Shown here: positions 1 to 64,000 of the stretch, in pieces
Layout of the letters: every line of letters begins with the position of its first letter
Numbering within the stretch: the first letter of the stretch is position 1
Assembly (NCBI GenBank): GCA_945829235.1
Contig: CALZUA010000001.1
Location: 186,001 to 250,000, forward strand
Direction of reading: 5' to 3'
Source: an uncultured Clostridia bacterium
Lineage (GTDB): Bacteria; Bacillota; Clostridia; Oscillospirales; Ruminococcaceae
Length of the DNA stretch: 64,000 nucleotides
Notes under the pieces: model-generated
The model's input: only the letters and a program-made list of their open reading frames with translations
Databases searched by the model: none
What the model was told of the DNA's origin: nothing
Translations under genes and position numbers: made by a program

Positions 1-1060
1 TGTCGTTTCCGTTGCACGCGGCGGAAATTGTGCCGTTGTGAATCTCGATAATCTGCTTTGTTATCGCAAGTCCAAGCCCTGCGCCGCCTGTTTTACTGCG
101 GCGGGAGCTATCCAGTCGGCAGAATTTATCGAAAATTCGCGCAAGCTTTTCGGACGGAATTTCATCGCCGCAATTTGTGAGCGTAACCACGATATTGCTC
201 CCCGAAAAATGCGCGGTAAGCTTAACCTCGCTGTCGTCCCAGCCGTAATTTACGGCGTTTCGCAAAAGATTATCGAGCGCGCGGGCAAGCTTGTCAGCGT
301 CCGCGTTGAGCCTGATTCCGCTCTCGATATCGCAGGATATCGCCATACGTTTTTCCTCGAGCAACGGGTAAAATTCCTCGACAAGCTGATTGAGCATTAT
401 CGACAGGTCAACGTTTGTTTTTTCAAGCGAAAGCTCGCTCAAATTAAGCCGCGTTATCTCGAAAAACTCGTTTATGAGCTGCTCGAGCCGATACGCCTTG
501 TCGAGCGTTATCCCGACGTATTTTGCACGCTGTTCACGCGGCAAATCGGGCGAGTCCTCGAGTATTCCGAGGTAGCCGATAATCGATGTGAGCGGCGTTT
601 TCAAATCGTGCGCGAGGTACACGATAAGGTCATTTTTCTGCTGTTCGGCAAGTTGCCGCGCCTGCTCGTTTATCATCAGGCGGTCGCGGTAATTTTTAAC
701 CGAGCTTGCAAAGGTTTTCAGTTCCTCGGGACAATTCTCGCCGAAAACCACGGATTTTTCGTCATTAACCGCGTTTTCGGTGAGCGAAAGCAGTTTCCCG
801 TGATGAGAAACAGTGCGGATTGTTATGATAAGAAAGCCGATAAAATAAGCGATTAGCACGATTTCTTTTCGATAATAGCAAACAAAATTGTACACACTTG
901 CGGCAAAATCGCGGAAGCCGTCAAAGTCCGAAGCTACTCCTCTAAAAAGTTCGTATGCGACATTGAAGAAAAGAAATCTCAAAAGTAGCACGGCGGCGAC
1001 GAAAATTGCCGTGAAAATCGCTAGTTTTCCGATGTATTTATTTAGAACGCGGTTTTTCAA
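1..1060 (-). CDS. Sensor histidine kinase, VanS-like (3' end cut by window edge)
   Basis: Membrane sensor kinase, about 353 codons visible with the C-terminus missing at the window edge. Reading leftward from a TTG at 1060 gives two N-terminal hydrophobic segments (about residues 12-32 and 67-81). These are followed by a HisKA phosphoacceptor motif YLAHDLKTPLTSI (His near residue 151), an N box around DNLLRNAVNYG and a G box GGAGLGLAITK. The TTG start overlaps the end of the response-regulator gene by 23 bp, which indicates translational coupling. The regulator next door resembles VanR, so this pair is VanRS-like in sequence type. No van resistance genes are visible, so a glycopeptide role is not supported. 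The + strand open frames over this region are shadows. Confidence 0.88.
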   Translation of the reverse strand, partial: MKNRVLNKYIGKLAIFTAIFVAAVLLLRFLFFNVAYELFRGVASDFDGFRDFAASVYNFVCYYRKEIVLIAYFIGFLIITIRTVSHHGKLLSLTENAVNDEKSVVFGENCPEELKTFASSVKNYRDRLMINEQARQLAEQQKNDLIVYLAHDLKTPLTSIIGYLGILEDSPDLPREQRAKYVGITLDKAYRLEQLINEFFEITRLNLSELSLEKTNVDLSIMLNQLVEEFYPLLEEKRMAISCDIESGIRLNADADKLARALDNLLRNAVNYGWDDSEVKLTAHFSGSNIVVTLTNCGDEIPSEKLARIFDKFCRLDSSRRSKTGGAGLGLAITKQIIEIHNGTISAACNGND

Positions 1061-1736
1061 TTTTGTAGCCAACCCCCCAAACTGTCGTTATGTAATGCGG
1101 TGAGCGCGGCTTTTCACCGAGCTTTTCGCGTATCCTCCGAATGTGTACCATCACGGTATTGTTGCTGTCGAGGTAATCCTCGCCCCAAACGCTCTCGAAA
1201 ATTTTCTCGGACGAAACCACGGTTCCCGCGTTCTCGCAGAGCAACCACAAAATGTTGAACTCTGTCGGCGTGAGCGAAATTTCCTTTTCAAACAGGGAAC
1301 AGGTGTGGTTGTCCTTGTTTATCAAAAGTCCGTCGTACTCGAAAATGTTCGCGGACGGCTCGGAGTTGTAGTTTTTGTAACGCCGGAAGTGTGCTTTAAC
1401 GCGCGCGGCAAGCTCCAGCGGGTTAAACGGTTTGGTCACATAATCATCAGCGCCGATTGACAAACCGGTGATTTTGTCGATGTCCTCGGTTCGCGCGGTG
1501 AGCATAATGACGGGGAAATTGTAGCGCTCGCGGATTTTTTTGCACACCACAAACCCGTCATAAACCGGCATCATCACGTCTAAAATCGCCATATCAAGGT
1601 CTGCTCCGAGCGTGTTTACGACAGCAAGCGCCTCCGCTCCGTCAAAGCACTTGTACACCTCGTGCTCTTCGTTTTTCAGGATAATCTCAACCAGCTCGGC
1701 GATTTCCTTCTCATCGTCGGCAACAAGTATCTTCAT
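1038..1736 (-). CDS. OmpR/VanR-family response regulator
   Basis: DNA-binding response regulator of 232 residues. The receiver domain occupies about residues 1-115, with the acidic pocket at ADDE near the N-terminus, the phosphoacceptor Asp near residue 53 (ILDVMMP) and a conserved Lys in VTKPFNP. A winged-helix trans_reg_C domain follows (about 130-228) and ends in TTVWGVGYKIE, typical of the OmpR class. The gene lies just upstream of, and overlaps, the sensor kinase on the same strand. Its own sigma-A-type promoter reads into it. The target genes cannot be told from this window. Confidence 0.95.
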   Translation of the reverse strand: MKILVADDEKEIAELVEIILKNEEHEVYKCFDGAEALAVVNTLGADLDMAILDVMMPVYDGFVVCKKIRERYNFPVIMLTARTEDIDKITGLSIGADDYVTKPFNPLELAARVKAHFRRYKNYNSEPSANIFEYDGLLINKDNHTCSLFEKEISLTPTEFNILWLLCENAGTVVSSEKIFESVWGEDYLDSNNTVMVHIRRIREKLGEKPRSPHYITTVWGVGYKIEKPRSK

Positions 1737-1757
1737 TGCACCACCTCTTTCCTGTTA

Positions 1758-1786
1758 ATTATAACATATTTCTGCGAAATTTTACA
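1758..1786 (-). promoter_or_regulatory. Promoter of the two-component operon
   Basis: On the minus strand, TGTAAA (1781-1786), 17 bp, TATAAT (1758-1763), about 20 bp upstream of the response-regulator start. Confidence 0.7.
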
Positions 1787-1829
1787 GTGGTAAAATCTTA
1801 ATTTTTTCTGATATTTTTTGTGCGTTCGC

Positions 1830-1858
1830 TTGAAAATGCTTGCGGAATTTGGTATAAT
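1830..1858 (+). promoter_or_regulatory. Promoter of the decayed methyltransferase gene
   Basis: TTGAAA (1830-1835), 17 bp, TATAAT (1853-1858). It is followed by a strong GAGGAGG site and a TTG start at 1902. The promoter still looks intact although the gene it serves is broken. Confidence 0.7.
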
Positions 1859-1901
1859 GAAGAAAATTCTATGCGAAATCGTAGTGTGAGGAGGAATTGT
1901 T

Positions 1902-2302
1902 TTGGCGTTTCAATTAAACAGCGTTGTGCCGTGGGGGAGAAATCTCGGCGAATATCGGAGTATGTTTTGTTTAACCGACGAGGATATGCGAAAGCGGATT
2001 GCGGGCTTTGGCGACGGTCCGGCAAGCTTTAACTGCGAGGCGGCGCGGCTTGGTTTTTCGGTAACTTCATTTGACCTGATTTATAGCTTTTCAAAGGAGG
2101 AACTGCAAAATCGAATTGAGGACGTGCGCGGGATTGTAATGGAGCAGATGCGGGAAAACGCCGACAATTATGTGTGGACGCAAATCGCACGGATTTGGTT
2201 TCCGATGTTATCAAATATTTTGAGAAAAACCATCGTGTTGAAATTCGCGAAACGCAGTACGAATTTCAAAAGGGCGGGAACAAAATGCTGGTTATAAAGT
2301 AG
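1902..2302 (+). pseudogene. SAM-dependent methyltransferase, internally deleted
   Basis: The N-terminal part (TTG start at 1902, ribosome site GAGGAGG) reads AFQLNSVVPWGRNLGEY and then GDGPASFNCEAARLGF. That is a glycine-rich SAM-binding loop of a methyltransferase family I know from about 230-residue proteins. After about residue 90 the frame goes out of register. The end of the family reappears in another frame as SDVIKYFEKN through YEFQKGGNKMLVIK, stopping at TAG 2300-2302. The junction lies near 2178-2190. About 100 residues of the catalytic core are missing and the two ends are out of frame, so the product should be non-functional. Family recall is from memory; a protein search of both ends would confirm it. 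Confidence 0.72.
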
Positions 2303-2328
2303 TTTTTGAATTTCATTGTGCTTTGCTC

Positions 2329-2376
2329 TTGACAACAGGTTTTATTTGTGTTATAATAACGATAACGAACGTTAGC
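2329..2376 (+). promoter_or_regulatory. Promoter with TAACGAACGTTAGC operator, copy 1
   Basis: TTGACA (2329-2334), 17 bp, TATAAT (2352-2357), then TAACGAACGTTAGC at 2363-2376. The core TAACG-AA-CGTTA is a perfect inverted repeat and sits at the expected transcription start, a typical repressor site. The same element recurs at 9518 and 17907. Confidence 0.7.
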
Positions 2377-2403
2377 TAAAAATTATCAAAAGGAGAATTT
2401 GCG

Positions 2404-2970
2404 ATGAACGTTAGATACGAACACAAAAAAGCGATGACCTTTATAGGCTTTTCAACCTCAATTCGTCCCGATGAAGGCTATGTAAAATGTCCCGAATTTT
2501 GGGAAAAAGAGTACAGCCAAAGATTTGCAAGACTTTGGCAAACGATGACGCCCGAAACGCCTGTCGAAAAAGCTATTCTCGAGAACCAAATCGGTATGTT
2601 TGCAATCTGCGACGACAAGGACGGTTCGTTTGACTATTGGATTGCGGGGATTTATACGGGCGGAGAAGTGCCCGAGGGATTGAAGCTCTACACGTTCCCC
2701 GAGAGCGATTGGGCAATGTTTTCCACGAAAGGCGCGCTCCCGAAGTCGCTCCAGGACTTGAACACGCAGGTTTGGCAGGAGTGGTACCCGAAGCAAAAGC
2801 AAATCTACAACGGCAACGGAAATGCAATGCTTGAGGTGTATTCGGCGGGCGATATGCAAAGTCCCGACTATGAGTGCGGGATTTGGATTCCGGTTTGCAA
2901 GGCTGATAAAAGTGATGATGAGGAAACGGCGGAAATCGTTTCTTCGATGACTATTACGGGGATTTTGTGA
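2404..2970 (+). CDS. GyrI-like effector-binding domain protein
   Basis: A 188-residue soluble protein resembling the GyrI-like / AraC-effector-binding fold in stand-alone form, without a DNA-binding domain. Visible features are a beta-rich N-terminus (MTFIGFSTSI), aromatic pocket residues (FDYWIAGIY; LYTFPESDWAMF) and a C-terminal CGIWIPV strand typical of these domains. Family members bind small hydrophobic or cationic ligands. The start at 2404 follows AAAAGGAG and a strong promoter with an operator-like repeat, so expression is probably repressor-controlled. It is followed within 15 bp by the FMN oxidoreductase gene and is likely co-transcribed with it. Confidence 0.75.
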   Translation: MNVRYEHKKAMTFIGFSTSIRPDEGYVKCPEFWEKEYSQRFARLWQTMTPETPVEKAILENQIGMFAICDDKDGSFDYWIAGIYTGGEVPEGLKLYTFPESDWAMFSTKGALPKSLQDLNTQVWQEWYPKQKQIYNGNGNAMLEVYSAGDMQSPDYECGIWIPVCKADKSDDEETAEIVSSMTITGIL

Positions 2971-2985
2971 TTGAGAGGGAAAGCA

Positions 2986-3681
2986 ATGAAAATTGTTGTG
3001 ATAAACGGGCAAAATCACAAGGGAAGCACTTGGAATACCGCGAAAATTCTGATTGAAGGTATAACCGGCGAGAAAGAAGTGCGCGAGTTTTTCTTGCCGA
3101 GAGATTTGAATCGGTTTTGCGTTGGATGCTACACCTGTCTAGAGGGACGGGAGAAATGTCCGTTCTGGGAGGACAAAAAACCGCTTGAGGACGCGATGCT
3201 TGCGGCGGATTTGCTTGTGTTTACAACGCCGAACTATTGTATGATGCCGAGCGCGCCGATGAAAGCGTTTTTGGACTTGTTTTTTACATATTGGCTCACT
3301 CATCGACCGCACGAGGAGATGTTCAAAAAGCGCGCCGTGGTGATTTCAACCGCCGCGGGTGCCGGCGCGGGAAAAGCGGCTAAGCTGGTTGCCGGAAATC
3401 TTGTGAATTGGGGTATCCCGAAAATCACGCGGTATGGACTGAGCGTGAACGCGATGAACTGGGAAATGGTTCCCGAGAAAAAGAAAGCGAAAATCCGGAA
3501 GGATATGGGTAAGCTTGCGAAAAAGTTGTCCAAAAACAAACCGATGAGGGTTGGCGTAAAAACGCGAGCCCTTTTTTGGTTTTGCGGCGGAATGCAAAAG
3601 GCAAATTGGGGTGCGTCGGCTTCCGAAAAGGAATATTGGCAGAGCAAGGGTTGGCTTGACGGTAAAAAACCGTGGAAATAA
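2986..3681 (+). CDS. NADPH-dependent FMN reductase / flavodoxin-fold oxidoreductase
   Basis: Flavodoxin-like fold protein, 231 residues from the ATG at 2986. The in-frame TTG at 2971 is less likely because the ribosome site GAGAGGGA lies after it. The N-terminus KIVVINGQNHKGSTWNTA is the phosphate-binding loop of NAD(P)H-dependent FMN reductases. CVGCYTCLEGREKCPFW is the cysteine cluster seen in iron-sulfur flavoproteins and their relatives, and TTPNYCMMPSAPMKAFLD matches the family's flavin-contact region. Probably the second gene of a two-gene operon with the GyrI-like protein. The substrate is unknown. Confidence 0.85.
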   Translation: MKIVVINGQNHKGSTWNTAKILIEGITGEKEVREFFLPRDLNRFCVGCYTCLEGREKCPFWEDKKPLEDAMLAADLLVFTTPNYCMMPSAPMKAFLDLFFTYWLTHRPHEEMFKKRAVVISTAAGAGAGKAAKLVAGNLVNWGIPKITRYGLSVNAMNWEMVPEKKKAKIRKDMGKLAKKLSKNKPMRVGVKTRALFWFCGGMQKANWGASASEKEYWQSKGWLDGKKPWK

Positions 3682-3725
3682 TTTTGGTGATTTTTACTAA
3701 ATTTTTGGTCTACTGCAATTTCTTG

Positions 3726-3754
3726 TTTACAGAATAAAATATTTGTGGTATAAT
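3726..3754 (+). promoter_or_regulatory. Promoter of the C39-like peptidase gene
   Basis: TTTACA (3726-3731), 17 bp, TATAAT (3749-3754) with TGG just before the -10. Confidence 0.7.
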
Positions 3755-3784
3755 GAAACCATAATAAAAATTGCGAGGAAAACT

Positions 3785-4462
3785 ATGAAAAGAAAAGCAG
3801 TATTGAAGCGAATTGGGATAATAGCGGCAGTTGTTGTCGCTATAATAATATGTATAATTGTTGTCGCGCAGGTAGTGTTACAGTCGAGAACAAGCGCGAT
3901 ACTTAACGATATTTCGGGGATACGGGACAACGAAAATTACAAGACGCCCGTTTACATTGATGGAATTGAGGTAATCAAGCAAGACGTTTCGTGTGGTTAT
4001 GCGGTTATAGAAATGTTTGCGGCGTGGAGCGGGAAAAAAATAACGGAGGAAAGCCTGTTTGACGAGTACGGAAGTGTTGTTACATCAACAGGCGACTCGT
4101 TTTGCGCGGAAATGAACAAGCGGTTTTCCGAGTACACCACAACAATTCACAAATATTTGCCCAACACGGAGCTTATCGATAAAATCTACGACAGCCTTGC
4201 AAGCGGAATGCCCGTGCCGTTTGATTGGGCGGCGCTTCTCGGGGACGAATGGACGTTGCACTACTCGTTAATCATCGGCGCTGATATCCCGAACGATAAA
4301 ATAACGGTCGCCAATCCTTACGGATATTACGAGGAGCTTTCCGTCAAGGATTTTTTGGACAGAACGAGCTTTGAGGCGTACAAGAATATGCCGTTTTACT
4401 TGAATTTAGGTTTTGCGTTTGGAATTTTTGAGAAAAACACAATTTTTTGTGTTAATAAATAA
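3785..4462 (+). CDS. Membrane-anchored C39-like papain-fold peptidase
   Basis: A 225-residue protein with an N-terminal signal anchor (about residues 8-33, strongly hydrophobic) and an extracytoplasmic C39-like domain. A papain-type triad can be read as Cys in DVSCGYAVIEMF, His in LHYSLIIGAD and Asn in VANPYGYYEE. The ATG at 3785 is chosen because GCGAGG precedes it; the upstream in-frame ATG lies inside the promoter. Stand-alone Peptidase_C39_2 proteins of this size are common in Clostridia, usually with unknown targets. No bacteriocin or ABC exporter gene is adjacent, so a leader-processing role is not indicated. Confidence 0.75.
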   Translation: MKRKAVLKRIGIIAAVVVAIIICIIVVAQVVLQSRTSAILNDISGIRDNENYKTPVYIDGIEVIKQDVSCGYAVIEMFAAWSGKKITEESLFDEYGSVVTSTGDSFCAEMNKRFSEYTTTIHKYLPNTELIDKIYDSLASGMPVPFDWAALLGDEWTLHYSLIIGADIPNDKITVANPYGYYEELSVKDFLDRTSFEAYKNMPFYLNLGFAFGIFEKNTIFCVNK

Positions 4463-4477
4463 GAAAAGGAGAATATT

Positions 4478-5614
4478 ATGAAGTTTATTCACCTATCCGA
4501 TTTGCATTTGGGGAAGCGAGTTCACGAGTACTCGATGATTGAAGACCAAAAGCACATTTTAAATCAGATTATCGATATTATCGATAACGAGAAACCTGAT
4601 GGTGTGCTTATTGCGGGCGATGTTTACGATAAGCCGATACCGTCTGCTGATGCCGTGCAGTTGTTTGATGATTTTCTGGTTAAGCTCGCGCAAAGGAAGC
4701 TTGAGGTTTTTGTTATCAGCGGCAATCATGATTCACCCGAGAGAATATCCTTCGGTTCGCGCATTATGAGTGCGGGAGGAATACATTTGTCGCCCGTCTA
4801 CAACGGTGAAATTGAGCCTTTTACAATGACCGATGAGCACGGAAAGCTGAATGTTTATATGTTGCCGTTTGTGAAGCCTGCGAATGTACGTTGTTTCAGC
4901 GATGATGAAATCAATTCGTACACCGATGCGATAAGAGTTGCGATTGAAAAAATGAATATAAATCCCACTGAGAGAAACATTCTTGTTGCACACCAGTATG
5001 TAACGGGAGCGGCACGTTCCGCGTCCGAGGAGATATCGGTCGGAGGTTTGGATAATGTTGACGCAACGGTTTTTGAGCAGTTTGACTACGTTGCTCTCGG
5101 TCACCTTCATTCACCGCAAAACTGCGGCAGTGAAAAAATCCGTTACTGCGGGACACCGTTGAAATATTCGTTTTCGGAGGTAAAGGACGAGAAATCGGTT
5201 ACCGTGGTTGAGTTCTTGGAGAAAGGGACGGTTTCGTACAAAACGGTAAAGCTAACGCCGCAACACGAGCTTGTTGAGCTGAGAGGTACATACGAGCAAC
5301 TTACAGCTAAGTCGTACTACGAACACAAAACGTGGCAGGAGGATTACACACATATAATCTTGACGGACGAGGACGATATCCCCGATGCAATCGGCAAGCT
5401 CCGCGTTATTTATCACAACCTGATGAAGCTCAATTATGACAACAAACGCACGCAAACGAGCGGGGAAATCAAAAGTATCGATGGAATTGAAAATAAAACA
5501 CCGCTTGAGCTTTTCGGGGATTTTTATGCGATGCAGAACAATCAGCAGATGAGTAACGAACAGACTGAATTTATGAAGAAACTGATTGAGAACATTTGGG
5601 AGGGCGAACAATGA
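4478..5614 (+). CDS. sbcD: Exonuclease SbcCD, nuclease subunit SbcD
   Basis: A 378-residue Mre11-type nuclease subunit. The calcineurin-like metal motifs are all present: SDLHLG near residue 7, GDVYD near 47, SGNHDSPE near 87, and a C-terminal GHLHSPQ. The SbcCD complex cleaves hairpin and palindromic DNA and trims blocked double-strand ends in the cytoplasm. A strong AAAAGGAG site precedes the start. The stop codon overlaps the start of sbcC (ATGA), the usual operon arrangement of this pair. Confidence 0.96.
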   Translation: MKFIHLSDLHLGKRVHEYSMIEDQKHILNQIIDIIDNEKPDGVLIAGDVYDKPIPSADAVQLFDDFLVKLAQRKLEVFVISGNHDSPERISFGSRIMSAGGIHLSPVYNGEIEPFTMTDEHGKLNVYMLPFVKPANVRCFSDDEINSYTDAIRVAIEKMNINPTERNILVAHQYVTGAARSASEEISVGGLDNVDATVFEQFDYVALGHLHSPQNCGSEKIRYCGTPLKYSFSEVKDEKSVTVVEFLEKGTVSYKTVKLTPQHELVELRGTYEQLTAKSYYEHKTWQEDYTHIILTDEDDIPDAIGKLRVIYHNLMKLNYDNKRTQTSGEIKSIDGIENKTPLELFGDFYAMQNNQQMSNEQTEFMKKLIENIWEGEQ

Positions 5615-8382
5615 GACCACTTAAGTTAACATTATCGGCATTCGGTCCTTACGCTAAAAAAACGGTTTTGGATATGGACAAGCTGGGAACGCAAGGCTTG
5701 TACCTGATAACGGGCGACACCGGCGCGGGTAAGACGATGATTTTCGATGCGATTACCTATGCGTTGTACGGCGAGGCAAGCGGTGAAAGCAGAGAGCCTT
5801 CGATGTTTCGTTCAAAATATGCTGATGCAGATACGCCGACCGAGGTTGAGCTTGAATTTTCGTATGCGGGCAAGATTTACACGGTTAAGCGAAACCCCGA
5901 ATATGAGCGAAAAAAATCCCGCGGTGAAGGTACGATAATCCAAAAAGCCGATGCGGAATTGTGTTTGCCCGATGGAGATAAGATAACAAAACAGCGTGAT
6001 GTCAACGCAAAAATTCGGGAAATAATGGGCATTGACCGAAAGCAGTTTTTGCAGATTGCAATGATAGCTCAGGGTGGTTTTCTGGAATTGCTTCTTGCGC
6101 CCACCGAAGAGAGAATAAAAATTTTCCGACAGATTTTCAAAACCGATTTTTATGAAAAATTGCAGGAAAAGTTGAAAAACGAGTCAAAAATACTGAATGA
6201 CCAACGTTCAGAGATAAACAACAGTATTCGTCAATTTGTTGACGGAATTCGCGTTGATGAAAGCAATGAGCTTTTCAATGATGTTGTTCAGGCAAAAAGC
6301 GGAATGCTTACGGTTGCGGAATCGATTGAGTTGCTCAAAAAGCTGAACGACAGCGATAATGCCGGCAAGAAGGAGTTGAACGAAAAGATTTCCGAGTTTG
6401 ACAAACTGCTTGCAGTCGTCAACGAAAATATCGGAAAAATCGAGCATCTAGAAATTGCAAAAGCCACGCTTGAAAGCACGGAAAATAAGCTTGCCGACGA
6501 GGAAAAGCAATTTGAAATCCTGAAAAAGACGTTTGAAGAAAGCAAATCAAAAGCCCCCGAGATTGAAAGAATTTCTGCTGAAATAACAAAGGCTGAAACC
6601 GAGCTTCCTTTCTATGACGCTGTTGAGCGGCTTGAAAATGGAATTGCACAGTCGAAGAAAACGCTTTCCGAAAAGCAAAATGAGCTTGCCGAAAAGGAAG
6701 CGTTGTGCAAGCAAGACACGGAAAATCTGGATAAGCTCAATGAGGAATTAAAATCGCTTGCCGATGCGGGTGTACAAAGGCAAAAGCTTGTCGGTGAAAT
6801 GGAGAAGGCAAAGGGCAGAAATGAAAAGCTTATCGAGCTTGAAAATTCGCTTGTAGAGTACAACGGCAAGCAAAAGCTGTTGGAAAAATATCAGGCAGAA
6901 TTTTTGAAATCAAGGGAGAATATGAACCGCTTAAAAGCGATTTATGATGAGCAAAACAATGCTTTTCTGATCGAACAGGCGGGATTTCTTGCGGAACAGT
7001 TGGTTGAAGGAAAGGCTTGTCCCGTGTGCGGCTCGCATGAGCATCCTTGCCCTGCGAAAAAGTCCGAAAAAGCGCCGACGGAAGCGCAATTGAAGCAGTC
7101 CAAGCTTGCCGCGGAGAATGCTGAAAAAGACGCGCAAAGCAAGAGCGAAGCCTGCAAGTCGGCACAGGCTACGATTGACGCGATACACCAAAATCTCGAC
7201 AAGCAGATTAAGGCGCTTTGGGAAAACATTTCTTTGGAGAACGTAAACAGCGCGATTGAAAGTGAAGCGACACAGCTTAAGGACGAGCTTTGTCGCTTGA
7301 ATTCAGCGATTGCGAATGAGGAAGAGCGTATTGCCCGTAAATTAAGTTTGGAAGAAGAACAGCCCAAAAAAGCAACCGCGCTGTCCGAGTTGAAAAAAAG
7401 CATTGAAGCGGTGAATAACGAAATTTCGGGATTGTGTTCGGCGATTGATACGAAGAACGCTCAGCTTGAAAATGACCGAAAAAGCCTTAGATTTAAAAGC
7501 AAGAAATCAGCCGAGGACAATATCTCGGAGCTTAGAAAAAAAGTTGTTTTTTTGAAAGAGGAACTGCAAAAGGCTGAAGAAAATTTCCAAGCTTCCGATA
7601 AGAAAATCGCTGAATTTAAAGCCGCAATTGACGGTCTTGAACCGCAGATTGCAAAGGCAAAAGGACTTGACAAGGCTACGGAAACCGAGAAAAGAGATAG
7701 GTTTACCGCGGAAAAGAAGAACGCAGAAAACCTGTTGACTGAAATCAACTCAAGGCTTACCGTAAACGAAAATGCTTTGAGTGGAATTCTCTCAAAAACG
7801 GGTAATCTTGACGAGCTGGAAAAGAAGTGCTCGTGGGTGAAGGCGCTTTCTGATACCGCAAACGGCACTGTTAGCGGAAAAGAAAAAATCAAGCTGGAAA
7901 CGTATATCCTGATGACGTATTTTGACAGGATAATTTCGCGCGCAAATTTACATTTTATGGTTATGACGGACGGGCAGTACGAGATGAAACGCCTTTCCGA
8001 AGCCGGAAACAAGAGAAGTCAAAGCGGATTGGAGCTTGGAGTGCTCGACCACTACAACAGCACCGAGCGCAGTATAGGAACGCTCTCGGGCGGCGAGTCG
8101 TTCAAGGCATCGCTTTCGCTTGCGCTGGGGCTTTCCGATGAAATTCAGTCGTCGGCAGGCGGCGTAAAGCTTGATACAATGTTTGTTGACGAGGGCTTTG
8201 GCTCGCTGAGCGATATATCTCTTGATTTGGTGATGGAAGCGTTCTCGAGGCTGGTTAACGGCAACCGACTTGTTGGAATTATTTCTCACGTTGATTATAT
8301 GAAGCAACATATTGACAAGCAAATTGTCATCACCAAAGAAAAGAGCGGCGGAAGCAAGGTTGAAATCAAGGCTGAGATATGA
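5611..8382 (+). CDS. sbcC: Exonuclease SbcCD, ATPase subunit SbcC
   Basis: A 923-residue Rad50-like ATPase. Walker A GDTGAGKT lies near residue 35. Long coiled-coil arms flank a zinc hook CPVCGSHEHPCP near residue 470. The C-terminal ABC signature LSGGESF (near 825) and Walker B DTMFVDEGFGS (near 855) complete the ATPase head. The ATG at 5611 follows GGGAGGGC and overlaps the sbcD stop, so it is preferred to the upstream GTG. The gene ends directly against the convergent acetyltransferase gene with no space between the stops. Confidence 0.96.
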   Translation: MRPLKLTLSAFGPYAKKTVLDMDKLGTQGLYLITGDTGAGKTMIFDAITYALYGEASGESREPSMFRSKYADADTPTEVELEFSYAGKIYTVKRNPEYERKKSRGEGTIIQKADAELCLPDGDKITKQRDVNAKIREIMGIDRKQFLQIAMIAQGGFLELLLAPTEERIKIFRQIFKTDFYEKLQEKLKNESKILNDQRSEINNSIRQFVDGIRVDESNELFNDVVQAKSGMLTVAESIELLKKLNDSDNAGKKELNEKISEFDKLLAVVNENIGKIEHLEIAKATLESTENKLADEEKQFEILKKTFEESKSKAPEIERISAEITKAETELPFYDAVERLENGIAQSKKTLSEKQNELAEKEALCKQDTENLDKLNEELKSLADAGVQRQKLVGEMEKAKGRNEKLIELENSLVEYNGKQKLLEKYQAEFLKSRENMNRLKAIYDEQNNAFLIEQAGFLAEQLVEGKACPVCGSHEHPCPAKKSEKAPTEAQLKQSKLAAENAEKDAQSKSEACKSAQATIDAIHQNLDKQIKALWENISLENVNSAIESEATQLKDELCRLNSAIANEEERIARKLSLEEEQPKKATALSELKKSIEAVNNEISGLCSAIDTKNAQLENDRKSLRFKSKKSAEDNISELRKKVVFLKEELQKAEENFQASDKKIAEFKAAIDGLEPQIAKAKGLDKATETEKRDRFTAEKKNAENLLTEINSRLTVNENALSGILSKTGNLDELEKKCSWVKALSDTANGTVSGKEKIKLETYILMTYFDRIISRANLHFMVMTDGQYEMKRLSEAGNKRSQSGLELGVLDHYNSTERSIGTLSGGESFKASLSLALGLSDEIQSSAGGVKLDTMFVDEGFGSLSDISLDLVMEAFSRLVNGNRLVGIISHVDYMKQHIDKQIVITKEKSGGSKVEIKAEI

Positions 8383-8916
8383 TTAAGCTTTTCTCCAAAT
8401 TTTCGGCCACATTGTAAAGTTGCTGTACAGTGCAAAGAAAAGGCGAAATTCCTTTTTGGAGAAGTCACCGTTTGCGATGATGATTTCCTGTTCAACACCG
8501 CTCAGCTTAATCATATAGCCGGTTTCTTTGCAACCGTTACGCAGATAAAACTCTTTGCGCTTTTTTCGTATATCAATATCGGGAGCGGAATTTTCGCAGG
8601 GTTCAATGGAAATTACGATTTTTTTGTCGGGGAATTTCCTTTGAATTTCGCGGAGAATTTCGCTCCCGTATCCTTTTGAGCGGAGAACTTTGTCAACTGC
8701 AAAAAACATCACAAACACGAGTTTTCGATCGTGAGCGAGATAAATAAAACCGCAAAGCGTATCTCCGTCATAAAACGCAAAAAAATCCGTGTTCCAAAGC
8801 TTCGACATCGCCACCATCATCGGAAACGGCATTCGTTCGTTTTTGGGAAAAGCGTCGAAATAGATTTTCTTGACGTCTTTGCTTTTCAGTTTAACCTTTT
8901 GTGATTTAAGTTGCAT
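8383..8916 (-). CDS. GNAT-family acetyltransferase
   Basis: A 177-residue cytosolic acetyltransferase-like protein. The central region DKVLRSKGYGSEILREI matches GNAT motif A (acetyl-CoA pyrophosphate loop; here S-K-G-Y-G), after a beta strand LVFVMFFAV. The C-terminal RKEFYLRNGCKETGYM is the usual motif B aromatic/Asn-Gly segment. The ATG at 8916 is chosen because GGAGG lies 4 bases upstream; the in-frame TTG at 8928 would place the ribosome site inside the gene. The substrate is not predictable. Confidence 0.82.
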   Translation of the reverse strand: MQLKSQKVKLKSKDVKKIYFDAFPKNERMPFPMMVAMSKLWNTDFFAFYDGDTLCGFIYLAHDRKLVFVMFFAVDKVLRSKGYGSEILREIQRKFPDKKIVISIEPCENSAPDIDIRKKRKEFYLRNGCKETGYMIKLSGVEQEIIIANGDFSKKEFRLFFALYSNFTMWPKIWRKA

Positions 8917-8948
8917 ATTATCCTCCAAGATTTGGGTTGTTTAACCTG

Positions 8949-9470
8949 TCACAGAATAAATTCATACAGAAAAAAATCCGTCCAGCCAACATTGTCGGTA
9001 AACCAATGCTGTTGACCTCTTTTCTCAAATCCAAGACCTTCGTAAAGCCGGTGAGCGGGGGAATTGCAGGAAAGAGCGTCCAGCCGCACAACTTTTTTGT
9101 TTTCGTTTCGGCAAAGTTCAATGATAAGCTGCATAGTCTTTTTGGCGATTCCTTGTTTTTGAAGTTTTGGGTTAACGCAAAGAATATGTACAACCGCAGC
9201 CTTGTCATCGGAAATTCGAATCCCCCAGTCAATACCGTGATAATCATCGCTTTGGCAAGGCGTGACGGCAACTGCTGATGCGATTGAACCGTTCTTTTCG
9301 CAGAAAAACATTGTTTCCTCTTCAATGTACCGAAGTATCATCTCGTCGGTCGGGTGTTTGCCGTATATCCACTTTGCGTAGATTTCCATATTATCCGTAT
9401 TCAGAATTGCTTCGCGGTAAAACTGCGTGAGCTTGTCAAAATCGTTGATGTTTGCTTTTATCAGGTTCAA
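8949..9470 (-). CDS. GNAT-family acetyltransferase under operator-bearing promoter
   Basis: GNAT acetyltransferase of about 173 residues. Motif A is VNPKLQKQGIAKKTM (Q-x-x-G-I-A) after the strand AAVVHILC. Motif B is SPAHRLYEGLGFEKRG. The TTG at 9470 is preferred because GAGGTG lies 6 bases upstream; a GTG start at 9479 would overlap that ribosome site. Its promoter carries the same TAACGAACGTTAGC element as the promoter at 2.3 kb, so the two units are likely controlled by the same unknown repressor. Confidence 0.83.
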   Translation of the reverse strand: MNLIKANINDFDKLTQFYREAILNTDNMEIYAKWIYGKHPTDEMILRYIEEETMFFCEKNGSIASAVAVTPCQSDDYHGIDWGIRISDDKAAVVHILCVNPKLQKQGIAKKTMQLIIELCRNENKKVVRLDALSCNSPAHRLYEGLGFEKRGQQHWFTDNVGWTDFFLYEFIL

Positions 9471-9517
9471 AATTTTCACCTCGTTTGAGTTAAATATTGA
9501 CGTTATCTTGAGCGCGG

Positions 9518-9565
9518 GCTAACGTTCGTTAACTATATTATAATCCATATTAACGCTGTTGTCAA
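9518..9565 (-). promoter_or_regulatory. Promoter with TAACGAACGTTAGC operator, copy 2
   Basis: Minus strand: TTGACA (9560-9565), 17 bp, TATAAT (9537-9542), then the 14-bp operator at 9518-9531. Its spacing from the -10 is identical to that at 2363 (5 bp). Confidence 0.7.
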
Positions 9566-9615
9566 GAGCAATTTTTTCGAGCAATTCGGGCAATTTTGGT
9601 TATTGAAAAAATATC

Positions 9616-9664
9616 TTGACAAGATTAACCAAGTGTGCTAAAATATAATTAAACGCTTTTAATT
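9616..9664 (+). promoter_or_regulatory. Promoter and likely autoregulatory operator of the TetR gene
   Basis: TTGACA (9616-9621), 17 bp, TAAAAT (9639-9644) with TGC before it. A perfect inverted repeat, AATTAAA-CGCT-TTTAATT (9647-9664), lies over the transcription start. This is the expected position for self-repression by the TetR protein encoded just downstream. Confidence 0.6.
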
Positions 9665-9678
9665 AACAGGAGGAACGA

Positions 9679-10266
9679 ATGAACAAACGTAATCTTGAAG
9701 CCACAAAAACCTCACTTTTGACAGCAACCGAGCGGCTTATGACAAAATGCGCAGAACCTGCTCAGGTAACATCGCGTGCAATTGCCCGTGAAGCGGGAGT
9801 AAATCAAGCGATGATAAACTATTGCTTTGGCTCGCGGGAGGCGCTTTTGTATGCGGCGTTTGAGAAAATGCAGGCTGAGGCGCAACGTAGCAACCCCGCT
9901 TTTGAGCAAATTCTCCGCGAAAACATCTCGCCAAAACAGAAGCTAATCGAGCTTTATTGCGCGTCGGTGAAGATGATTTTGAAGCACCTGCCGTATATCA
10001 GGGCGGTCACAAAATACGCGTTGTTGACGCGCAGTATCACCTCGGGGAAAACCTTCTCGTTTGTGAAGGAATATTACGCGGGTGAACGAACGGACGGCGA
10101 GTGCAGGCTTGTTGCTTACGAGATTTCAAGTCTTCACGAGCTTGCGGTTTTGCGGCACGAGGAGTTGAAAGAGGTCTGCGGGATTGACCTTACGAATGAA
10201 ATTGAAATGCGAAAATTTGTGGAAACACATATAAATATGTTGCTTGACGGGCGGGAGGTAAAGTGA
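9679..10266 (+). CDS. TetR/AcrR-family transcriptional regulator
   Basis: A 195-residue TetR-type repressor. The N-terminal helix-turn-helix reads VTSRAIAREAGVNQAMINY followed by FGSREALLYAAF, the standard TetR recognition region (about residues 30-60). The C-terminal ligand domain is helical and unclassified. The start follows ACAGGAGG. Its stop shares one base with the ATG of the following PEP-utilising enzyme gene, so the two are one operon and the regulator probably controls that enzyme. Confidence 0.9.
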   Translation: MNKRNLEATKTSLLTATERLMTKCAEPAQVTSRAIAREAGVNQAMINYCFGSREALLYAAFEKMQAEAQRSNPAFEQILRENISPKQKLIELYCASVKMILKHLPYIRAVTKYALLTRSITSGKTFSFVKEYYAGERTDGECRLVAYEISSLHELAVLRHEELKEVCGIDLTNEIEMRKFVETHINMLLDGREVK

Positions 10267-12581
10267 TGGAATACATAGTTAAATTGTCGGAAATGCCGGA
10301 AATTGACAACGAGCAATTCGGCGGAAAAGCGGTTTCTCTTGCAAAAATGAGCCGAGAAAAGTTGCCTGTTCCGAGCGGCTTTGCGATAACATCGAACGCG
10401 TTTGTAAACGGCAAACTCAGCTCAAAAGCCGCCGAGGAGCTGGATTTGCTGGTGAAAAAACTGCCGGCGAAATATCATTATGCGGTTCGTTCCTCAGCCG
10501 TTGGCGAGGACGGCGCAGAGAACTCCTTTGCGGGCGCTTACGAAACCATACTTGACCTGTCGCGCGAAAAAATTCGCGAGGCGGTGGAAAAGGTTGCCGA
10601 GTCGGGAAACAGCGAGCGCGTGCAGGCGTATTCCGAGCGGAAAAACGTTGCTTCGGGAAAGCTTGGTGTGGTTATTCAGCGCTTTGTTTCACCAGAATAC
10701 GCGGGCGTTATGTTCACCGCGGACGCTGTCACGGGAAGCACCTCAGTGATAAGCGGTAACTTTGTGAAAGGCGTTGGCGAAGCGCTTGTATCGGGAGAAA
10801 ACACCGGCGACAGTTTCACGATTGACGCGGTAAAATACGGCTATAACGGTGCGGAGGAATTGCGCGATTACGGCAAAAATTTCTTTAAACTTGCAAAGAA
10901 AATTGTTGGTATTTTCGGCTGTCCGCAGGATATCGAGTGGGCTGTTCTTGACGGAAAAATATATGTTTTGCAGGCGCGCCCGATAACAAATCTTCACAAA
11001 AACGACACCGAGCGTTTTCTCATAAACGACTCGCTTTGCGGGGAATTTCTGTTCTCGAAAACCAACGTCGGAGAGATTTTTCTGCGCCCTGTTTCACCGG
11101 CAACATACAGCTTTGTTATGAGCATTTTCGGGATGATTGGCATACCGTTGATAGCAAACGTCAGCGGTCAGCTTTATTGCAATTTAAGCGCGATTTGCTC
11201 GTTGCTTGTAGCTTTCGGAATGCCGCGCGAGAAAGCGTTTTCGGCAATTTCGTCAATCGCGGGCGGTATACCCGAGGGCGTTTCCGTGCCTGTTTATCCG
11301 TGCAGTTTGAAGAGCTTTCGCAAAAAAATGAAAACGATTTTTAAGAACCGTCCGAAAAAGAATTTTGCGGCGGGAATTGCAAAAACTGTTCGCGAGTTGA
11401 CGGAAGAAATCCACAAAGCGGAAACCGGCGAGGAGCTTTACCGACTTTGGACGGAAAAATGCGACACATTTATAACAAAATCGATTACGTCAATTCTTAT
11501 GACAACCTCGGTAATACACCTGTTTATTGCGCGGAGAAGGCTGGAAAAGCATTGTTCCGCCGAGCTTGCGGACAGGTTGCTCTCGGGTTGCTCGGAGCAC
11601 GGTGTAACGGCAAGTCTGGGTGTTTTGCTTTCGGTTGAGGACGTGATATCGGGCAAGTTGTCCAAAGAGGATTACATCGCGAAATACGGTCACCGTCACG
11701 CCGATGAAATGGAGCTTTCCGCGCCGTATCCTTATGAGAACCCCGAGTTCCCCGACAATATAATTTCCGATTATCAGGCATCGGGCATCAGCGCAGCTGA
11801 AATGAAATCGCGTCAGGACAAGCGGCACGGGGAGGCAATCGACGAGTTTATTCGGCTAAATCCAAACAAGTCAAAGTACCTTCACAAAATCCTGTCGAAG
11901 TACGAAAAAGGTGTGTATGACCGCGAGTTCGTGAGGAGTGAAGCGCTTCGGGTGTTCTGTTTGGTGCGTGAGATTATGCTGAAAGCGGGTGAGCTGTCAG
12001 GGCTTGGCGAGGATATTTTTATGTTGTATATCGACGAGGTAAAGAGCCTGTTGCGCGAGGGAGTTTTGCCGACAAATATGTTGAAAGAGCGCCGCGAGAT
12101 TTACTGCAAGCAGATGTCCGCGCCACATTTCCCGAACCTGATTTACGGCAGATTTACCGAGGAAGAATGGAAGAAAAGCGGCGGCAGTATGGACTATTAT
12201 CGTTACGGTGAAAGTCGCGGCGATGACGTGGGAGATGTTCTCGAGGGAATTGCCGGTTCGAGCGGACAAGCTGAGGGAATTGCTCGGGTGATTTCGGACA
12301 TTTCCGAGGCGGACAGACTGCAAAAAGATGAAATTCTTGTTGTTCAGGCGGCAAATATCGGTTGGGTGAAAATTTTCCCGAAAGCCTCGGCGATTGTCAC
12401 AGAAATCGGTGCGCCGCTCTCGCACGCCGTGATTATCGCAAGGGAGCTTGGGATACCCGCCGCGGTGAGCTGTCACGGCGCGTTCGATAGGATTTCCGAC
12501 GGCGACCGAATTTCCGTTGACGGAACGCTGGGGAAGGTTGTCATACTCGAGCGTGCTGGGGAACGGGATTTGGAAATGTAG
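10266..12581 (+). CDS. PEP-synthase / rifampicin-phosphotransferase-like enzyme
   Basis: A 771-residue two-domain phosphotransferase. The N-terminal ATP-grasp (PPDK_N) half shows GGKAVSLAKM near residue 20, AVRSSAVGEDGAENSFAGAY near 80 and DIEWAVLDGKIYVLQARPI near 230. The C-terminal mobile domain carries the swivelling phosphohistidine in GAPLSHAVIIARELGIP (His near 720). The middle region is not that of pyruvate phosphate dikinase. The N-domain, linker and His-domain layout and the length are closest to rifampicin phosphotransferase and PEP-synthase-like proteins (rifampicin enzymes are about 860 residues). The ATG at 10266 follows GGGAGG. Linkage to a TetR gene suggests a xenobiotic- or metabolite-induced role; the substrate is unknown. 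Confidence 0.8.
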   Translation: MEYIVKLSEMPEIDNEQFGGKAVSLAKMSREKLPVPSGFAITSNAFVNGKLSSKAAEELDLLVKKLPAKYHYAVRSSAVGEDGAENSFAGAYETILDLSREKIREAVEKVAESGNSERVQAYSERKNVASGKLGVVIQRFVSPEYAGVMFTADAVTGSTSVISGNFVKGVGEALVSGENTGDSFTIDAVKYGYNGAEELRDYGKNFFKLAKKIVGIFGCPQDIEWAVLDGKIYVLQARPITNLHKNDTERFLINDSLCGEFLFSKTNVGEIFLRPVSPATYSFVMSIFGMIGIPLIANVSGQLYCNLSAICSLLVAFGMPREKAFSAISSIAGGIPEGVSVPVYPCSLKSFRKKMKTIFKNRPKKNFAAGIAKTVRELTEEIHKAETGEELYRLWTEKCDTFITKSITSILMTTSVIHLFIARRRLEKHCSAELADRLLSGCSEHGVTASLGVLLSVEDVISGKLSKEDYIAKYGHRHADEMELSAPYPYENPEFPDNIISDYQASGISAAEMKSRQDKRHGEAIDEFIRLNPNKSKYLHKILSKYEKGVYDREFVRSEALRVFCLVREIMLKAGELSGLGEDIFMLYIDEVKSLLREGVLPTNMLKERREIYCKQMSAPHFPNLIYGRFTEEEWKKSGGSMDYYRYGESRGDDVGDVLEGIAGSSGQAEGIARVISDISEADRLQKDEILVVQAANIGWVKIFPKASAIVTEIGAPLSHAVIIARELGIPAAVSCHGAFDRISDGDRISVDGTLGKVVILERAGERDLEM

Positions 12582-12648
12582 TTTATCGTTATTGTTTGTA
12601 ACGATTTGGTTGGATAAAAAATTTTTTGAAAAATTTTGAAAAAAATGA

Positions 12649-12677
12649 TTGACAAACTATATTCGGCGTGATATAAT
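12649..12677 (+). promoter_or_regulatory. Promoter of the small unknown gene
   Basis: TTGACA (12649-12654), 17 bp, TATAAT (12672-12677) with TGA before the -10. Confidence 0.7.
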
Positions 12678-12729
12678 GTATACATAAACAAGGTATGAAT
12701 ATCTAACGTAGAATTAGGAGGAAAGCATT

Positions 12730-13128
12730 ATGGTTAGTTATGCGGATTTTTGTAAGGGTTCAACTGAAAAATGGATAAACAACACGGACGCAGCGGCGGT
12801 ATTTGGCTATTTACGCAAACCTGAAAACATTCATAATATGATTGTGATGTCCAAACTTGGTTTGCCCGCAATTAGCGGAATTGTCAAAGATCTTGAGGAC
12901 AATTACTCAAATTTGCCCGATTTTCTTTTGTCGAAGGGGACAAATCGTCAGATTGTCGGAAAAATGGTGAAATGTATTCTTGGACAGTTTGGCTATGAGC
13001 CTGTTGCTAATGGGCATGATGAAAGAGGACAGCTTCGCAATTTCACGGGAGCAAAGCTTTTTAAAACAGCAAGCGTTTATTCGCTGACTTCTTCGCCAAA
13101 ACATTCATTATCAATAAAAATAATTTGA
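12730..13128 (+). CDS. Small conserved-looking protein of unknown function
   Basis: A 132-residue soluble protein that I do not recognise. It has its own strong promoter and an AGGAGG site, which argues that it is real. Its N-terminal half is helical (FCKGSTEKWINNTDAAAVFG). The C-terminal part, GYEPVANGHDERGQLRNF then AKLFKTASVYSL, is compact and polar with a look of conservation. No membrane segment or signal peptide is present, and there is no operon partner: the next gene has its own promoter 45 bp downstream. Confidence 0.7.
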   Translation: MVSYADFCKGSTEKWINNTDAAAVFGYLRKPENIHNMIVMSKLGLPAISGIVKDLEDNYSNLPDFLLSKGTNRQIVGKMVKCILGQFGYEPVANGHDERGQLRNFTGAKLFKTASVYSLTSSPKHSLSIKII

Positions 13129-13173
13129 AGTATAATTTGAAATAAGTATTTTCCGAAATCACCCAAATTTTTC

Positions 13174-13202
13174 TTGACTAATTGCCCAAAATGTGCTAAA
13201 AT
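13174..13202 (+). promoter_or_regulatory. Promoter of the DUF6935-type gene
   Basis: TTGACT (13174-13179), 17 bp, TAAAAT (13197-13202) with TGC before it. An imperfect GCCGTT/AACGGC dyad follows in the leader (about 13214-13240). Confidence 0.65.
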
Positions 13203-13282
13203 GGATTTGGAAAGCCGTTTAAAACGAGCGGTTAACGGCATATTTATTACGGGTGAAAATACGATTTAATGGAGGTAATGAA

Positions 13283-13852
13283 ATGGGCATTTTTGATAAA
13301 CTGAAAAATACTGCGGCAAATGCTGAAAATACGGCGGCGCAGTCTGCGGAAAACGAGAGCGTGACATTCACATTTTCTGCGCTTCCCGAGAGCCTTGCCG
13401 AGATGCAGGCGCTCCCCGAGGCAAGTCTTGACACACCGTTCAAGGCGGCGGCGCTCACGGTTCTGGCACTTTGCGCTTACGCGGCAGACAAGGACATCGG
13501 CACCGAAATGCTTAACTGGCTTCGCGGACCGCGTCCGCTCACGGGACAGGATATTTCGTTCCTGAACGACCGTTTTCGTGACGGAAAAACTTATTTGCCG
13601 TTTACTTATTTTGCCGGTTCAACACCCGAAAACAATTACACTCCAACCGAACCGTACTCGATAACCATCGAAAGCAACCACGTTTCCGCGCAGGAGGCGG
13701 GATATATGAAGCTGTTCATTCCATGCGGGGGAGCGGATTCGCCGCGTCCCATAAAGCTCCGTCAGCGCGGCAGTGACGGAAAGTGGTTTTTGTGGGATCA
13801 GTACCTTTTGACGGGCGTAAAGACGCCGAAATCTGCTGACCCGTGGGCTTGA
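13283..13852 (+). CDS. DUF6935-type cytosolic protein
   Basis: A 189-residue acidic protein resembling DUF6935 of Clostridia (family recalled from memory). The N-terminus GIFDKLKNTAANAENTA is a helical, low-complexity lead. The core has FKAAALTVLALCAYAADK and LRGPRPLTGQDISFLNDR, and the C-terminus ends in GKWFLWDQYLL. Proteins of this type are often found beside TerD- or SPFH-type stress genes elsewhere; no such partner is here. The ATG at 13283 is preceded at 6 bases by GGAGGT. A clear terminator follows the gene. Confidence 0.7.
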   Translation: MGIFDKLKNTAANAENTAAQSAENESVTFTFSALPESLAEMQALPEASLDTPFKAAALTVLALCAYAADKDIGTEMLNWLRGPRPLTGQDISFLNDRFRDGKTYLPFTYFAGSTPENNYTPTEPYSITIESNHVSAQEAGYMKLFIPCGGADSPRPIKLRQRGSDGKWFLWDQYLLTGVKTPKSADPWA

Positions 13853-13895
13853 TGCTCGCTGTTGTCGGGGTGCTTGACGATTATTTTTGTGCAAA

Positions 13896-13922
13896 AAGGG
13901 CGGATTTTCCGCTCTTTTTTGT
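13896..13922 (+). terminator. Intrinsic terminator
   Basis: Nine-base-pair stem AAGGGCGGA / TCCGCTCTT with a TTT loop, followed by a run of T. It ends the DUF6935-type transcript. Confidence 0.85.
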
Positions 13923-13943
13923 TGCAAATTTCTCGCAAAAACC

Positions 13944-13996
13944 TTGACAAACGACATTTTTCGCGGTATAATATAAGCAAGATGAACAACGTTCAT
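13944..13996 (+). promoter_or_regulatory. Promoter and autoregulatory operator of the second TetR gene
   Basis: TTGACA (13944-13949), 17 bp, TATAAT (13967-13972). Just downstream, ATGAAC-AAC-GTTCAT (13982-13996) is a perfect 6-3-6 inverted repeat at the transcription start, as expected for TetR self-repression. The ATG in this repeat is only about 3 bases from the predicted transcript start. Confidence 0.65.
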
Positions 13997-14014
13997 TTTA
14001 AGGGGGTGACGAGC

Positions 14015-14581
14015 ATAAATCCCGAGAGAACATCAAAGGAAGAGATTTTGCAAATCAGCCGAAAAATCGCTTCCGAAAAGGGGCTGAAGGCGCTGAATAT
14101 GCGCGCGGTAGCGGGTGAGTGCGGGATTGCGCTCGGGACGCTGTACAACTATTTCTCGGACAAAGAGGAGCTGTTGATTTCAACAATTTCGAGTCTTTGG
14201 CAGGATTTATTTCAACTGTCACCGCAGGATAATCAAAAAAATCCGCTTTTTACCGAGTATGTTGAAACGCTGTTCGGGAATGTTCGCGAGCGCATTTCCG
14301 AGTACCCCGACTTTTTCACAACGCACTCCGCCGTTATCGCCAACAGCGGGAAAAACCGCGCTCTGAACGCGATGGAGCGATGTACCGCTGAAATTCGTGG
14401 GACGCTTCTTGCGGTTCTGCAAGAGGACAATGCGGTTTCAGCCGATGCGTTTGGCGAAAGGTTGACGGAGGAGAAATTTGTGGAGTTCGTGTTGGACAGC
14501 ATAATAATGCTGTTGATGCAAAACAAGCCTTGTGACGCGCTTGTCGCGGTCATCGGGCGGACAATTTACAAAAGAATTTGA
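14015..14581 (+). CDS. TetR/AcrR-family regulator with an uncertain, possibly ATA start
   Basis: TetR-type repressor of about 188 residues. The helix-turn-helix is MRAVAGECGIALGTLYNYFS with SDKEELLIST following. Start choice is unusual. A perfect ribosome site, AGGGGGTGA (14001-14009), sits 5 bases before an in-frame ATA at 14015. The only upstream ATG (13982) lies in the operator at the very 5' end of the transcript, and the GTG at 14007 is too close to the ribosome site. Translation from AUA is rare but known for some genes; a mutated ATG is the other reading. The regulator heads an operon with two membrane proteins. Confidence 0.8.
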   Translation: MNPERTSKEEILQISRKIASEKGLKALNMRAVAGECGIALGTLYNYFSDKEELLISTISSLWQDLFQLSPQDNQKNPLFTEYVETLFGNVRERISEYPDFFTTHSAVIANSGKNRALNAMERCTAEIRGTLLAVLQEDNAVSADAFGERLTEEKFVEFVLDSIIMLLMQNKPCDALVAVIGRTIYKRI

Positions 14582-14593
14582 AAGGAGCAAAAT

Positions 14594-15022
14594 ATGAAAA
14601 AATGTCTGAATATTTCGCTGATTTATGCGATTGCGGGATTGCTGGGAGGCGTGTTTTACCGCGAGTTTACGAAGATTAACGGCTTTGACGGGATGACGGT
14701 TCTCGGAAAGGTACATACCCACTTGCTGTTGCTGGGAATGATTGTTTTCCTGATAGCCGCTCTGTTTTGCGCGCATTTCAAGAGCCTTCCTGAGCGCAAG
14801 ACCTTCAAGGCGTTTTTGTGCGTGTACAACATCGGCGCACCGCTCACTGCGGTTATGATGACGGTTCGCGGAGTAACCGAGGTGCTGAATCTCGAGCTTA
14901 CGAGAGGTGCAAACGGAGCTATATCGGGCATTTCCGGCATCGCTCACATTATCGTGGCAGTTGGAATAATTCTGCTGATTGTATCGCTAAAGGCAAGCGC
15001 TAAATCGGAGGGCGCGAAATGA
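14594..15022 (+). CDS. DUF2871-type membrane protein
   Basis: A 142-residue integral membrane protein with four hydrophobic segments (about residues 5-20, 38-63, 74-92, 110-132). The N-terminus SLIYAIAGLLGGVFYREFTK and VLGKVHTHLLLLGM match DUF2871, a family of unknown function with conserved His residues in the second segment. The start follows GAAAGGAG. It lies between the TetR gene and a second membrane-protein gene (4-bp ATGA overlap), so it is probably under TetR control. Confidence 0.8.
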   Translation: MKKCLNISLIYAIAGLLGGVFYREFTKINGFDGMTVLGKVHTHLLLLGMIVFLIAALFCAHFKSLPERKTFKAFLCVYNIGAPLTAVMMTVRGVTEVLNLELTRGANGAISGISGIAHIIVAVGIILLIVSLKASAKSEGAK

Positions 15023-15483
15023 ACAAGCCGTTCTATTGCGTGAAAAAGCGAACTTTGCTGGCAATAGCGGGGTGCGTGTGGCTTGCGGCGGGAGGAAACG
15101 TTGCGCGTCTGGGCATAATCTCGTACGTCAACACGGAGTTTGCGTTCTGGCAACCGCTTGTGTCGCTCACGGTATTTGCGGCGTTTGGGCTGATGTTCTA
15201 CAAAATGTCCGTGAAGCACAACAAGCGAATCTGCGGTTATCCGGAACCAACGCGCCCGTTCTGGAACTTTTTCGACATTAAAGCCTATTGCATAATGATA
15301 TTTATGATGGGCGGCGGAATTTGGCTGAGGTATTCCGGGCTGGTTCCCGAGGTGTTCATCGCGGTGTTTTACACGGGGCTTGGTTGCGCGTTGGCGGGCG
15401 CGGGCGTGTTGTTCTGGGTAATGTTTTTCAGGTATGAACAGCCAAAGTTCCCCGAAAAAAACGAGCTTAGCGGCGAAAGTTAA
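15019..15483 (+). CDS. Four-helix membrane protein of unknown function
   Basis: A 154-residue membrane protein with four predicted transmembrane segments (about 11-28, 42-60, 92-106, 113-136). It has conserved-looking GCVWLAAGGNVARLGI and TRPFWNFFDIKAYCIM motifs. It resembles small Clostridia membrane proteins found beside DUF2871 genes, but I cannot name its family with confidence. It overlaps the preceding gene by ATGA and ends a TetR-led three-gene operon closed by a hairpin terminator. Confidence 0.7.
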   Translation: MNKPFYCVKKRTLLAIAGCVWLAAGGNVARLGIISYVNTEFAFWQPLVSLTVFAAFGLMFYKMSVKHNKRICGYPEPTRPFWNFFDIKAYCIMIFMMGGGIWLRYSGLVPEVFIAVFYTGLGCALAGAGVLFWVMFFRYEQPKFPEKNELSGES

Positions 15484-15520
15484 TGCAAAAAACGCTGATT
15501 TACAGGAGATTTTAAGAATT

Positions 15521-15550
15521 TTGCTCCGACTGAAAAGTCGGGGCAATTTT
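15521..15550 (+). terminator. Intrinsic terminator with GAAA loop
   Basis: Eleven-pair stem (15521-15531 with 15536-15546, one G-T pair) closed by a GAAA tetraloop and followed by TTTT. It ends the TetR/DUF2871 operon upstream of tex. Confidence 0.85.
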
Positions 15551-15590
15551 GTTGAAAAACGAAACAAAACACAAAATATACAAAAATGTC

Positions 15591-15619
15591 TTGAAATTCT
15601 CCGCCTAATATGGTAAAAT
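15591..15619 (+). promoter_or_regulatory. Promoter of tex
   Basis: TTGAAA (15591-15596), 17 bp, TAAAAT (15614-15619) with TGG before the -10. Confidence 0.7.
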
Positions 15620-15648
15620 ATCATTATCACAATTTACAGGAGAAATTT

Positions 15649-17793
15649 ATGGATATTAACGAAAAACTTGCCCAAGAATTTAAATTGCGGCGCGAACAGG
15701 TTGACAACACGGTCGCGCTGATTGACGATGACAAGACAATCCCGTTCATTGCGCGCTACCGCAAGGAGCAGACTGGTTCGCTTGACGACACGATTTTGCG
15801 TGAGCTTTCCGACAGGCTGACCTATCTGCGAAATCTCGAAAAGCGCAAGGAGGAGATTGTTTCGTCCATCACCGAGCAGGAGAAAATGACCGAGGAAATC
15901 GCCGCGGCAATCGAAAAAGCGGAAACTCTAGTCGAGGTCGAGGACATCTACCGCCCGTTCAAGCCCAAGCGTAAGACGCGCGGTTCGGTTGCCCGTGAAA
16001 AAGGGCTGGAGCCGCTTGCCGAGGTAATTTTGGCGCAGAACACCGCGACTGTTCCCGAGAACGAGGCTGCGGCTTTTGTCAACGCCGAAAAGGGCGTAAA
16101 TTCGGTTGAAGAAGCAATTCAAGGCGCTTTGGATATCATCGCCGAGGATTTGTCGGACAACGCAGAGCTTCGCAAAAAACTGCGCGAGGAGATTTTCTCG
16201 CACGGTGTTATTTCGTCAACAGCCGCCTCCGAGGAAGCGGACGAGGTGTACAAAAACTATTTTGAGTACTCAGAACCCGTTGGGAAAATTGCCGGACACC
16301 GCGTGCTGGCGCTTGACCGCGGCGAGAAAGAGGACGCGCTGAAGGTTGCGGTATCGCTCCCCGAGGACGTTGGCGAAAAGATGTGCGTGAAGGAGCTTGT
16401 GAAGAACACGAGTCTGTGCGGAGGGCTTGTCCGCGCGGCTTGCGAGGACAGCTTCAAACGCTTGATTTTCCCGTCAATCGAGCGCGAGGTTCGCTCGGAG
16501 CTTACGGCTACCGCCGCCGAGGGTGCAATCAAGGTTTTTGCGTCCAACCTAAAGCAGCTCATTATGGCACCGCCCGTCAAAAATACCGTAACTCTCGGTC
16601 TTGACCCGGGCTACGCGCACGGCTGTAAGTGCGCGGTTGTGGACAATACGGGAAAGGTGCTCGATACCGCAATTGTTTATCTCACGCGCTCCAAAAACGA
16701 GGCGGAAACTGCAAAGCGAGTGCTCTCGAATATGATTGAAAAGCACCACGTTTCCACAATTGCAATAGGCAACGGAACGGCTTCTCGCGAAACCGAGCAA
16801 TTCACCGCGGAGCTGATAAAATCGGTTTCGCACAAGGTTCAGTATATGGTTGTTTCGGAAGCAGGCGCGTCGGTTTATTCCGCGTCGAAGCTTGCCGCAG
16901 AGGAGTTTCCCGATTACGATGTTTCGCTGAGAAGCGCTGTTTCAATCGCGCGCAGACTGCAAGACCCGCTTGCTGAGCTTGTCAAAATTGACCCGAAGGC
17001 AATCGGTGTCGGGCAGTATCAGCACGATATGCCGAAAGCCCGCCTTGATGACGCGCTCAAAGGTGTTGTCGAGGACTGCGTGAACTCGGTTGGCGTGGAT
17101 TTGAATACGGCGTCTTACTCGTTGTTGTCGTACATTTCGGGAATTAACTCGGCTGTTGCAAAGAACATTGTTGCTTATCGCGAGGAAAACGGTGAGTTCA
17201 CTGACCGAAAGCAGTTGCTGAAAGTGAAAAAGCTCGGTGCAAAAGCATATGAGCAGTGCGCGGGATTTCTGCGCATTTCGGGCGGCAAAAATCCGCTTGA
17301 CAACACGGGTATTCACCCCGAAAGCTACAACGCCGCAAAGCTGTTGATGGAGAAGAGTGGAATTGCCGAAGATGAGCTTGGAAATGCCGATAAAATCCGC
17401 GAAAAGCTGAAATCGGTTAAACTGCGCGATGTTTCCGAGGAAACGGGAGCGGGATTGCCAACGCTTAACGATATCGTGAAAGAGCTTGAAAAGCCGGGAC
17501 GCGACCCGCGCGATGAACTCCCTCCGCCTCTTATGAGAAGCGGCGATGTGATGGAGCTGAAAGACCTGAAGCCGGGAATGGAGCTTGTGGGTACGGTCCG
17601 CAATGTCGTGGATTATGGCGCGTTCGTTGACATCGGCGTTCACGAGGACGGTCTTGTGCATATTTCTCAGCTTGCCGACAGATTTGTCAAGAACCCGTTT
17701 GAGGTTGTCAATGTAAACGATGTTGTTAAGGTGAGGGTGCTGGACGTTGACTTGAAACGCGGCAGAATTTCTCTTACAATGAGAAAGAAATAA
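15649..17793 (+). CDS. tex: RNA-binding transcriptional accessory protein Tex
   Basis: A 714-residue Tex protein. It has the helical N-terminal Tex domain (FKLRREQVDNTVALIDD; TIPFIARYRKEQTG) and a YqgF/RuvC-like fold (LGLDPGYAHGCKCAVVD). It then has tandem helix-hairpin-helix motifs (LNTASYSLLSYISGI) and a C-terminal S1 RNA-binding domain (GTVRNVVDYGAFVDIG to GRISLTMRKK). Tex is a nucleic-acid-binding factor linked to transcription in the cytoplasm. The ATG at 15649 is chosen because CAGGAG lies just before it; the upstream in-frame ATG overlaps the promoter. Monocistronic, with its own terminator. Confidence 0.95.
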   Translation: MDINEKLAQEFKLRREQVDNTVALIDDDKTIPFIARYRKEQTGSLDDTILRELSDRLTYLRNLEKRKEEIVSSITEQEKMTEEIAAAIEKAETLVEVEDIYRPFKPKRKTRGSVAREKGLEPLAEVILAQNTATVPENEAAAFVNAEKGVNSVEEAIQGALDIIAEDLSDNAELRKKLREEIFSHGVISSTAASEEADEVYKNYFEYSEPVGKIAGHRVLALDRGEKEDALKVAVSLPEDVGEKMCVKELVKNTSLCGGLVRAACEDSFKRLIFPSIEREVRSELTATAAEGAIKVFASNLKQLIMAPPVKNTVTLGLDPGYAHGCKCAVVDNTGKVLDTAIVYLTRSKNEAETAKRVLSNMIEKHHVSTIAIGNGTASRETEQFTAELIKSVSHKVQYMVVSEAGASVYSASKLAAEEFPDYDVSLRSAVSIARRLQDPLAELVKIDPKAIGVGQYQHDMPKARLDDALKGVVEDCVNSVGVDLNTASYSLLSYISGINSAVAKNIVAYREENGEFTDRKQLLKVKKLGAKAYEQCAGFLRISGGKNPLDNTGIHPESYNAAKLLMEKSGIAEDELGNADKIREKLKSVKLRDVSEETGAGLPTLNDIVKELEKPGRDPRDELPPPLMRSGDVMELKDLKPGMELVGTVRNVVDYGAFVDIGVHEDGLVHISQLADRFVKNPFEVVNVNDVVKVRVLDVDLKRGRISLTMRKK

Positions 17794-17803
17794 AATTCAA
17801 AAT

Positions 17804-17835
17804 CGGGGCTGTTTCAAACGTGACAGCCCCGTTTT
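17804..17835 (+). terminator. Intrinsic terminator of tex
   Basis: Nine-pair stem CGGGGCTGT / ACAGCCCCG (17804-17812, 17823-17831) followed by TTTT. Confidence 0.88.
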
Positions 17836-17866
17836 GGCGAGTTTTACAAAATTTTTCAAAAATACC

Positions 17867-17920
17867 TTGACAAGATGAAATAAGTGTGTTATAATACTAA
17901 CGAGGATAACGAACGTTAGC
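17867..17920 (+). promoter_or_regulatory. Orphan promoter with TAACGAACGTTAGC operator, copy 3
   Basis: TTGACA (17867-17872), 17 bp, TATAAT (17890-17895) with TGT before it, and the 14-bp operator at 17907-17920. No + strand gene follows: the next coding sequence is the tail of the minus-strand chemoreceptor relic. The 110 bp between holds no recognisable reading frame. Confidence 0.65.
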
Positions 17921-18030
17921 TTTGAGCATAATAGGGTTTATTCAGTGCTTGATGTGTAGAGTAAAAGAAAGTTCCCCGAAAAAACTGCCGCAGAGCAATG
18001 AACTGCGACAGTTTGGGAGATTTGAAAAAA

Positions 18031-19765
18031 TCAGAAATTGAACCTGCTGACAAGGTCCTTAAGCATTCCCGCCTGTCCCGAAAGCTGTTCGGAAACAGCG
18101 GCGCTTTCCTCGGCGGTTGCGGAGTTTGCCTGAACCGTGCCGGCAATCTTGGAGATATCGCTGTCAATTTTGTTGACCATCTGGTTTTGCTTGTTGCTGG
18201 AATCGGCAATGGTTTCAACGATGCTCTTAACTTGGATAATGCAGTCGTTGAGCAAGCTTATAGCTTCAGATTTTGTCGTTGGCTTCGCGGACGTGACCGT
18301 AGGTTTGAACAATAAGCTCCTGAGCGTTTGAGCAACTTTCAGAGTTTGCGGTTGCCTGACCTTCGATTTCGTGGATATTTTCAGCAAGCTGGTCGATGGA
18401 AGAGGTTTGTTCAATAGACGCGGCGGAGAGGTAGTTGGAGCCGGTTGCAACCTGTCCGGAACCGGTGTGAACTTCGTCAGCCGCTTCGGAGATGTTACGC
18501 ATTAACTCAACAAGATTTGAGTTGAGTCGATTGAGCTTTTCAAGACTTGCGGCAATTGCCGTGAAATCGCCGATATAGAAGTCCTTGTTTTCATCAACGT
18601 CAACGGTAAGGTTGCCCTCGGACATTTCGCCGAGGATACGCCCGATATCGTTCACGGCGTTTTTCAAGGTAACGCTGAGGTTGCTTATTGCATCGGAAAT
18701 CTTGCCGACCTCGTCTTTTCTGCCGGTGTATTTTTCGGTAAGCTTTGCGGCATCAAGTTCAAGCCTGCCGATACCCTCGATGGATTTTTTAACCGTGGTC
18801 AACTCGCGCCCAACGCTAGCCATTATAATAAGTGTTATTGCAACAAGAATGAGTGTAAATGTAGCGCAAACTGCGGTTACGATAAGGTTAACCGAGTTTA
18901 CACTGTTGAACACCTCGGAATACTTATCCTTAACCATAAAAATCCAGTTTCTGTCGCTCATATAATGATATACGGCGAGGTAAGATGTACCGTCGTTATC
19001 GGTATAGGAGTAGGTGCCGGTGGTATCGGATTTACCGCTTTTTACAGTTTTGATGATGTCAAGGCAACCCTTGTCCTCGGAAACCGTGTTGATAAGAGCA
19101 CTGTCCTGATTGTAAATATAAGTTGAATCGGCAACGTTCAGGAATATGTATTCCTTGTTGGGCAGACCTTTGATTTCGATATTTGCGATGGACTCCATAA
19201 GTCAGTCCGCATAAACGGCAGAGCCAACAAAGCCGATACAAGTACCGTTGTCATAAATAGGGTGGTACAGCGACATAACCATTGCGTTAGAGCCGCCCTT
19301 TGACATCATAATTCCGGCGTTTGTGACCTGTTGCTTGGACAAGATATCTCTTTGAAGGCTCTCAAGACCTTCGCCGGTGCGAGTGTAGATACCGACAACT
19401 TTTGGATTTGTATGCGTGAGGACGTGAGAATCGGGAGTTGCGATGTAAAGTCCCTCAAAAATCCCCTCAACAGCGCCAAATTTCTCGGTGTACGCCTGCG
19501 ACGCGGCAACAGCGTCGGGGTCATCGGAGCTTCTCAGAAGATTTTTCACCTCGGAGCTGAGAGAAAACTCAACCATTGTGTTTTCCGCGCCCGAAACGTA
19601 ATCTTGAATAATTTTCGCTCTTGAGGTAACGGCGTCATTCATCTGATTTGAGATGTTGCCCTCAACAATTGAGGTAACATTCTGCGAAATAATCTGCCAA
19701 AGAGCTGTCATTCCCGCAAGTGTTACCAGCAAAATGATACTGCTGACACGCACGGAAAGCTTCAT
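18031..19765 (-). pseudogene. Methyl-accepting chemotaxis protein, broken by TGA and an internal deletion
   Basis: Membrane chemoreceptor relic. The N-terminal part has one transmembrane segment (about residues 6-24) and the first half of a Cache-type sensor. An in-frame TGA (19202-19204) interrupts the sensor, and the same frame resumes at once (MESIANIEIKG). It continues through a second membrane segment, a HAMP region and the first signalling helix to VREANDKI. There the frame is lost (near 18266-18290). The last helix (CIIQVKSIVETI to SATAEESAAVSEQLSGQAG) continues in another frame. The highly conserved signalling tip normally found between (FQTNILALNAAVEAARAG type) is absent, so about 60 or more residues are deleted. 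The ATG at 19765 has no ribosome site. Confidence 0.85.
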
Positions 19766-19775
19766 GCTTATTTAA

Positions 19776-19803
19776 ATTTTAACACTTTTGCAAGATTTAT
19801 CAA
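19776..19803 (-). promoter_or_regulatory. Promoter of the chemoreceptor relic
   Basis: Minus strand: TTGATA (19798-19803), 16 bp, TAAAAT (19776-19781). The predicted transcript would begin within a few bases of the ATG. From here to 20080 (about 280 bp) I see no other gene, only AT-rich sequence. Confidence 0.45.
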
Positions 19804-20080
19804 GTGCTTTTAGAAAATTATGTCAAATCCTACTTACTTGATAGGTGAAAATATGGTGTTAAATAACACAAATGTTCAATATGGTACAACAAATTCAGCA
19901 AAAATGCTTATATTTTTTACAACAATTTGTTACATCATTAAACTAAAGTAAAACCGATTTACCAAACTAAATAGAACACAGGCAAAATGCTCCTTGAGGT
20001 TTTCGAAGCGGCAAATCACAACAAAACGTTTAATTATGCAAAAGAAAATCTTTTCAAAAAGCGTAAATGGAGGCGGAGAA

Positions 20081-20842
20081 ATGGTTGGAGTATATTTGAG
20101 CGGCACTGGAAACACAAAGCATTGCATAGAAAAATTGACTGGACTGTTGGACAGCACCGCTAAAACCGTGCCTTTGGAGAGCAAAAACGTTGTCGAGGAG
20201 ATTGAGAAAAACATCGAAATTATCCTCGGTTATTCGACGCAATTTTCAAACGCGCCTTATATGGTGAGAGATTTTATTAAACAAAATAAGCTGTTGTGGA
20301 ACGGAAAAAAGGTGTTTTGCGTTGCGACAATGGGCGCTTTCAGCGGCGATGGCGCGGGTTGTACGGCAAGGCTTCTCAAAAAGTACGGCGCGACAATTTT
20401 GGGCGGTTTGCATATAAAAATGCCCGACTCAGTCTGTGACAGCAAGTTGCTGAAAAAGACGGTCGAGCAAAACAGAGAGATTGTTGTCGAAGCGGATAAG
20501 AAGATTGAGCGCGTTGCCGAACAAATCAAAGCGGGCAAATATCCGCGCGAGGGGATAACTTTTTTTGCGCACATTGCCGGACTTTTTGGGCAACGGCTTT
20601 GGTTCTACGGAAAGACAACGGGTTATTCGGATAAGCTGAAAATATCCGAAAACTGCGTTGGTTGTGGGTTGTGCGCGAGCTTGTGTCCGATGGAAAATAT
20701 CTCGGTTAAAGACGGAAAAGCGGTTTCGGGAAACAGGTGTACGATGTGCTATCGTTGCATAAGCAGTTGCCCTCAGAAAGCAATCACGCTTGTTGGTGAC
20801 GAGGTGAAAGAGCAGTGCAGGTTTGAGAGATACTCCTCGTGA
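20081..20842 (+). CDS. EFR1-type flavodoxin-ferredoxin fusion protein
   Basis: A 253-residue electron-transfer protein with an N-terminal flavodoxin-like domain (YLSGTGNTKHCIEKL as the FMN phosphate loop) and a C-terminal ferredoxin domain. The latter has two [4Fe-4S] motifs: CVGCGLCASLCP and CTMCYRCISSCP. This matches the EFR1-family ferrodoxin group of anaerobic Clostridia. The ATG at 20081 is chosen because GGAGGCGGAG is immediately upstream; about 30 codons of upstream open frame lack one. No redox partner gene is adjacent. Confidence 0.88.
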   Translation: MVGVYLSGTGNTKHCIEKLTGLLDSTAKTVPLESKNVVEEIEKNIEIILGYSTQFSNAPYMVRDFIKQNKLLWNGKKVFCVATMGAFSGDGAGCTARLLKKYGATILGGLHIKMPDSVCDSKLLKKTVEQNREIVVEADKKIERVAEQIKAGKYPREGITFFAHIAGLFGQRLWFYGKTTGYSDKLKISENCVGCGLCASLCPMENISVKDGKAVSGNRCTMCYRCISSCPQKAITLVGDEVKEQCRFERYSS

Positions 20843-20882
20843 AAGCGCGTTCTTCCGTTCAACCGCAACGCTTTACACCTAT

Positions 20883-21578
20883 TTATACATAGAACTCCTC
20901 AAATGTTTCAAGACAAAGACAAGCGAGCTTTCCCTTTGGACTGCACGCTCCGCAGTCGATGAAGAAATTTCTGCCGTTCTTGTAGATTTCGGTTTTGCCG
21001 TTGATAAACACGGTTGGCGTGTGCCCCATAACGACATACACGCTCTCGTCATCGAAATATTGACGGGACGGCTCGGGACGGGTGAAGAGAAGCTCGTCTT
21101 GAGTGTATTCCCTGAGCTTTTTGTCGGGGCGGTAATTGCCAAGCCCTGCGTGAACCATCACAAACGTTTTGTCCTCGATATCCACAACCTCATACAGCGA
21201 AAACTCACCCAGATAATCGATAATATCCGCGCGTTCATCGTCATCAAGGTCGCAAAAGCCCGCGATTGTTGACAACCCGCCGTCCTCATACCACACTTTA
21301 ATAATCTCGGAAAGCTCATTGCTGAATATCTCGTTGCCTTTGGACAATTCTGCATTTATCTTCGGAAGAACCGATAAAGCGACAAGGTCGTGATTGCCCA
21401 TAAGCGGGTAAACATTTGCCCGCGACATCATATCCTGAAGCACCTTCATCGGCTTTGCACCGCGGTCAACCACATCACCGAGCACAAAAAGTGTGTCCTC
21501 ATCGCAAAAATCGATTTCCTCCAGCATCTTGAGATACTTTTTGTATTCACCGTGAATATCGCTCATAACATAGTTCAT
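20883..21578 (-). CDS. Metallophosphoesterase, PPP serine/threonine-phosphatase type
   Basis: A 231-residue calcineurin-like phosphoesterase with the complete PPP signature: MSDIHGEY, LGDVVDRGAKP, LMGNHD, VHAGLG and VVMGHTPT. Such small PPP enzymes act on phosphoproteins or on dinucleoside polyphosphates; the substrate cannot be assigned. The start follows TAAGGAGGAGC. It is the last gene of a three-gene minus-strand unit with an acetyltransferase and a second phosphoesterase (gaps of 12 and 35 bp). Confidence 0.9.
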   Translation of the reverse strand: MNYVMSDIHGEYKKYLKMLEEIDFCDEDTLFVLGDVVDRGAKPMKVLQDMMSRANVYPLMGNHDLVALSVLPKINAELSKGNEIFSNELSEIIKVWYEDGGLSTIAGFCDLDDDERADIIDYLGEFSLYEVVDIEDKTFVMVHAGLGNYRPDKKLREYTQDELLFTRPEPSRQYFDDESVYVVMGHTPTVFINGKTEIYKNGRNFFIDCGACSPKGKLACLCLETFEEFYV

Positions 21579-21590
21579 TGACGCTCCTCC

Positions 21591-22136
21591 TTATTCGGCA
21601 TTTTTCCCGTAAAACTTTTCGCGGGTTAAGCGGTAATAAACAAGTTTCAGATTAACAAAATTCATGTCGTCAACGATGAAAAAGCCAAAAATCTGATTTT
21701 CCTCACCAAAGCCTATGCTCTCCATCATTGCACGTGACGGGAGATTTTCTTCTCTCACGCTTGAAACGATTGCTTCAAAATCCTCGGTGATTGCTTCGAT
21801 TTCACCCGAGAACGCCGCGTCAATAATTGCCGAGAGAGTTTCCTTTGCAAAACCGCGCCTTCTGTATTGAGCAAAAATGTAGATTTCCACCTCATAGTCG
21901 GTTTCTTCCCGATGAACTCCGACGTAACCGACAAGGTTGTTCTCGCGGTCAAAGATGTTGTAAAACCCCTTTTTATAAACGGAAAACTGCTTTCTGTTTA
22001 TTTCCGAGTTGTCGATTCCAAAGTAAAATTCAAATTCATCGGCGGCGATTATCTGCGATAAGATTTCTTCGGTTTTGTCGATATCGTCAAGAGTTGGTTT
22101 TAAAATCAATCTTTCGGTTGAGATTACTTTTTCCAT
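21591..22136 (-). CDS. GNAT-family acetyltransferase, RimJ-like
   Basis: A 181-residue acetyltransferase of the Acetyltransf_3 type. It opens with STERLILKPTLDDID and has IYIFAQYRRRGFAKETLSAI as motif A (R-R-R-G-F-A), then LPSRAMMESIGF. This subtype includes ribosomal-protein N-acetyltransferases, but the target here is unknown. It lies between the two phosphoesterase genes on the same strand, with an AAGGAG site. Confidence 0.86.
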   Translation of the reverse strand: MEKVISTERLILKPTLDDIDKTEEILSQIIAADEFEFYFGIDNSEINRKQFSVYKKGFYNIFDRENNLVGYVGVHREETDYEVEIYIFAQYRRRGFAKETLSAIIDAAFSGEIEAITEDFEAIVSSVREENLPSRAMMESIGFGEENQIFGFFIVDDMNFVNLKLVYYRLTREKFYGKNAE

Positions 22137-22171
22137 TTACACGCTCCTTTTCAGAAACATTCCTCGACTAA

Positions 22172-22873
22172 TCAATAATCCTCGCCGTAAGGCTCAATCA
22201 GCCAGTTTCCCGACTCGGTGACCTGATAATATTTATCGGTATCCGTGTCAACCATCAGCACGGGAATTACCCCGCTGTCAAGCACCGTTCCGTCAATGTA
22301 ATAGTGGCTTTCGCCGTCAAAATAAATGTCGTGAAAACGAGGATTTCCGGCAATTTCCGCAGTCCCGATGTGACCTGCGACAACCTTCATATCCAAGCCC
22401 TCAATTTTACCGGTTTCGGCGGGGGATTTTTCCGTGTAGATATCATCGGTTGTTGACCACTCCCAATCTTCTCCCGCGTGCTCGTTAATTCCTGCATGAA
22501 CGAAAATCGTGTTTCCCTCGACATAATATCGGGGGAGATTGCCAAGCCAATCAATGTACTCGTCGTCATCTTTTTCATCGTAATCATATTCGCTTTGGGC
22601 GAACGCTCTTTCGGTTTGGTCGATTGTTGCCGAACCCTCGACAACCCACTCATCGTGATTTCCGAGCAAAGCAATAACCTTGTCCGAACCGAAGCGTTGC
22701 TCAAGACGCATTATCTTGTCGAGAACACCGCGGTTTTCTGCGCCGCCGTGAACATAATCGCCGAGGAGAACCAGCTTCGCGTCCTTTTCATAAAGGTGCT
22801 CCGTAACCAACGCCAGCGCTTCCTCAAACTCAGCCAAACACCCGTGAATATCGCTCATACAGTAAATTTTCAT
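22172..22873 (-). CDS. Metallophosphoesterase, PPP-like
   Basis: A 233-residue phosphoesterase with YCMSDIHGCL, LLGDYVHGGAENRG, LLGNHDEW and FVHAGIN motifs. GDYVHGG replaces the usual GDYVDRG, so the D-R pair of the second motif reads H-G. This could alter substrate handling or reflect a divergent subfamily. The ATG at 22873 is preferred because AGAGGA lies 9 bases upstream; the ATG at 22882 abuts it directly. It is the first gene of the three-gene unit. Confidence 0.85.
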   Translation of the reverse strand: MKIYCMSDIHGCLAEFEEALALVTEHLYEKDAKLVLLGDYVHGGAENRGVLDKIMRLEQRFGSDKVIALLGNHDEWVVEGSATIDQTERAFAQSEYDYDEKDDDEYIDWLGNLPRYYVEGNTIFVHAGINEHAGEDWEWSTTDDIYTEKSPAETGKIEGLDMKVVAGHIGTAEIAGNPRFHDIYFDGESHYYIDGTVLDSGVIPVLMVDTDTDKYYQVTESGNWLIEPYGEDY

Positions 22874-22954
22874 AAACGGCATTCCTCTTTTCTTTCAGCT
22901 TTAAAAATCTTTTTACTTGAGCCTTATGTCCTTTGGGAATTGAAGGTAATCTTT

Positions 22955-22983
22955 ATTATAGCAGAAATATACCGATATGTCAA
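22955..22983 (-). promoter_or_regulatory. Promoter of the phosphoesterase/GNAT unit
   Basis: Minus strand: TTGACA (22978-22983), 17 bp, TATAAT (22955-22960) with TGC before it. Confidence 0.75.
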
Positions 22984-23030
22984 CAGAAAGATGTATCCGG
23001 AAAAGTACATAAATCGACAATCCGCGAGAG

Positions 23031-23747
23031 CTATCTTTTGGCTTTGAAATCAATTCCTGCCTTTTTTGCTTGACTGCACAAATCTTTTGTCATCAGCCTG
23101 TATTTTTTGCCGTCCTTGATGAAATTTGTACCGCATTGCCGAAACTCAAAGGACACGTTTTTGCTGATGCATTGTTCTCTGATATCAAGCACCCACGAGT
23201 AATCGAGCGGTCTTGCGTTAACGTCCGACTCGCCGCCGACAACGACAAGCTCAATATCATCAAGATACTGCTCAATAGCAATTTTTTCGAGAAGCGGCTG
23301 AGCGGTAATGCATTTGTGCTTAATCGGGAGCTTGCTGAAGATACCGAGCTTATAGTCGGCGTTCTTCTGATTTTCAATTGTACAGCAGACAACCACATTT
23401 TCATAACCATCGTTCCAATCGCACGGAACGCACTCCATAAACCTGTCGATACGTTTTGTCAAAAACAGGAATGTGCAGTCGGGGCGCTCTTTTATCATTT
23501 TCCAGCAATCCTCGCGCCAACAGTCTGCGTCCTCAATCAAAAAGTCCGTGGAGAAGCAGGTGTACACGATGCCCGCTTTCATTTTGTAGTTGCCGTTTTT
23601 GAGATGCTGGGTGGGTTTGTCGAAATCCTTTGTCCTGACAATTTGACTTGTGTCAACACCACGCTTTGCGTCGCCTTTGTGAATATAACAGTGCAAGCAA
23701 CCATCACTGCACTTTTTGCACCCTCTCCAAGGATTCCACATAGCCAT
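23031..23747 (-). CDS. DUF5131 (phage Gp37-like) protein
   Basis: A 238-residue protein of the DUF5131 family, recognised by WNPWRGCKKCSDGCLHCYIH at the N-terminus and LTKRIDRF and VVGGESDVNARPLDYSWV further on. The CxxC/CxxxCxxC-like cysteines suggest bound metal or Fe-S and a distant radical-SAM relationship; the function is unknown. The family is frequent in phages and plasmids, but no other phage genes surround it here. Monocistronic, with its own promoter. Confidence 0.85.
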   Translation of the reverse strand: MAMWNPWRGCKKCSDGCLHCYIHKGDAKRGVDTSQIVRTKDFDKPTQHLKNGNYKMKAGIVYTCFSTDFLIEDADCWREDCWKMIKERPDCTFLFLTKRIDRFMECVPCDWNDGYENVVVCCTIENQKNADYKLGIFSKLPIKHKCITAQPLLEKIAIEQYLDDIELVVVGGESDVNARPLDYSWVLDIREQCISKNVSFEFRQCGTNFIKDGKKYRLMTKDLCSQAKKAGIDFKAKR

Positions 23748-23791
23748 ATAACAACAACTCCCATCAAATTAAAATGTAGATATTGAAGTTT

Positions 23792-23820
23792 ATTATATCA
23801 CAATTCTGAGCAAAAGTAAA
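23792..23820 (-). promoter_or_regulatory. Promoter of the DUF5131 gene
   Basis: Minus strand: TTTACT (23815-23820), 17 bp, TATAAT (23792-23797) with TGA before it. Confidence 0.65.
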
Positions 23821-23852
23821 GATATCATTTTCAAGTATTGAAAAATTCTCTC

Positions 23853-23881
23853 TTGACTATTATGTAAAAATATGGTATAAT
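23853..23881 (+). promoter_or_regulatory. Promoter of the PNPOx-like gene
   Basis: TTGACT (23853-23858), 17 bp, TATAAT (23876-23881) with TGG before it. Confidence 0.72.
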
Positions 23882-23921
23882 CAGCTTATCGAAAAACCTT
23901 GATTTGAACAGGAGAAAAGCA

Positions 23922-24338
23922 ATGAAAAAGCTCGAACCGGCGGTTGAGAAAATTATGACTGAGCGTTTCGGAAAGGACGCAATTATTGCACTTGCGACAA
24001 CTTGTGATGAAGTGCCTTATGTTCGATATGTTGACGCGTATTATGAGAACGGTGCATTTTATATCATCACTTATGCGCTTTCGGATAAGATGAAGCAAAT
24101 TGAAAAAAATCCTGTTGTGGCAATAGCAGGCGAGTGGTTTTCTGCGCACGGAAAGGGCGTTAATCTTGGCTATTTTGGTAACGAGGAAAATCAACCGATT
24201 GCCGAGAAGCTGAGAACAGCTTTTGCCGAGTGGATTGACAACGGACACAATAATTTCGATGACGAGAACACAATTATTTTGCGTGTGGAATTAACAGACG
24301 GACTGTTGTTCTCAAACGGAACAAGATATGAGATATAG
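23922..24338 (+). CDS. Pyridoxamine 5'-phosphate oxidase-like flavin-binding protein
   Basis: A 138-residue split-barrel protein. IALATTCDEVPYVRYVDAYYENGAFYIIT is the characteristic strand pair of the PNPOx-like fold (residues about 23-51), and KNPVVAIAGEWFSAHG follows. Proteins of this size bind FMN, F420 or heme and have varied reductase roles; true pyridoxamine oxidase activity is unlikely. The ATG at 23922 follows CAGGAG. Single gene with its own promoter and a hairpin downstream. Confidence 0.82.
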   Translation: MKKLEPAVEKIMTERFGKDAIIALATTCDEVPYVRYVDAYYENGAFYIITYALSDKMKQIEKNPVVAIAGEWFSAHGKGVNLGYFGNEENQPIAEKLRTAFAEWIDNGHNNFDDENTIILRVELTDGLLFSNGTRYEI

Positions 24339-24359
24339 TTTATGTATTTAAACGAGAAA

Positions 24360-24385
24360 AAGGGGCAACCGCGTGGTTACTCCTT
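24360..24385 (+). terminator. Hairpin terminator
   Basis: Stem AAGGGGCAACC / GGTTACTCCTT with one mismatch and one G-T pair, followed by a T-rich stretch. It probably separates the PNPOx-like gene from the convergent hybrid kinase gene. A near-copy lies at 33344. Confidence 0.65.
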
Positions 24386-24432
24386 AATTTCTTTTCGATA
24401 AATTGATTTTCAGCCGCTCAAAAGATTTTGCG

Positions 24433-26925
24433 TTATCCCAAAATATCCGCCAAAGTGTTTAACAGCTTTTTGATATCGATAGGCTTTGCCACAAACCCAT
24501 TCATACCGCATTCAAAGGCATTTTTCATATCTTCATCGAAAGCGTTTGCGGTCATTGCGATTATGGGGATATTTGCTTTTTTGTTATCGCTCAGTGTGCG
24601 GATTTCTCTTGTAGCGAGGAAACCGTTCATCTTGGGCATCTGAATATCCATAAGAATGAGGTCATAGCGGTCGGAGTGTGCGTTTGCCATCTTTTCAACA
24701 GCAACAATACCGTCCTCGGCGATATCCACAACAAATCCCGCTTCCTTAAGTATCTCGGCGGCAATTTCCTGATTAAGCTCGTTGTCCTCAACAAGGAGAA
24801 TTTTCTTTCCGTTGAAATCGATGTTTTTTGTTTCCTCTTGCTTATGGATTTTTGTGCGGACAGGCTCAGTGAGCACCTCGCGAAGCTCCGACATAAACAA
24901 CGGCTTTGACACAAATGCGGTAACGCCGGCTTCTCTTGCCTCAATCTCAATATCCGACCAGTCGTAAGCTGTGAGGATAATTATGGGTGTGTTATCTCCG
25001 ATAACCTTGCGGATTCGGCGAACAGTTTCAATACCGTTCATATCGGGCATCAGCCAGTCGATGATATAAGCCTTGAATTCATCGCCTTCCTCAAAGGCTT
25101 GTTGCGCTCTGACAACAGCTTCCTTGCCCGAGGCAGTCCAATCGGCGCGAAGCCCGATTTCCTTGAGCATTTTGCTTACGCTTATGCAGGTGTTTGTATC
25201 ATCATCGGCAACCAGCGCGCGAGCACCCTGAAGCTCGGGGATTGGCTCGTATTTAACAATATTGTCCGACAGCTTGCAGTCGAAGGTGACAACAAATTCC
25301 GTGCCTTTACCTTCTTCACTTGTGACGCTGATTGTACCGCCCATCATATCGACAATATTTTTGGTTATCGCCATACCGAGTCCCGTGCCCTGAATACCGC
25401 TTACGGTAGCGGTTTGTTCTCGCGAGAAGGACTCGAAAATGTGTTTCTGGAACTCCTCGGACATACCGATTCCGTTGTCCTTTATGCGGAACTCGTAGGT
25501 TGTATAACCGCTCAGGTTGCAAGGCTTCTCAGAAATTCTGATACTGATTGTACCGCCTGCGGGGGTGAATTTTATACAGTTGCTCACGATGTTCAAAAGC
25601 ACCTGATTAAGACGCAGTTTATCGGTAATGATATCCTCGTTTATGATATCCTGAGTATCGATAAACAAATCCTGTTGCTTTGCGGCAATATTTGATTGAA
25701 TAATTGTCCGTAAATCGTGGAGGATATCGGGCAGGTGAACCTCTTTTTCCTCGATTTTAACCTTACCGCTTTCGATACGGCTCATATCGAGCACATCGTT
25801 TATAAGGCTGAGCAGGTGACTGCTGGAGATGGATATTTTTTTGAGGTAATCTCTGATTGTATCGGTATTGTCAAGATGAGCCGCCGCAAGAGCTGTGTAA
25901 CCGATGATAGCGTTCATAGGAGTACGGATATCGTGGGACATATTGTTGAGGAAAGCGGTTTTTGCCTTATTTGCGTGTTCAGCCGCCGCGAGTGCGTCCA
26001 TAAGCGCCTTTTTCTGTTCTTCTTTTTCGCGTTCCTCGTCATCAACATTGAGAAAAGAAAAGGCAATCTTCGACGCTTCCTCATCAACCTCGGCAAATTT
26101 TATAAGCGTAAGCTCGAGCCATTGATATTCGTCTGTTTTGCTCGTGTGTCTGAAACGGTAGGTGTATCTTTTCTTGTTTCGGAGCAGTTCTTTTATGTAA
26201 TTTATATCGGCGAATTTAAGCAGTTCCTCTTGAAAATCGGGGTGAGAATACTCGATAACAGCTTCCTTGTATGTCTTGAAAAAGCCGTCCGAGTTCTTGG
26301 CAATATTCTCCAATCTGTTCTTGGGAACGATATCGCTCACGGAGTATTGAGTGTACTGATTTTGGTCAAGGTCGATGAAATAGAGGGTTGAATATTGGCT
26401 TGCAAGACCTTCGATTTTTCTGATATCTTCTTCGAGAATTTTTCTCTGCTGTGCATCTCTTGCGCGAAGCTCTTCCATTTCCGTGTGGTCGAGAATATAG
26501 GTGATGGCAAGAAGGTCGTTGTTCACGAGGTCGCGGTACATAACGATATGTTGTTCGGCAATCATCGGGTTGCCGAGAGAATCCTTTGTGTTGTACCGAA
26601 GGAAAATATGGTCCTCGCCCTTTTCAAAGCACTCGGTAAGGTGCGCGATATCAAAAAAGGCGAAGAAAGCCGGCTGTTGTTCCTCGGAAAGCTGGTTTCC
26701 CCAGTACTCGATAACGTCCCAATATTTGCAGTTTTCGGGGAAACCGATTGCTTCGTTTATGCTGTACTCCACGTCATCGATAACCTGATACATTGTTCCG
26801 GGAACGATATTTTGGGTGATATTGATATTGTAGTAAGCGCCCGCGCTTGCCGAAAGAGCGTGCTCCATAATCTTGATTTTTTTCTTATAGGTTTCAATCT
26901 GACGTTCCAAAACAGTTTTTTCCAT
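24433..26925 (-). CDS. Soluble hybrid histidine kinase with two receiver domains
   Basis: An 830-residue cytosolic kinase with no membrane segment. In order: an N-terminal coiled coil (about 5-20), two PAS-like regions (about 45-150 and 175-295), a HisKA domain with His near residue 331 (MSHDIRTPMNAIIGY), HATPase_c (NIVSNCIKF; GTGLGMAIT), then two receivers. The phosphoacceptor Asp residues lie in YIIDWLMPDMNG and LILMDIQMPKMNG. Both receivers keep the acidic pair and the Lys. The ATG at 26925 follows AGAAGGG; the upstream open frame contains the promoter. No output domain is present, so it must pass phosphate on to another protein. Confidence 0.92.
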   Translation of the reverse strand: MEKTVLERQIETYKKKIKIMEHALSASAGAYYNINITQNIVPGTMYQVIDDVEYSINEAIGFPENCKYWDVIEYWGNQLSEEQQPAFFAFFDIAHLTECFEKGEDHIFLRYNTKDSLGNPMIAEQHIVMYRDLVNNDLLAITYILDHTEMEELRARDAQQRKILEEDIRKIEGLASQYSTLYFIDLDQNQYTQYSVSDIVPKNRLENIAKNSDGFFKTYKEAVIEYSHPDFQEELLKFADINYIKELLRNKKRYTYRFRHTSKTDEYQWLELTLIKFAEVDEEASKIAFSFLNVDDEEREKEEQKKALMDALAAAEHANKAKTAFLNNMSHDIRTPMNAIIGYTALAAAHLDNTDTIRDYLKKISISSSHLLSLINDVLDMSRIESGKVKIEEKEVHLPDILHDLRTIIQSNIAAKQQDLFIDTQDIINEDIITDKLRLNQVLLNIVSNCIKFTPAGGTISIRISEKPCNLSGYTTYEFRIKDNGIGMSEEFQKHIFESFSREQTATVSGIQGTGLGMAITKNIVDMMGGTISVTSEEGKGTEFVVTFDCKLSDNIVKYEPIPELQGARALVADDDTNTCISVSKMLKEIGLRADWTASGKEAVVRAQQAFEEGDEFKAYIIDWLMPDMNGIETVRRIRKVIGDNTPIIILTAYDWSDIEIEAREAGVTAFVSKPLFMSELREVLTEPVRTKIHKQEETKNIDFNGKKILLVEDNELNQEIAAEILKEAGFVVDIAEDGIVAVEKMANAHSDRYDLILMDIQMPKMNGFLATREIRTLSDNKKANIPIIAMTANAFDEDMKNAFECGMNGFVAKPIDIKKLLNTLADILG

Positions 26926-26995
26926 TTTAACAGCCCTTCTGTTTATACAAATTTCCACAAAATTCCATTTAAAGTGACAATAATATACTATTTTA

Positions 26996-27024
26996 ATTAT
27001 AACAATTAAAACGGTGATTGTCAA
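26996..27024 (-). promoter_or_regulatory. Promoter of the hybrid kinase gene
   Basis: Minus strand: TTGACA (27019-27024), 17 bp, TATAAT (26996-27001). Confidence 0.72.
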
Positions 27025-27061
27025 GTAATCAAAAAGCGCGCCGTAAAAATATCTGAAAAAC

Positions 27062-27252
27062 TTGACAAACTTTGGAGAGTGTGCTATAAATAAACAGCAA
27101 CACAATTGAATATTTTTCAAGAATAGGTATACACTTTTTTGTATACCTTAACTGTTGTCGAAAAATTGTGTCGTAGCAATCGGAGCTTTGCATTTTTCGG
27201 TGCGTGGCTTCGGCTGCGCACTTTTTTATTTATGGAAAGGACAAAAAAGTCA
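27062..27252 (+). promoter_or_regulatory. Promoter plus structured leader or small RNA with UUCG-loop terminator
   Basis: TTGACA (27062-27067), 17 bp, TATAAA (27085-27090) start a transcript whose leader folds strongly. AGGTATAC (27125-27132) pairs with GTATACCT (27141-27148). ACACAATT and a later AATTGTGT can also pair. About 25 bp before the lipoprotein gene a 9-pair stem with a cUUCGg tetraloop is followed by TTTTTT, a textbook terminator (about 27200-27228). The region could be an attenuator for the gene behind it or an independent small RNA. I cannot match it to a known riboswitch class. Confidence 0.55.
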
Positions 27253-27701
27253 ATGAAAATCAGCAAAAAAATTTTGAGCGTAATCTTGGCGGTGATGACG
27301 GTTATTTTGCTTACAGCGTGTAGCAGCAATTTTGAGTATGAGTTCAATGAAGAACTCGGCGGAAATGAAATAACAAAATACATAGGCGACAAAGAAGTTG
27401 TGGAAATTCCGGCGGAAATTGACGGGAAAAATGTTGTAAAAATAGGACAAAGGGCGTTTTCCCGCTGCACCAGACTTACAAGCGTGACAATCACGAACAT
27501 CGTTACAGAAATAGGGATTTCTGCATTTTCGGTTGCACAGAGCTTACAAGCTTAACACCCACGGACAGCGTTACATATCTGCACCATAATGCATTTGCAA
27601 ACTTCACCGGAAAAATCACCTACAAAGGCAAAACCTACAACATTCCCGAGGATTATAACGATTTGTTCGATGCTTTCAGCGATGCTATCAGAGTCATATA
27701 A
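27253..27701 (+). pseudogene. BspA-type LRR lipoprotein with a single-base frameshift
   Basis: Short surface lipoprotein relic. A signal peptide with lipobox LLTACSS (Cys23) leads into LGGNEITKYIGDKEVVEIPA and an LRR_5 repeat (RAFSRCTRLTSVTI). At about 27534 one G appears lost (expected TCGGGTTGCACA, seen TCGGTTGCACA). The original frame stops at 27555. The other frame continues correctly with GCTELTSLTPTDSVTYL and ends in KITYKGKTYNIPEDYNDLF, the C-terminal motif shared by the LRR proteins at 54, 61.5 and 62.8 kb. As read, the product is truncated to about 100 residues. Confidence 0.82.
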
Positions 27702-27707
27702 AATCTC

Positions 27708-27738
27708 GCCCGACCGCCCCGCGCGTTCGGGCTTTTTT
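27708..27738 (+). terminator. Intrinsic terminator
   Basis: Stem GCCCGA / TCGGGC with a GC-rich loop and TTTTTT. Related GCCCGA/TCGGGC hairpins follow the genes at 59.4 and 61.5 kb. Confidence 0.75.
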
Positions 27739-27790
27739 GTTGCAAAATCGGAGCAAAAATCGATAGTCTGAAATTTTTGTAAAAAAGGTA

Positions 27791-27819
27791 TTGACAAAAC
27801 AGGAAAAACGTGGTATAAT
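27791..27819 (+). promoter_or_regulatory. Promoter of the 2-oxoacid oxidoreductase operon
   Basis: TTGACA (27791-27796), 17 bp, TATAAT (27814-27819) with TGG before it. A leader of about 100 bp follows; no riboswitch recognised. Confidence 0.78.
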
Positions 27820-27922
27820 GCCTATAAACTCGATAGGATAAATGGACTATATCGAAAGAGTATGTAACAGCAAGCGGATTTGTATATTGAACAGCCGTTA
27901 TAGTAGCGGGAAGGAGTTTTTG

Positions 27923-28447
27923 ATGACAGAGATTTTATGGCACGGACGCGGCGGTCAGGGTGCGTTTACAGCGGCAAGGTTGCTCGGAGCGGCTTTCGCG
28001 CTAAAATGTGACGAGAGTTACGCGCTGGCTTTTCCGTCGTTTGGTCCGGAAAGACGCGGCGCACCTATTCGAGCGTTTACAAAGCTCGACAACAAGCCCA
28101 TCGGCAATAGAAGCGAGGTTGAGCGCGCGGATTTCAGCATTTTCCTTGATGATACGCTGTTCAGCAACGCGGCATTTGGTGAGCTGAAGGACGGCGGCAA
28201 AATTTTGCTGAATACTAAGAAAAGTGTTGATGATGAACGAGTGATAACGCTTGACGCGGACAAAATTGCCGCTGAAATTCTGAAGCTCCCGATTACAAAC
28301 ACAATTATGCTCGGTGCATTTGCGGCGGTTTTTGACAGAATTTCGCTTGATGATATCGAGAACGCAATCCGTCTGAATATGCCCGAAAAGTTGCACGCAA
28401 AAAATATCGCCGCAGTTAAAAAAGCCGCCGAGGAGGTGAACCCGTGA
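27923..28447 (+). CDS. 2-oxoacid:ferredoxin oxidoreductase, gamma subunit
   Basis: A 174-residue gamma (catalytic-domain III) subunit of a four-subunit ketoacid:ferredoxin oxidoreductase. WHGRGGQGAFTAARLL is the family's opening and FGPERRGAPIRAF the CoA-related motif. The ATG at 27923 follows GGAAGGAG; the upstream open frame lacks a ribosome site. It is the first gene of a gamma-delta-alpha-beta operon in the typical archaeal/Clostridia order, overlapping the delta gene by 4 bp. Confidence 0.92.
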   Translation: MTEILWHGRGGQGAFTAARLLGAAFALKCDESYALAFPSFGPERRGAPIRAFTKLDNKPIGNRSEVERADFSIFLDDTLFSNAAFGELKDGGKILLNTKKSVDDERVITLDADKIAAEILKLPITNTIMLGAFAAVFDRISLDDIENAIRLNMPEKLHAKNIAAVKKAAEEVNP

Positions 28448-28734
28448 AACCGTATTTGAGAGAAAAAGCTCCGAAAACGCTTTCCGAAATTCTCGAAGCA
28501 CCTGCGTATGAATCGGGTTATCTTGTGACAAAAAACGCGGGTTGGCGAAATATTCGTCCCGTGATAAACGCGGACAAGTGCGTTGGCTGTCTGCAATGTT
28601 ACCTGTACTGTCCCGATGGCGTGATTTACAAGGACGGCGGTAAGGTTGCGATAGATTATGACTTTTGCAAGGGCTGCGGCATCTGCAAAAAGATGTGCAA
28701 AACCGGCGCGATTGAAATGGAGGCGGAAAAGTAA
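28444..28734 (+). CDS. 2-oxoacid:ferredoxin oxidoreductase, delta (ferredoxin) subunit
   Basis: A 96-residue ferredoxin-like subunit with two [4Fe-4S] clusters: CVGCLQCYLYCP and CKGCGICKKMCK. It carries electrons from the thiamine-bound catalytic site to soluble ferredoxin. It overlaps the gamma gene (GTGA) and abuts the alpha gene, so the subunits are translated together. Confidence 0.94.
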   Translation: MKPYLREKAPKTLSEILEAPAYESGYLVTKNAGWRNIRPVINADKCVGCLQCYLYCPDGVIYKDGGKVAIDYDFCKGCGICKKMCKTGAIEMEAEK

Positions 28735-29900
28735 TGGCAAAGATGTTTTTATCGGGCAACGAGGCTTTTGCTTATGGTATCCGTCTGGCGCGCCCGCAGG
28801 TTATTTCCGCTTATCCCATTACACCGCAGACGATTGTTGTTGAGAAATTGTCCGAGATGGTTGAGGACGGCAGTCTGAAATCGGAATTTATCCACGTTGA
28901 GTCGGAGCACTCGGCGTTGTCTTGTGCAATCGGCGCTTCATCGGTCGGCGCGAGAGCGTTCACGGCAACCTCATCGCAGGGACTGCTTTATATGGCGGAA
29001 TGTCTTACATACGCATCGGGCGGGCGGTTTCCGATTGTGATGATGAACGCGAACCGCTCAACCGCGCTCCCGTGGAACATTTACGGCGACCAGCGCGATT
29101 CGCTTTCTCAGATTGACTGCGGCTGGATTCAAGCCTATGCGGAAAACGCTCAGGAAGCGCTTGACCTAGCGTTGATGAGCTATTACATCGCCGAGCACAA
29201 GGCGGTTTCAACACCGTTTATGGCGAATTTGGACGGCTTTGTGCTGACGCACACCTACGAGGTTGTTGACGTGCCGACAGCTGAGCAAGCGGACGCGTTT
29301 CTCCCGAAATTTGAAACGGAGAACAAACTTGACTTGAACAACCCGCGAAATCTTGCATTCTCCGCAGGTCCCGAGCACAATACAGCGTTCAAGTATAAGG
29401 AGCATATCGGTCTGTTGAACGCGAAAAAAGCTGTTGATGAAGCGGAGGAAAAGTTCACGGAGATTTTCGGAAGACGTTATACGGGGCTTACCGAAAGCTA
29501 CCGCACCGAGGACGCGGATTATATTCTGATAACGCTTGGCAGTATCGCGGGACTTGTTCGAGAAACGGTTGACAGGCTTCGTAAACAGGGAAAAAAGGTC
29601 GGGCTGTTGCGGATACGCTATATGCGCCCGTTCCCGAATGAGGAAATTGCCGAGGCGGTCAAAAACGCAAAAGCCGCCGCTGTTCTGGAGAAGGACATTT
29701 CGTTTGGCAACGAGGGCACGGTTTACACCAACGTTAATTCCGCGCTGCACAAGTCAAATGTAAACGTCCCGACATCAAATTATATCGGTGGACTTGGCGG
29801 CAAAAACATCTCCGCCGATGATATCGAGAAAATTTTTGATGAGCTTTCGGAAGAACGCGCTAAGGTACAGTTTATCGGAATTGGGGGTGACGGGAAATGA
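28734..29900 (+). CDS. 2-oxoacid:ferredoxin oxidoreductase, alpha subunit
   Basis: A 388-residue alpha subunit. SAYPITPQTIVVEKL near residue 22 is the POR_N signature, and FTATSSQGLLYMAE and PIVMMNANRSTALPWNI belong to the thiamine-diphosphate pyrimidine-side domain. KVGLLRIRYMRPFP marks the POR domain II. It covers the same enzyme as the neighbouring genes. Substrate choice (pyruvate, branched-chain or aryl ketoacids) is not readable from motifs alone; the ligase and aminotransferase that follow favour an amino-acid-derived ketoacid. Confidence 0.94.
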   Translation: MAKMFLSGNEAFAYGIRLARPQVISAYPITPQTIVVEKLSEMVEDGSLKSEFIHVESEHSALSCAIGASSVGARAFTATSSQGLLYMAECLTYASGGRFPIVMMNANRSTALPWNIYGDQRDSLSQIDCGWIQAYAENAQEALDLALMSYYIAEHKAVSTPFMANLDGFVLTHTYEVVDVPTAEQADAFLPKFETENKLDLNNPRNLAFSAGPEHNTAFKYKEHIGLLNAKKAVDEAEEKFTEIFGRRYTGLTESYRTEDADYILITLGSIAGLVRETVDRLRKQGKKVGLLRIRYMRPFPNEEIAEAVKNAKAAAVLEKDISFGNEGTVYTNVNSALHKSNVNVPTSNYIGGLGGKNISADDIEKIFDELSEERAKVQFIGIGGDGK

Positions 29901-30790
29901 GCGTAAACGCGAAAACGCTGAATGAGGACGAGTTTTTCTACGGGCACAAGGCGTGCGCGGGCTGCGGGGGCAGTCTTGCGGTGAGAATTGCTTTGAAGGT
30001 GCTCGGGGAGCGCTCGGTTGCCGTTTTGCCGGCGGGGTGTATGTCGGCGGTTGGCTTCAATTTCCCGCAGTTGTGTTTCGGGAACAACGCGATTATCTCC
30101 ACATTTGCGGGAACTGCGTCAATGCTCACGGGCGTTGAAGCGGGACTTCGCGCTCAGGGTATAACCGATTTTCACGCGGTTGGCTTTGCGGGTGACGGAG
30201 GAACGGCTGATATCGGTCTGCAAGCGCTTTCGGGCGCGATTGACCGCAATGATGATATCCTGTACATCTGCTACGACAACGAGGCGTATATGAACACGGG
30301 AATTCAGAAAAGCTCGCTTACGCCGTTCGGTGCAAAAACAACGACAACTCCCGCCGGAAAAAACATTCGCGGAAATCTTCGCCCGAAAAAGAATATGTTC
30401 GAGATTGTCGCCGCGCACGGAATACCTTATGCGGCAACCGCGAGCGTCGGTTATCTGAACGATTTTATGCAAAAGGTTGAAAAGGCGGCGAAAATCAAGG
30501 GCACGAAATATATTCATATCATCGCGCCTTGTCCGACGGGCTGGGGTATTGCAACCGATGAAACCGTTGAAATCGCGAAAGAGGTTGTTGACTGCGGGCT
30601 TTGGTACTTGGCGGAGTTTGAAAACGGCGAGTACAAGCTGAATTATCAGCCAAAAGAGTTTACCGATATCGAGAGCTATCTGAAAAAGCAAAGCCGTTTT
30701 CGTCATCTTACCGATGAGGATATAGAAACAATTAAGCGCTCCCGTGACGCAAAATGGGACGCGATACACAACAATTTTAAAATCAACTAG
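29897..30790 (+). CDS. 2-oxoacid:ferredoxin oxidoreductase, beta subunit
   Basis: A 297-residue thiamine-diphosphate-binding beta subunit. CAGCGGSLAVRIAL near residue 18 carries two of the cluster-ligating cysteines, and VGFAGDGGTADIGLQAL is the TPP/Mg2+ motif (GDG). YICYDNEAYMNTGIQ completes it, and PCPTGW lies near the C-terminus. It overlaps the alpha gene by ATGA and is followed after 10 bp by the CoA-ligase gene. Confidence 0.94.
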   Translation: MSVNAKTLNEDEFFYGHKACAGCGGSLAVRIALKVLGERSVAVLPAGCMSAVGFNFPQLCFGNNAIISTFAGTASMLTGVEAGLRAQGITDFHAVGFAGDGGTADIGLQALSGAIDRNDDILYICYDNEAYMNTGIQKSSLTPFGAKTTTTPAGKNIRGNLRPKKNMFEIVAAHGIPYAATASVGYLNDFMQKVEKAAKIKGTKYIHIIAPCPTGWGIATDETVEIAKEVVDCGLWYLAEFENGEYKLNYQPKEFTDIESYLKKQSRFRHLTDEDIETIKRSRDAKWDAIHNNFKIN

Positions 30791-30800
30791 GAGGATTTTT

Positions 30801-32141
30801 ATGAGCAGAGATGTAAATAACAAGTACTGGGACGAGGAGCTGGAAACGCTTCCGAGAGAGGAATTGGAGAAGCGCCAGCTTGCGGATTTGAAGGAAATCG
30901 TGCAGTTTGCCTACGACAACGCGCCTTATTACAAGCGTTCGTTTGATGAAGCGGGCGTGAAGCCTTCCGATATCAAAACATTGAAGGATATTCAGAAATT
31001 TCCGTTCATCGACAAGAAAACGCAGAGAGATACTCAGGGTGTTGGCTCGTTTCTGGGTGAGCTTTGCGCGGTACCCGAGGAAGATGTTGTGTTCATTTCA
31101 ACGTCCTCCGGTTCAACCGGCGTGCCGACAATGAGCCCATTTACGAAAAAGGATTTTGACGAGTTTCAGGATACCGAAAGTCGCTGGTTCTGGCAAATCG
31201 GAATGCGCCCGAACGACCGCTATGTACACGCGCTGAACTTCTCGCTGTACGTTGGCGGACCGGACGTTATCGGCGCACAAAAGCTCGGTGCGCTTTGCAT
31301 TTGGGGCGGCACTCTGCCGAGCGAGCGCCTGCTTTTTGTACTCAAAACCTATCAGCCGACCATAATTTGGACCAGCCCGTCTTACGCGTGGCAACTCGGT
31401 GAAAAAGCGCTCAAGAGCGGCATTGACCCGAAAAAGGATTTGAACATCAAGAAAATTATCGTTGCCGGCGAGCTCGGCGGCTCGATTGACGCAACGCGAA
31501 AGGCAATCGAGGATTTGTGGGGCGCAGAGGTTTACGATTTCTACGGACTTTCGGATATTTTCGGAGCGTGCGCGGCAATGTGCGAGGCGAAGGACGGCTT
31601 GCATATCGCCGAGAACCACATTCTCGTTGAAACCGTGGACATTCACACCGGCGAGGTGCTTGAGCCGGGACAGGTCGGTGAGCTTGTGTTCACCACGCTT
31701 CGTAAGCACGCTCGTCCGCTTATCCGTTTCCGCACGGGCGATATCGGTTGGATTGACAACACACCTTGCTCCTGCGGAAGAACGCACGGCAGAATCCACA
31801 TCAACGGCAGAAAAGACGATATGTTTATCGTATCAGCAGTAAACGTGTTCCCGAGCGACATTGAGGCGGTTATCCGCGAATTTTCGGGAATCACCGGCGA
31901 GTACTTAATTCGCGTATTTGAGCGCGATTTCACCTGCAAATATTCCGTTGAAATCGAGAAAAACAGCGACAATCCCGCAACCGATGAAGCAGTTGCGGCA
32001 GAGGTTTCCGCGGCACTCAAAGCGCGTATTGGCGTTAAACCGTACAGCGTTATCGTGCATCCGGACGGCGGTCTTGACACACGCTCCGAGCATAAGTCAA
32101 AGAGAATTATAGACGAGCGCAAGCTGGATTACGTCATTTAA
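30801..32141 (+). CDS. paaK: Phenylacetate-CoA ligase-like AMP-forming enzyme
   Basis: A 446-residue adenylate-forming enzyme of the PaaK group. ISTSSGSTGVPTMSPF near residue 95 is the P-loop, YDFYGLSDIFGACAA near 245 is the A5 motif, and LIRFRTGDIGWID and GRKDDMFIVSAVNVFPSDIE complete the family pattern. Such enzymes join CoA to arylacetates. Next to a ketoacid oxidoreductase that yields acyl-CoA, the enzyme may instead run toward free acid or recycle CoA. The ATG at 30801 follows AGGAGG. Operon member. Confidence 0.88.
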   Translation: MSRDVNNKYWDEELETLPREELEKRQLADLKEIVQFAYDNAPYYKRSFDEAGVKPSDIKTLKDIQKFPFIDKKTQRDTQGVGSFLGELCAVPEEDVVFISTSSGSTGVPTMSPFTKKDFDEFQDTESRWFWQIGMRPNDRYVHALNFSLYVGGPDVIGAQKLGALCIWGGTLPSERLLFVLKTYQPTIIWTSPSYAWQLGEKALKSGIDPKKDLNIKKIIVAGELGGSIDATRKAIEDLWGAEVYDFYGLSDIFGACAAMCEAKDGLHIAENHILVETVDIHTGEVLEPGQVGELVFTTLRKHARPLIRFRTGDIGWIDNTPCSCGRTHGRIHINGRKDDMFIVSAVNVFPSDIEAVIREFSGITGEYLIRVFERDFTCKYSVEIEKNSDNPATDEAVAAEVSAALKARIGVKPYSVIVHPDGGLDTRSEHKSKRIIDERKLDYVI

Positions 32142-32155
32142 CAGGAGGTGTTCAG

Positions 32156-33322
32156 ATGCCCGAGCTTTCCAAAAGAACCGAAATTTTTACCGATTCGGTG
32201 ATACGCCGAATGACGCGCGTTTCGCTGAAATACGGCGCGGTAAATCTCTCGCAGGGCTTTCCGGATTTTGAACCGCCGAAGGAAATCCTCGACCGGCTTG
32301 CCGAGGTGACCAAAGAGGATTTTCATCAGTACTCGATAACCTGGGGCGCGCAGAATTTCCGTGAAGCGCTTGTGGAAAAGCAGTCGCGGCTCATGGGGCG
32401 GAAAATCGACCCCAACGGTGAAATTGTGGTAACCTGCGGCAGTACCGAAGCGATGATGGCGGCAATGATGGCGGTTGCGAACCCCGGGGATAAGGTAATT
32501 GTGTTCTCGCCGTTTTACGAAAACTACGGCGCGGACGCAATTCTGTCGGGTGCGGAGCCTATCTATGTTCCGCTTTACCCGCCGTTCAACTTCAATCCGG
32601 ACGAGTTAGAAGCGGCGTTTAAACAGCACCCGAAAGCCTTAATTCTCTGCAATCCCTCCAACCCGTGCGGCAAGGTTTTCACGCTTGACGAACTCAAGCT
32701 GATAGCCGATTTAGCCGAAAAGTACGACACTTTTGTCATCACCGACGAGGTGTACGAGCATATTGTTTACGAACCGCACAAACACATTTATTTTGCCTCA
32801 CTGCCGAATATGTGGGAGAGGACGATTTCATGCTCATCGCTGTCAAAAACTTATTCGATAACGGGCTGGCGGCTTGGTTATATTATCGCGCCGCCGAGGA
32901 TAATTGACGTTGCAAAAAAGGTACACGATTTTCTCACTGTCGGAGCCGCGGCACCTTTACAGGAAGCGGCTGTAACTGGCTTGCGTTTCGGGGACGACTA
33001 TTACAAATGGCTTCAGGAAAAATACACGTCAAAACGAGATTTGTTCCTGAAAGGACTGGACGATTTGAAAATCGCTCACACCGTTACGCAGGGCGCGTAT
33101 TACATTTTGCTGGACATCTCGGAGTTTGGCTTTGACTCGGATTTGGAGTTTTGTGAAACGCTTGCGCGTGATGTTGGCGTGGGTGCGGTTCCCGGCTCGA
33201 GCTTTTTCAGAGAGCCTGTAAATCACCTCATTCGTCTGCACTTCGCCAAAAAGGACGAAACGCTTTATGATGCGCTGAACCGTTTGGAGAGCTTGCGCAG
33301 AAAAATTCCTTGCCGAAAGTGA
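32156..33322 (+). CDS. Class I/II pyridoxal-phosphate aminotransferase
   Basis: A 388-residue fold-type I aminotransferase. NLSQGFPDFEPP, LILCNPSNPCGKVF, ITDEVYEHIVY and SCSSLSKTYSITGWRLGY (PLP-binding Lys in SLSKTYS) are all present, and the carboxylate-binding Arg is in HLIRLHFAKKDE. This subgroup includes aspartate, aromatic and kynurenine aminotransferases. As last gene of the oxidoreductase/ligase operon (14 bp behind the ligase, GGAGGTG site) it probably supplies the ketoacid by transamination. Confidence 0.93.
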   Translation: MPELSKRTEIFTDSVIRRMTRVSLKYGAVNLSQGFPDFEPPKEILDRLAEVTKEDFHQYSITWGAQNFREALVEKQSRLMGRKIDPNGEIVVTCGSTEAMMAAMMAVANPGDKVIVFSPFYENYGADAILSGAEPIYVPLYPPFNFNPDELEAAFKQHPKALILCNPSNPCGKVFTLDELKLIADLAEKYDTFVITDEVYEHIVYEPHKHIYFASLPNMWERTISCSSLSKTYSITGWRLGYIIAPPRIIDVAKKVHDFLTVGAAAPLQEAAVTGLRFGDDYYKWLQEKYTSKRDLFLKGLDDLKIAHTVTQGAYYILLDISEFGFDSDLEFCETLARDVGVGAVPGSSFFREPVNHLIRLHFAKKDETLYDALNRLESLRRKIPCRK

Positions 33323-33343
33323 GTTTATTTTCGTATAACAAAA

Positions 33344-33369
33344 AAGGAGCAGCCGTGCGGTTGCTCCTT
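33344..33369 (+). terminator. Hairpin terminator of the ketoacid operon
   Basis: Eleven-pair stem AAGGAGCAGCC / GGTTGCTCCTT with a 4-base loop, one G-T pair. The T tract is weak. It sits between convergent genes and may serve both strands. Confidence 0.65.
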
Positions 33370-33373
33370 GAAT

Positions 33374-33832
33374 TTATCCAATCAATTCCTCATATTTTAT
33401 TTGTTCCAACACACAACCCGCCTTTTCTAATTCAGCAACAATATTGATTATATACCAGGATATATCGGTATAATCTCCACCCCACGATATTTCAGAAAAA
33501 TCGCCGTCTATTACTTTTCTGTTTATATCTAAACAAAGAAGTATTTCATCAGTATTATTTGCGAGAAATGTTGTACCCTTATCAGAGTTGTTATGATAAA
33601 GAATCACACCGATTTGTTCTCCATTTTTCTGCTTTTGAGAAACAATGGAAAACAATTTGTCGTAGGACAAGGACTCTTCCTGCCAGCAATACATATCACC
33701 ATCATTTAAGGACAGATATTCCATTTTTTCGTTTTTAAATACCCAACCGATTTCATTGAATAGTTTTATAATATTTGTTATCTCTTTTGAGTATGAACTG
33801 CAATCGAGAATTAACATTGGTTCTCTTGCCAT
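33374..33832 (-). CDS. Hypothetical protein, immunity- or SMI1-like size class
   Basis: A 152-residue acidic soluble protein that I do not recognise. It is more AT-rich than its neighbours. Visible pieces are MLILDCSSYSKEITNIIKL, GVILYHNNSDKG and a C-terminal WGGDYTDISWYIINIVAELE helix. Size, acidity and isolation resemble contact-dependent immunity proteins, but that is only a resemblance. The start follows AGAGGT at good spacing. No toxin gene is adjacent. Confidence 0.6.
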   Translation of the reverse strand: MAREPMLILDCSSYSKEITNIIKLFNEIGWVFKNEKMEYLSLNDGDMYCWQEESLSYDKLFSIVSQKQKNGEQIGVILYHNNSDKGTTFLANNTDEILLCLDINRKVIDGDFSEISWGGDYTDISWYIINIVAELEKAGCVLEQIKYEELIG

Positions 33833-33970
33833 AGCATATACCTCTATTTTAAAATTTTAATTATCAATGGGTTCATTATATCACAATCCCCAAGAAAAGT
33901 CAATCCCGAAAAGACCGCGGCATTTTCGGGATTTTGTATATCTCATCGGTTAGCGAAAAACAATTCCAAG

Positions 33971-34714
33971 CTATTCCCACTTAAAAAATTTCACGCTTAT
34001 AAAGCTACAAATAACGGCAATTAACAGCATAATGATAACCGAAACCGTCACATCGCCAATCGGAAGCCCGAGCGTAGTATTTTTCAGTATTTTTATTCCT
34101 TGCGTTAATGGCAGAACGTCTACAATTTTTTGCATAACCTCGGGCATAACCTCGTAGGGAAGAGTAGCGCCCGAAAAAACGAGCATAGGGAAGTACAGCG
34201 CGCTTGCGATTACACCGGCAATTTTTGAGTTTTTGGCGATACCGCCGACCATCATTCCGATGCTGAAAATCGAAATCATAACCAGCAGATAGCCGAGCAA
34301 AAACAGCCCAAAGTTGCCGCGCATTCTAAAGCCGAAGAAACAGGTTGCCACAACAAACAGCGTGATTAAAGACACCACCGCGTAAACCACATACATCGAA
34401 ACCTCCGCTATTAGAACAAGGCTCGGTTTAATCGGCGTAACCTGATACCTTTTCAGGATTTGTTTAGCGCGATAATCGGAGATTACGAGCGGCAGTCCCA
34501 TCACGCCGCCCGCGCAGATTGAAATACTGCACAACGCGCCGAAGGATTGGTCGAGAAAGCTGTAATCCGCGCGCTCAAACGCGGGCTTTTGCCCGAACAC
34601 AATGCCCAGAATAACGAGCACAACAATCGGCATAATCACCGCAAAAATCAGCATATCCATACCGCGAAGGCTCATCTTTAACTCGTTTTTCAACAAAACT
34701 CTAAATGCTTTCAT
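33971..34714 (-). CDS. ABC-2 type transporter permease
   Basis: A 247-residue permease with six membrane segments (about 21-42, 56-76, 104-130, 135-160, 168-186, 220-240). It has the short ABC-2 family features: RYQVTPIKPSLVLIAE in the second-third loop and SGATLPYEVMPEVMQ in the late extracytoplasmic loop. It is the partner of the ATPase gene that it overlaps by 14 bp. Such exporters often move drugs, antimicrobial peptides or lipids. Confidence 0.9.
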   Translation of the reverse strand: MKAFRVLLKNELKMSLRGMDMLIFAVIMPIVVLVILGIVFGQKPAFERADYSFLDQSFGALCSISICAGGVMGLPLVISDYRAKQILKRYQVTPIKPSLVLIAEVSMYVVYAVVSLITLFVVATCFFGFRMRGNFGLFLLGYLLVMISIFSIGMMVGGIAKNSKIAGVIASALYFPMLVFSGATLPYEVMPEVMQKIVDVLPLTQGIKILKNTTLGLPIGDVTVSVIIMLLIAVICSFISVKFFKWE

Positions 34715-35429
34715 CTATATCCTCCTCGTCCGTAAACCAAAGATAAGCGTCCTCAAATTGAGCTTTTCCGCTTTGATTTTTGGCTTCCTCAACAGTACCG
34801 TGAAACACCGTTTTGCCTTTTTTCAAAATCAGAATTTCATCGCAAAGCGCCTCAACCTCGTCCATAAAATGCGATGTAAGCAGAATTGACAAGCCCTGCT
34901 TTTTGAGCTTTGTGAGGATATTCCACACATCACGTCTTGCGCGCGCGTCCAAGCCTGTCGTAAGCTCGTCCAGAAAGACAACCTCGGGATTTGGTATCAG
35001 CGCGAGAACAATAAACAGCCGTTGCCGCTCGCCGCCCGACAGCTCTTTTACAAGCGTTTTCTTTTTGTCGGCAATTCCAAAATCGGTCAATAGTTGCTCA
35101 TAGCTTTGCGGCTTTTTGTAAACCGCCGCGGTCATTTCGCAAAGCTCCTCAACCTTGATTTGCTCCTGATATTTCGCCTCCTGAAACTGCACGCCAACAC
35201 GCTCGAACAGCTTTGTTCGCTGTTTAATCGGGTTCATTTCGAGTATGAGAGCCTCACCCGAATCCATTTTCCGCGTTCCGAGAATGCACTCAATCGTGGT
35301 GCTTTTTCCCGCACCGTTTGCCCCGAGTAACCCGAAAACTTCGCCTTTTTTAACCCGAAAGCTCAGGTTGTCTACGGCTGTGTAATCGCCGTACTTTTTG
35401 GTAAGATTTTTCACAAAAATTGCGTGCAT
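34701..35429 (-). CDS. ABC transporter ATP-binding protein
   Basis: A 242-residue ATPase. Walker A LLGANGAGKSTTIECI, Q-loop GVQFQEAKYQ, signature ELSGGERQRLF, Walker B VVFLDELTTGLD and the switch His in LTSHFMDEVE are all present. The domain is of the CcmA/DrrA export group. It starts after AAGGAGG and pairs with the downstream permease. A large inverted repeat separates it from the upstream MerR-type gene, which probably regulates it. Confidence 0.93.
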   Translation of the reverse strand: MHAIFVKNLTKKYGDYTAVDNLSFRVKKGEVFGLLGANGAGKSTTIECILGTRKMDSGEALILEMNPIKQRTKLFERVGVQFQEAKYQEQIKVEELCEMTAAVYKKPQSYEQLLTDFGIADKKKTLVKELSGGERQRLFIVLALIPNPEVVFLDELTTGLDARARRDVWNILTKLKKQGLSILLTSHFMDEVEALCDEILILKKGKTVFHGTVEEAKNQSGKAQFEDAYLWFTDEEDIDESI

Positions 35430-35458
35430 AATTTTCCTCCTTTGTTGTTGATAAAAGA

Positions 35459-35492
35459 ATTATACCACCAAACAAAAGTCTGGTGGTATAAT
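35459..35492. promoter_or_regulatory. Perfect 12-bp inverted repeat, likely MerR operator/promoter
   Basis: ATTATACCACCA (35459-35470), a 10-bp spacer and TGGTGGTATAAT (35481-35492) form a perfect dyad. It lies between the MerR-type gene and the ABC ATPase gene. Each arm contains a TATAAT -10 in opposite directions, but no good -35 is seen. This fits a regulator-dependent promoter or a hairpin in the MerR-ABC transcript. Confidence 0.6.
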
Positions 35493-35499
35493 GGAGGGT

Positions 35500-36261
35500 T
35501 TATTTTTTCATCAGTTTTATTTCTTCCAGCATTGAGATTACATCGTAAGCGTTTCTTATCGCATTCTCAAGCGAATCTATCAGCTTATCGCAGGCAGAAA
35601 CAATATCCTCGTCATCGTTCGGAGTATTCAGAAGGCTCAGAATATTGTTCGTATTCATAACGTTATCAAGCTTTTTCAACATTCTCAAAATTGCCGATAA
35701 AGAGTAATTCGCGCACCTCAGCGACCGGATAATTTTGAGCCGATTGATGTCGTTTGAATCGTACACGCGATACCCGTTCTGCTTTCGTTTAACGTTGAGC
35801 AAGCCGTTCATTTCCCAGTTGCGAATTGTATCAATCGTCAAACCCAGTTCCTTAGCCGCCTGCGCCCGTGTATAAACAACATCATCAGCTTTTGGTTGCC
35901 GATAAAGTATCTCGCAAATTTCGGCGGCTTCCTTCGCTTTTTTGATTTCTTGCTTTGCAATACGGATATAATCGCGAACCAGCTCAATTGCTTCATCAAA
36001 CCGATACTGCGCCGACAACTCCACTGCATTTATAATTCGTCTTCGCAAACCCGCCTGCATTATTTCGATTTGGAGTGCTTTTCTTGCCAGTTGAAACTGT
36101 TTAATATGGACATCATTAAATACGCGATAACCATTCTTTTTCCGTTCGGGCTTATGTATAAAACCCCATTCTTCATACAACCTTACGGTATTCGGGTGCA
36201 GTCCGACAATTTTGGCTATTTGACTTGTTGAGTAGGTGATAACAGCTTGCTTGTTGTTCAT
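35500..36261 (-). CDS. Regulator with two tandem MerR-type DNA-binding domains
   Basis: A 253-residue regulator carrying two MerR winged helices. The first (about residues 8-65) reads YSTSQIAKIVGLHPNTVRLY with NGYRVFND. The second (about 125-195) reads YTRAQAAKELGLTIDTIRNW with NGYRVYDSNDINRLKIIRSL. Between them lies a helical linker, and a short helical tail follows. Normal MerR proteins have one such domain and bind as dimers, so a single chain with two could act as a built-in dimer or bind two sites. It heads the ABC exporter genes. Confidence 0.88.
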   Translation of the reverse strand: MNNKQAVITYSTSQIAKIVGLHPNTVRLYEEWGFIHKPERKKNGYRVFNDVHIKQFQLARKALQIEIMQAGLRRRIINAVELSAQYRFDEAIELVRDYIRIAKQEIKKAKEAAEICEILYRQPKADDVVYTRAQAAKELGLTIDTIRNWEMNGLLNVKRKQNGYRVYDSNDINRLKIIRSLRCANYSLSAILRMLKKLDNVMNTNNILSLLNTPNDDEDIVSACDKLIDSLENAIRNAYDVISMLEEIKLMKK

Positions 36262-36315
36262 AATTACCTCATAATTTCCTTTAATATTCGGGTAATAATC
36301 GTTGTGCTATCTGAA

Positions 36316-36344
36316 ATTATATCACAATTAAGAAAAATTTTCAA
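36316..36344 (-). promoter_or_regulatory. Promoter of the tandem-MerR gene
   Basis: Minus strand: TTGAAA (36339-36344), 17 bp, TATAAT (36316-36321) with TGA before it. Confidence 0.7.
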
Positions 36345-36456
36345 TATAAACCGACAATTCAACATTAGTTAATATTCTATAAAAAATAAAACCCCATATC
36401 CGGCAATTTCGCTTTTCGTATTGTTTGTGTGAGGTTTACGCGGAAAATCATTGTTC

Positions 36457-36485
36457 TTGACAATTTGGAAAAAGAGTGGTATAAT
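36457..36485 (+). promoter_or_regulatory. Promoter of the nucleotidyltransferase gene
   Basis: TTGACA (36457-36462), 17 bp, TATAAT (36480-36485) with TGG before it. Confidence 0.75.
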
Positions 36486-36541
36486 GTAGGCGGAAAATCT
36501 CGGGAGAATTTGGCAGAGATTGTTTGAAAGGCAGTGATAAA

Positions 36542-37315
36542 ATGACGCAGTCTGAGATGAATATACTTGTACCGCAAAAGTTGGTTGAGCTTGAGGAAAT
36601 GTATGATATGCGGGTGCTTCTTGCGGTGGAATCCGGCAGTCGCGCGTGGGGATTTGCTTCGCCGGACAGCGATTTTGATGTGCGGTTCATCTATGTACAT
36701 AAGCCCGAGTTTTATCTGCGTTTGGAGGAAAGACGGGACGTTATCGAGGTTCCGGTGGACGAAACCTGGGACGTTTCAGGCTGGGATTTGGATAAAACGC
36801 TTCGATTGTTGTTTCGGGCAAACCCAACGCTGTACGAGTGGCTGAATTCGCCGATAACATACTTTGAGGACGGATTTCGCGAGAGAATTGCACCATATAC
36901 AAAGCAATGCTTTTCGCGGAAAAATATGCTGTATCATTACCTCAACACCGCCCGTAATAACATCAAAAAATATCTGCAGGAAGACGAGGTTCAGCCCAAG
37001 AAATATTTCTACGCGCTTCGACCAATTCTTGCGTGCAACTGGGTGCTTGAACAGAACTCACCTCCGCCGGTGCCATTTGCAGAGCTGGCTGAGGCACAAC
37101 TTCCGACATTTCTCAATGCTTCTGTGCAACACCTGCTGGAGCTTAAAATGAACGCAAACGAAAAGTCAAAGATTGCTCATTTTGCAGATATAGACAAATT
37201 TCTTGCTGAAAGTATTGAGCGGCTGGACGCAGTAATGGAAACGCTTCCTAAACGTGACCGTGTTGACTGGGAAGGGCTTGACGAGTTCTTCCTAAAGGAG
37301 ATTTCGCGCAGTTAA
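36542..37315 (+). CDS. RlaP-type nucleotidyltransferase (COG3541)
   Basis: A 257-residue Pol-beta superfamily nucleotidyltransferase. VESGSRAWGFASPDSDFDVRF near residue 35 holds the G-S and D-x-D active-site pattern, followed by YVHKPEFYLRL and LFRANPTLYEWLNSPI typical of the COG3541/RlaP family. Some members are linked to RNA repair; the substrate here is unknown. The ATG at 36542 follows GAAAGG. A WYL regulator gene follows after about 120 bp. Confidence 0.86.
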   Translation: MTQSEMNILVPQKLVELEEMYDMRVLLAVESGSRAWGFASPDSDFDVRFIYVHKPEFYLRLEERRDVIEVPVDETWDVSGWDLDKTLRLLFRANPTLYEWLNSPITYFEDGFRERIAPYTKQCFSRKNMLYHYLNTARNNIKKYLQEDEVQPKKYFYALRPILACNWVLEQNSPPPVPFAELAEAQLPTFLNASVQHLLELKMNANEKSKIAHFADIDKFLAESIERLDAVMETLPKRDRVDWEGLDEFFLKEISRS

Positions 37316-37433
37316 ATTATTTGCAAAAATATGAATAATTGAAGAGCCAAAGGTAAATTCTGATTTGAAAAGTTTTAAATGTCCTGAAAATGACACAGTT
37401 AAGTATGGTATAATGATTAAGGGATGATAAAAT

Positions 37434-38420
37434 ATGTCAGAAAAAGCAAAGAACACCAACAACCGCCTGAAAATTCTTTACCTTCACATAATTCTTCTGG
37501 AAAACACGGACGAGGAGCATTCTATAACAATGCCCGAAATCATATATCGGCTTGAACTTTGTGGGATAACTGCTGCACGAAAAGCGATTTATGAGGACAT
37601 CGAGGCTTTGAAGCTGTTCGGTTTGGATATTGTAACGATGCGCGGAAAAAATGCAGGATATAAAGTTGTGAGCCGAGAATTTGAGTTGCCTGAGCTTAAA
37701 CTTCTTGCCGATGCGGTTTCTTCATCGCGTTTTCTTACCGAGAAGAAATCATCGGAGCTTTTGAAGAAGCTGGAGCGGCTCACAAGCGTTTATGAGGCAA
37801 AGCAAATTCAGCGTCAAGTGTTTGTTGCCGAGCGTGTTAAAGCGATGAATGAGCGCATTTATTTGAATATTGATGCAATTCACCGCGCAATAGCTGAGCG
37901 TAAGAAAATTTCGTTCAAGTATTTTGATTACGATATGAAAAAGCGAAAGCATTATCGCGATGGTATCAGAACCTGTTCTCCTTACGCGTTGACTTGGTCG
38001 GACGAGCGATATTATCTTGTTGCTTATTACGAAAAGTATGAAGGAATTTCAAATTTTCGTGTTGACCGAATGGAGAGCGTTGAAATAATGGACGAGCAGG
38101 CGCAAAAATACCCCGAGAGCTTTAGCCTGTCCGCTTACCTCAATTCAACATTTTCAATGTTCAGCGGCAAAGCTGAAGAAGTTAAGCTGCGCTTTGACAA
38201 GTCGCTGATAAATGTGGTTATTGACCGTTTTGGAAAAAACATCGGAATATTTCCCGATGGTGAAAATTATTTCATCGTAAGAGCGCAGGTAAAAACAGAA
38301 CAGCCCGAGCCGTTTTTCAGCTGGATTTTTCAGTTCGGTACAATGGTTGAAATCCTTGAACCGAGCGGATTGAGGGAGAAATATTTGAAAATGCTGAGGG
38401 AAGTTGAGAGCAAGTATTGA
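37434..38420 (+). CDS. WYL-domain transcriptional regulator
   Basis: A 328-residue regulator. The N-terminal DeoR-like helix-turn-helix (NRLKILYLHIILLENTDEE; ITAARKAIYEDIEALKLFG) is followed by the WYL domain (ISFKYFDYD; PYALTWSDERYYLVAYYEKY; FRVDRMESVEIMD) and the C-terminal WCX extension (VKLRFDKSLINVVIDRFG). WYL domains sense nucleic acids or nucleotides, and these proteins often regulate DNA-damage or defence genes. The promoter has a weak -35 with an extended TGG-TATAAT. The downstream gene is broken. Confidence 0.9.
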   Translation: MSEKAKNTNNRLKILYLHIILLENTDEEHSITMPEIIYRLELCGITAARKAIYEDIEALKLFGLDIVTMRGKNAGYKVVSREFELPELKLLADAVSSSRFLTEKKSSELLKKLERLTSVYEAKQIQRQVFVAERVKAMNERIYLNIDAIHRAIAERKKISFKYFDYDMKKRKHYRDGIRTCSPYALTWSDERYYLVAYYEKYEGISNFRVDRMESVEIMDEQAQKYPESFSLSAYLNSTFSMFSGKAEEVKLRFDKSLINVVIDRFGKNIGIFPDGENYFIVRAQVKTEQPEPFFSWIFQFGTMVEILEPSGLREKYLKMLREVESKY

Positions 38421-38485
38421 AACATAAAGTCGAAAAAAATTGCTTGAAATTGTTAAAAGTAAAGTTCCTGTTCGATTTTATTTCA

Positions 38486-38593
38486 ATGCGCTTTGTTATT
38501 AACCGGCTTACCAATATTGACAAACAGTCGCTTGAGCACAGTTTAAAAGAGCATCAGCAGGTTATCGTGCTGAGCCGGAGCGTATGGAGTTGA
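38486..38593 (+). other. Short 35-codon open frame, probable coding relic
   Basis: An ATG-to-TGA frame of 35 residues (FVINRLTNIDKQSLEHSLKE and on) directly between the WYL regulator and the broken gene. It has no good ribosome site. It reads like part of a larger protein, so I list it as a possible relic and not as a gene. Confidence 0.25.
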
Positions 38594-38596
38594 CGC

Positions 38597-39928
38597 ATGA
38601 AATTTAATTTTATTTTCGCACCGATAAAGGCATTTAAATCAAGATATTCCTCGGAAGGAATAAAACCGTCATCGTATAATCTTTTCAACGGAACGAGCAT
38701 TGATAAACTCATCTCCAACGCGATAAAACCGCAAATTCTTGCTCTTTACGGCAAGGAGGACAGTGTGAAGCTGGTCGGATTTTCTTACGCTTAATTCAAC
38801 GAGCAAGGCAGGAACTTTTATCCAACGCAACTCTTTGTAAACGATGAATACAGGAAAATTCAATGGATAAAATGGCGCTCGGGAAGCAAGGACTATTTTG
38901 TGCTGAACCATGATATTCGCGATAAGGTTAGCGGAGAGCCGATTTTGGACAACGCATCGGTTGACGATTTTCCGATTGACATAACGCTTTGCTCGGCTGA
39001 AGAGGAAGCGGCGCTTAAGCCTTTTGAACACGCTGTCCGCACGGATATTCTTTCGATGCCTAAATCGGAGCTTCGTCACATGCGTGACGGTGTTCCGGAC
39101 TATTGTTCTCCAACGTTTTATTACGAATTTTCACGCCAAATCTCCCCACTCCTGACAGCAATATCGGGTTGTGATAATTTTGCAGAAAAAGCCGAGTTTT
39201 ATCGGGCATGGAGTTCGGTTCCCGTGAATTTCAACGGTTGGACATATTCGACGATGTGGCTTGCAAGACTGCCGAGTTTACCCGATGATATCGAAAACAA
39301 AGAGGTAAACTTCATCTATCGTTGGAAATCGCTCAAGGGAAGGGAATACCTCACACCGTTTGACGAAATCGGAGCAGACAATATCCTGTTTGAATTGTGC
39401 AAAAGCAATCCGCCCGTGAAGCTGAATTGCGGAAGCCGTCCTGCTGTTATTCCCGATAAAACAGCTCTTTTGGATTTTTTGGACAATGGCTACCTTGAAG
39501 AAATATACAAAGCCGCAAAGCTCGAAGCTGTACGTCCAAAAGCGTATAAATACTACTTTGAACTCAATTTTTGTCATCTTCGTGACCGTCACAGAAACGA
39601 GATTGCGATTAAATTCAAGAGCAAAAAGAAACCGCAAAAGCTGTTTGAATTTCACAAATTTTTCGTTGATTTAGTTGAAGAGATAAACGCAAAGCACGGC
39701 TCGGATATATTTGTTTTTCCGAAAAGTGCAGACTATTATTACTCTGACTCGGCAAGCTTTGGCGCAATGCTTGATTTCAGGGACTCGCCAATGGAGCTTC
39801 TCGTTGAAATTGTGAATGTGCTCAATGACAAAACCAAGGGTATCAAAAGCGTTAAGTTGTTTAACTATCGGGAGCTTTTTGAGTCGAGCATTGATAACGC
39901 TCTGCTAAACGACCTTTTGAACAGATAA
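38597..39928 (+). pseudogene. Unknown 444-codon gene interrupted by in-frame TAA
   Basis: A protein of unknown family. The ATG at 38597 has GGAG upstream at good spacing and the frame runs KFNFIFAPIKAFKSRYSSEG to KLVGFSYA. It then meets TAA (38792-38794) and continues in the same frame without further stops through FNEQGRNFYPTQLFVND, LRHMRDGVPDYCSPTFYYEF and KAYKYYFELNFCHLRDRH to the end at 39928. A CAA or GAA to TAA change would explain it. No membrane segments. The long downstream open frame indicates a recent event. It follows a WYL regulator, which might have controlled it. Confidence 0.7.
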
Positions 39929-39948
39929 CAAAATAATTCGATAATAAC

Positions 39949-39987
39949 AGGACTGCCGTTATGATAAAAACACGGCAGTCCTTTTTT
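39949..39987 (+). terminator. Strong intrinsic terminator
   Basis: Eleven-pair perfect stem AGGACTGCCGT / ACGGCAGTCCT with a 12-base loop and TTTTTT. Confidence 0.92.
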
Positions 39988-40109
39988 ATAAAAAAATTAT
40001 GAAAAAGGGCATTGAGAGCAGTCCGGAAACAATTTAAACACGGAGTTGTTTTTGAGGAAATTGTTAAAGATATCCAAATTATCATAACTACTTTTGTGTA
40101 CATTGTACC

Positions 40110-40138
40110 TTGCAAAACATAGAACAATGTGATATAAT
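40110..40138 (+). promoter_or_regulatory. Promoter of the FtsX-type ABC operon with a flanking dyad
   Basis: TTGCAA (40110-40115), 17 bp, TATAAT (40133-40138). ACATTGT (about 40100-40106) and ACAATGT (about 40124-40130) form an inverted repeat that brackets the -35 and spacer, a possible regulator site. Confidence 0.55.
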
Positions 40139-40179
40139 AAAGCATACAAAGAAGTTACTCTTTGAAAGGGAGGAATAAA

Positions 40180-41349
40180 ATGAAGTACATTCTACGCAAC
40201 ATACGCTCTCTTATCAAAAACGAGCCGCTGATTTTCGCGGTAATGATTGTGTGCGTTTTCGCTTCATCGTGGGTGCTGACGTTCGCTTACGGGCTGTATC
40301 AGAACTACAACGTGCAAAAGACGGAAGCGGATATCGAGGGCAAGGAATTGAGGCTAAGTCTGTGTGAGGGCAAGTCGGTCACGCGGACGGATTTGGAGCG
40401 GTTTTTCGCGGAAATAAGCGATGAAACGCTCAACGCGGCAAACCTTCTCTATTGCGATGCAGAGCTTCCCGGATTTCCGACAGAACCTGGTTACAAAGAG
40501 AATTTCGGCAGGGCGGCATTCCGCTTTACTATCCACAACGGACAATATCAATCTTCCTCATACATTAAGGAAATTTGGGAGGAAAGGGGTCAGATAACCT
40601 CCGGACGCTTTTTCAGCGATGATGATGAAAAAAACGGCGCAAACGTTGCGATGGTTTATACCGATATGGGCAAGTGGAACGAAGCTACGCTTGCAATTAG
40701 AACGGGAGAAAACACCATAAGATTGTTCGACAAGGAATACGAGATTATCGGAACGTATAATTCCTTCGGAGGAACTCCGCTGATACCGTTTTTATCAATC
40801 CCCGAGAATTTAGAGCTTTCCGCGCCGTCATTTATGTTTGAAAAAAACTTGACTAAGTCGCAGTATGAAGAAATCAGAAGCGCCGCCAGAATAGCTGTTC
40901 CGGAAACGTTTGTTTTCCCCGATTTGGCGTTCCCGGATTCCGAAAATATTTATATTTACAACAACATTTTGCTTATTTGCGCGCTGATTGCCGTGCTCAC
41001 CGTGATAAATTTCGCTTCACTTTACAACTACATCATCAGCAAAAGAATACGTCAGCTTGCCGTGTTTAAGCTGTGCGGCTGTACCTCGTTCAAGGCAACG
41101 GGCTTTTATCTTGCGGAATGTGCGATTATCTGCGTTCCCGTGTTTATGATAGGAACGGTGAGCTATATACCCGTGATGAAATTCTTCCTCTCGCCGATTT
41201 TCCCGTATATGGAGGCCGCTTATTCACCGATTATTTATACGGTAATTTTCGCTTTGTATATAATAATTCTAGTGATTATTATGAGCTTTACGCTAATCCG
41301 TTCCGTTAAGAAAAACACCGTAGCAATCTGGAAGGAGGGAGCATTATGA
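40180..41349 (+). CDS. ABC transporter permease, FtsX/MacB type (first)
   Basis: A 389-residue permease with an N-terminal membrane segment (about 18-37), a large extracytoplasmic MacB-like periplasmic domain and three C-terminal membrane segments (about 262-285, 310-335, 350-380). Together these form one FtsX domain. The motif LAVFKLCGCTSFKATGFYLAEC matches the conserved cytoplasmic loop. The ATG at 40180 follows GGGAGG. It overlaps the second permease gene by 4 bp, and both pair with the ATPase. Confidence 0.88.
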   Translation: MKYILRNIRSLIKNEPLIFAVMIVCVFASSWVLTFAYGLYQNYNVQKTEADIEGKELRLSLCEGKSVTRTDLERFFAEISDETLNAANLLYCDAELPGFPTEPGYKENFGRAAFRFTIHNGQYQSSSYIKEIWEERGQITSGRFFSDDDEKNGANVAMVYTDMGKWNEATLAIRTGENTIRLFDKEYEIIGTYNSFGGTPLIPFLSIPENLELSAPSFMFEKNLTKSQYEEIRSAARIAVPETFVFPDLAFPDSENIYIYNNILLICALIAVLTVINFASLYNYIISKRIRQLAVFKLCGCTSFKATGFYLAECAIICVPVFMIGTVSYIPVMKFFLSPIFPYMEAAYSPIIYTVIFALYIIILVIIMSFTLIRSVKKNTVAIWKEGAL

Positions 41350-42575
41350 TATTGTTTAAAACCGCGCTTCGCGAGTTGAAGAATAACATTAAAATGGTTG
41401 TGATAATGCTTCTGCAAATAGTTGTTGCTTTAATGATTACAGCGGTTATGGTGTCGGCGGTGATGCTGAAATATCAGACCTACGAGCCGTTCAAGGATTA
41501 TTTCGAGAGCGAGGGACTGTTCTTTTATATTGATATTGTCGCTTCCGAAAACGACAATCTTGAAGACCTTATGAGCAGATTCAATTACGGCGAACAGCTC
41601 CTTGCAAAAACGCACGGAAGTGAAATAATTGCCTCTTACCAACCGGAAACATTTGATATGAATATTTTGACTTTTGCTTATGATGACGATACAATTCGCC
41701 GATATAAGCCGCCGTTGAAAGAAGGACGCTGGCTTAATCCCAATGCTGAGGAACTTGAAATTGTGGTTTCCGAGAACAATGAATACGGATGGAAAACCGG
41801 CGACACTGCGGAAATACATCTCGGCTGGGCTTTGTCAAATGAAGATAAAAAGGGCGTGTGGGTTAAAGCCAAGGTTGTGGGCGTGGTTAAGGAGAACGGA
41901 GAGATTTTTGGGTGTACAAACCGTAACTTTTTAACCCCGACTTACAAGAACGCATATATGCAATTCAGCTCCGAGGTTGAAAATGAAACGCTTGTTCTTC
42001 TCTCTCAATCCGTTCTGAAAAGGCTTGACCCGCATTATGTAACTTTTATGCGCGATTTGGTTATGATAAAATATCCCGAGGGAACACCCGAAGAGATTAT
42101 AAATGAAGACCGATTACAGCTTGCAAAATATGACGCACATTTTTTGTTGACGCTCCCCGAAATAGATATTAACAGCAAGGCGTATCTTTACGAGCAACTT
42201 TATCAATTGTTGCCGATAATTGCAATTTTGCTTATTCTTGTAATGGTAAGCTCAATCAGCACCTCGGCAATTTCCGCGCGGCGGCGGCTCAAGGATTACG
42301 CGAAATATTATGTGCTGGGACTGAGGTGGCGGCAATGCGCGCTGGTGAACTTTTTCCAAGCACTCATTATAGGTGCGGCGGCGCTGGTTATTTCCTGCGC
42401 GGGACTGCTTGTAATCGGAAACACCGCATTGTCCGAAACATTTGTTGTGCTTTGGAATGTGCCGATGATTTTATGCTTGCTCGGAATACTTTTGATGTAT
42501 CTTGTATTTTCGATGATAATGCCGATGATTATGCTTCGTTCCAACACGCCGAAGGCAATTCTTCAGTCAGAATAA
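41346..42575 (+). CDS. ABC transporter permease, FtsX/MacB type (second)
   Basis: A 409-residue permease of the same architecture: N-terminal segment (about 17-40), a large extracellular domain (about 45-290) and an FtsX domain with three segments. The conserved loop is SAISARRRLKDYAKYYVLGL. Mechanotransmission-type transporters of this kind use two permeases and one ATPase to expel antimicrobial peptides or handle lipoproteins. The TetR gene downstream may respond to the same stress. Confidence 0.88.
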   Translation: MILFKTALRELKNNIKMVVIMLLQIVVALMITAVMVSAVMLKYQTYEPFKDYFESEGLFFYIDIVASENDNLEDLMSRFNYGEQLLAKTHGSEIIASYQPETFDMNILTFAYDDDTIRRYKPPLKEGRWLNPNAEELEIVVSENNEYGWKTGDTAEIHLGWALSNEDKKGVWVKAKVVGVVKENGEIFGCTNRNFLTPTYKNAYMQFSSEVENETLVLLSQSVLKRLDPHYVTFMRDLVMIKYPEGTPEEIINEDRLQLAKYDAHFLLTLPEIDINSKAYLYEQLYQLLPIIAILLILVMVSSISTSAISARRRLKDYAKYYVLGLRWRQCALVNFFQALIIGAAALVISCAGLLVIGNTALSETFVVLWNVPMILCLLGILLMYLVFSMIMPMIMLRSNTPKAILQSE

Positions 42576-42585
42576 GGAGGACAAA

Positions 42586-43254
42586 ATGATAGAGGTATCG
42601 AACTTAACGAAAATCTACAATCCCAAAAAAGCCAACGAATTTACCGCGCTGAAAAATATTTCACTGAAGATAAACGACGGTGAAATGTCTGCGATAATCG
42701 GGAAATCGGGCGCGGGAAAATCCACGCTTCTGCACATTCTCGCTTGTATCGACGACTATCAGGGCGGCGAATACAAAATTGACAACACTCTTGTCAAGAA
42801 CTTGTCGGAGAAAAGCTCCGCGCGTATCCGTAACGAAAAAATCGGTATGGTTATGCAGGATTTCGCGCTGGTTGAGGATTTCACGGCGATTGAAAACGTG
42901 CTTTTGCCGCTGGAATTCTCGAAGCACAAAAAATCCAACCGACAGGAAAAGGCGTTGAACGCGCTGAAATCGGTTGGAATGGACCGGTTCGCGAAAAAGC
43001 CCGTAAACAAGCTCTCGGGCGGTCAAAAGCAACGTGTTGCCATTGCTCGCGCGATGGTCAACGAGCCATCGCTTATCCTCGCGGACGAGCCTACGGGCGC
43101 TCTCGATACCAAAACTTCCGCTGAGATTATGGACGTTTTCAGAAAGCTGCACTCCGAGGGAAAGACAATTGTTATTGTAACTCACGACCCGGGTGTTGCG
43201 GAGCAATGCGAGAGAATTATCGAGATTTCGGACGGGAATATTATTTCGCAATAA
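42586..43254 (+). CDS. ABC transporter ATP-binding protein, MacB/LolD type
   Basis: A 222-residue ATPase. Walker A IGKSGAGKSTLLHI, signature KLSGGQKQRVAIARA, Walker B LILADEPTGALD and the switch His in VTHDPGV are complete. It has the LolD/MacB-type extension VVEDFTAIENVLLPL. Third gene of the operon, 10 bp behind the second permease with an AAGGAGG site; a strong terminator follows. Confidence 0.95.
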   Translation: MIEVSNLTKIYNPKKANEFTALKNISLKINDGEMSAIIGKSGAGKSTLLHILACIDDYQGGEYKIDNTLVKNLSEKSSARIRNEKIGMVMQDFALVEDFTAIENVLLPLEFSKHKKSNRQEKALNALKSVGMDRFAKKPVNKLSGGQKQRVAIARAMVNEPSLILADEPTGALDTKTSAEIMDVFRKLHSEGKTIVIVTHDPGVAEQCERIIEISDGNIISQ

Positions 43255-43260
43255 CGGTTT

Positions 43261-43288
43261 GCGGCAGTTTTCGGACTGCCGCTTTTTT
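43261..43288 (+). terminator. Intrinsic terminator
   Basis: Stem GCGGCAGT / ACTGCCGC with a 6-base loop and TTTTTT, ending the ABC operon. Confidence 0.92.
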
Positions 43289-43430
43289 CTCAGATATTCT
43301 TGACTTTGCTTTATAAGTTTATGAAAATTTGTTGAAATCAACAAAAATCTTGCAATTTGTTGTTCCGTTTCAGCCGAAAACCTTGTATAATAAAATTACA
43401 AACCAAAACAAAATTACGGAGGTATTTCAA

Positions 43431-43790
43431 ATGAACACGGACAAGATTTATGCACAGGCAATCGCAAATGAGTATTCGCCGAAAGACACATCAAAGGTTG
43501 TTGCTCTGAGGAAGCTTGATAAAAAAGCCAAAACGCCCGCAAACATTTTTGCTTTTACCTTTGGAACGATTATGGCTCTCGTGCTTGGAACGGGAATGTG
43601 CCTGTCGATGAAGGTAATCGGTGATGGTTCTTCGGCTATGATGATAGTCGGCATTATTGTCGGACTTATCGGCATTGCGGGAGTGAGCGTGAATTTCCCG
43701 ATTTACAAAAAAATGCTTGAGAGCGGCAAGAAAAAATACGCGTATGAGATTATGCAACTTGCAAAGGAAATCAGCGACAGTGAAGATTAA
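43431..43790 (+). CDS. Small two-helix membrane protein
   Basis: A 119-residue protein with a charged N-terminus (YSPKDTSKVVALRKLDKKAK), two membrane segments (about 40-58 and 67-88) and a charged C-terminal tail. Homologues in Clostridia are sometimes labelled dihydropteridine reductase, which nothing in the sequence supports. It begins after GGAGGT and lies 21 bp ahead of a TetR gene, so it is probably in the same operon and under its control. Confidence 0.75.
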   Translation: MNTDKIYAQAIANEYSPKDTSKVVALRKLDKKAKTPANIFAFTFGTIMALVLGTGMCLSMKVIGDGSSAMMIVGIIVGLIGIAGVSVNFPIYKKMLESGKKKYAYEIMQLAKEISDSED

Positions 43791-43811
43791 CCCGAGAAAG
43801 GCGGTGATGAA

Positions 43812-44426
43812 ATGAACAAATCCGAGAGCAAATATTTTAACACCGCTGTTTTGATGGACAACGCGCTGATAAGTCTGCTTGAAAAGAAGGATTTTCAGTA
43901 CATTTCAATCAAGGAAATCTGCCAAAAGGCGGGCGTTAACCGCTCAACGTTTTATTTGCATTATGAAACTATCGGCGACCTGCTCGAAGAAGCCACGGAG
44001 TACATTTTAGACAGGTTTGTCGGCTCGTTTGATGTAAATCAAAAAAAGCTCTCGGAGCAGATAGAAACCGCGCCGCTTGACGAGCTTATTCTTGTCAACA
44101 ACGATTATTTGGTGCCGTACTTGAATTTCGTGAAAGAGCATAAAAGCATATTCAACGCGTTTTTCAACAACCCTGAGTGCATGAAAGCGCAGTGGCATTT
44201 TTCCAAGATGAAACAGCATATCCTCAATCCTATTCTCGAAAGATTTGATATACCGCAGAATGTTCAGAATTATCTGATAACCTATTACATCAGCGGTACT
44301 ATTGCAATAGTTAAGGAGTGGCTTGGCGGAAATTGCAAGGAAACCGTTGAAGAAATTGCGGCGATAATAAAAGACTGCGTGCGCCCTAATGGTAGTTTTG
44401 TGAGAAATCGTGAGTGTGCAAGATGA
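43812..44426 (+). CDS. TetR/AcrR-family regulator
   Basis: A 204-residue TetR-type protein. The helix-turn-helix is ISIKEICQKAGVNRSTFYLHY (about residues 30-50), with a C-terminal domain containing the NYLITYYISGTIAIVKEWL helix typical of the TetR_C_7/8 group. It is sandwiched between two membrane-protein genes and overlaps the next by ATGA. It probably controls this unit, possibly with the ABC operon upstream. Confidence 0.9.
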   Translation: MNKSESKYFNTAVLMDNALISLLEKKDFQYISIKEICQKAGVNRSTFYLHYETIGDLLEEATEYILDRFVGSFDVNQKKLSEQIETAPLDELILVNNDYLVPYLNFVKEHKSIFNAFFNNPECMKAQWHFSKMKQHILNPILERFDIPQNVQNYLITYYISGTIAIVKEWLGGNCKETVEEIAAIIKDCVRPNGSFVRNRECAR

Positions 44427-45085
44427 AGAAAATGCTGAAAAAGCTCATTGATATGCGAAAAACCGATTACAGTGCCAAAACGATTGCAACATCTGCAATT
44501 TCTGTTGTAATCGGTTTGGCTTTTACGCTGTATAACGGCTTTCTCGGAGTTTATTATTCCTCAGTTTGGAACGGCACGATTTGTGTTTATTACATTCTGC
44601 TTGCGGTTGTAAGAGGAGTTGTGGTAAACGCGCAGAGGAAAATAAACGGCGGAAAAAACTGCGGTGAAAAATACATCAAGCGGATTTACTGCTCAACGCA
44701 TATAATTTTGTTTGCGATAAATATTGCACTGATTGTGCCGATAGCTGTGATGATAAAAGGGAACAGGGAGTATAATCTCGGGATAATTCCCGCAATTGCA
44801 ATGGCTACATATACGACATATCGCGTAACGATGGCGGTAATCAATCTGAAAAAGTCGAGAAAAAGCAAAAGTTTGTTTATTCGCGAGCTGATAAATATAA
44901 ATTTCATCGACGCGCTGGTTTCGGTTTTGCTTCTTCAAAATACGCTGATAATTGCAAACGAGGGCAAAATGACGGAGGAAATGTCAACGCTGTCAATCGT
45001 TTCAAGCACAGCGATTTGGATTGCGATTGCCGTGATTACCGCTATGTCGTTTGCAAGATCCGAAAGAGCTGAAAACCCACGCTAA
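44423..45085 (+). CDS. Multi-pass membrane protein of unknown function
   Basis: A 220-residue membrane protein with about six hydrophobic segments (24-42, 50-66, 90-112, 122-140, 165-180, 190-212). The N-terminus is positively charged (KKMLKKLIDMRKTDYSAKT). I do not recognise the family with confidence. The ATG at 44423 overlaps the TetR stop (ATGA) and is preferred to a GTG at 44414. It ends a membrane protein-TetR-membrane protein operon. Confidence 0.7.
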   Translation: MKKMLKKLIDMRKTDYSAKTIATSAISVVIGLAFTLYNGFLGVYYSSVWNGTICVYYILLAVVRGVVVNAQRKINGGKNCGEKYIKRIYCSTHIILFAINIALIVPIAVMIKGNREYNLGIIPAIAMATYTTYRVTMAVINLKKSRKSKSLFIRELININFIDALVSVLLLQNTLIIANEGKMTEEMSTLSIVSSTAIWIAIAVITAMSFARSERAENPR

Positions 45086-45165
45086 TTATGATATCGGCAG
45101 GGAAATATATTCCGCCGAAAACGTTTATGAATAATCGATAATGAGTATAATCCGTAAATAAAAAT

Positions 45166-45190
45166 GGGACGCACCAACGTCCCGTTTTTA
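45166..45190 (+). terminator. Intrinsic terminator
   Basis: Six-pair GC-rich stem GGGACG / CGTCCC with a 6-base loop and TTTTTA. Confidence 0.8.
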
Positions 45191-45274
45191 TTATGCGAAC
45201 CATATTCGCGTGTGTATTATTCTGTCTTGCTCTGTTCCGCACTCTTTGCGATATTACACCTCAAAAAAATCTCC

Positions 45275-46216
45275 CTACGCCTTAAACTGTTGAAGCCAAT
45301 CCTTAATACACCGTTTCGTTGCAAAATGGATAGGTTGCGCCGCTAGACGAGAATATTGCTTTTTCACGTTCATTATGCTGTTGTCATCATCGATTTCTCT
45401 CAAAATATGGTTTACATTTTGCGGTGTAAAACATTCTGCATTCGGTATCTCGGACAAAGCGGAAAGCCGTCTGTAATCGGTAGAATTATCTGCTGTACCG
45501 GTAATCGCCAGAATGGGTTTTCCATATTGCTTAAGGAGTTCAACATATTCATCGGAGGAATGGGACGCGTGCTCTCTTATCCACTTTGCGTTGAGCATAG
45601 CGCCGCCGAAAAACACCCTGTCTTTCTTCGCAGAAACGCATTTTTGGAACATAGCGTTAACTTTTGCATCGGTTTTTTCCTGAGATGCCTGACTTCTCAG
45701 GAGCACACCGAGCAAGCCTTTTTTCTTTGCAAATTCCTCAGCCGCAAGATAATTCTGATAAAGCAGGCTATCCTTCATAGAGATTGCCGCTCCGCCCCAA
45801 AGCAAAAGTCCCGCAGTATCTTCTTTTGACGAAAGCAGAGTGGCTATCATTGCGCCCTCGCTGTGACCGCAGACAATAATTTTCGTTTCGTCCACATAGG
45901 GCAAGGCTTTCATGTAACGAATTACAGAAACAGCGTCGTCTGTGAGGTCGCAAAGCCCTGCCGTGTTGTAGTCGCCCGTTGTTTCAAAAGTCCCGCGCTT
46001 GTCATACCGCACGCACACAAAGCCAAATTCCGCGAACATTTTCGCAATATTTTTATACAAGTCTGTCTTGAATTTCTTTTCATTTCCGTCACGGTCGGTC
46101 GTTCCCGTGCCCATTATCAAAACAATTGCGGGGTATTTTTTGCTGTCGTCGGGATATGAAACGGTTGCGCCGATAGAAACGTTGCCCTTGATTGAAACTC
46201 TGTTTTCTTTAACCAT
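45275..46216 (-). CDS. Alpha/beta hydrolase
   Basis: A 313-residue alpha/beta hydrolase. The catalytic nucleophile Ser is in VCGHSEGAMIATLL, the oxyanion region in PAIVLIMGTGTTDRDG, and the likely acid and His in ITGTADNSTDY and NVNHILRE. The layout is that of the dienelactone hydrolase/prolyl-oligopeptidase-like esterases. The ATG at 46216 sits 1 bp behind the stop of the upstream regulator and after GAAGGT, so translation is coupled. The longer upstream frame is not used. Confidence 0.85.
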   Translation of the reverse strand: MVKENRVSIKGNVSIGATVSYPDDSKKYPAIVLIMGTGTTDRDGNEKKFKTDLYKNIAKMFAEFGFVCVRYDKRGTFETTGDYNTAGLCDLTDDAVSVIRYMKALPYVDETKIIVCGHSEGAMIATLLSSKEDTAGLLLWGGAAISMKDSLLYQNYLAAEEFAKKKGLLGVLLRSQASQEKTDAKVNAMFQKCVSAKKDRVFFGGAMLNAKWIREHASHSSDEYVELLKQYGKPILAITGTADNSTDYRRLSALSEIPNAECFTPQNVNHILREIDDDNSIMNVKKQYSRLAAQPIHFATKRCIKDWLQQFKA

Positions 46217-46217
46217 A

Positions 46218-46733
46218 TTATTTACCTTCTTCCTCGACCGGAGCAGAGATGAAAGATACGCTCCGCAGTTTTCCGTTTTCCTCTGCTTGATATTTTTCAA
46301 TAACCGCCGCTATATCCTGCATAAATTTATCAAAGCTGTCGTCAGTCAGCGTGAGAACACAAGTCCTCAGACTCAGGCGGTCTTTTTGCGGATTTGCGTT
46401 ATCTTTACAGCCGTATTTCTGAAACTTCATATACAGCTCCATCAAGAATTGATACGCGGTTTCCGAGATGTTGCTGTTAACGCCGGCAGACATTTTTTCG
46501 ACATTGATAGCAAGCAACCGCTCCAGACTGCCCCTGACTTTTCGCTCCTCTTTTACAAGCAGGACTTCTTCATTCAGCAGGGTGTTGATATGCCGGTACA
46601 GCGTGGGTGCGGGCACATCGGAAATTGCTTCGGAAATCTGTTTTGTTGTTGCCTCACCGTGCGTTTGCAGATACTGCATTACCCGTATTCTCACCGGATT
46701 TGAAAGCACCTTTATAAGCTCCACTGTTCTCAC
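46218..46733 (-). CDS. ArsR-like winged-helix regulator
   Basis: A regulator of about 171 residues. The winged helix is LIKVLSNPVRIRVMQYLQTH with TTKQISEAI and APTLYRHINTLLNEEVL, the ArsR/HTH_20 pattern, followed by a helical C-terminal domain. Start choice is uncertain. The upstream TTG (46745) would be almost at the transcript start, so a GTG at 46733 or 46724 is more likely; the ribosome site AAAGG is close to both. It heads an operon with the hydrolase and probably represses it. Confidence 0.82.
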   Translation of the reverse strand: MRTVELIKVLSNPVRIRVMQYLQTHGEATTKQISEAISDVPAPTLYRHINTLLNEEVLLVKEERKVRGSLERLLAINVEKMSAGVNSNISETAYQFLMELYMKFQKYGCKDNANPQKDRLSLRTCVLTLTDDSFDKFMQDIAAVIEKYQAEENGKLRSVSFISAPVEEEGK

Positions 46734-46750
46734 AACCTTTCTCAAATATG

Positions 46751-46779
46751 ATTATATCATCATTTTTGATAAAAGTCAA
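46751..46779 (-). promoter_or_regulatory. Promoter of the ArsR-like/hydrolase operon
   Basis: Minus strand: TTGACT (46774-46779), 17 bp, TATAAT (46751-46756) with TGA before it. Confidence 0.7.
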
Positions 46780-46868
46780 GAGGGAAAACAAAATTTTATT
46801 GAAATCATTTGTCGGTGTAATTTTGCTTAGTGTTGAAGAATATAAAGACAACAGCAAGCCGCTTCCTC

Positions 46869-46949
46869 TTGACAAACCGCTTGAAACGTGGTAAAATATA
46901 GATAAATTCACGAGAACTTGCAACGAAGAAACTAAATATAGGTGAATTT
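46869..46949 (+). promoter_or_regulatory. Promoter and leader stem of the large dockerin protein
   Basis: TTGACA (46869-46874), 17 bp, TAAAAT (46892-46897) with TGG before it. In the leader, AAATTCAC (46904-46911) can pair with GTGAATTT (46942-46949), a perfect 8-bp dyad starting close to the transcript 5' end. Confidence 0.6.
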
Positions 46950-46974
46950 GATATTTTTGAGAAAGGAAGAAACT

Positions 46975-49900
46975 ATGAAAAAATCCTACAAAAGATGGCT
47001 GTCCGCGTCAATGGCGGCGGTTATGACGGTGAGCTCGGCTTATGTGTCGTAGCTTTTAACAGCAACCACCGCGCTTGCGGACTATGGCAACGAATATATT
47101 GCCACCAAAGACGAATACACCAAACGGTGCTACAACGAGATTGCCACGGCAATAAAGGAAATTGCCGCCGGAAACTTAGAAAGTACGTCTGTTACCGTGA
47201 ACTTTGACACGGCAATAGAATATAACGGAACAAATCTCTCGATTGACACCGATGCGATTATGAAGGCGCTTCTTATCGAATATCCCTACGAAATGTACTG
47301 GTTTGATAAAACAATCGGAATGTCAATATCATACTCGGTGAATACAGTCGGAACAAAGCAAACCGTTCCATCTGTAACGTTTAATTTTACAGTTGCGCAG
47401 GAGTACAAGGGTTCCGAAAACTTCACCGTAAACATCGCCAAGACCACTGCGGCAGCGGCAGCTTCAACAGAGGCAAAGGCTATCGTTGAAGCAAACAAGA
47501 GCAAGACCGACTACGAAAAGCTGGTTGCCTACAAGGAAGCAATCTGCAATTTGGTTACATACAACACGTCAGCAGCGGCAGGCGGCGTGTCCTACGGCGA
47601 CCCGTGGCAGCTTGTTTATGTTTTTGACGGTGATGAAAACACCAACGTTGTCTGCGAGGGCTATTCCAAGGCGTTCCAGTACCTCTGCGACCTCACCACG
47701 TTCAGCGACAGTTCCATAAGATGTGCAACCGTCACCGGCACTATGGCGGGAGGCACGGGCGCGGGCGGTCATATGTGGAATATCGTTACCGTTGGTTCAA
47801 ATCACTATCTTGTTGACGTGACAAACTGCGATGGAAATTCAGTCGGCGCTGATGACTACCTGTTCTTGAAAGGCGCGGATTCCTCCTCTGCAACAGGCTG
47901 TACGTTCAACATATCAAAAGAGGGATATCATCCTGCGACCGTAACCTATACATACGATAGTGATACCACAGCAATGTATAGCACCGACCTGCTCACCGTT
48001 TCCACAGAGGACTACAACCCGCTTGCAAACCCGCTTGCAGGCACTTGCGGCGAAAGCGCGACTTGGGAGCTTACAACGACCGACGACGGCGTGACCTACA
48101 CCCTTGCGATAAGCGGCACGGGAGCAATTTCGGACTATGACGAAAACTCTGCACCGTGGAGCGGCTACTTGGATAAAATTACCGCCGTGACTATCGGTGA
48201 AAATATCACGAAAATAGGCGGCTATGCCTTCAGCGGCTGCGAAAAAGCCACAATAACCATTCCCGCCACAGTTACAGATATATACGGAAATGCATTTAAA
48301 GGCTGCACGATTGCTTTTGCAGAACGTTCCGCCAATCTGAATCTTTTTGACTACGCGCTTGCGGGAATAAAGAACACTTCGCTCGAACTTCCGATTTCGG
48401 TTTCAACTCTCAGAGGTCATCTTCTTGACGGTGCGAAAACAACCGAGCTTACCCTTAAAATCACCGATGGCTCAATTGAAGCCGATGCATTCGCGGGGTC
48501 TAATCTCACGACAATAAACGCTCCGTGCAGTATAAAAAATGCACTTGAAACCGCCGTCAGCGGTTCAACCATAACGGTAGATGCTCCGCACAGCGATAAT
48601 GAAGGAGCAGATGCGACTTGCTCTGTCTGCGGGAAAACAAACCTCTCCAGTAGTTCTGTTACCGTTACTCCGGCTTCTTTCACCTATAACGGCACAGAAC
48701 AGACGGTTTCCTTTACAGACCTTGATGCCGACAGTTACACCATAGTTTCCGGCGGCAAAGCAACCAATGCCGGCACAAATTACAGTGTAACAATCGAGGG
48801 CAGGGGCGATTATTATGGCACAAAGAACGTAAGCTGGTCTATCGGCAAGGCTGACCCTGTCGGTGATAAAGACCGCGAAATAAACATTGTGCGCGGTGTC
48901 GGAACATTCACCGAGCCTACTTTCACGGGCGTTGACGGACAGCCGCTTGCCGGTGAAATAAAATACGGTCAATATGGGGATAGATTATATAATGATATAG
49001 TTGATGAACTCAATGAGTTAGATTCCGATAGTGGTAATCATTTTATACCATATAAGTTTACTCCGAATGACGATACTAATTACAATACTGTAAGTGGTCA
49101 AATAGGTTTCTTTTTTTTCGATGTCGCATTCAAAGTAGGTAACGATACCGCAACAGCCGCAAACGCCGTTACCGTAAAGGCAAACCCGACCTACGGCGAC
49201 GGCGATACTTGGGCGCAAATTCTCAAGCTTAATACGGGGCTGAAAGCCGTTATTGTCAACGAGTGGAATGAACCCACCGGTACAGAGGTAACAACAGGCT
49301 TCTCCCTTGTAATAGAAGGCGTTTCGGACACAAGCGTCAAGCCCAATGCAGGAACTTATACCTACAAGGTTCTTTTCACAGGCACTATCGGCGGCAAGAC
49401 CTACACAAACCACGTTGTAGCAAGCGGAACCGTTAACATAGCGCAGAAAGAGCTTACCGTTACCGCAGGCGATTACAAGGTATCAAAGGTATATAACGGA
49501 ACAACAGCCGCAGGCGCAGGCAGCGGAGATTTTTCTGTAACAGGAAAGCTTGCGGGTGATAGTGTTACGATAAACGCTACTACTATCGGCGAGTACACAA
49601 GCGCCGGAGTTGGCACAAGCAACGTTGATGTTACGGTAACTATCGCCGATAACACGAACTATAAGCTCACCAACACAACCGTTTCCGTTCCCGCCGAGAT
49701 AACCGCGAAGTCTATTACACCAACGGTTGAGGTGACGGGTACTTACACCTACACAGGCTCGGCGATTACGCCAACCATTACGGTTAAGGACGGTGAAACT
49801 GCTCTTACAACAAACGATTTCTCCGCGACAGTCACCAACAACATCAATGCAGGTACTGCAACGATTAAAATCACGGCAAAGTCCGGCGGAAACTACACAT

Positions 49901-51477
49901 TCAGCGATGTTACAAATGATTTCACAATAGACAAGGCTGGCGCGCCGACTGTTTCGGATGTCAACATTGCTTTCGGTTGGAATACAATGGGCGAGCAGAC
50001 AGCGGCTTTAGCTCTTCCGTCTGTTGGAACAGCCACGGCAAAGAGCGTTGTTATCACAGGTGATGACGATATTCTCGGCGATACGGCAACCTACACAGCA
50101 GATGGAATTAAGTTCACGCTTAACGAAAACACCGCCGAAAAGGTTGGAAAAACCGCGACAATCACGGTAACCTTTGAAACGCAGAATTATTTGGATTTCA
50201 CGGCAAATTTGGTTGTTACGCTCACCGCAAAGAAGGATAGGAACACGCCCGAGTGCAAGCTGACGTTCGCGGTGAACAATGATACAATTACGGCGGTTAT
50301 CGAAAAGGTTGACGGAGCGGAATACAGCTTTGACGGAACAACTTGGAGCGAGGCGAACACAGCTGTCGTTGCATCGAATACGGCTGTAAAGGCATATATC
50401 AGACTTGCGGAAACCGATGAATACAACGCAAGCCCGATAGTATCCGCTGAGCTGACCTCGCCGAAGCTGACGGTAAAAGCGCCTGTTATTTCGCCAAAAG
50501 GCGGCAATTTCACAGGCTCGCAGACGATTTCTATTTCTTGCGGCACCAATGGCGCGACAATCTACTATACTACGGACGGCTCAAAGCCGACAACCGGCAG
50601 TGCGCGTTACACCCAGCCTTTTACAATTTCGGAAACGACAACTGTTCAGGCGATTGCGGTTAAGGACGGAATGACAGACAGTGGTGTTGTAACCGAGGTT
50701 TACACCAAAAAAACCTCTTCCGGCATCAACACGGGCGGTGGTTCTTCAAGCGGCTCCGGCGGCTCTTCGGGCGGTTCTTCTTCGACAACAAAGTATCCGT
50801 CAGTTGACGGAAAGACAACAACTTGGTCGGATGTTGCAAGCGACATTGAAAAGCTCCCCGAGGGCAAGACCGAAACCATCAGCCTAAACGGTATTACAAC
50901 CGTTCCTGTTGAAGTTATTAAGGCAATTGCGACATCGAATGCTGAGGTAACGCTTAAGGTTGATAGTGTGTTCAGTTGGACAATCAACGGCTCTGAGCTT
51001 GACGATAAGAACGTACAGGGTGCCGACCTTTCGATTACAAAGACAACAGTTTCGGGTACAAACGAGCTTCGCGGTGTTGTCGGAACAGGCTTCAAAAGTA
51101 ACGGAACAAACGTAAAGTCCGAACTCAACATCAACTTCAAGTCAACGCATTCCGGTGAATTTGCGAATTTGTTCAAGAAGGTTGACGGAAAGCTTGTTTT
51201 CGTGGATAATGTAAAAATCGATGAGAACGGTGCGGCAATCGGTCTTGAGGTGAGCGAAAAGGGCGAGTATGTTGTAATGCTCGGCAAGTTCAGCGACCGC
51301 GCAGGCGATATGGATAACGACGGTGTTATGAACGCGAAAGATTCGCTGGCGGTAATCAAGAATTTCCTCGAAATCGAGAAAGGCGCAAACCCGTTTGTTG
51401 CCGATATGAACGCCGATGGTCGTATCAATGCTAAAGATGCGTTGATTATAATGAAAAAGTTTATTGGGCTTGAGTAA
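46975..51477 (+). CDS. Secreted transglutaminase/LRR/dockerin protein with amber codon in the signal peptide
   Basis: A 1500-codon frame from the ATG at 46975 (site AAAGGA). Codons 1-35 encode a signal peptide (KKSYKRWLSASMAAVMTV) but codon 26 is TAG (47050-47052). After it the frame is open to the end. Regions in order: a transglutaminase-like core with Cys in VVCEGYSKAF, His in GGHMWNIV and Asp in YLVDVTNCD; an LRR_5/BspA-like segment (SGTGAISDYD; IGGYAFSGC); MBG/YDG-type beta domains; a chitobiase C-terminal-like domain (GATIYYTTDGSKPTT); a Gly/Ser linker; a pre-dockerin module; and a C-terminal type I dockerin with two Ca2+ loops (DMDNDGVMNAKDSLAV; DMNADGRINAKDALII). The dockerin implies attachment to a cellulosome-like scaffold. 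Without readthrough only a 25-residue peptide is made, so this is either a fresh nonsense allele, an assembly error, or a suppressed stop. Confidence 0.85.
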
Positions 51478-51487
51478 GGTTAAATGA

Positions 51488-51516
51488 ATAAAAGGTTGCG
51501 TGGATACTCTGCGCAA
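51488..51516 (+). terminator. Hairpin after the large dockerin gene
   Basis: Nine-pair stem AAGGTTGCG / CGCAACCTT with an 11-base loop, 10 bp behind the stop. The T tract is poor, so termination may be partial. Confidence 0.55.
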
Positions 51517-51618
51517 CCTTATCCGAACTCAACGAGCCTGCCGGACTTTTCCCGCCGAGGTAATAAAGGAAATCGCGGAAAATAGCTGTTGTAACGTTCA
51601 AGGTCAACAGAGCGTTCA

Positions 51619-51741
51619 ACGCTCAAGGACTATGATTTCCTGATAAATGTAAAAACTGCAAGCGGCACGGAACAGTCGGAACAGGTACTTTTAGATATGA
51701 CAAAAAACAGCGGTATTTTGAGTACCGCTGTTTTTGTTTAA
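51619..51741 (+). other. Coding relic between the two dockerin genes
   Basis: An open tail reads TLKDYDFLINVKTASGTEQS and continues to VLLDMTKN before entering the terminator hairpin. It looks like the end of a secreted-protein domain without any start, perhaps a leftover of a duplicated or deleted gene. The rest of the 260-bp gap shows no gene. Confidence 0.35.
51707..51735. terminator. Bidirectional terminator between the dockerin genes
   Basis: Nine-pair perfect stem ACAGCGGTA / TACCGCTGT with a 7-base loop, with T runs on the + side and a matching A run (T on the other strand) before it. Confidence 0.85.
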
Positions 51742-53759
51742 ATTATTTCGAGTGACATTTGGATTATTATCAGGGCGTCCTTTGGGTTGATAACTTTGTC
51801 GTTGTTAACATCACAAAACTCGGGGTTCGCGCCTTTCTCCATTTCCAAAAAATGCTTGAGCACGGCAAGAGAGTCATTTGCGTTCAGGATACCGTCGTTG
51901 TTCATATCACCGGGAAGGTCGCTAAACTCGCAGAGCATTACGATATAATCGGCTTTTTCGGAAACCTTTGAGAGAGTTGCTTTCCCGTTTTTGTCAAGCT
52001 TTGCACAAGCAACAAATTTTTTCTCACCGTTATCGTTCTTGTAGAGGTTTGCAAATTTACCTGCGTGAGAAGCATCAAAAGTTAGTTCAAGCCCTTTGGC
52101 GGTGAACGCTTCGTTCGTCTTGAAGGAAGCTCCGTTGACACCGCGCAAGCCGTCAACCTTGAGATTTTCGACAATGTTGAATTCAGCGGTAACCGTGCCG
52201 GTATACAGACCTTTTCCCGTAATTGTAGCGGTTGCCGTTCCGATTTCCATATTGTTTGTGTAATCAACGGTATAGTCCACGCCGTTTTTCAGCGTGTATC
52301 TTCCGTCTTTCAGCGTAACAGCGGGTTTCACGAGTTTTCCCGAATAAACTTGGTCGGCGATTTTTGTCAGCATTGTCGAGGAAAGACTTATCGGCAAATC
52401 ATCGCTCTGCTCGATAACACCGCCTGTTGTCATATCATTGGAAACGAGCGTGTACTTTCCGCTGGGACGGTAAAATGTAAGCGGATTTGCACCCTCTCCG
52501 TTTGGAGTTTTGCGAAGCAGAATTGCCGAGAACCATTCCTTAGTTTCCTCTTCATATCCATATTTTTCCGAATTATGAACCATATCTATCATAGAACCAT
52601 CTATTTCATTTGTTTCGGTTTCTATTCCGTGCATAATTTCATGCACCATTGTACTTTCGTCAAACTCGCCTTCATGATAAGAAAAAGCACAACCTCCATT
52701 GCAGGAAATCTCACAAATGTTGATGCCCTTGTATTTATTTCCGCCAAGTCCCCACCAACTGCCTATTTCAGCCAAGGGAGCAAAAACGATTATTTGCTGA
52801 TAAGTCTTTTGCGCGATGTATTTGTCAAGCACTTTTGAAACACATTCAGCGTCAAAATTTAGGCAAAAGCTATTAAATTCTATCACCTCGCCGTTATAAG
52901 AGGATGTGCTGTTATATACCTCAACTTCTGTTACAGGCTCATCAACAGTAACAAAGTCGATATCTCTGATGTTAATATTACCTTCGGACATTTCAGACAT
53001 GGAGGTTTTCAGGTTGTTTGTAACAGCCTTAACCGCTTCATAATCTTCGTCTGATAAAGTGGTTTGATAACGCGATTTTCCGGTACCGGCAGGCTGAAAA
53101 GAAGTATCTTTCCCGTTAAAGTCTTCATAAATGTCAACGTTTTTGAAAATTACCGCAAGAACGTTCCACTGATTTGTGGTTTTTTCCTTTTCCAGCTTTA
53201 TGTCGCTGAACCAAGCCGTGCCTTTGCATTTAGACCAATAATCACCGTTCAGCAGTCTGAAGCAATATTCTTTTTTCTCGCCGCCGGTTCTAATCAAACA
53301 CTCCAGCTTTGTCCAATCATTATCGTGATACACCTCTGATTGTGTCACCCAAGTCAACTCGCCGTCAACAACAGTGTAAATATCAAGAACTGCGCCGGAG
53401 TTATAATACATCGAATCCGGCGAAAGCTCATAGCCCGAATACTTTACCATTGCGGAGAATTTGTATGTTGTATAAGGCTCAAGTTCAACTGTTTTTTCAA
53501 CACAACCGAAATCGTAATCCTCCGAATTTGTAATCTTTATAGAATATCTGCTGTCTTTGTAATATGTACCGGCATCGATGGAGATGTCGCTCGTTTCATT
53601 CCAGCCGATATATTTCTGATATGTATCATCTTCCCAGCCCACATACCAAACATCTCTTGGACTTTGTGCAAAGGCAGACGCGCCTGTTGTCAACAGCACG
53701 GAAAGTGCCAAAATCATTGCCGCAAACAGCGACAAAACATTTTTTATTTTTCGTTTCAT
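51738..53759 (-). CDS. Secreted dockerin-bearing zinc metalloprotease
   Basis: A 673-residue secreted protein. Its signal peptide ends near AFAQS (about residue 32). A carbohydrate-binding-module-like jelly roll follows (about 35-190: TYKFSAMVKYSGYE). The metallopeptidase domain carries HEIMHGIETE (HExxH zinc motif) and Cys-rich CEISCNGGCAFSYHEG just before. A small beta domain of the type LKDGRYTLKNGVDYTVDY comes next. Last are a pre-dockerin module like that of the 47-51 kb protein and a type I dockerin (DMNNDGILNANDSLAVL; DVNNDKVINPKDALIII). The ATG at 53759 follows GGAGGAAC. It probably digests protein while docked on a scaffoldin. It faces the other dockerin gene tail to tail. Confidence 0.85.
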   Translation of the reverse strand: MKRKIKNVLSLFAAMILALSVLLTTGASAFAQSPRDVWYVGWEDDTYQKYIGWNETSDISIDAGTYYKDSRYSIKITNSEDYDFGCVEKTVELEPYTTYKFSAMVKYSGYELSPDSMYYNSGAVLDIYTVVDGELTWVTQSEVYHDNDWTKLECLIRTGGEKKEYCFRLLNGDYWSKCKGTAWFSDIKLEKEKTTNQWNVLAVIFKNVDIYEDFNGKDTSFQPAGTGKSRYQTTLSDEDYEAVKAVTNNLKTSMSEMSEGNINIRDIDFVTVDEPVTEVEVYNSTSSYNGEVIEFNSFCLNFDAECVSKVLDKYIAQKTYQQIIVFAPLAEIGSWWGLGGNKYKGINICEISCNGGCAFSYHEGEFDESTMVHEIMHGIETETNEIDGSMIDMVHNSEKYGYEEETKEWFSAILLRKTPNGEGANPLTFYRPSGKYTLVSNDMTTGGVIEQSDDLPISLSSTMLTKIADQVYSGKLVKPAVTLKDGRYTLKNGVDYTVDYTNNMEIGTATATITGKGLYTGTVTAEFNIVENLKVDGLRGVNGASFKTNEAFTAKGLELTFDASHAGKFANLYKNDNGEKKFVACAKLDKNGKATLSKVSEKADYIVMLCEFSDLPGDMNNDGILNANDSLAVLKHFLEMEKGANPEFCDVNNDKVINPKDALIIIQMSLEII

Positions 53760-53808
53760 AAAAGTTCCTCCACAATACAATTCAAATGAACGTATATGTT
53801 ACCACATT

Positions 53809-53837
53809 ATTATATCAGATAAATATTGCAAATTCAA
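53809..53837 (-). promoter_or_regulatory. Promoter of the dockerin metalloprotease gene
   Basis: Minus strand: TTGAAT (53832-53837), 17 bp, TATAAT (53809-53814) with TGA before it. Confidence 0.62.
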
Positions 53838-53968
53838 TTATAAAATGCAACAAAATTTGCTGAGTGAAATAAGCAAAATAGCTAAACAGACAATATATGA
53901 ACGGATTGGGTAATGCTTGTGTATTAGCGGCGATTAAACGCTCGCGCGAATTAAAATTGAAAAATTTA

Positions 53969-53997
53969 TTGCAAAAATTGACAATTTGTGATATAAT
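53969..53997 (+). promoter_or_regulatory. Promoter of the FecR-LRR / HD-GYP / cyclase operon
   Basis: TTGCAA (53969-53974), 17 bp, TATAAT (53992-53997) with TGA before it. A TTGACA 8 bp before the -10 is too close to serve as -35. Confidence 0.62.
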
Positions 53998-54027
53998 GAA
54001 AATACAATATTTTTAAGGGAGTAATAT

Positions 54028-55269
54028 ATGAAAAATTTTCTTTCATCGACAAAAGGAAAAATAATCGCGGGAGCGGTTACGCTTGCGGTAATTGCAGGTG
54101 TTGTTGTGCTGATTATTCTGTTGAACACGGGTTACAGAAACATTCGCGTTGAGAATTTGAGCGGAACAACAAAGGTAACATCGTTAATGAGCATTTCTGA
54201 CGCGTTCAAAGGACAGAATCTGATAAGCGGCGACAAGGTTGAGGTTTTTGAAAAATCATCTTTAACGCTTGCGCTTGATTCGGACAAGCACGTTGTTGCA
54301 AACGAGCTGACGAAATTCAGCCTTGAAGCGTTCGGTGCTGAGGGAAAAGATACGAGAACGGTCATTCACCTCGAAAAAGGCACAATTTCAAATCAAATCG
54401 ACAACAAGCTGCTGCCGTCCGAGAGTTATGTCGTTGAAAGTCCGAACGCTTCGATGTCGGTTCGCGGAACGATTTTCTCGGTGAACGTATTTTTCGATAA
54501 CGAGGGGCTTTGCCATACCGTTGTTGAGGTTAATCAGGGAGTTGTTGAGTTTGCCGAAAAGGGCACTGGAAACGACGAAGTCAAGACGCTCAATGCTGGT
54601 GAAAGCGCTTCTGTTATTTCTCGCGTTATCGAGAAAGGCGATGACAATTCTAGCGTAAACAGCGGCAATAGTTCTTTCGGCATAAATTCCGGCGGCTCGG
54701 CTCAGAAATTGACTTTCGGCGATTTTGTGTACATATATAATGAAACACTCGGCGGAATTGAAATCAAAAAATACAAAGGCAATGATGAAATTGTGAGTAT
54801 TCCTTCGGAAATTAACGGGGAAAAGGTTGTGAAAATCGGAAATAGTGCGTTTTGGAAATGCGAAGTAACAAGTGTGACTATTCCGGACGGCATTACTGAA
54901 ATTGATAATTGTGCGTTTCTTGATTGCGTCAGACTTACAAGTATAGTAATTCCGGACAGCGTTACAAGAATAGGAGAAGCTGCGTTTAGTGCATGCAGAG
55001 GACTTAAAAGTATAGTAATTCCGAACAGCGTTACCCAAATAGAAAAAGGTGTGTTTAACTGCTGCGGACTTACAAGCATAACAATCCCGGACAGCGTTAC
55101 AGTAATAGAAAAGTATGCGTTTGAATCCTGTAACCAACTTCATAGTATAGTAATCCCCGACAGCGTTACAAGAATAGGAAAAGCTGCGTTTGTCAGATGC
55201 ACCGCAACAATAACATACAAAGGCAGAACCTACACTAATGACAATTATGACGATTTGTACACAGAATAA
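54028..55269 (+). CDS. Membrane-anchored FecR-LRR fusion protein
   Basis: A 413-residue envelope protein. A signal anchor spans about residues 11-33. An extracellular FecR domain follows (about 45-200: SGDKVEVFEKSSLTLALDS, VESPNASMSVRGTIFSVNV, VVEVNQGVVEF). A Ser/Gly/Asn linker (about 208-230) leads into five to six BspA-type LRR_5 repeats of 23 residues with the C-terminal motif TITYKGRTYTNDNYDDLY. FecR domains usually relay ligand signals to sigma factors, or sit with CHASE2 proteins. Here the FecR part is joined to ligand-binding-type repeats, an unusual pairing. The start follows AAGGGAG. First gene of a three-gene unit, 37 bp before the next start. Confidence 0.88.
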   Translation: MKNFLSSTKGKIIAGAVTLAVIAGVVVLIILLNTGYRNIRVENLSGTTKVTSLMSISDAFKGQNLISGDKVEVFEKSSLTLALDSDKHVVANELTKFSLEAFGAEGKDTRTVIHLEKGTISNQIDNKLLPSESYVVESPNASMSVRGTIFSVNVFFDNEGLCHTVVEVNQGVVEFAEKGTGNDEVKTLNAGESASVISRVIEKGDDNSSVNSGNSSFGINSGGSAQKLTFGDFVYIYNETLGGIEIKKYKGNDEIVSIPSEINGEKVVKIGNSAFWKCEVTSVTIPDGITEIDNCAFLDCVRLTSIVIPDSVTRIGEAAFSACRGLKSIVIPNSVTQIEKGVFNCCGLTSITIPDSVTVIEKYAFESCNQLHSIVIPDSVTRIGKAAFVRCTATITYKGRTYTNDNYDDLYTE

Positions 55270-55306
55270 CCGATTTGTTTTCGGTGAATTACAATAGGAG
55301 CGTAAA

Positions 55307-57544
55307 ATGAACTATTCAATAATCCCGCTTTCGGAAAATTTTTCGGAAACGGAAGAACTTATTCGCGAATTCGGCGCAAATCTCGAGTACAACGATTTCT
55401 TCTCGCCGGATATTTACGACAATGACGCAGAAATCGAGCGGCTGATTTCGTTTTACAAATCAATCAGCCGCGACAGGTCTGGTGACACGCTTCACGGCGC
55501 TTTTATCGGGCTTGATATATCCTCGGCGGATATTGTTCTGCGAGAGAGAAGCCGCGCGCTGTTCCGAAAGTCAATGCAGATTGCGAGGCGGCTCGGCGTA
55601 AAGGGCGTAGTTTTCCACACGGGACTTTTAGGCGGACTTAATCTGCGGAGTTTTGCGGACAGGTGGCTTGAAAAATCGAAGGGATTTCTGCGCGAGCTTG
55701 CGGGTGAATTTCCCGATACCGAAATATATATCGAAAACACTTTTGAGCAAGAACCGTATGTGTTTGAAAAGCTTGCGAAAGAGCTTGCCGATGTGAAGAA
55801 TTTCGGCTTGTGTATCGACTACGCGCACGCGTCACTCACGAAGGTTCCCGCCTCGGAATGGATAGAAACCCTCGCGCCGTACATTCGTCATATTCACGTC
55901 AACGACAACGATTTGCAGAACGATTTGCACCTTGCGGTCGGCGACGGAAAAATCGATTTTGCGCGGTTTAAATTCCTGCTTGAAAAGTACTGCCCGAACG
56001 TTTCCGTACTTGTGGAAGTCGGCAGCACGGATAAGGCAAAGCGCTCTATTGAATATCTTGAACGAGTAACTCCGTGTGAAAATCACAGTCAAAGCATTGA
56101 CGTTCTCGACAAAATTCTCGATATCGGAATAGCGCTTACAGCAGAACGCAATCCCGATAAACTGCTTGATTTGATTGTTGACACCGCAATGTCGCTGACC
56201 GAAAGCGACGGCGGAACTTTGTACATTGTCGAAGATAACGCGCTGAAATTCAGGATAGTGAAAACCCGCTCAAAGGGCGTTGATATGGGCGGAAACGGCG
56301 ATACACCCGACTTTCCCGTTATCCCGATGAACGAGGAACATATCTGCGCGTACTCGGCAATTACGGGAAAATCGATGAACATTGCCGATGTGTATAATTG
56401 CACGGAATTTGACTTTTCCGGACCTAAGCGTTTTGATTGCCTGAACGATTATCACACGCAGTCAATGGTGACAATTCCGCTACAGAATAAAAGCGGAAAT
56501 ACAATCGGCGTTTTGCAACTGATAAACGCGCAGACAAACGGAAAAATCCGCGAATTTACCGCCGAAGAAGAGCGGATAATCCACGCGCTCGGTTCGCAGA
56601 CAGCCATTGCCCTTGAAAATATGGAATATCTGCACGAGCTGAACGAGCAGATGTGGTCGTTCACCGAGGCGCTGACCGAGGCAATCGACAAGCGAACTCC
56701 CTACAATGCAAGCCACACGCGAAAGGTTGCGGAATACAGCGGAATGCTTGCGGATTATATAAATCAACTCCACGATAGGGGAGAAGAAGCCGAGTATTTC
56801 GATGAGGAACGCAGAAACCGGCTTGTAATGTCCGCGTTGCTCCACGATATCGGAAAGCTGGTTATCCCAAAATCCGTTATGAACAAGGCAACTCGGCTCG
56901 GCGATAAATTTGAAACGGTAATGAGCAGACTGCGCGAAATAAAACTACGCGCGGAGATTGCTTTTCTTAAAAACCGGATAACCGAAAGCGATTTTAATAC
57001 TGTTTCGGAGCGCGTGAAATTCTGCATTGAGTTTGTTGAAAAGGTAAATTCGGCGGGATTTATTGATGATGAAACGGAAAAGAAGCTCGGCGAAATCGCA
57101 GAATATTCGTTTGAAGACGGTGAAGAAAAAATAAAGTTTTTTACCGAAGAAGAGCTTGAAATGCTGAAAATCAAGCGCGGAACGCTTTCCGAAAACGAGC
57201 GGAAGATAATGGAGAGCCACGCGCTGATGACCGAGGAAATTCTCAAAAAGGTTCACTTTAACAGCTCGTTCAAAAACGCGGGAAAATGGGCGGCACAGCA
57301 CCACGAATGTCTGAACGGAAAAGGCTATCCTTATGGGCTGACTGCCGAGGATTTGTGCCTTGAAGTGCGTATTCTTGCGGTTTCGGATATTTGCGATGCG
57401 CTTCTTGCGACAGACCGCCCGTATAAAAAGCCGATGCCGAAAGAAAAAGCGTTTGAGATTATGCACGCAATGGCAGATGACGGAAAAATTGAGCGGCGTT
57501 TGGTTGATTATCTTGAAAATTGTCTTGATGAGAAAAATGTTTGA
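55307..57544 (+). CDS. TIM-barrel / GAF / HD-GYP fusion phosphodiesterase
   Basis: A 745-residue soluble protein. Residues about 1-255 form an endonuclease-IV/xylose-isomerase-like TIM barrel with a full set of likely metal ligands: H104 in FHTGLLGG, E143 in YIENTF, D171 and H174 in CIDYAHAS, H197 in RHIHVNDND and E237 in VLVEVGS. A GAF domain follows (about 262-440). The HD-GYP domain (about 450-745) has H513-D514 in LLHDIGK, HALMTEE, QHHE and intact GKGYP (673-675). About 95 extra residues lie between the HD pair and the next His. HD-GYP enzymes hydrolyse c-di-GMP or cGAMP. The barrel's substrate is unknown. The stop almost touches the cyclase gene. Confidence 0.9.
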   Translation: MNYSIIPLSENFSETEELIREFGANLEYNDFFSPDIYDNDAEIERLISFYKSISRDRSGDTLHGAFIGLDISSADIVLRERSRALFRKSMQIARRLGVKGVVFHTGLLGGLNLRSFADRWLEKSKGFLRELAGEFPDTEIYIENTFEQEPYVFEKLAKELADVKNFGLCIDYAHASLTKVPASEWIETLAPYIRHIHVNDNDLQNDLHLAVGDGKIDFARFKFLLEKYCPNVSVLVEVGSTDKAKRSIEYLERVTPCENHSQSIDVLDKILDIGIALTAERNPDKLLDLIVDTAMSLTESDGGTLYIVEDNALKFRIVKTRSKGVDMGGNGDTPDFPVIPMNEEHICAYSAITGKSMNIADVYNCTEFDFSGPKRFDCLNDYHTQSMVTIPLQNKSGNTIGVLQLINAQTNGKIREFTAEEERIIHALGSQTAIALENMEYLHELNEQMWSFTEALTEAIDKRTPYNASHTRKVAEYSGMLADYINQLHDRGEEAEYFDEERRNRLVMSALLHDIGKLVIPKSVMNKATRLGDKFETVMSRLREIKLRAEIAFLKNRITESDFNTVSERVKFCIEFVEKVNSAGFIDDETEKKLGEIAEYSFEDGEEKIKFFTEEELEMLKIKRGTLSENERKIMESHALMTEEILKKVHFNSSFKNAGKWAAQHHECLNGKGYPYGLTAEDLCLEVRILAVSDICDALLATDRPYKKPMPKEKAFEIMHAMADDGKIERRLVDYLENCLDEKNV

Positions 57545-57546
57545 TT

Positions 57547-59361
57547 ATGAAAAAAACAGTTAAAAAAGTCACGGAAATTATCGTTCCGCTTCTGGCAGCG
57601 CTTCTGACTGTTCTTCTTGTTGTTACGGAGCCGTTTTTCGAGCTTGATTCAATGCTCTGTGACGCAGTTTATTCGCAGATGAACGGCACAGGCGACGAGA
57701 TTGTTATCGTTGCGATAGACGAAGAAACGCTCGCGGAATACGGCGCGTTTTCGGAGTGGTCGCGCGAGCGCTGTGCACAGCTTGCGGACTTTTTGTATTT
57801 CGATGAACAGAACGAGCCGGCGGTTCTTGCTTTTGATATAGTTTTTTCGGGAGAAACGGACGAAGAAGCCGATAATCATCTTGTAAAATCGCTTTCGGGA
57901 CATAACGCGGTCACGGCGACAAATTTTGTTTATCGCGGAACAACGATATATGCGGACGGTGCTCAGAACTATGACGCGTGGAATATCGAAATGGAAGAGC
58001 GCCCGTTTGCCGCGCTTGATAATGTGGTAAATTCGGGCTTTGCGAATGCTCAGCTGTCGCGCGACGGATTTGTTCGCTCGGCTCAGCTTTGGGAGGAGTT
58101 CGCGGGCGAAAAAAGATACAGCTTTGCCGCGCAAATCTATGAGCAATATCAAAAATTGTTCGGAAAAGAAGCGGCTTTCCCGCAGACAAATTCGCGCAAT
58201 CAGGTGTTGTTCGGTTACTCGGGAAAGCCGGGTGAATTTCAGCGATTTTCGTTGAAGGACGTGCTTTCGGGGAGCGTTGATAAACGCAATTTCAAAGACA
58301 AAATCGTTATGGTTGGAGCATACGCAACGGGAATGCAGGACTCGTTCCACACTCCCGCCGACAGAGGCCGCGATATGTTTGGCGTTGAGCTGAACGCGAA
58401 TATCGTCCGTGCGCTTATGCTGGGGAAAACATCGCAGAGAGCGCCTGTTTTGGTTCACGCAGTAATTGCGGCTTTGCTTGTTTTTATTTACGTTTTCACA
58501 GCGCGGAAAATGAAAATGTATCCGGCTGTGCTCTCGGTAATCTGGCTGATAATCGCGGATATCGGCGCGGGCTTTATCCTTTCGCGATGCGGGATAACAA
58601 TAACGTTGATTTATCCGCTGATAGTTGCGGGAGTATTTGCCGCGGCGATTTTTGTTGAAAAATATATCGAGGAAACACTGCGTAAAAAGCGGATTTTGCA
58701 GGGCTTTGAAAAATATCTCGCGCCGCAGGTTATAAAACAGCTTTCAAAGGACGAGGAATACGACTTTACGCTTGGAGTTGAAAAGCGCGAGGTTTGCGTG
58801 CTGTTTGTGGATATACGCGGGTTTACAACAATGTCCGAAAAGCTGGCACCCGAAGAGGTTTCGCAAATCCTCAACGAGTTTCTCTCGGAAGTCACAAAAT
58901 GTGTTTTCCGTCACAGCGGAATGTTGGATAAGTTTATCGGTGACGCGGCAATGGCTGTTTTCAACGCGCCGACCGATCTCGAGGATTATCTTTTCAAGGC
59001 AGTGTGCGCGGCGGTTGATATAAAAAACTGCGGAGAAACTCTCGGGAAGCGCTTGCAGGAACGATACGGAAACAGCGTGAATTTCGGAATAGGGCTTAAC
59101 TGCGGCGAAGCGGTTGTCGGAAACATCGGCTGTGAAATCCGTATGGACTACACCGCAATCGGCGACACGGTAAACACCGCCGCGCGGCTCGAGGCAAAAG
59201 CCGCGGGCGGCGAAATCCTCATAAGCGAGGAACTTTACGAGCGGCTGAAGGACAGAATTGACGCTCGGTTCAAGGAAGAAACCGCGCTGAAAGGCAAGGC
59301 TCTTCCCGTGAAGGTTTACAGCGTTCTTGGCGTTAAAAACGAAGAATTTGTCGTTCGGTGA
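57547..59361 (+). CDS. CHASE2-domain class III adenylate cyclase
   Basis: A 604-residue membrane enzyme. An N-terminal segment (about 9-29) is followed by an extracellular CHASE2 sensor (about 33-300; IVIVAIDEETLAEYG, VLAFDIVFSGETDEEA, VMVGAYATGMQDSFHTP). Three membrane segments (about 303-375) lead to the cyclase domain. There, VLFVDIRGFTTMSE and FIGDAAMAVF hold the two metal Asp residues. The Lys in MLDKFIGD and the Asp in TAIGDTVNTAARLE fit adenine recognition, and Asn and Arg in NTAARLE fit transition-state binding. The catalytic set looks complete, so cAMP production is likely. The ATG at 57547 is 2 bp behind the HD-GYP stop; the ribosome site is weak, which suggests coupling. Confidence 0.92.
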   Translation: MKKTVKKVTEIIVPLLAALLTVLLVVTEPFFELDSMLCDAVYSQMNGTGDEIVIVAIDEETLAEYGAFSEWSRERCAQLADFLYFDEQNEPAVLAFDIVFSGETDEEADNHLVKSLSGHNAVTATNFVYRGTTIYADGAQNYDAWNIEMEERPFAALDNVVNSGFANAQLSRDGFVRSAQLWEEFAGEKRYSFAAQIYEQYQKLFGKEAAFPQTNSRNQVLFGYSGKPGEFQRFSLKDVLSGSVDKRNFKDKIVMVGAYATGMQDSFHTPADRGRDMFGVELNANIVRALMLGKTSQRAPVLVHAVIAALLVFIYVFTARKMKMYPAVLSVIWLIIADIGAGFILSRCGITITLIYPLIVAGVFAAAIFVEKYIEETLRKKRILQGFEKYLAPQVIKQLSKDEEYDFTLGVEKREVCVLFVDIRGFTTMSEKLAPEEVSQILNEFLSEVTKCVFRHSGMLDKFIGDAAMAVFNAPTDLEDYLFKAVCAAVDIKNCGETLGKRLQERYGNSVNFGIGLNCGEAVVGNIGCEIRMDYTAIGDTVNTAARLEAKAAGGEILISEELYERLKDRIDARFKEETALKGKALPVKVYSVLGVKNEEFVVR

Positions 59362-59424
59362 AATCGGGAAATATTCTTCAAAAACAACGAATTGTACAAA
59401 GCAATCAACACTAACTAAAATTTT

Positions 59425-59455
59425 CCCGACCGCCACGCGCGTTCGGGCATTTTAT
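59425..59455 (+). terminator. Weak hairpin after the cyclase gene
   Basis: CCCGA / TCGGG stem with a GC-rich loop followed by CATTTTA, similar to the terminator at 27708. Confidence 0.5.
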
Positions 59456-59500
59456 GGTTTGATGAAAAGTATGAAGAAACACCTGTGGTTTTATTTAATA

Positions 59501-59529
59501 TTGACAAAGTTCACAAGCTATGGTATAAT
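59501..59529 (+). promoter_or_regulatory. Promoter of the transglutaminase-like lipoprotein gene
   Basis: TTGACA (59501-59506), 17 bp, TATAAT (59524-59529) with TGG before it. Confidence 0.78.
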
Positions 59530-59570
59530 AAAAAGGCAATTTATGCTGATTTATATCGGAGGGTATGACC

Positions 59571-61478
59571 ATGAAAAAAACTGCTGTATTATTTCTTATA
59601 ACAGCGTCCATCGTTTTGACAGCTTGCTCAAACAGCGGTTATGTTGAAAGCGTTTCTGAAAGCGGAACATCTGCGACAATTGAAAGCTCCGATGAAAGCG
59701 TAACTCTGTCATCGGATAACAGCGAAAGCTCCGACAACAGCACAACTCTATCATCGGATAACAGCAAAAATATCTCATCAACCACCGAGTTATCTTCAAC
59801 AACAGCTTTGGAAAAACCCAAAACGAAGCTCGTAAATGATGAAGATATTAAAATAGATACGGAAAACTTTAAGGTGGGCGGTTACTTGCCTGTAACAGCT
59901 GATGAAAGGTATAAAAATAATGGGTTAAAGTACCCGAATAACAATAACGGAATACTTTTCAGAGAGGGAGAAGAGGAGGATTTGTACAACTGGGTGGCGG
60001 CAGGCTACACCAAGTGGAGAAGAGAAGATGTCAGAATTGCCTCCCGAAAGGGTGGAGAGGACAATCCCAGAATAGCTACATATTTATCGTTGGATAACAG
60101 TGATGAAGAATTGCTGAACGCGAATGACGCAGAGTACTGTATGGTAACGGTAATGAAAGAAAAATATAACGCCGACAATAACGATATTCCCGATGATTTA
60201 AGAGAACTCTTTGAAAAGTTTATCCCAAACGGAAACAAGGAAGAAGGTCGTCCTTATGCGGAAACTTATCAGGAAATAATGGAATATATCGATGCGCATG
60301 ATTTGGAAAAGGAATTGAATTTATTTGCGGGCGAGGGCGATGGGAAAAATGTGGGAACGTTCAATACATTTGTAAATTATAATTGCAGAAATTACTGCGG
60401 CGATACAATTTCCATAAGTATAGACGGCGAGGGAACCGTAAAATCAAACATAGACCCTTCCGGCAAAAGTTCGCGGGTATTTGCGGCGGCGGGCGTGGAT
60501 TATATATTAACCTGCGACGACGACCCCACGGCATTTAAGCTGGTTAAAGACGATGAGTTAAAGTCAATGTATGAAGCAATTTGTGTACAACGGTTTGACG
60601 AACGTGTCTGCTCATCATATAATGCGAATGCAACTTACACCGACCCTTCCTTAGACGGAAGCCAGCGCTTATACCATCAGGCTTATGTCGGAATAAAGCC
60701 GGGAATTTATCGCTGTACGGTAATGATTCCCACGACAGGCGATAAGTTCCCGATTGTAATAGAAACCCTGCCGCTGTATTATAAAACCGGCACAGGTGGT
60801 TGTTATACGCAGGAAGCAATAGACTTTTGTGTACAGCACATGCACAGAATCATCAAGGGACAATATTTCGGTTGGGGTAATAGTTTTGGCGTGAATAACT
60901 GCACGGCAACGTATGAAGATAAGCTGGAAGCAGTAAAAGAGTTTAATTCTAGAAACTATCGAACCTTCGAGGAAGAAAGCATACAATTGAACTATTCCGA
61001 GGAAGCTGCGGAGTGGATATCTCATTTGCCATGTGTGTCATACGGCTTGTATGATTATCCATCGAACCTAAAATATTATGCAATCAATAATTGGATATCA
61101 GAACACGGTCCGTCTAAAGACACTCTTGGCTGTCAATCATATTATGCTCTTAATGCAATAATGGACGGAGCCAACGATTGTGAGAGCCTTACATCATTAT
61201 CTCAATGTATGTTAACCGTGACTGGGTATACAACAAGAGTTGTAATAGGAGGCCATCATATGTTCCTTGAAGCAAAGGTTCCCGCGTCGATAACGAAATC
61301 GGGCAAAGACCAGTGGCTTATGGTAGACAATAGTCATTATACAGGGGATAAGACTGGATATATGAAAAAAGAATATTGTTATAAAGAGGTTGAGGGCTTT
61401 GACACATTCTGGTGGTCAATGTGTTATAATCCCGACATTCCGCGCGAGGAACCCGAGAAAGAAAGTGAACCGGCGTGA
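59571..61478 (+). CDS. Transglutaminase-like surface lipoprotein
   Basis: A 635-residue lipoprotein with lipobox VLTACSN (Cys19). A Ser/Thr/Asp/Asn-rich low-complexity stalk (about 20-75) contains the repeat LSSDNS. A long unassigned region follows (about 85-430). The C-terminal transglutaminase-like domain has its triad as Cys in NDCESLTSL, His in GGHHMFLEA and Asp in LMVDNSHY. Enzymes of this fold cross-link or cleave amide bonds of surface proteins or peptides. The ATG at 59571 is chosen because GGAGGG lies 7 bases upstream. A strong terminator follows, shared with the convergent LRR gene. Confidence 0.85.
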   Translation: MKKTAVLFLITASIVLTACSNSGYVESVSESGTSATIESSDESVTLSSDNSESSDNSTTLSSDNSKNISSTTELSSTTALEKPKTKLVNDEDIKIDTENFKVGGYLPVTADERYKNNGLKYPNNNNGILFREGEEEDLYNWVAAGYTKWRREDVRIASRKGGEDNPRIATYLSLDNSDEELLNANDAEYCMVTVMKEKYNADNNDIPDDLRELFEKFIPNGNKEEGRPYAETYQEIMEYIDAHDLEKELNLFAGEGDGKNVGTFNTFVNYNCRNYCGDTISISIDGEGTVKSNIDPSGKSSRVFAAAGVDYILTCDDDPTAFKLVKDDELKSMYEAICVQRFDERVCSSYNANATYTDPSLDGSQRLYHQAYVGIKPGIYRCTVMIPTTGDKFPIVIETLPLYYKTGTGGCYTQEAIDFCVQHMHRIIKGQYFGWGNSFGVNNCTATYEDKLEAVKEFNSRNYRTFEEESIQLNYSEEAAEWISHLPCVSYGLYDYPSNLKYYAINNWISEHGPSKDTLGCQSYYALNAIMDGANDCESLTSLSQCMLTVTGYTTRVVIGGHHMFLEAKVPASITKSGKDQWLMVDNSHYTGDKTGYMKKEYCYKEVEGFDTFWWSMCYNPDIPREEPEKESEPA

Positions 61479-61486
61479 ATATAAAA

Positions 61487-61519
61487 CAGCCCGAGCGCGT
61501 GACGTTCGGGCTGTTTTTT
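61487..61519. terminator. Bidirectional intrinsic terminator
   Basis: Stem CAGCCCGA / TCGGGCTG (61487-61494, 61506-61513) with TTTTTT after it and TTTTAT on the other strand. It lies between convergent genes; the minus-strand stop codon overlaps the T tract. Confidence 0.9.
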
Positions 61520-62738
61520 AGTTGTCATTTTTGACGCTGTACAATTTCTTATATTCATCGGAATTATAAATTCTGCCTTTGTAGGTGACGCTTGCTGAGA
61601 AAAACATAAACGCGTTGTTTCCTATTGCCGTAACGCTGTCGGGAATGAAAAGGTTTGAAAGTCCCCGGCAACCTGTAAACGCGCCGGCTCCTATTTCCGT
61701 AACGCCGCTTGGAATGGTTAAGCTTGTAAGTCCCGGGCAACCTGCAAACGTGCCGGTTTTTATTTTTGTGACACCGCTCGGAATTGTTAGGCTTGTAAGT
61801 TCACAACAATTGTAAAACGCACCTTCTTCTATTTCGGTAACATTGTCGGGAATATTTAAACTTGTAAGTCCCAAGCACGAGGAAAAAGCATATTTCCCGA
61901 TTTTTTTAACGCTGTCGGGAAGTGTAATGCTTGTAAGCCCAACGCAGTCGTGAAACGCATTGCTGTCTATTTCCGTAACGCCGTCGGGAATTGTGATTTT
62001 GCCTTCTTTTTTTGCGGGACATTGCACAAGCCGTGTCATATCCTTGGTGTACAAAATCCCGTTTTTTACGGTATAGTACCGGTTTTCTTCGTCTACGATG
62101 AATTTCTTAAGCTCCGAGCAGTTTCCGAAAGCATTTTGTCCGATTCTTTCAACACTGGGCGGAATTGAAATATTTGTAAGTCCCGAACAGCCGAAAAACG
62201 CGCCTTCGTCTATTTCGGAAACACCGTTAGAAATAATCAGTTTTTTAAGTCCCGTGCAACCCGCAAACGCGCCTTTACCTATATGTGTAACGCTTTGTGG
62301 AATTTTAATTTTTTCAATTCCCGTACAGCCGTAGAACGCGCCGTCTTTTATATCTTTAATTCCGTTCAGAATTGTTATGCTTTCAATTCCCTCGTATTTG
62401 AAAAAGATAGAATTTGTAATTGATGTAACTTCTTTACCGTCAATTTCTGCGGGAAAAATCACATCTCGGGTTCTGCCTATGTATTTTGTGAGTTCAACGC
62501 CGCCAAGCTCTTCATTGTCTTTGTATTTGAAGAGAATATCGGGAGGCTCCGACTCGTTGTCGGAGTCACTTGACTGCCCCTCGGAAATGTTGATTGAAGA
62601 CAAGTTTTCATAATCGCTTGACGCATCACTCGTGCTTGGGGAAGAGGTCTCGGATTCGGTATTGCCGCTGCAAGCGGTCAAAGCAAGCGCCAAAACCGCA
62701 GCCGTGACAGCGCTCGGGATTTTTTTGATGTTTATCAT
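61518..62738 (-). CDS. BspA-type LRR lipoprotein
   Basis: A 406-residue surface lipoprotein with lipobox LALTACSG (Cys23), a Ser/Glu-rich stalk (to about 60) and the shared lead NEELGGVELTKYIG. About eleven LRR_5 repeats of 23 residues follow. An island in the middle (FIVDEENRYYTVKNGILYTK; LVQCPAKKEG) interrupts the repeats, as in BspA. The C-terminus is SVTYKGRIYNSDEYKKLY. Such proteins bind host or plant-derived ligands at the cell surface; the ligand is unknown. It lies 48 bp behind the next LRR gene on the same strand and is probably co-transcribed with it. Confidence 0.9.
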   Translation of the reverse strand: MINIKKIPSAVTAAVLALALTACSGNTESETSSPSTSDASSDYENLSSINISEGQSSDSDNESEPPDILFKYKDNEELGGVELTKYIGRTRDVIFPAEIDGKEVTSITNSIFFKYEGIESITILNGIKDIKDGAFYGCTGIEKIKIPQSVTHIGKGAFAGCTGLKKLIISNGVSEIDEGAFFGCSGLTNISIPPSVERIGQNAFGNCSELKKFIVDEENRYYTVKNGILYTKDMTRLVQCPAKKEGKITIPDGVTEIDSNAFHDCVGLTSITLPDSVKKIGKYAFSSCLGLTSLNIPDNVTEIEEGAFYNCCELTSLTIPSGVTKIKTGTFAGCPGLTSLTIPSGVTEIGAGAFTGCRGLSNLFIPDSVTAIGNNAFMFFSASVTYKGRIYNSDEYKKLYSVKNDN

Positions 62739-62786
62739 GGTTTGCCCTTTCCATAATTTTTGTTTTGCAAATCCGGGTTAATTGTT

Positions 62787-63956
62787 CTAAGAAACTTCGG
62801 ACAAAAATTTGCTGTATCCGTCAAAAAAGTTTATGACTTCGCATAATGATTCGGTATATTGCGGACCGTAAGCAATTCCCTGACAGTAAACCACTGCGTT
62901 GCACCCTGAAAACGAATAATATCCCAATTCCCTTATGTTATCGGGTATTGTTACGCTAATCAGCCCGATACAGTCGCTGAACGCGTTTTTCCCGATTTTA
63001 CTGACGCGCTCCGGAATTGTAATGCTTGTTAACGAAAAACAGCCCAGAAAAGCGTCATGGTCAATGGTATAAACGTTTTCGGGAATTGTAATGCTTGTTA
63101 ATGCAGTGCAACCCGAAAACGCATATCCACCTATTTCGTTAATACTTTCGGGCAGGGAAATGCTTTCAAGCCCGTGGCAGTTCTGAAACAATCCTGCGCT
63201 TATTGTTTTAACGCTTTCGGGTATTGTAATATTTTTAAGTCCCGAGCAACCGGAAAACGCATATTTTCCGATTGAAGTCACGCTATCGGGAATTGCCACG
63301 CTTTTAAGACCGAAGCAACCCGAAAACACGCAATCTCCTATTTCCGTAACACCGTTTGGAATAGTAATTTCATTAAGTTCAGAGCAATCGTAAAACGCTG
63401 AGTTTTTGATAACCGAAACGCTGTTTGGAATGGAAACGCTTGTAAGCCCCGAACAACCGTAAAATGCGTTTTCTTGAATAACAGAAACGCTGTTCGGAAT
63501 TGTAATGTCTGTAAGTCCCGAACAGTTGTAAAATGACCACATTGCTATTTCCGAAATGCTGTTGGGAATTGTAACGCTTGTAAGACTCGTGCATTCCTTG
63601 AACGCGCCATATCCTATTTCTTTAACGCTGTTCGGGATGGTAACGCTTGTAATTTCCGTGCAACCGGCAAACGCGCAATCTTCAATTCGTACAACCTTTT
63701 TTCCGTCAATCTCCGCCGGAACAGTCACCTTGGTTTCGTTGCCTATATATTTCGTGATAATCAGCCCACCCAAATCTTTGTCTTCCGTGAAATTAAAGTC
63801 ATCGGCAGGCTCTTTATCAACTGGACTTGTATATTCCGAAGATGACGAGGAGCTGTCGGAAGAAGTCGAGATATTTTGGCTGTCGCCGCACGCAGTCAAG
63901 GTTAAAAGCATTATCGTTGCTGTAATTGCACACAAGGTTTTTTTGCAGTTTTTCAT
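62787..63956 (-). CDS. BspA-type LRR lipoprotein
   Basis: A 389-residue surface lipoprotein with lipobox TLTACGD (Cys23), a Ser-rich stalk (about 25-50), the lead EDKDLGGLIITKYIG and about twelve uninterrupted 23-residue LRR_5 repeats (TSVTIPNSVKEIGYGAF type). The C-terminus ends in VVYCQGIAYGPQYTESL, a variant of the shared tail with an extra Cys. At DNA level the repeats have a 69-bp period. The start follows GGAAAGG. It is upstream of the other LRR gene, and the promoter probably lies beyond the window edge. Confidence 0.9.
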   Translation of the reverse strand: MKNCKKTLCAITATIMLLTLTACGDSQNISTSSDSSSSSSEYTSPVDKEPADDFNFTEDKDLGGLIITKYIGNETKVTVPAEIDGKKVVRIEDCAFAGCTEITSVTIPNSVKEIGYGAFKECTSLTSVTIPNSISEIAMWSFYNCSGLTDITIPNSVSVIQENAFYGCSGLTSVSIPNSVSVIKNSAFYDCSELNEITIPNGVTEIGDCVFSGCFGLKSVAIPDSVTSIGKYAFSGCSGLKNITIPESVKTISAGLFQNCHGLESISLPESINEIGGYAFSGCTALTSITIPENVYTIDHDAFLGCFSLTSITIPERVSKIGKNAFSDCIGLISVTIPDNIRELGYYSFSGCNAVVYCQGIAYGPQYTESLCEVINFFDGYSKFLSEVS

Positions 63957-64000
63957 GGGTTTACCTTTCCATAAATTGTATTTACCAAAACCAATTATTT

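Follow-up and report, generated by a model that had tools for sequence, protein, structure and literature searches.

Do the FecR-LRR, TIM-GAF-HD-GYP and CHASE2-cyclase genes that follow one another in the window (the whole 64,000-nucleotide stretch of DNA analysed here) serve one signalling pathway, and what would the TIM barrel contribute to it? The gene layout (Table 1) agrees with what had been read from the sequence before: the three + strand genes are separated by gaps of 37 and 2 bp, the third gene being taken from ATG 57547, its likelier start. The promoter-like site is of the extended -10 type and matches the consensus at 10 of 12 positions, but it is weak evidence, since 20 such sites occur in the region versus 8.7 expected. 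Neither gap has a listed + strand terminator-like site, in a scan that often finds such sites by chance. Across loci the same set of genes recurs, so that the arrangement is more than chance; this bears out the view that the genes form one unit and are neighbours in related genomes, and confirms the operon-like character of the unit.

Table 1. Features of the three-gene locus, in positions of the window.
Feature	Position	Strand	Basis
Promoter-like site, TTGCAA-17-TATAAT with TG before the second hexamer	53969..53997	+	Consensus scan
FecR-LRR gene	54028-55269	+	ORF, 413 aa
FecR domain	54235-54549	+	Pfam
BspA-type LRR	54832-55203	+	Pfam LRR_5, over cut-off
TIM-GAF-HD-GYP gene	55307-57544	+	ORF, 745 aa
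TIM barrel, xylose isomerase-like/endonuclease IV superfamily	55307..56092	+	AP_endonuc_2, over Pfam cut-off
GAF domain, proposed sensor input of HD-GYP	56153..56614	+	Pfam, over cut-off
HD-GYP domain (HD/HD_5)	56708..57496	+	Pfam, over cut-off; alignment to 4mcw, 5z7c
CHASE2-cyclase gene	ORF 57541-59361; likelier start ATG 57547	+	
CHASE2	about 57598-58461	+	Pfam, over cut-off
Class III cyclase domain	about 58783-59319	+	Pfam Guanylate_cyc, over cut-off

The module is widespread in gut Clostridia, and the window operon is one version of it. From the observed gene content, order, residues and co-occurrence we infer activities, ligands and a direction of regulation as follows. The FecR protein and CHASE2, both outside the membrane, would control the activity of the class III adenylyl cyclase to which CHASE2 is joined; this cyclase, to judge by its complete catalytic residues, would make cAMP. 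The TIM barrel, with ligands for a three-metal site, would hydrolyse a cyclic mononucleotide and thus reset the signal. The outputs would be exchangeable: GAF-HD-GYP in the window, which would lower c-di-GMP, and GAF-GGDEF or cNMP-binding proteins elsewhere. The presence of TIM and GAF-HD-GYP on one polypeptide in the window would join the breakdown of cAMP and of c-di-GMP. We consider it moderately probable that the genes constitute such a FecR/CHASE2-controlled cAMP module of gut Clostridia, with exchangeable outputs and with TIM as a cyclic-mononucleotide phosphodiesterase of endonuclease IV fold. The broader claim, that TIM represents a new phosphodiesterase class of the endonuclease IV three-metal fold serving several kinds of cyclases (cAMP; possibly cGMP beside cyclases of the L136 type) and that the window polypeptide destroys both cAMP and c-di-GMP, has in our estimate an even chance of being right.

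On the sensory side, the FecR domain only just exceeds its Pfam cut-off (24.1 vs. 24.0 bits), and the FecR-LRR protein has an N-terminal hydrophobic stretch with a hydropathy peak at residue 12, which we read as a membrane anchor. The sequence-only reading had proposed envelope sensing coupled to cAMP synthesis and cyclic-dinucleotide breakdown, with possible ligand capture by the LRRs. The former fits the genes; the latter is not a general mechanism, since the LRR part is not conserved among FecR proteins. Among the 35 FecR proteins scanned, the window protein alone matches LRR_5, an LRR being present also in L024, a close relative, and we rejected the LRR as a conserved sensor. The same reading named the nearby dockerin and LRR surface proteins as possible targets or ligands, for which we observed no support.

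The catalytic residues of the cyclase and HD-GYP parts and the metal site of the TIM part proved complete in alignments, as had been claimed for the cyclase and TIM. The CHASE2 domain is flanked by membrane stretches on either side (hydropathy), and the cyclase that follows it is the sole class III cyclase found in its genome. Its residues D422, K462, D466, T536 and N543 are invariant in 142/142 aligned cyclases and R547 in 141/142, a count that replaces the one obtained with a regular expression (123/141 clear). We take these residues to be the two metal aspartates, the base-recognition Lys and Thr/Asp, and the transition-state Asn and Arg, and the whole set to be that of class IIIb adenylyl cyclases. 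The cyclase domain also matches PycC models (1e-31), while no match to a Pycsar effector was found for the other two operon proteins. Membership in Pycsar was rejected, the PycC match being one of a general cyclase domain with no effector at hand. In the HD-GYP part, the catalytic motifs are complete, HDIGK and HHE being separated by an insertion roughly 100 residues long; the HD metal motif and the HHExxxGxGYP residues are invariant in 70/70 aligned proteins, and position E367, which is not a motif residue, is conserved in only 16/70. The lysine of the NKFDE motif of GAF domains is missing in 69 of the 70 aligned proteins, so that binding of cAMP by the GAF domain is unsupported.

The TIM barrel, to which the sequence-only reading assigned no role, is the most informative part of the operon, because it tracks cyclases more closely than HD-GYP. 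When the window TIM is aligned to E. coli Nfo, each of the nine metal ligands known from the DNA-repair enzyme endonuclease IV is present, in the set listed for CpEndoIV in the cited part of that account (PMC13113976). The nine ligands, thus common to Nfo and the window TIM, are invariant in 113/113 distinct TIM copies that reach all of them (counted on 115 copies, 112 distinct, with the truncated remnant L118 left out). Nfo and CbiR, which share the fold of the window TIM (AP_endonuc_2 superfamily), both cleave phosphodiester bonds, as far as the cited source extends, and CbiR is sensitive to oxygen (PMC7733943). The window TIM nevertheless stands apart from both: it scores far below the cut-offs of the endonuclease IV model TIGR00587 (31.8 vs. 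129.65 bits) and the CbiR model NF041277 (39.1 vs. 105 bits), and its gene neighbours differ. Two of its loops, which may be the DNA-recognition ones, are shorter than in Nfo (23 vs. 34 and 9 vs. 13 residues). No match to a known phosphodiesterase Pfam family was found, all eight TIMs tested matching AP_endonuc_2 only. The nearest solved structural relatives are TTHB071 and MJ1311, whose database entries are uncharacterized or epimerase-like, and epimerases are among the top matches in a structure comparison by which phosphodiesterases and sugar epimerases cannot be told apart. The structure matches of the modelled TIM establish its fold rather than its function.

The linkage of TIM to cyclases was surveyed on script-called ORFs. 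When the TIM barrel served as the only bait, the best 80 of 264 matches had a class III cyclase no more than 6 kb from TIM in 75 cases, FecR in 70 and HD-GYP in 68, and among 27 sampled TIM loci a cyclase was near in 23 and HD-GYP in 12. A cyclase was thus missing within 6 kb in 5/80 bait loci (best 80 of 264) and 4/27 sampled loci; none of the partners sought was found near TIM in L098, L138 and L139. Genes of TIM and cyclase lie on one strand in 102 of the 103 loci that contain both, at most 100 bp apart in 88. All 27 TIM genomes (those matching TIM at E 1e-45) encode a class III cyclase, compared with 47/250 sampled genomes overall (hypergeometric 8e-24 for the 250 genomes, uncorrected for relatedness). 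Among 391 genomes of the class, intact TIM above 200 bits, a limit chosen after the score gap from 144 to 215 bits had been seen, occurs in five, all of them within the 18 genomes having a CHASE2-cyclase; a further 14 genomes match TIM less well, at 78-144 bits, and none of them belongs to these 18. TIM also adjoins cyclases without CHASE2 (L134, L135, L136) and, in L183, a CYTH protein. Since the base-recognition residues of the L134-L136 cyclases differ (by eye), the nucleotide of the module may vary. FecR lies within 6 kb in 32/42 and 13/16 sampled cyclase loci, in samples that left out CHASE2-only matches (six in one search) and the fragment L180.

Certain cyclase loci lack TIM. A gene of the metallo-beta-lactamase (MBL) fold occurs within 6 kb in 12/22 TIM-less versus 0/20 TIM-bearing cyclase loci, and the sampled loci yielded 16 MBL proteins, each of which exceeds the cut-off of PF12706, the family to which the cited part of the source assigns Rv1339, an atypical class II phosphodiesterase (PMC9293780). 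Rv1339 thus shares a Pfam family with the MBL gene of TIM-less cyclase operons (PMC9293780), its fold being unrelated to the TIM barrel. For the two MBL proteins tested, ribonuclease Z models score above the cyclic-nucleotide phosphodiesterase model NF041851, all below cut-off. One side of the cyclase tree (28 rows) comprises 23 loci with TIM and 5 with neither gene, and the other (31 rows) 15 with MBL and 16 with neither. Because TIM and MBL loci split in this way into two tree sides, the replacement corresponds to about one event; the Fisher value of 7e-5 overstates it for the same reason, and many independent swaps were rejected. No MBL gene was found in L177-L179, three TIM-less cyclase loci with TIM elsewhere in the genome. 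Some module loci encode cNMP-binding proteins, e.g., cNMP-SpoIIE, and in the two such proteins that the window genome encodes, the canonical arginine is absent on visual inspection. The MBL, cNMP, NHL, RsbW and STAS genes were sought by phmmer with one to three query sequences each, which divergent copies may escape.

TIM may instead be the module's metal hydrolase for 5'-AMP, a linear dinucleotide or a GAF-ligand metabolite, cAMP being removed by another enzyme. The range of substrates in the superfamily (DNA, cobamide, sugars; PMC7733943, in its cited part) and the character of the TTHB071 and MJ1311 entries are in keeping with this possibility, which we nonetheless regard as rather unlikely: TIM tracks several kinds of cyclases, and no PF12706 gene turned up less than 6 kb from TIM in the 80 bait loci (best 80 of 264) and the 27 sampled ones. 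It is less likely still, and improbable on the whole, that TIM cuts the linear product of c-di-GMP opened by HD-GYP, the cyclase being a co-regulated neighbour. The fusion of both domains in the window and L140, the frequency of HD-GYP in bait loci and the locus L133, where TIM is next to HD-GYP and the cyclase is on another contig, would fit such a two-step pathway. TIM persists, however, where no HD-GYP was found (L013-L018, L056, L091 and L101), it is kept in cyclase loci with GGDEF or cNMP proteins but no HD-GYP found (L013, L014, L016-L018, L056, L091, L101 and L134-L136), and in the 27 sampled loci it is accompanied by a cyclase more often than by HD-GYP. Two-step breakdown was rejected because TIM stays without HD-GYP. 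A role of TIM as a sugar isomerase or epimerase, by which the operon would couple sugar metabolism to signalling, is very improbable in spite of the common fold and the epimerases among the top structural matches. Epimerases generally use one metal, against the nine invariant endonuclease IV ligands of TIM, and no sugar enzyme is among the gene clusters shared by more than 16 of the 90 loci, which are those of cyclase/HD-GYP, of TIM, of FecR and of a secreted protein; the nine ligands and the cyclase linkage led us to reject it as first choice. That the genes are ordinary neighbours with no common pathway is extremely improbable in view of their tight spacing and the presence of a cyclase near TIM in most bait and sampled loci.

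The proposed cAMP module with TIM as its phosphodiesterase has a partial precedent. Clusters of genes for a CHASE2-adenylate cyclase, a phosphodiesterase, FecR and TPR proteins, taken by their authors as one pathway, are described for Campylobacterota in the cited part of the report (PMC9239204), which also gives the phosphodiesterase as able to hydrolyse cAMP. Therefore, the idea of an undescribed system does not hold in full. In these clusters, as in the window, a class III cyclase with CHASE2 has a FecR-domain protein as a neighbour; unlike the window, the clusters belong to another phylum, and the cited part of their account names no endonuclease IV-fold TIM, GAF-HD-GYP or fusion of the two (PMC9239204). 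What stands of the claim is the TIM-containing version, of which the literature matches listed contain no published description. Similarly, the Burkholderia BiofilmReg operon, as presented in the cited part of its source, sets a LysM-FecR protein beside a CHASE2 membrane sensor, which there is a histidine kinase with a response regulator as output, whereas the window output is a cyclase (PMC5192318). FecI/FecR iron-citrate signalling includes an ECF sigma factor, and a Pfam scan found none among the three operon proteins and five neighbours. No cAMP module of gut Lachnospiraceae and their relatives is described among the literature matches listed, and the present one offers for them a concrete circuit of sensor, synthesis, breakdown and outputs that would link cAMP with c-di-GMP. 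The unassigned TIM family, predicted here to be a phosphodiesterase class, would, if this is true, represent a novel kind of enzyme for the breakdown of cyclic nucleotides.

The expectation of the same three-gene order in gut Clostridia held for the recurring gene set, the exact form in the window being one variant. As a rule TIM and GAF-HD-GYP each have a gene of their own, and among the scanned loci their fusion occurs once more, in L140. The two fusions do not cluster in a quick tree (AU p 0.0095, for a long-branched L140 and a pair picked after the loci had been seen), which suggests that the fusion may have arisen twice.

The three plus-strand genes that the sequence-only reading had placed in one signalling unit, with spacings of 37 and 2 bp, are borne out by the open reading frames and their Pfam domains (see the table), the Pfam FecR score being borderline (24.1 vs. 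a cut-off of 24.0 bits). The window genome (3.2 Mb, 52 contigs) contains one CHASE2 match and one class III cyclase match, both in the CHASE2-cyclase protein of the operon, as well as two cNMP-binding matches and 18 GGDEF matches, 17 of them above the cut-off. The fusion of the TIM barrel (endonuclease IV fold, hereafter TIM) to GAF-HD-GYP and the LRRs of the FecR protein represent the variant found in the window. Two BspA-type LRR proteins encoded nearby have repeats matching the LRR family found in the tail of FecR-LRR, and these neighbours are a possible source of that tail.

Coordinates of the window features and of selected loci (L) of relatives
Feature	Location	Strand	Description
FecR-LRR gene	window 54028-55269	+	ORF; Pfam FecR and LRR_5
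TIM-GAF-HD-GYP gene	window 55307-57544	+	ORF; Pfam AP_endonuc_2 TIM barrel, GAF, HD/HD_5
HD-GYP domain	window 56708-57496	+	~100-residue insert between HDIGK and HHE
CHASE2-cyclase gene	window 57547-59361	+	ORF; Pfam CHASE2 and Guanylate_cyc; ATG is the likelier start
Promoter-like site	window 59501-59529		perfect sigma-70 consensus with extended -10, upstream of the next ORF
ORF	window 59565-61478		637 aa, lipoprotein-like, no Pfam match
BspA-type LRR genes	window 61518-63956	-	two, adjoining
CHASE2-TIM remnant	L118:7049-8239		truncated; FecR behind
Gene row	L134:4903-9097		cyclase, TIR-type protein, GAF-GGDEF, TIM; one strand
Gene row	L135:4809-9108		as in L134; one strand
Gene row	L136:6787-9456		cyclase (weak PAS match), divergent TIM, cNMP-binding protein
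TIM relative	L183:9152-10568		43 bp after a CYTH-domain protein
Gene row	L080:2649-6310		FecR, RCK-domain ion channel, stand-alone cNMP-binding protein, TIM
CHASE2-HD-GYP gene	L022:1097-4382		direct fusion; FecR gene present

A cyclase homologue (E 1e-20) was present in 10 of 148 same-family genomes, the window's own included. Eight TIM sequences served as bait, and among the best 80 of 264 relatives from a named genome collection, mostly named as Lachnospiraceae, a cyclase (75/80), FecR (70/80) and HD-GYP (68/80) gene lay within 6 kb of TIM, GGDEF (7/80) and cNMP-binding (6/80) genes were less frequent, and a metallo-beta-lactamase-fold (MBL) gene was found in none. The clustering anticipated for related genomes recurs. 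Seven of the nine other family genomes carry in the cyclase cluster a stand-alone TIM of ~260 residues. The five bait loci with no cyclase within 6 kb comprise three on short contigs (L024, L080, L102) and two that are not short (L037, L098). In 103 loci with both genes, pooled from slightly overlapping sets, TIM and cyclase share a strand in 102 and are at most 100 bp apart in 88. A secreted repetitive protein family (c3, defined by loose clustering) occurs in 53 of 90 loci.

The association of TIM with the cyclase is also apparent in two genome samples selected independently of gene context. TIM matches (1e-20) were detected in 20 of 391 genomes of the class, six of them above 200 bits, and the five genomes with an intact gene of this score all belong to the 18 cyclase genomes (hypergeometric 1e-7, computed, like all co-occurrence p-values, ignoring genome relatedness). 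The 14 weaker matches (78-144 bits), none of them in these 18 genomes, were taken for putative other families. The sixth genome, G063, in which no class III cyclase match was found, holds the L118 remnant, probably a decayed module. For the family of genome G348, 250 genomes were sampled, and all 27 with TIM (1e-45) are among the 47 with a class III cyclase; by score, 44 carry a CHASE2-cyclase, three of these matching through CHASE2 only.

TIM also lies near cyclases that lack CHASE2 (L134, L135, L136). In L134 and L135 a cyclase is paired with a TIR protein in a Pycsar-like manner, here together with the TIM enzyme. By eye, the base-recognition sites of the L136 cyclase are E and G, a guanylyl cyclase pattern, and its TIM has EVMDV instead of EYNDF. 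In a sample of 299 phylum genomes, TIM (1e-45) occurred in three, one of them outside the class (L183); the stretch around it showed no class III cyclase. The neighbour of TIM in L183 has a CYTH domain, a fold that class IV adenylyl cyclases share with triphosphatases.

Within the 250-genome sample, 20 of 42 cyclase loci have TIM within 6 kb and 22 do not; an MBL gene was found within the same distance in 12 of the latter vs. none of the former, and farther off in a thirteenth TIM-less locus (L147). The class sample gave 3/14 vs. 0/2. No MBL gene was found in nine of the 22 loci, of which L145, L158, L161 and L162 end at contig edges and L177-L179 come from genomes holding TIM elsewhere. All 16 MBL proteins score above the PF12706 cut-off and possess the HxHxDH motif. 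For two of them compared with NCBIfam, ribonuclease Z models scored above the cyclic-nucleotide phosphodiesterase model NF041851, all matches being below cut-off. For the one protein compared with the PDB (L127), the top match is 6KNS, a structure that served as template for modelling Rv1339, which is an atypical class II phosphodiesterase and belongs to PF12706 (PMC9293780). In the cyclase tree, TIM and MBL loci lie on separate sides, so the exchange of TIM and MBL amounts to roughly one replacement event. On the MBL side, NHL-repeat-like proteins are encoded near FecR or CHASE2-cyclase (L121, L124, L127, L130, L132, L145-L147, L158, L159, L178), that of L124, which was Pfam-tested, also having S-layer domains; another occurs in L020, a locus absent from the tree.

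Residues K462 and T536 of the cyclase, presumably those of class IIIb adenylyl cyclases, are invariant (142/142), and R547 is replaced by H once in 142 (L128). HD-GYP motif residues are unchanged in 70/70, and the insert seen in the window domain recurs in 92 of the 93 HD-GYP proteins measured (of 105 collected). Of the NKFDE motif, the GAF domains keep N in 70/70, F in 68/70 and K in 1/70, a pattern that lends cAMP binding by GAF no support. In addition to GAF-HD-GYP, candidate output proteins include GAF-GGDEF (8/90 loci, two identical in sequence), cNMP-SpoIIE with RsbW-like and STAS genes (L056, L091, L101, L172), cNMP-DUF2225 (L016, L168) and the stand-alone cNMP-binding protein that follows the RCK-domain channel in L080. 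The GE...R(S/G)A cassette typical for cAMP binding is kept, by eye, in the cNMP-binding proteins of L016, L056, L080, L101 and L102.

Judging from gene content, residues and co-occurrence, FecR and CHASE2 most likely sense an extracellular state, the cyclase would synthesise cAMP, which TIM would clear, and the output would run through c-di-GMP enzymes or cNMP proteins. Campylobacterota clusters likewise combine FecR, CHASE2-cyclase and a phosphodiesterase (PMC9239204), the role proposed here for TIM, whereas in the FecR/CHASE2 pairs of Burkholderia CHASE2 is joined to a kinase instead of a cyclase (PMC5192318). Among the matches listed in a search of mostly non-subscription literature, neither the module in Clostridia nor a cyclic-nucleotide phosphodiesterase of endonuclease IV fold was found described.

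The TIM-GAF-HD-GYP fusion appears again in L140 (765 aa), immediately behind the cyclase, and a quick tree does not place the two fused TIMs next to each other (AU p 0.0095). Among the 35 FecR proteins that were scanned, 33 have a Pfam FecR match, only that of the window matches LRR_5, and InlB-like, cadherin-like or Ig-like parts occur in single members, which indicates that the outer portion of the sensor is variable. In L022, the CHASE2 sensor joined directly to HD-GYP perhaps drives c-di-GMP breakdown without a cyclase.
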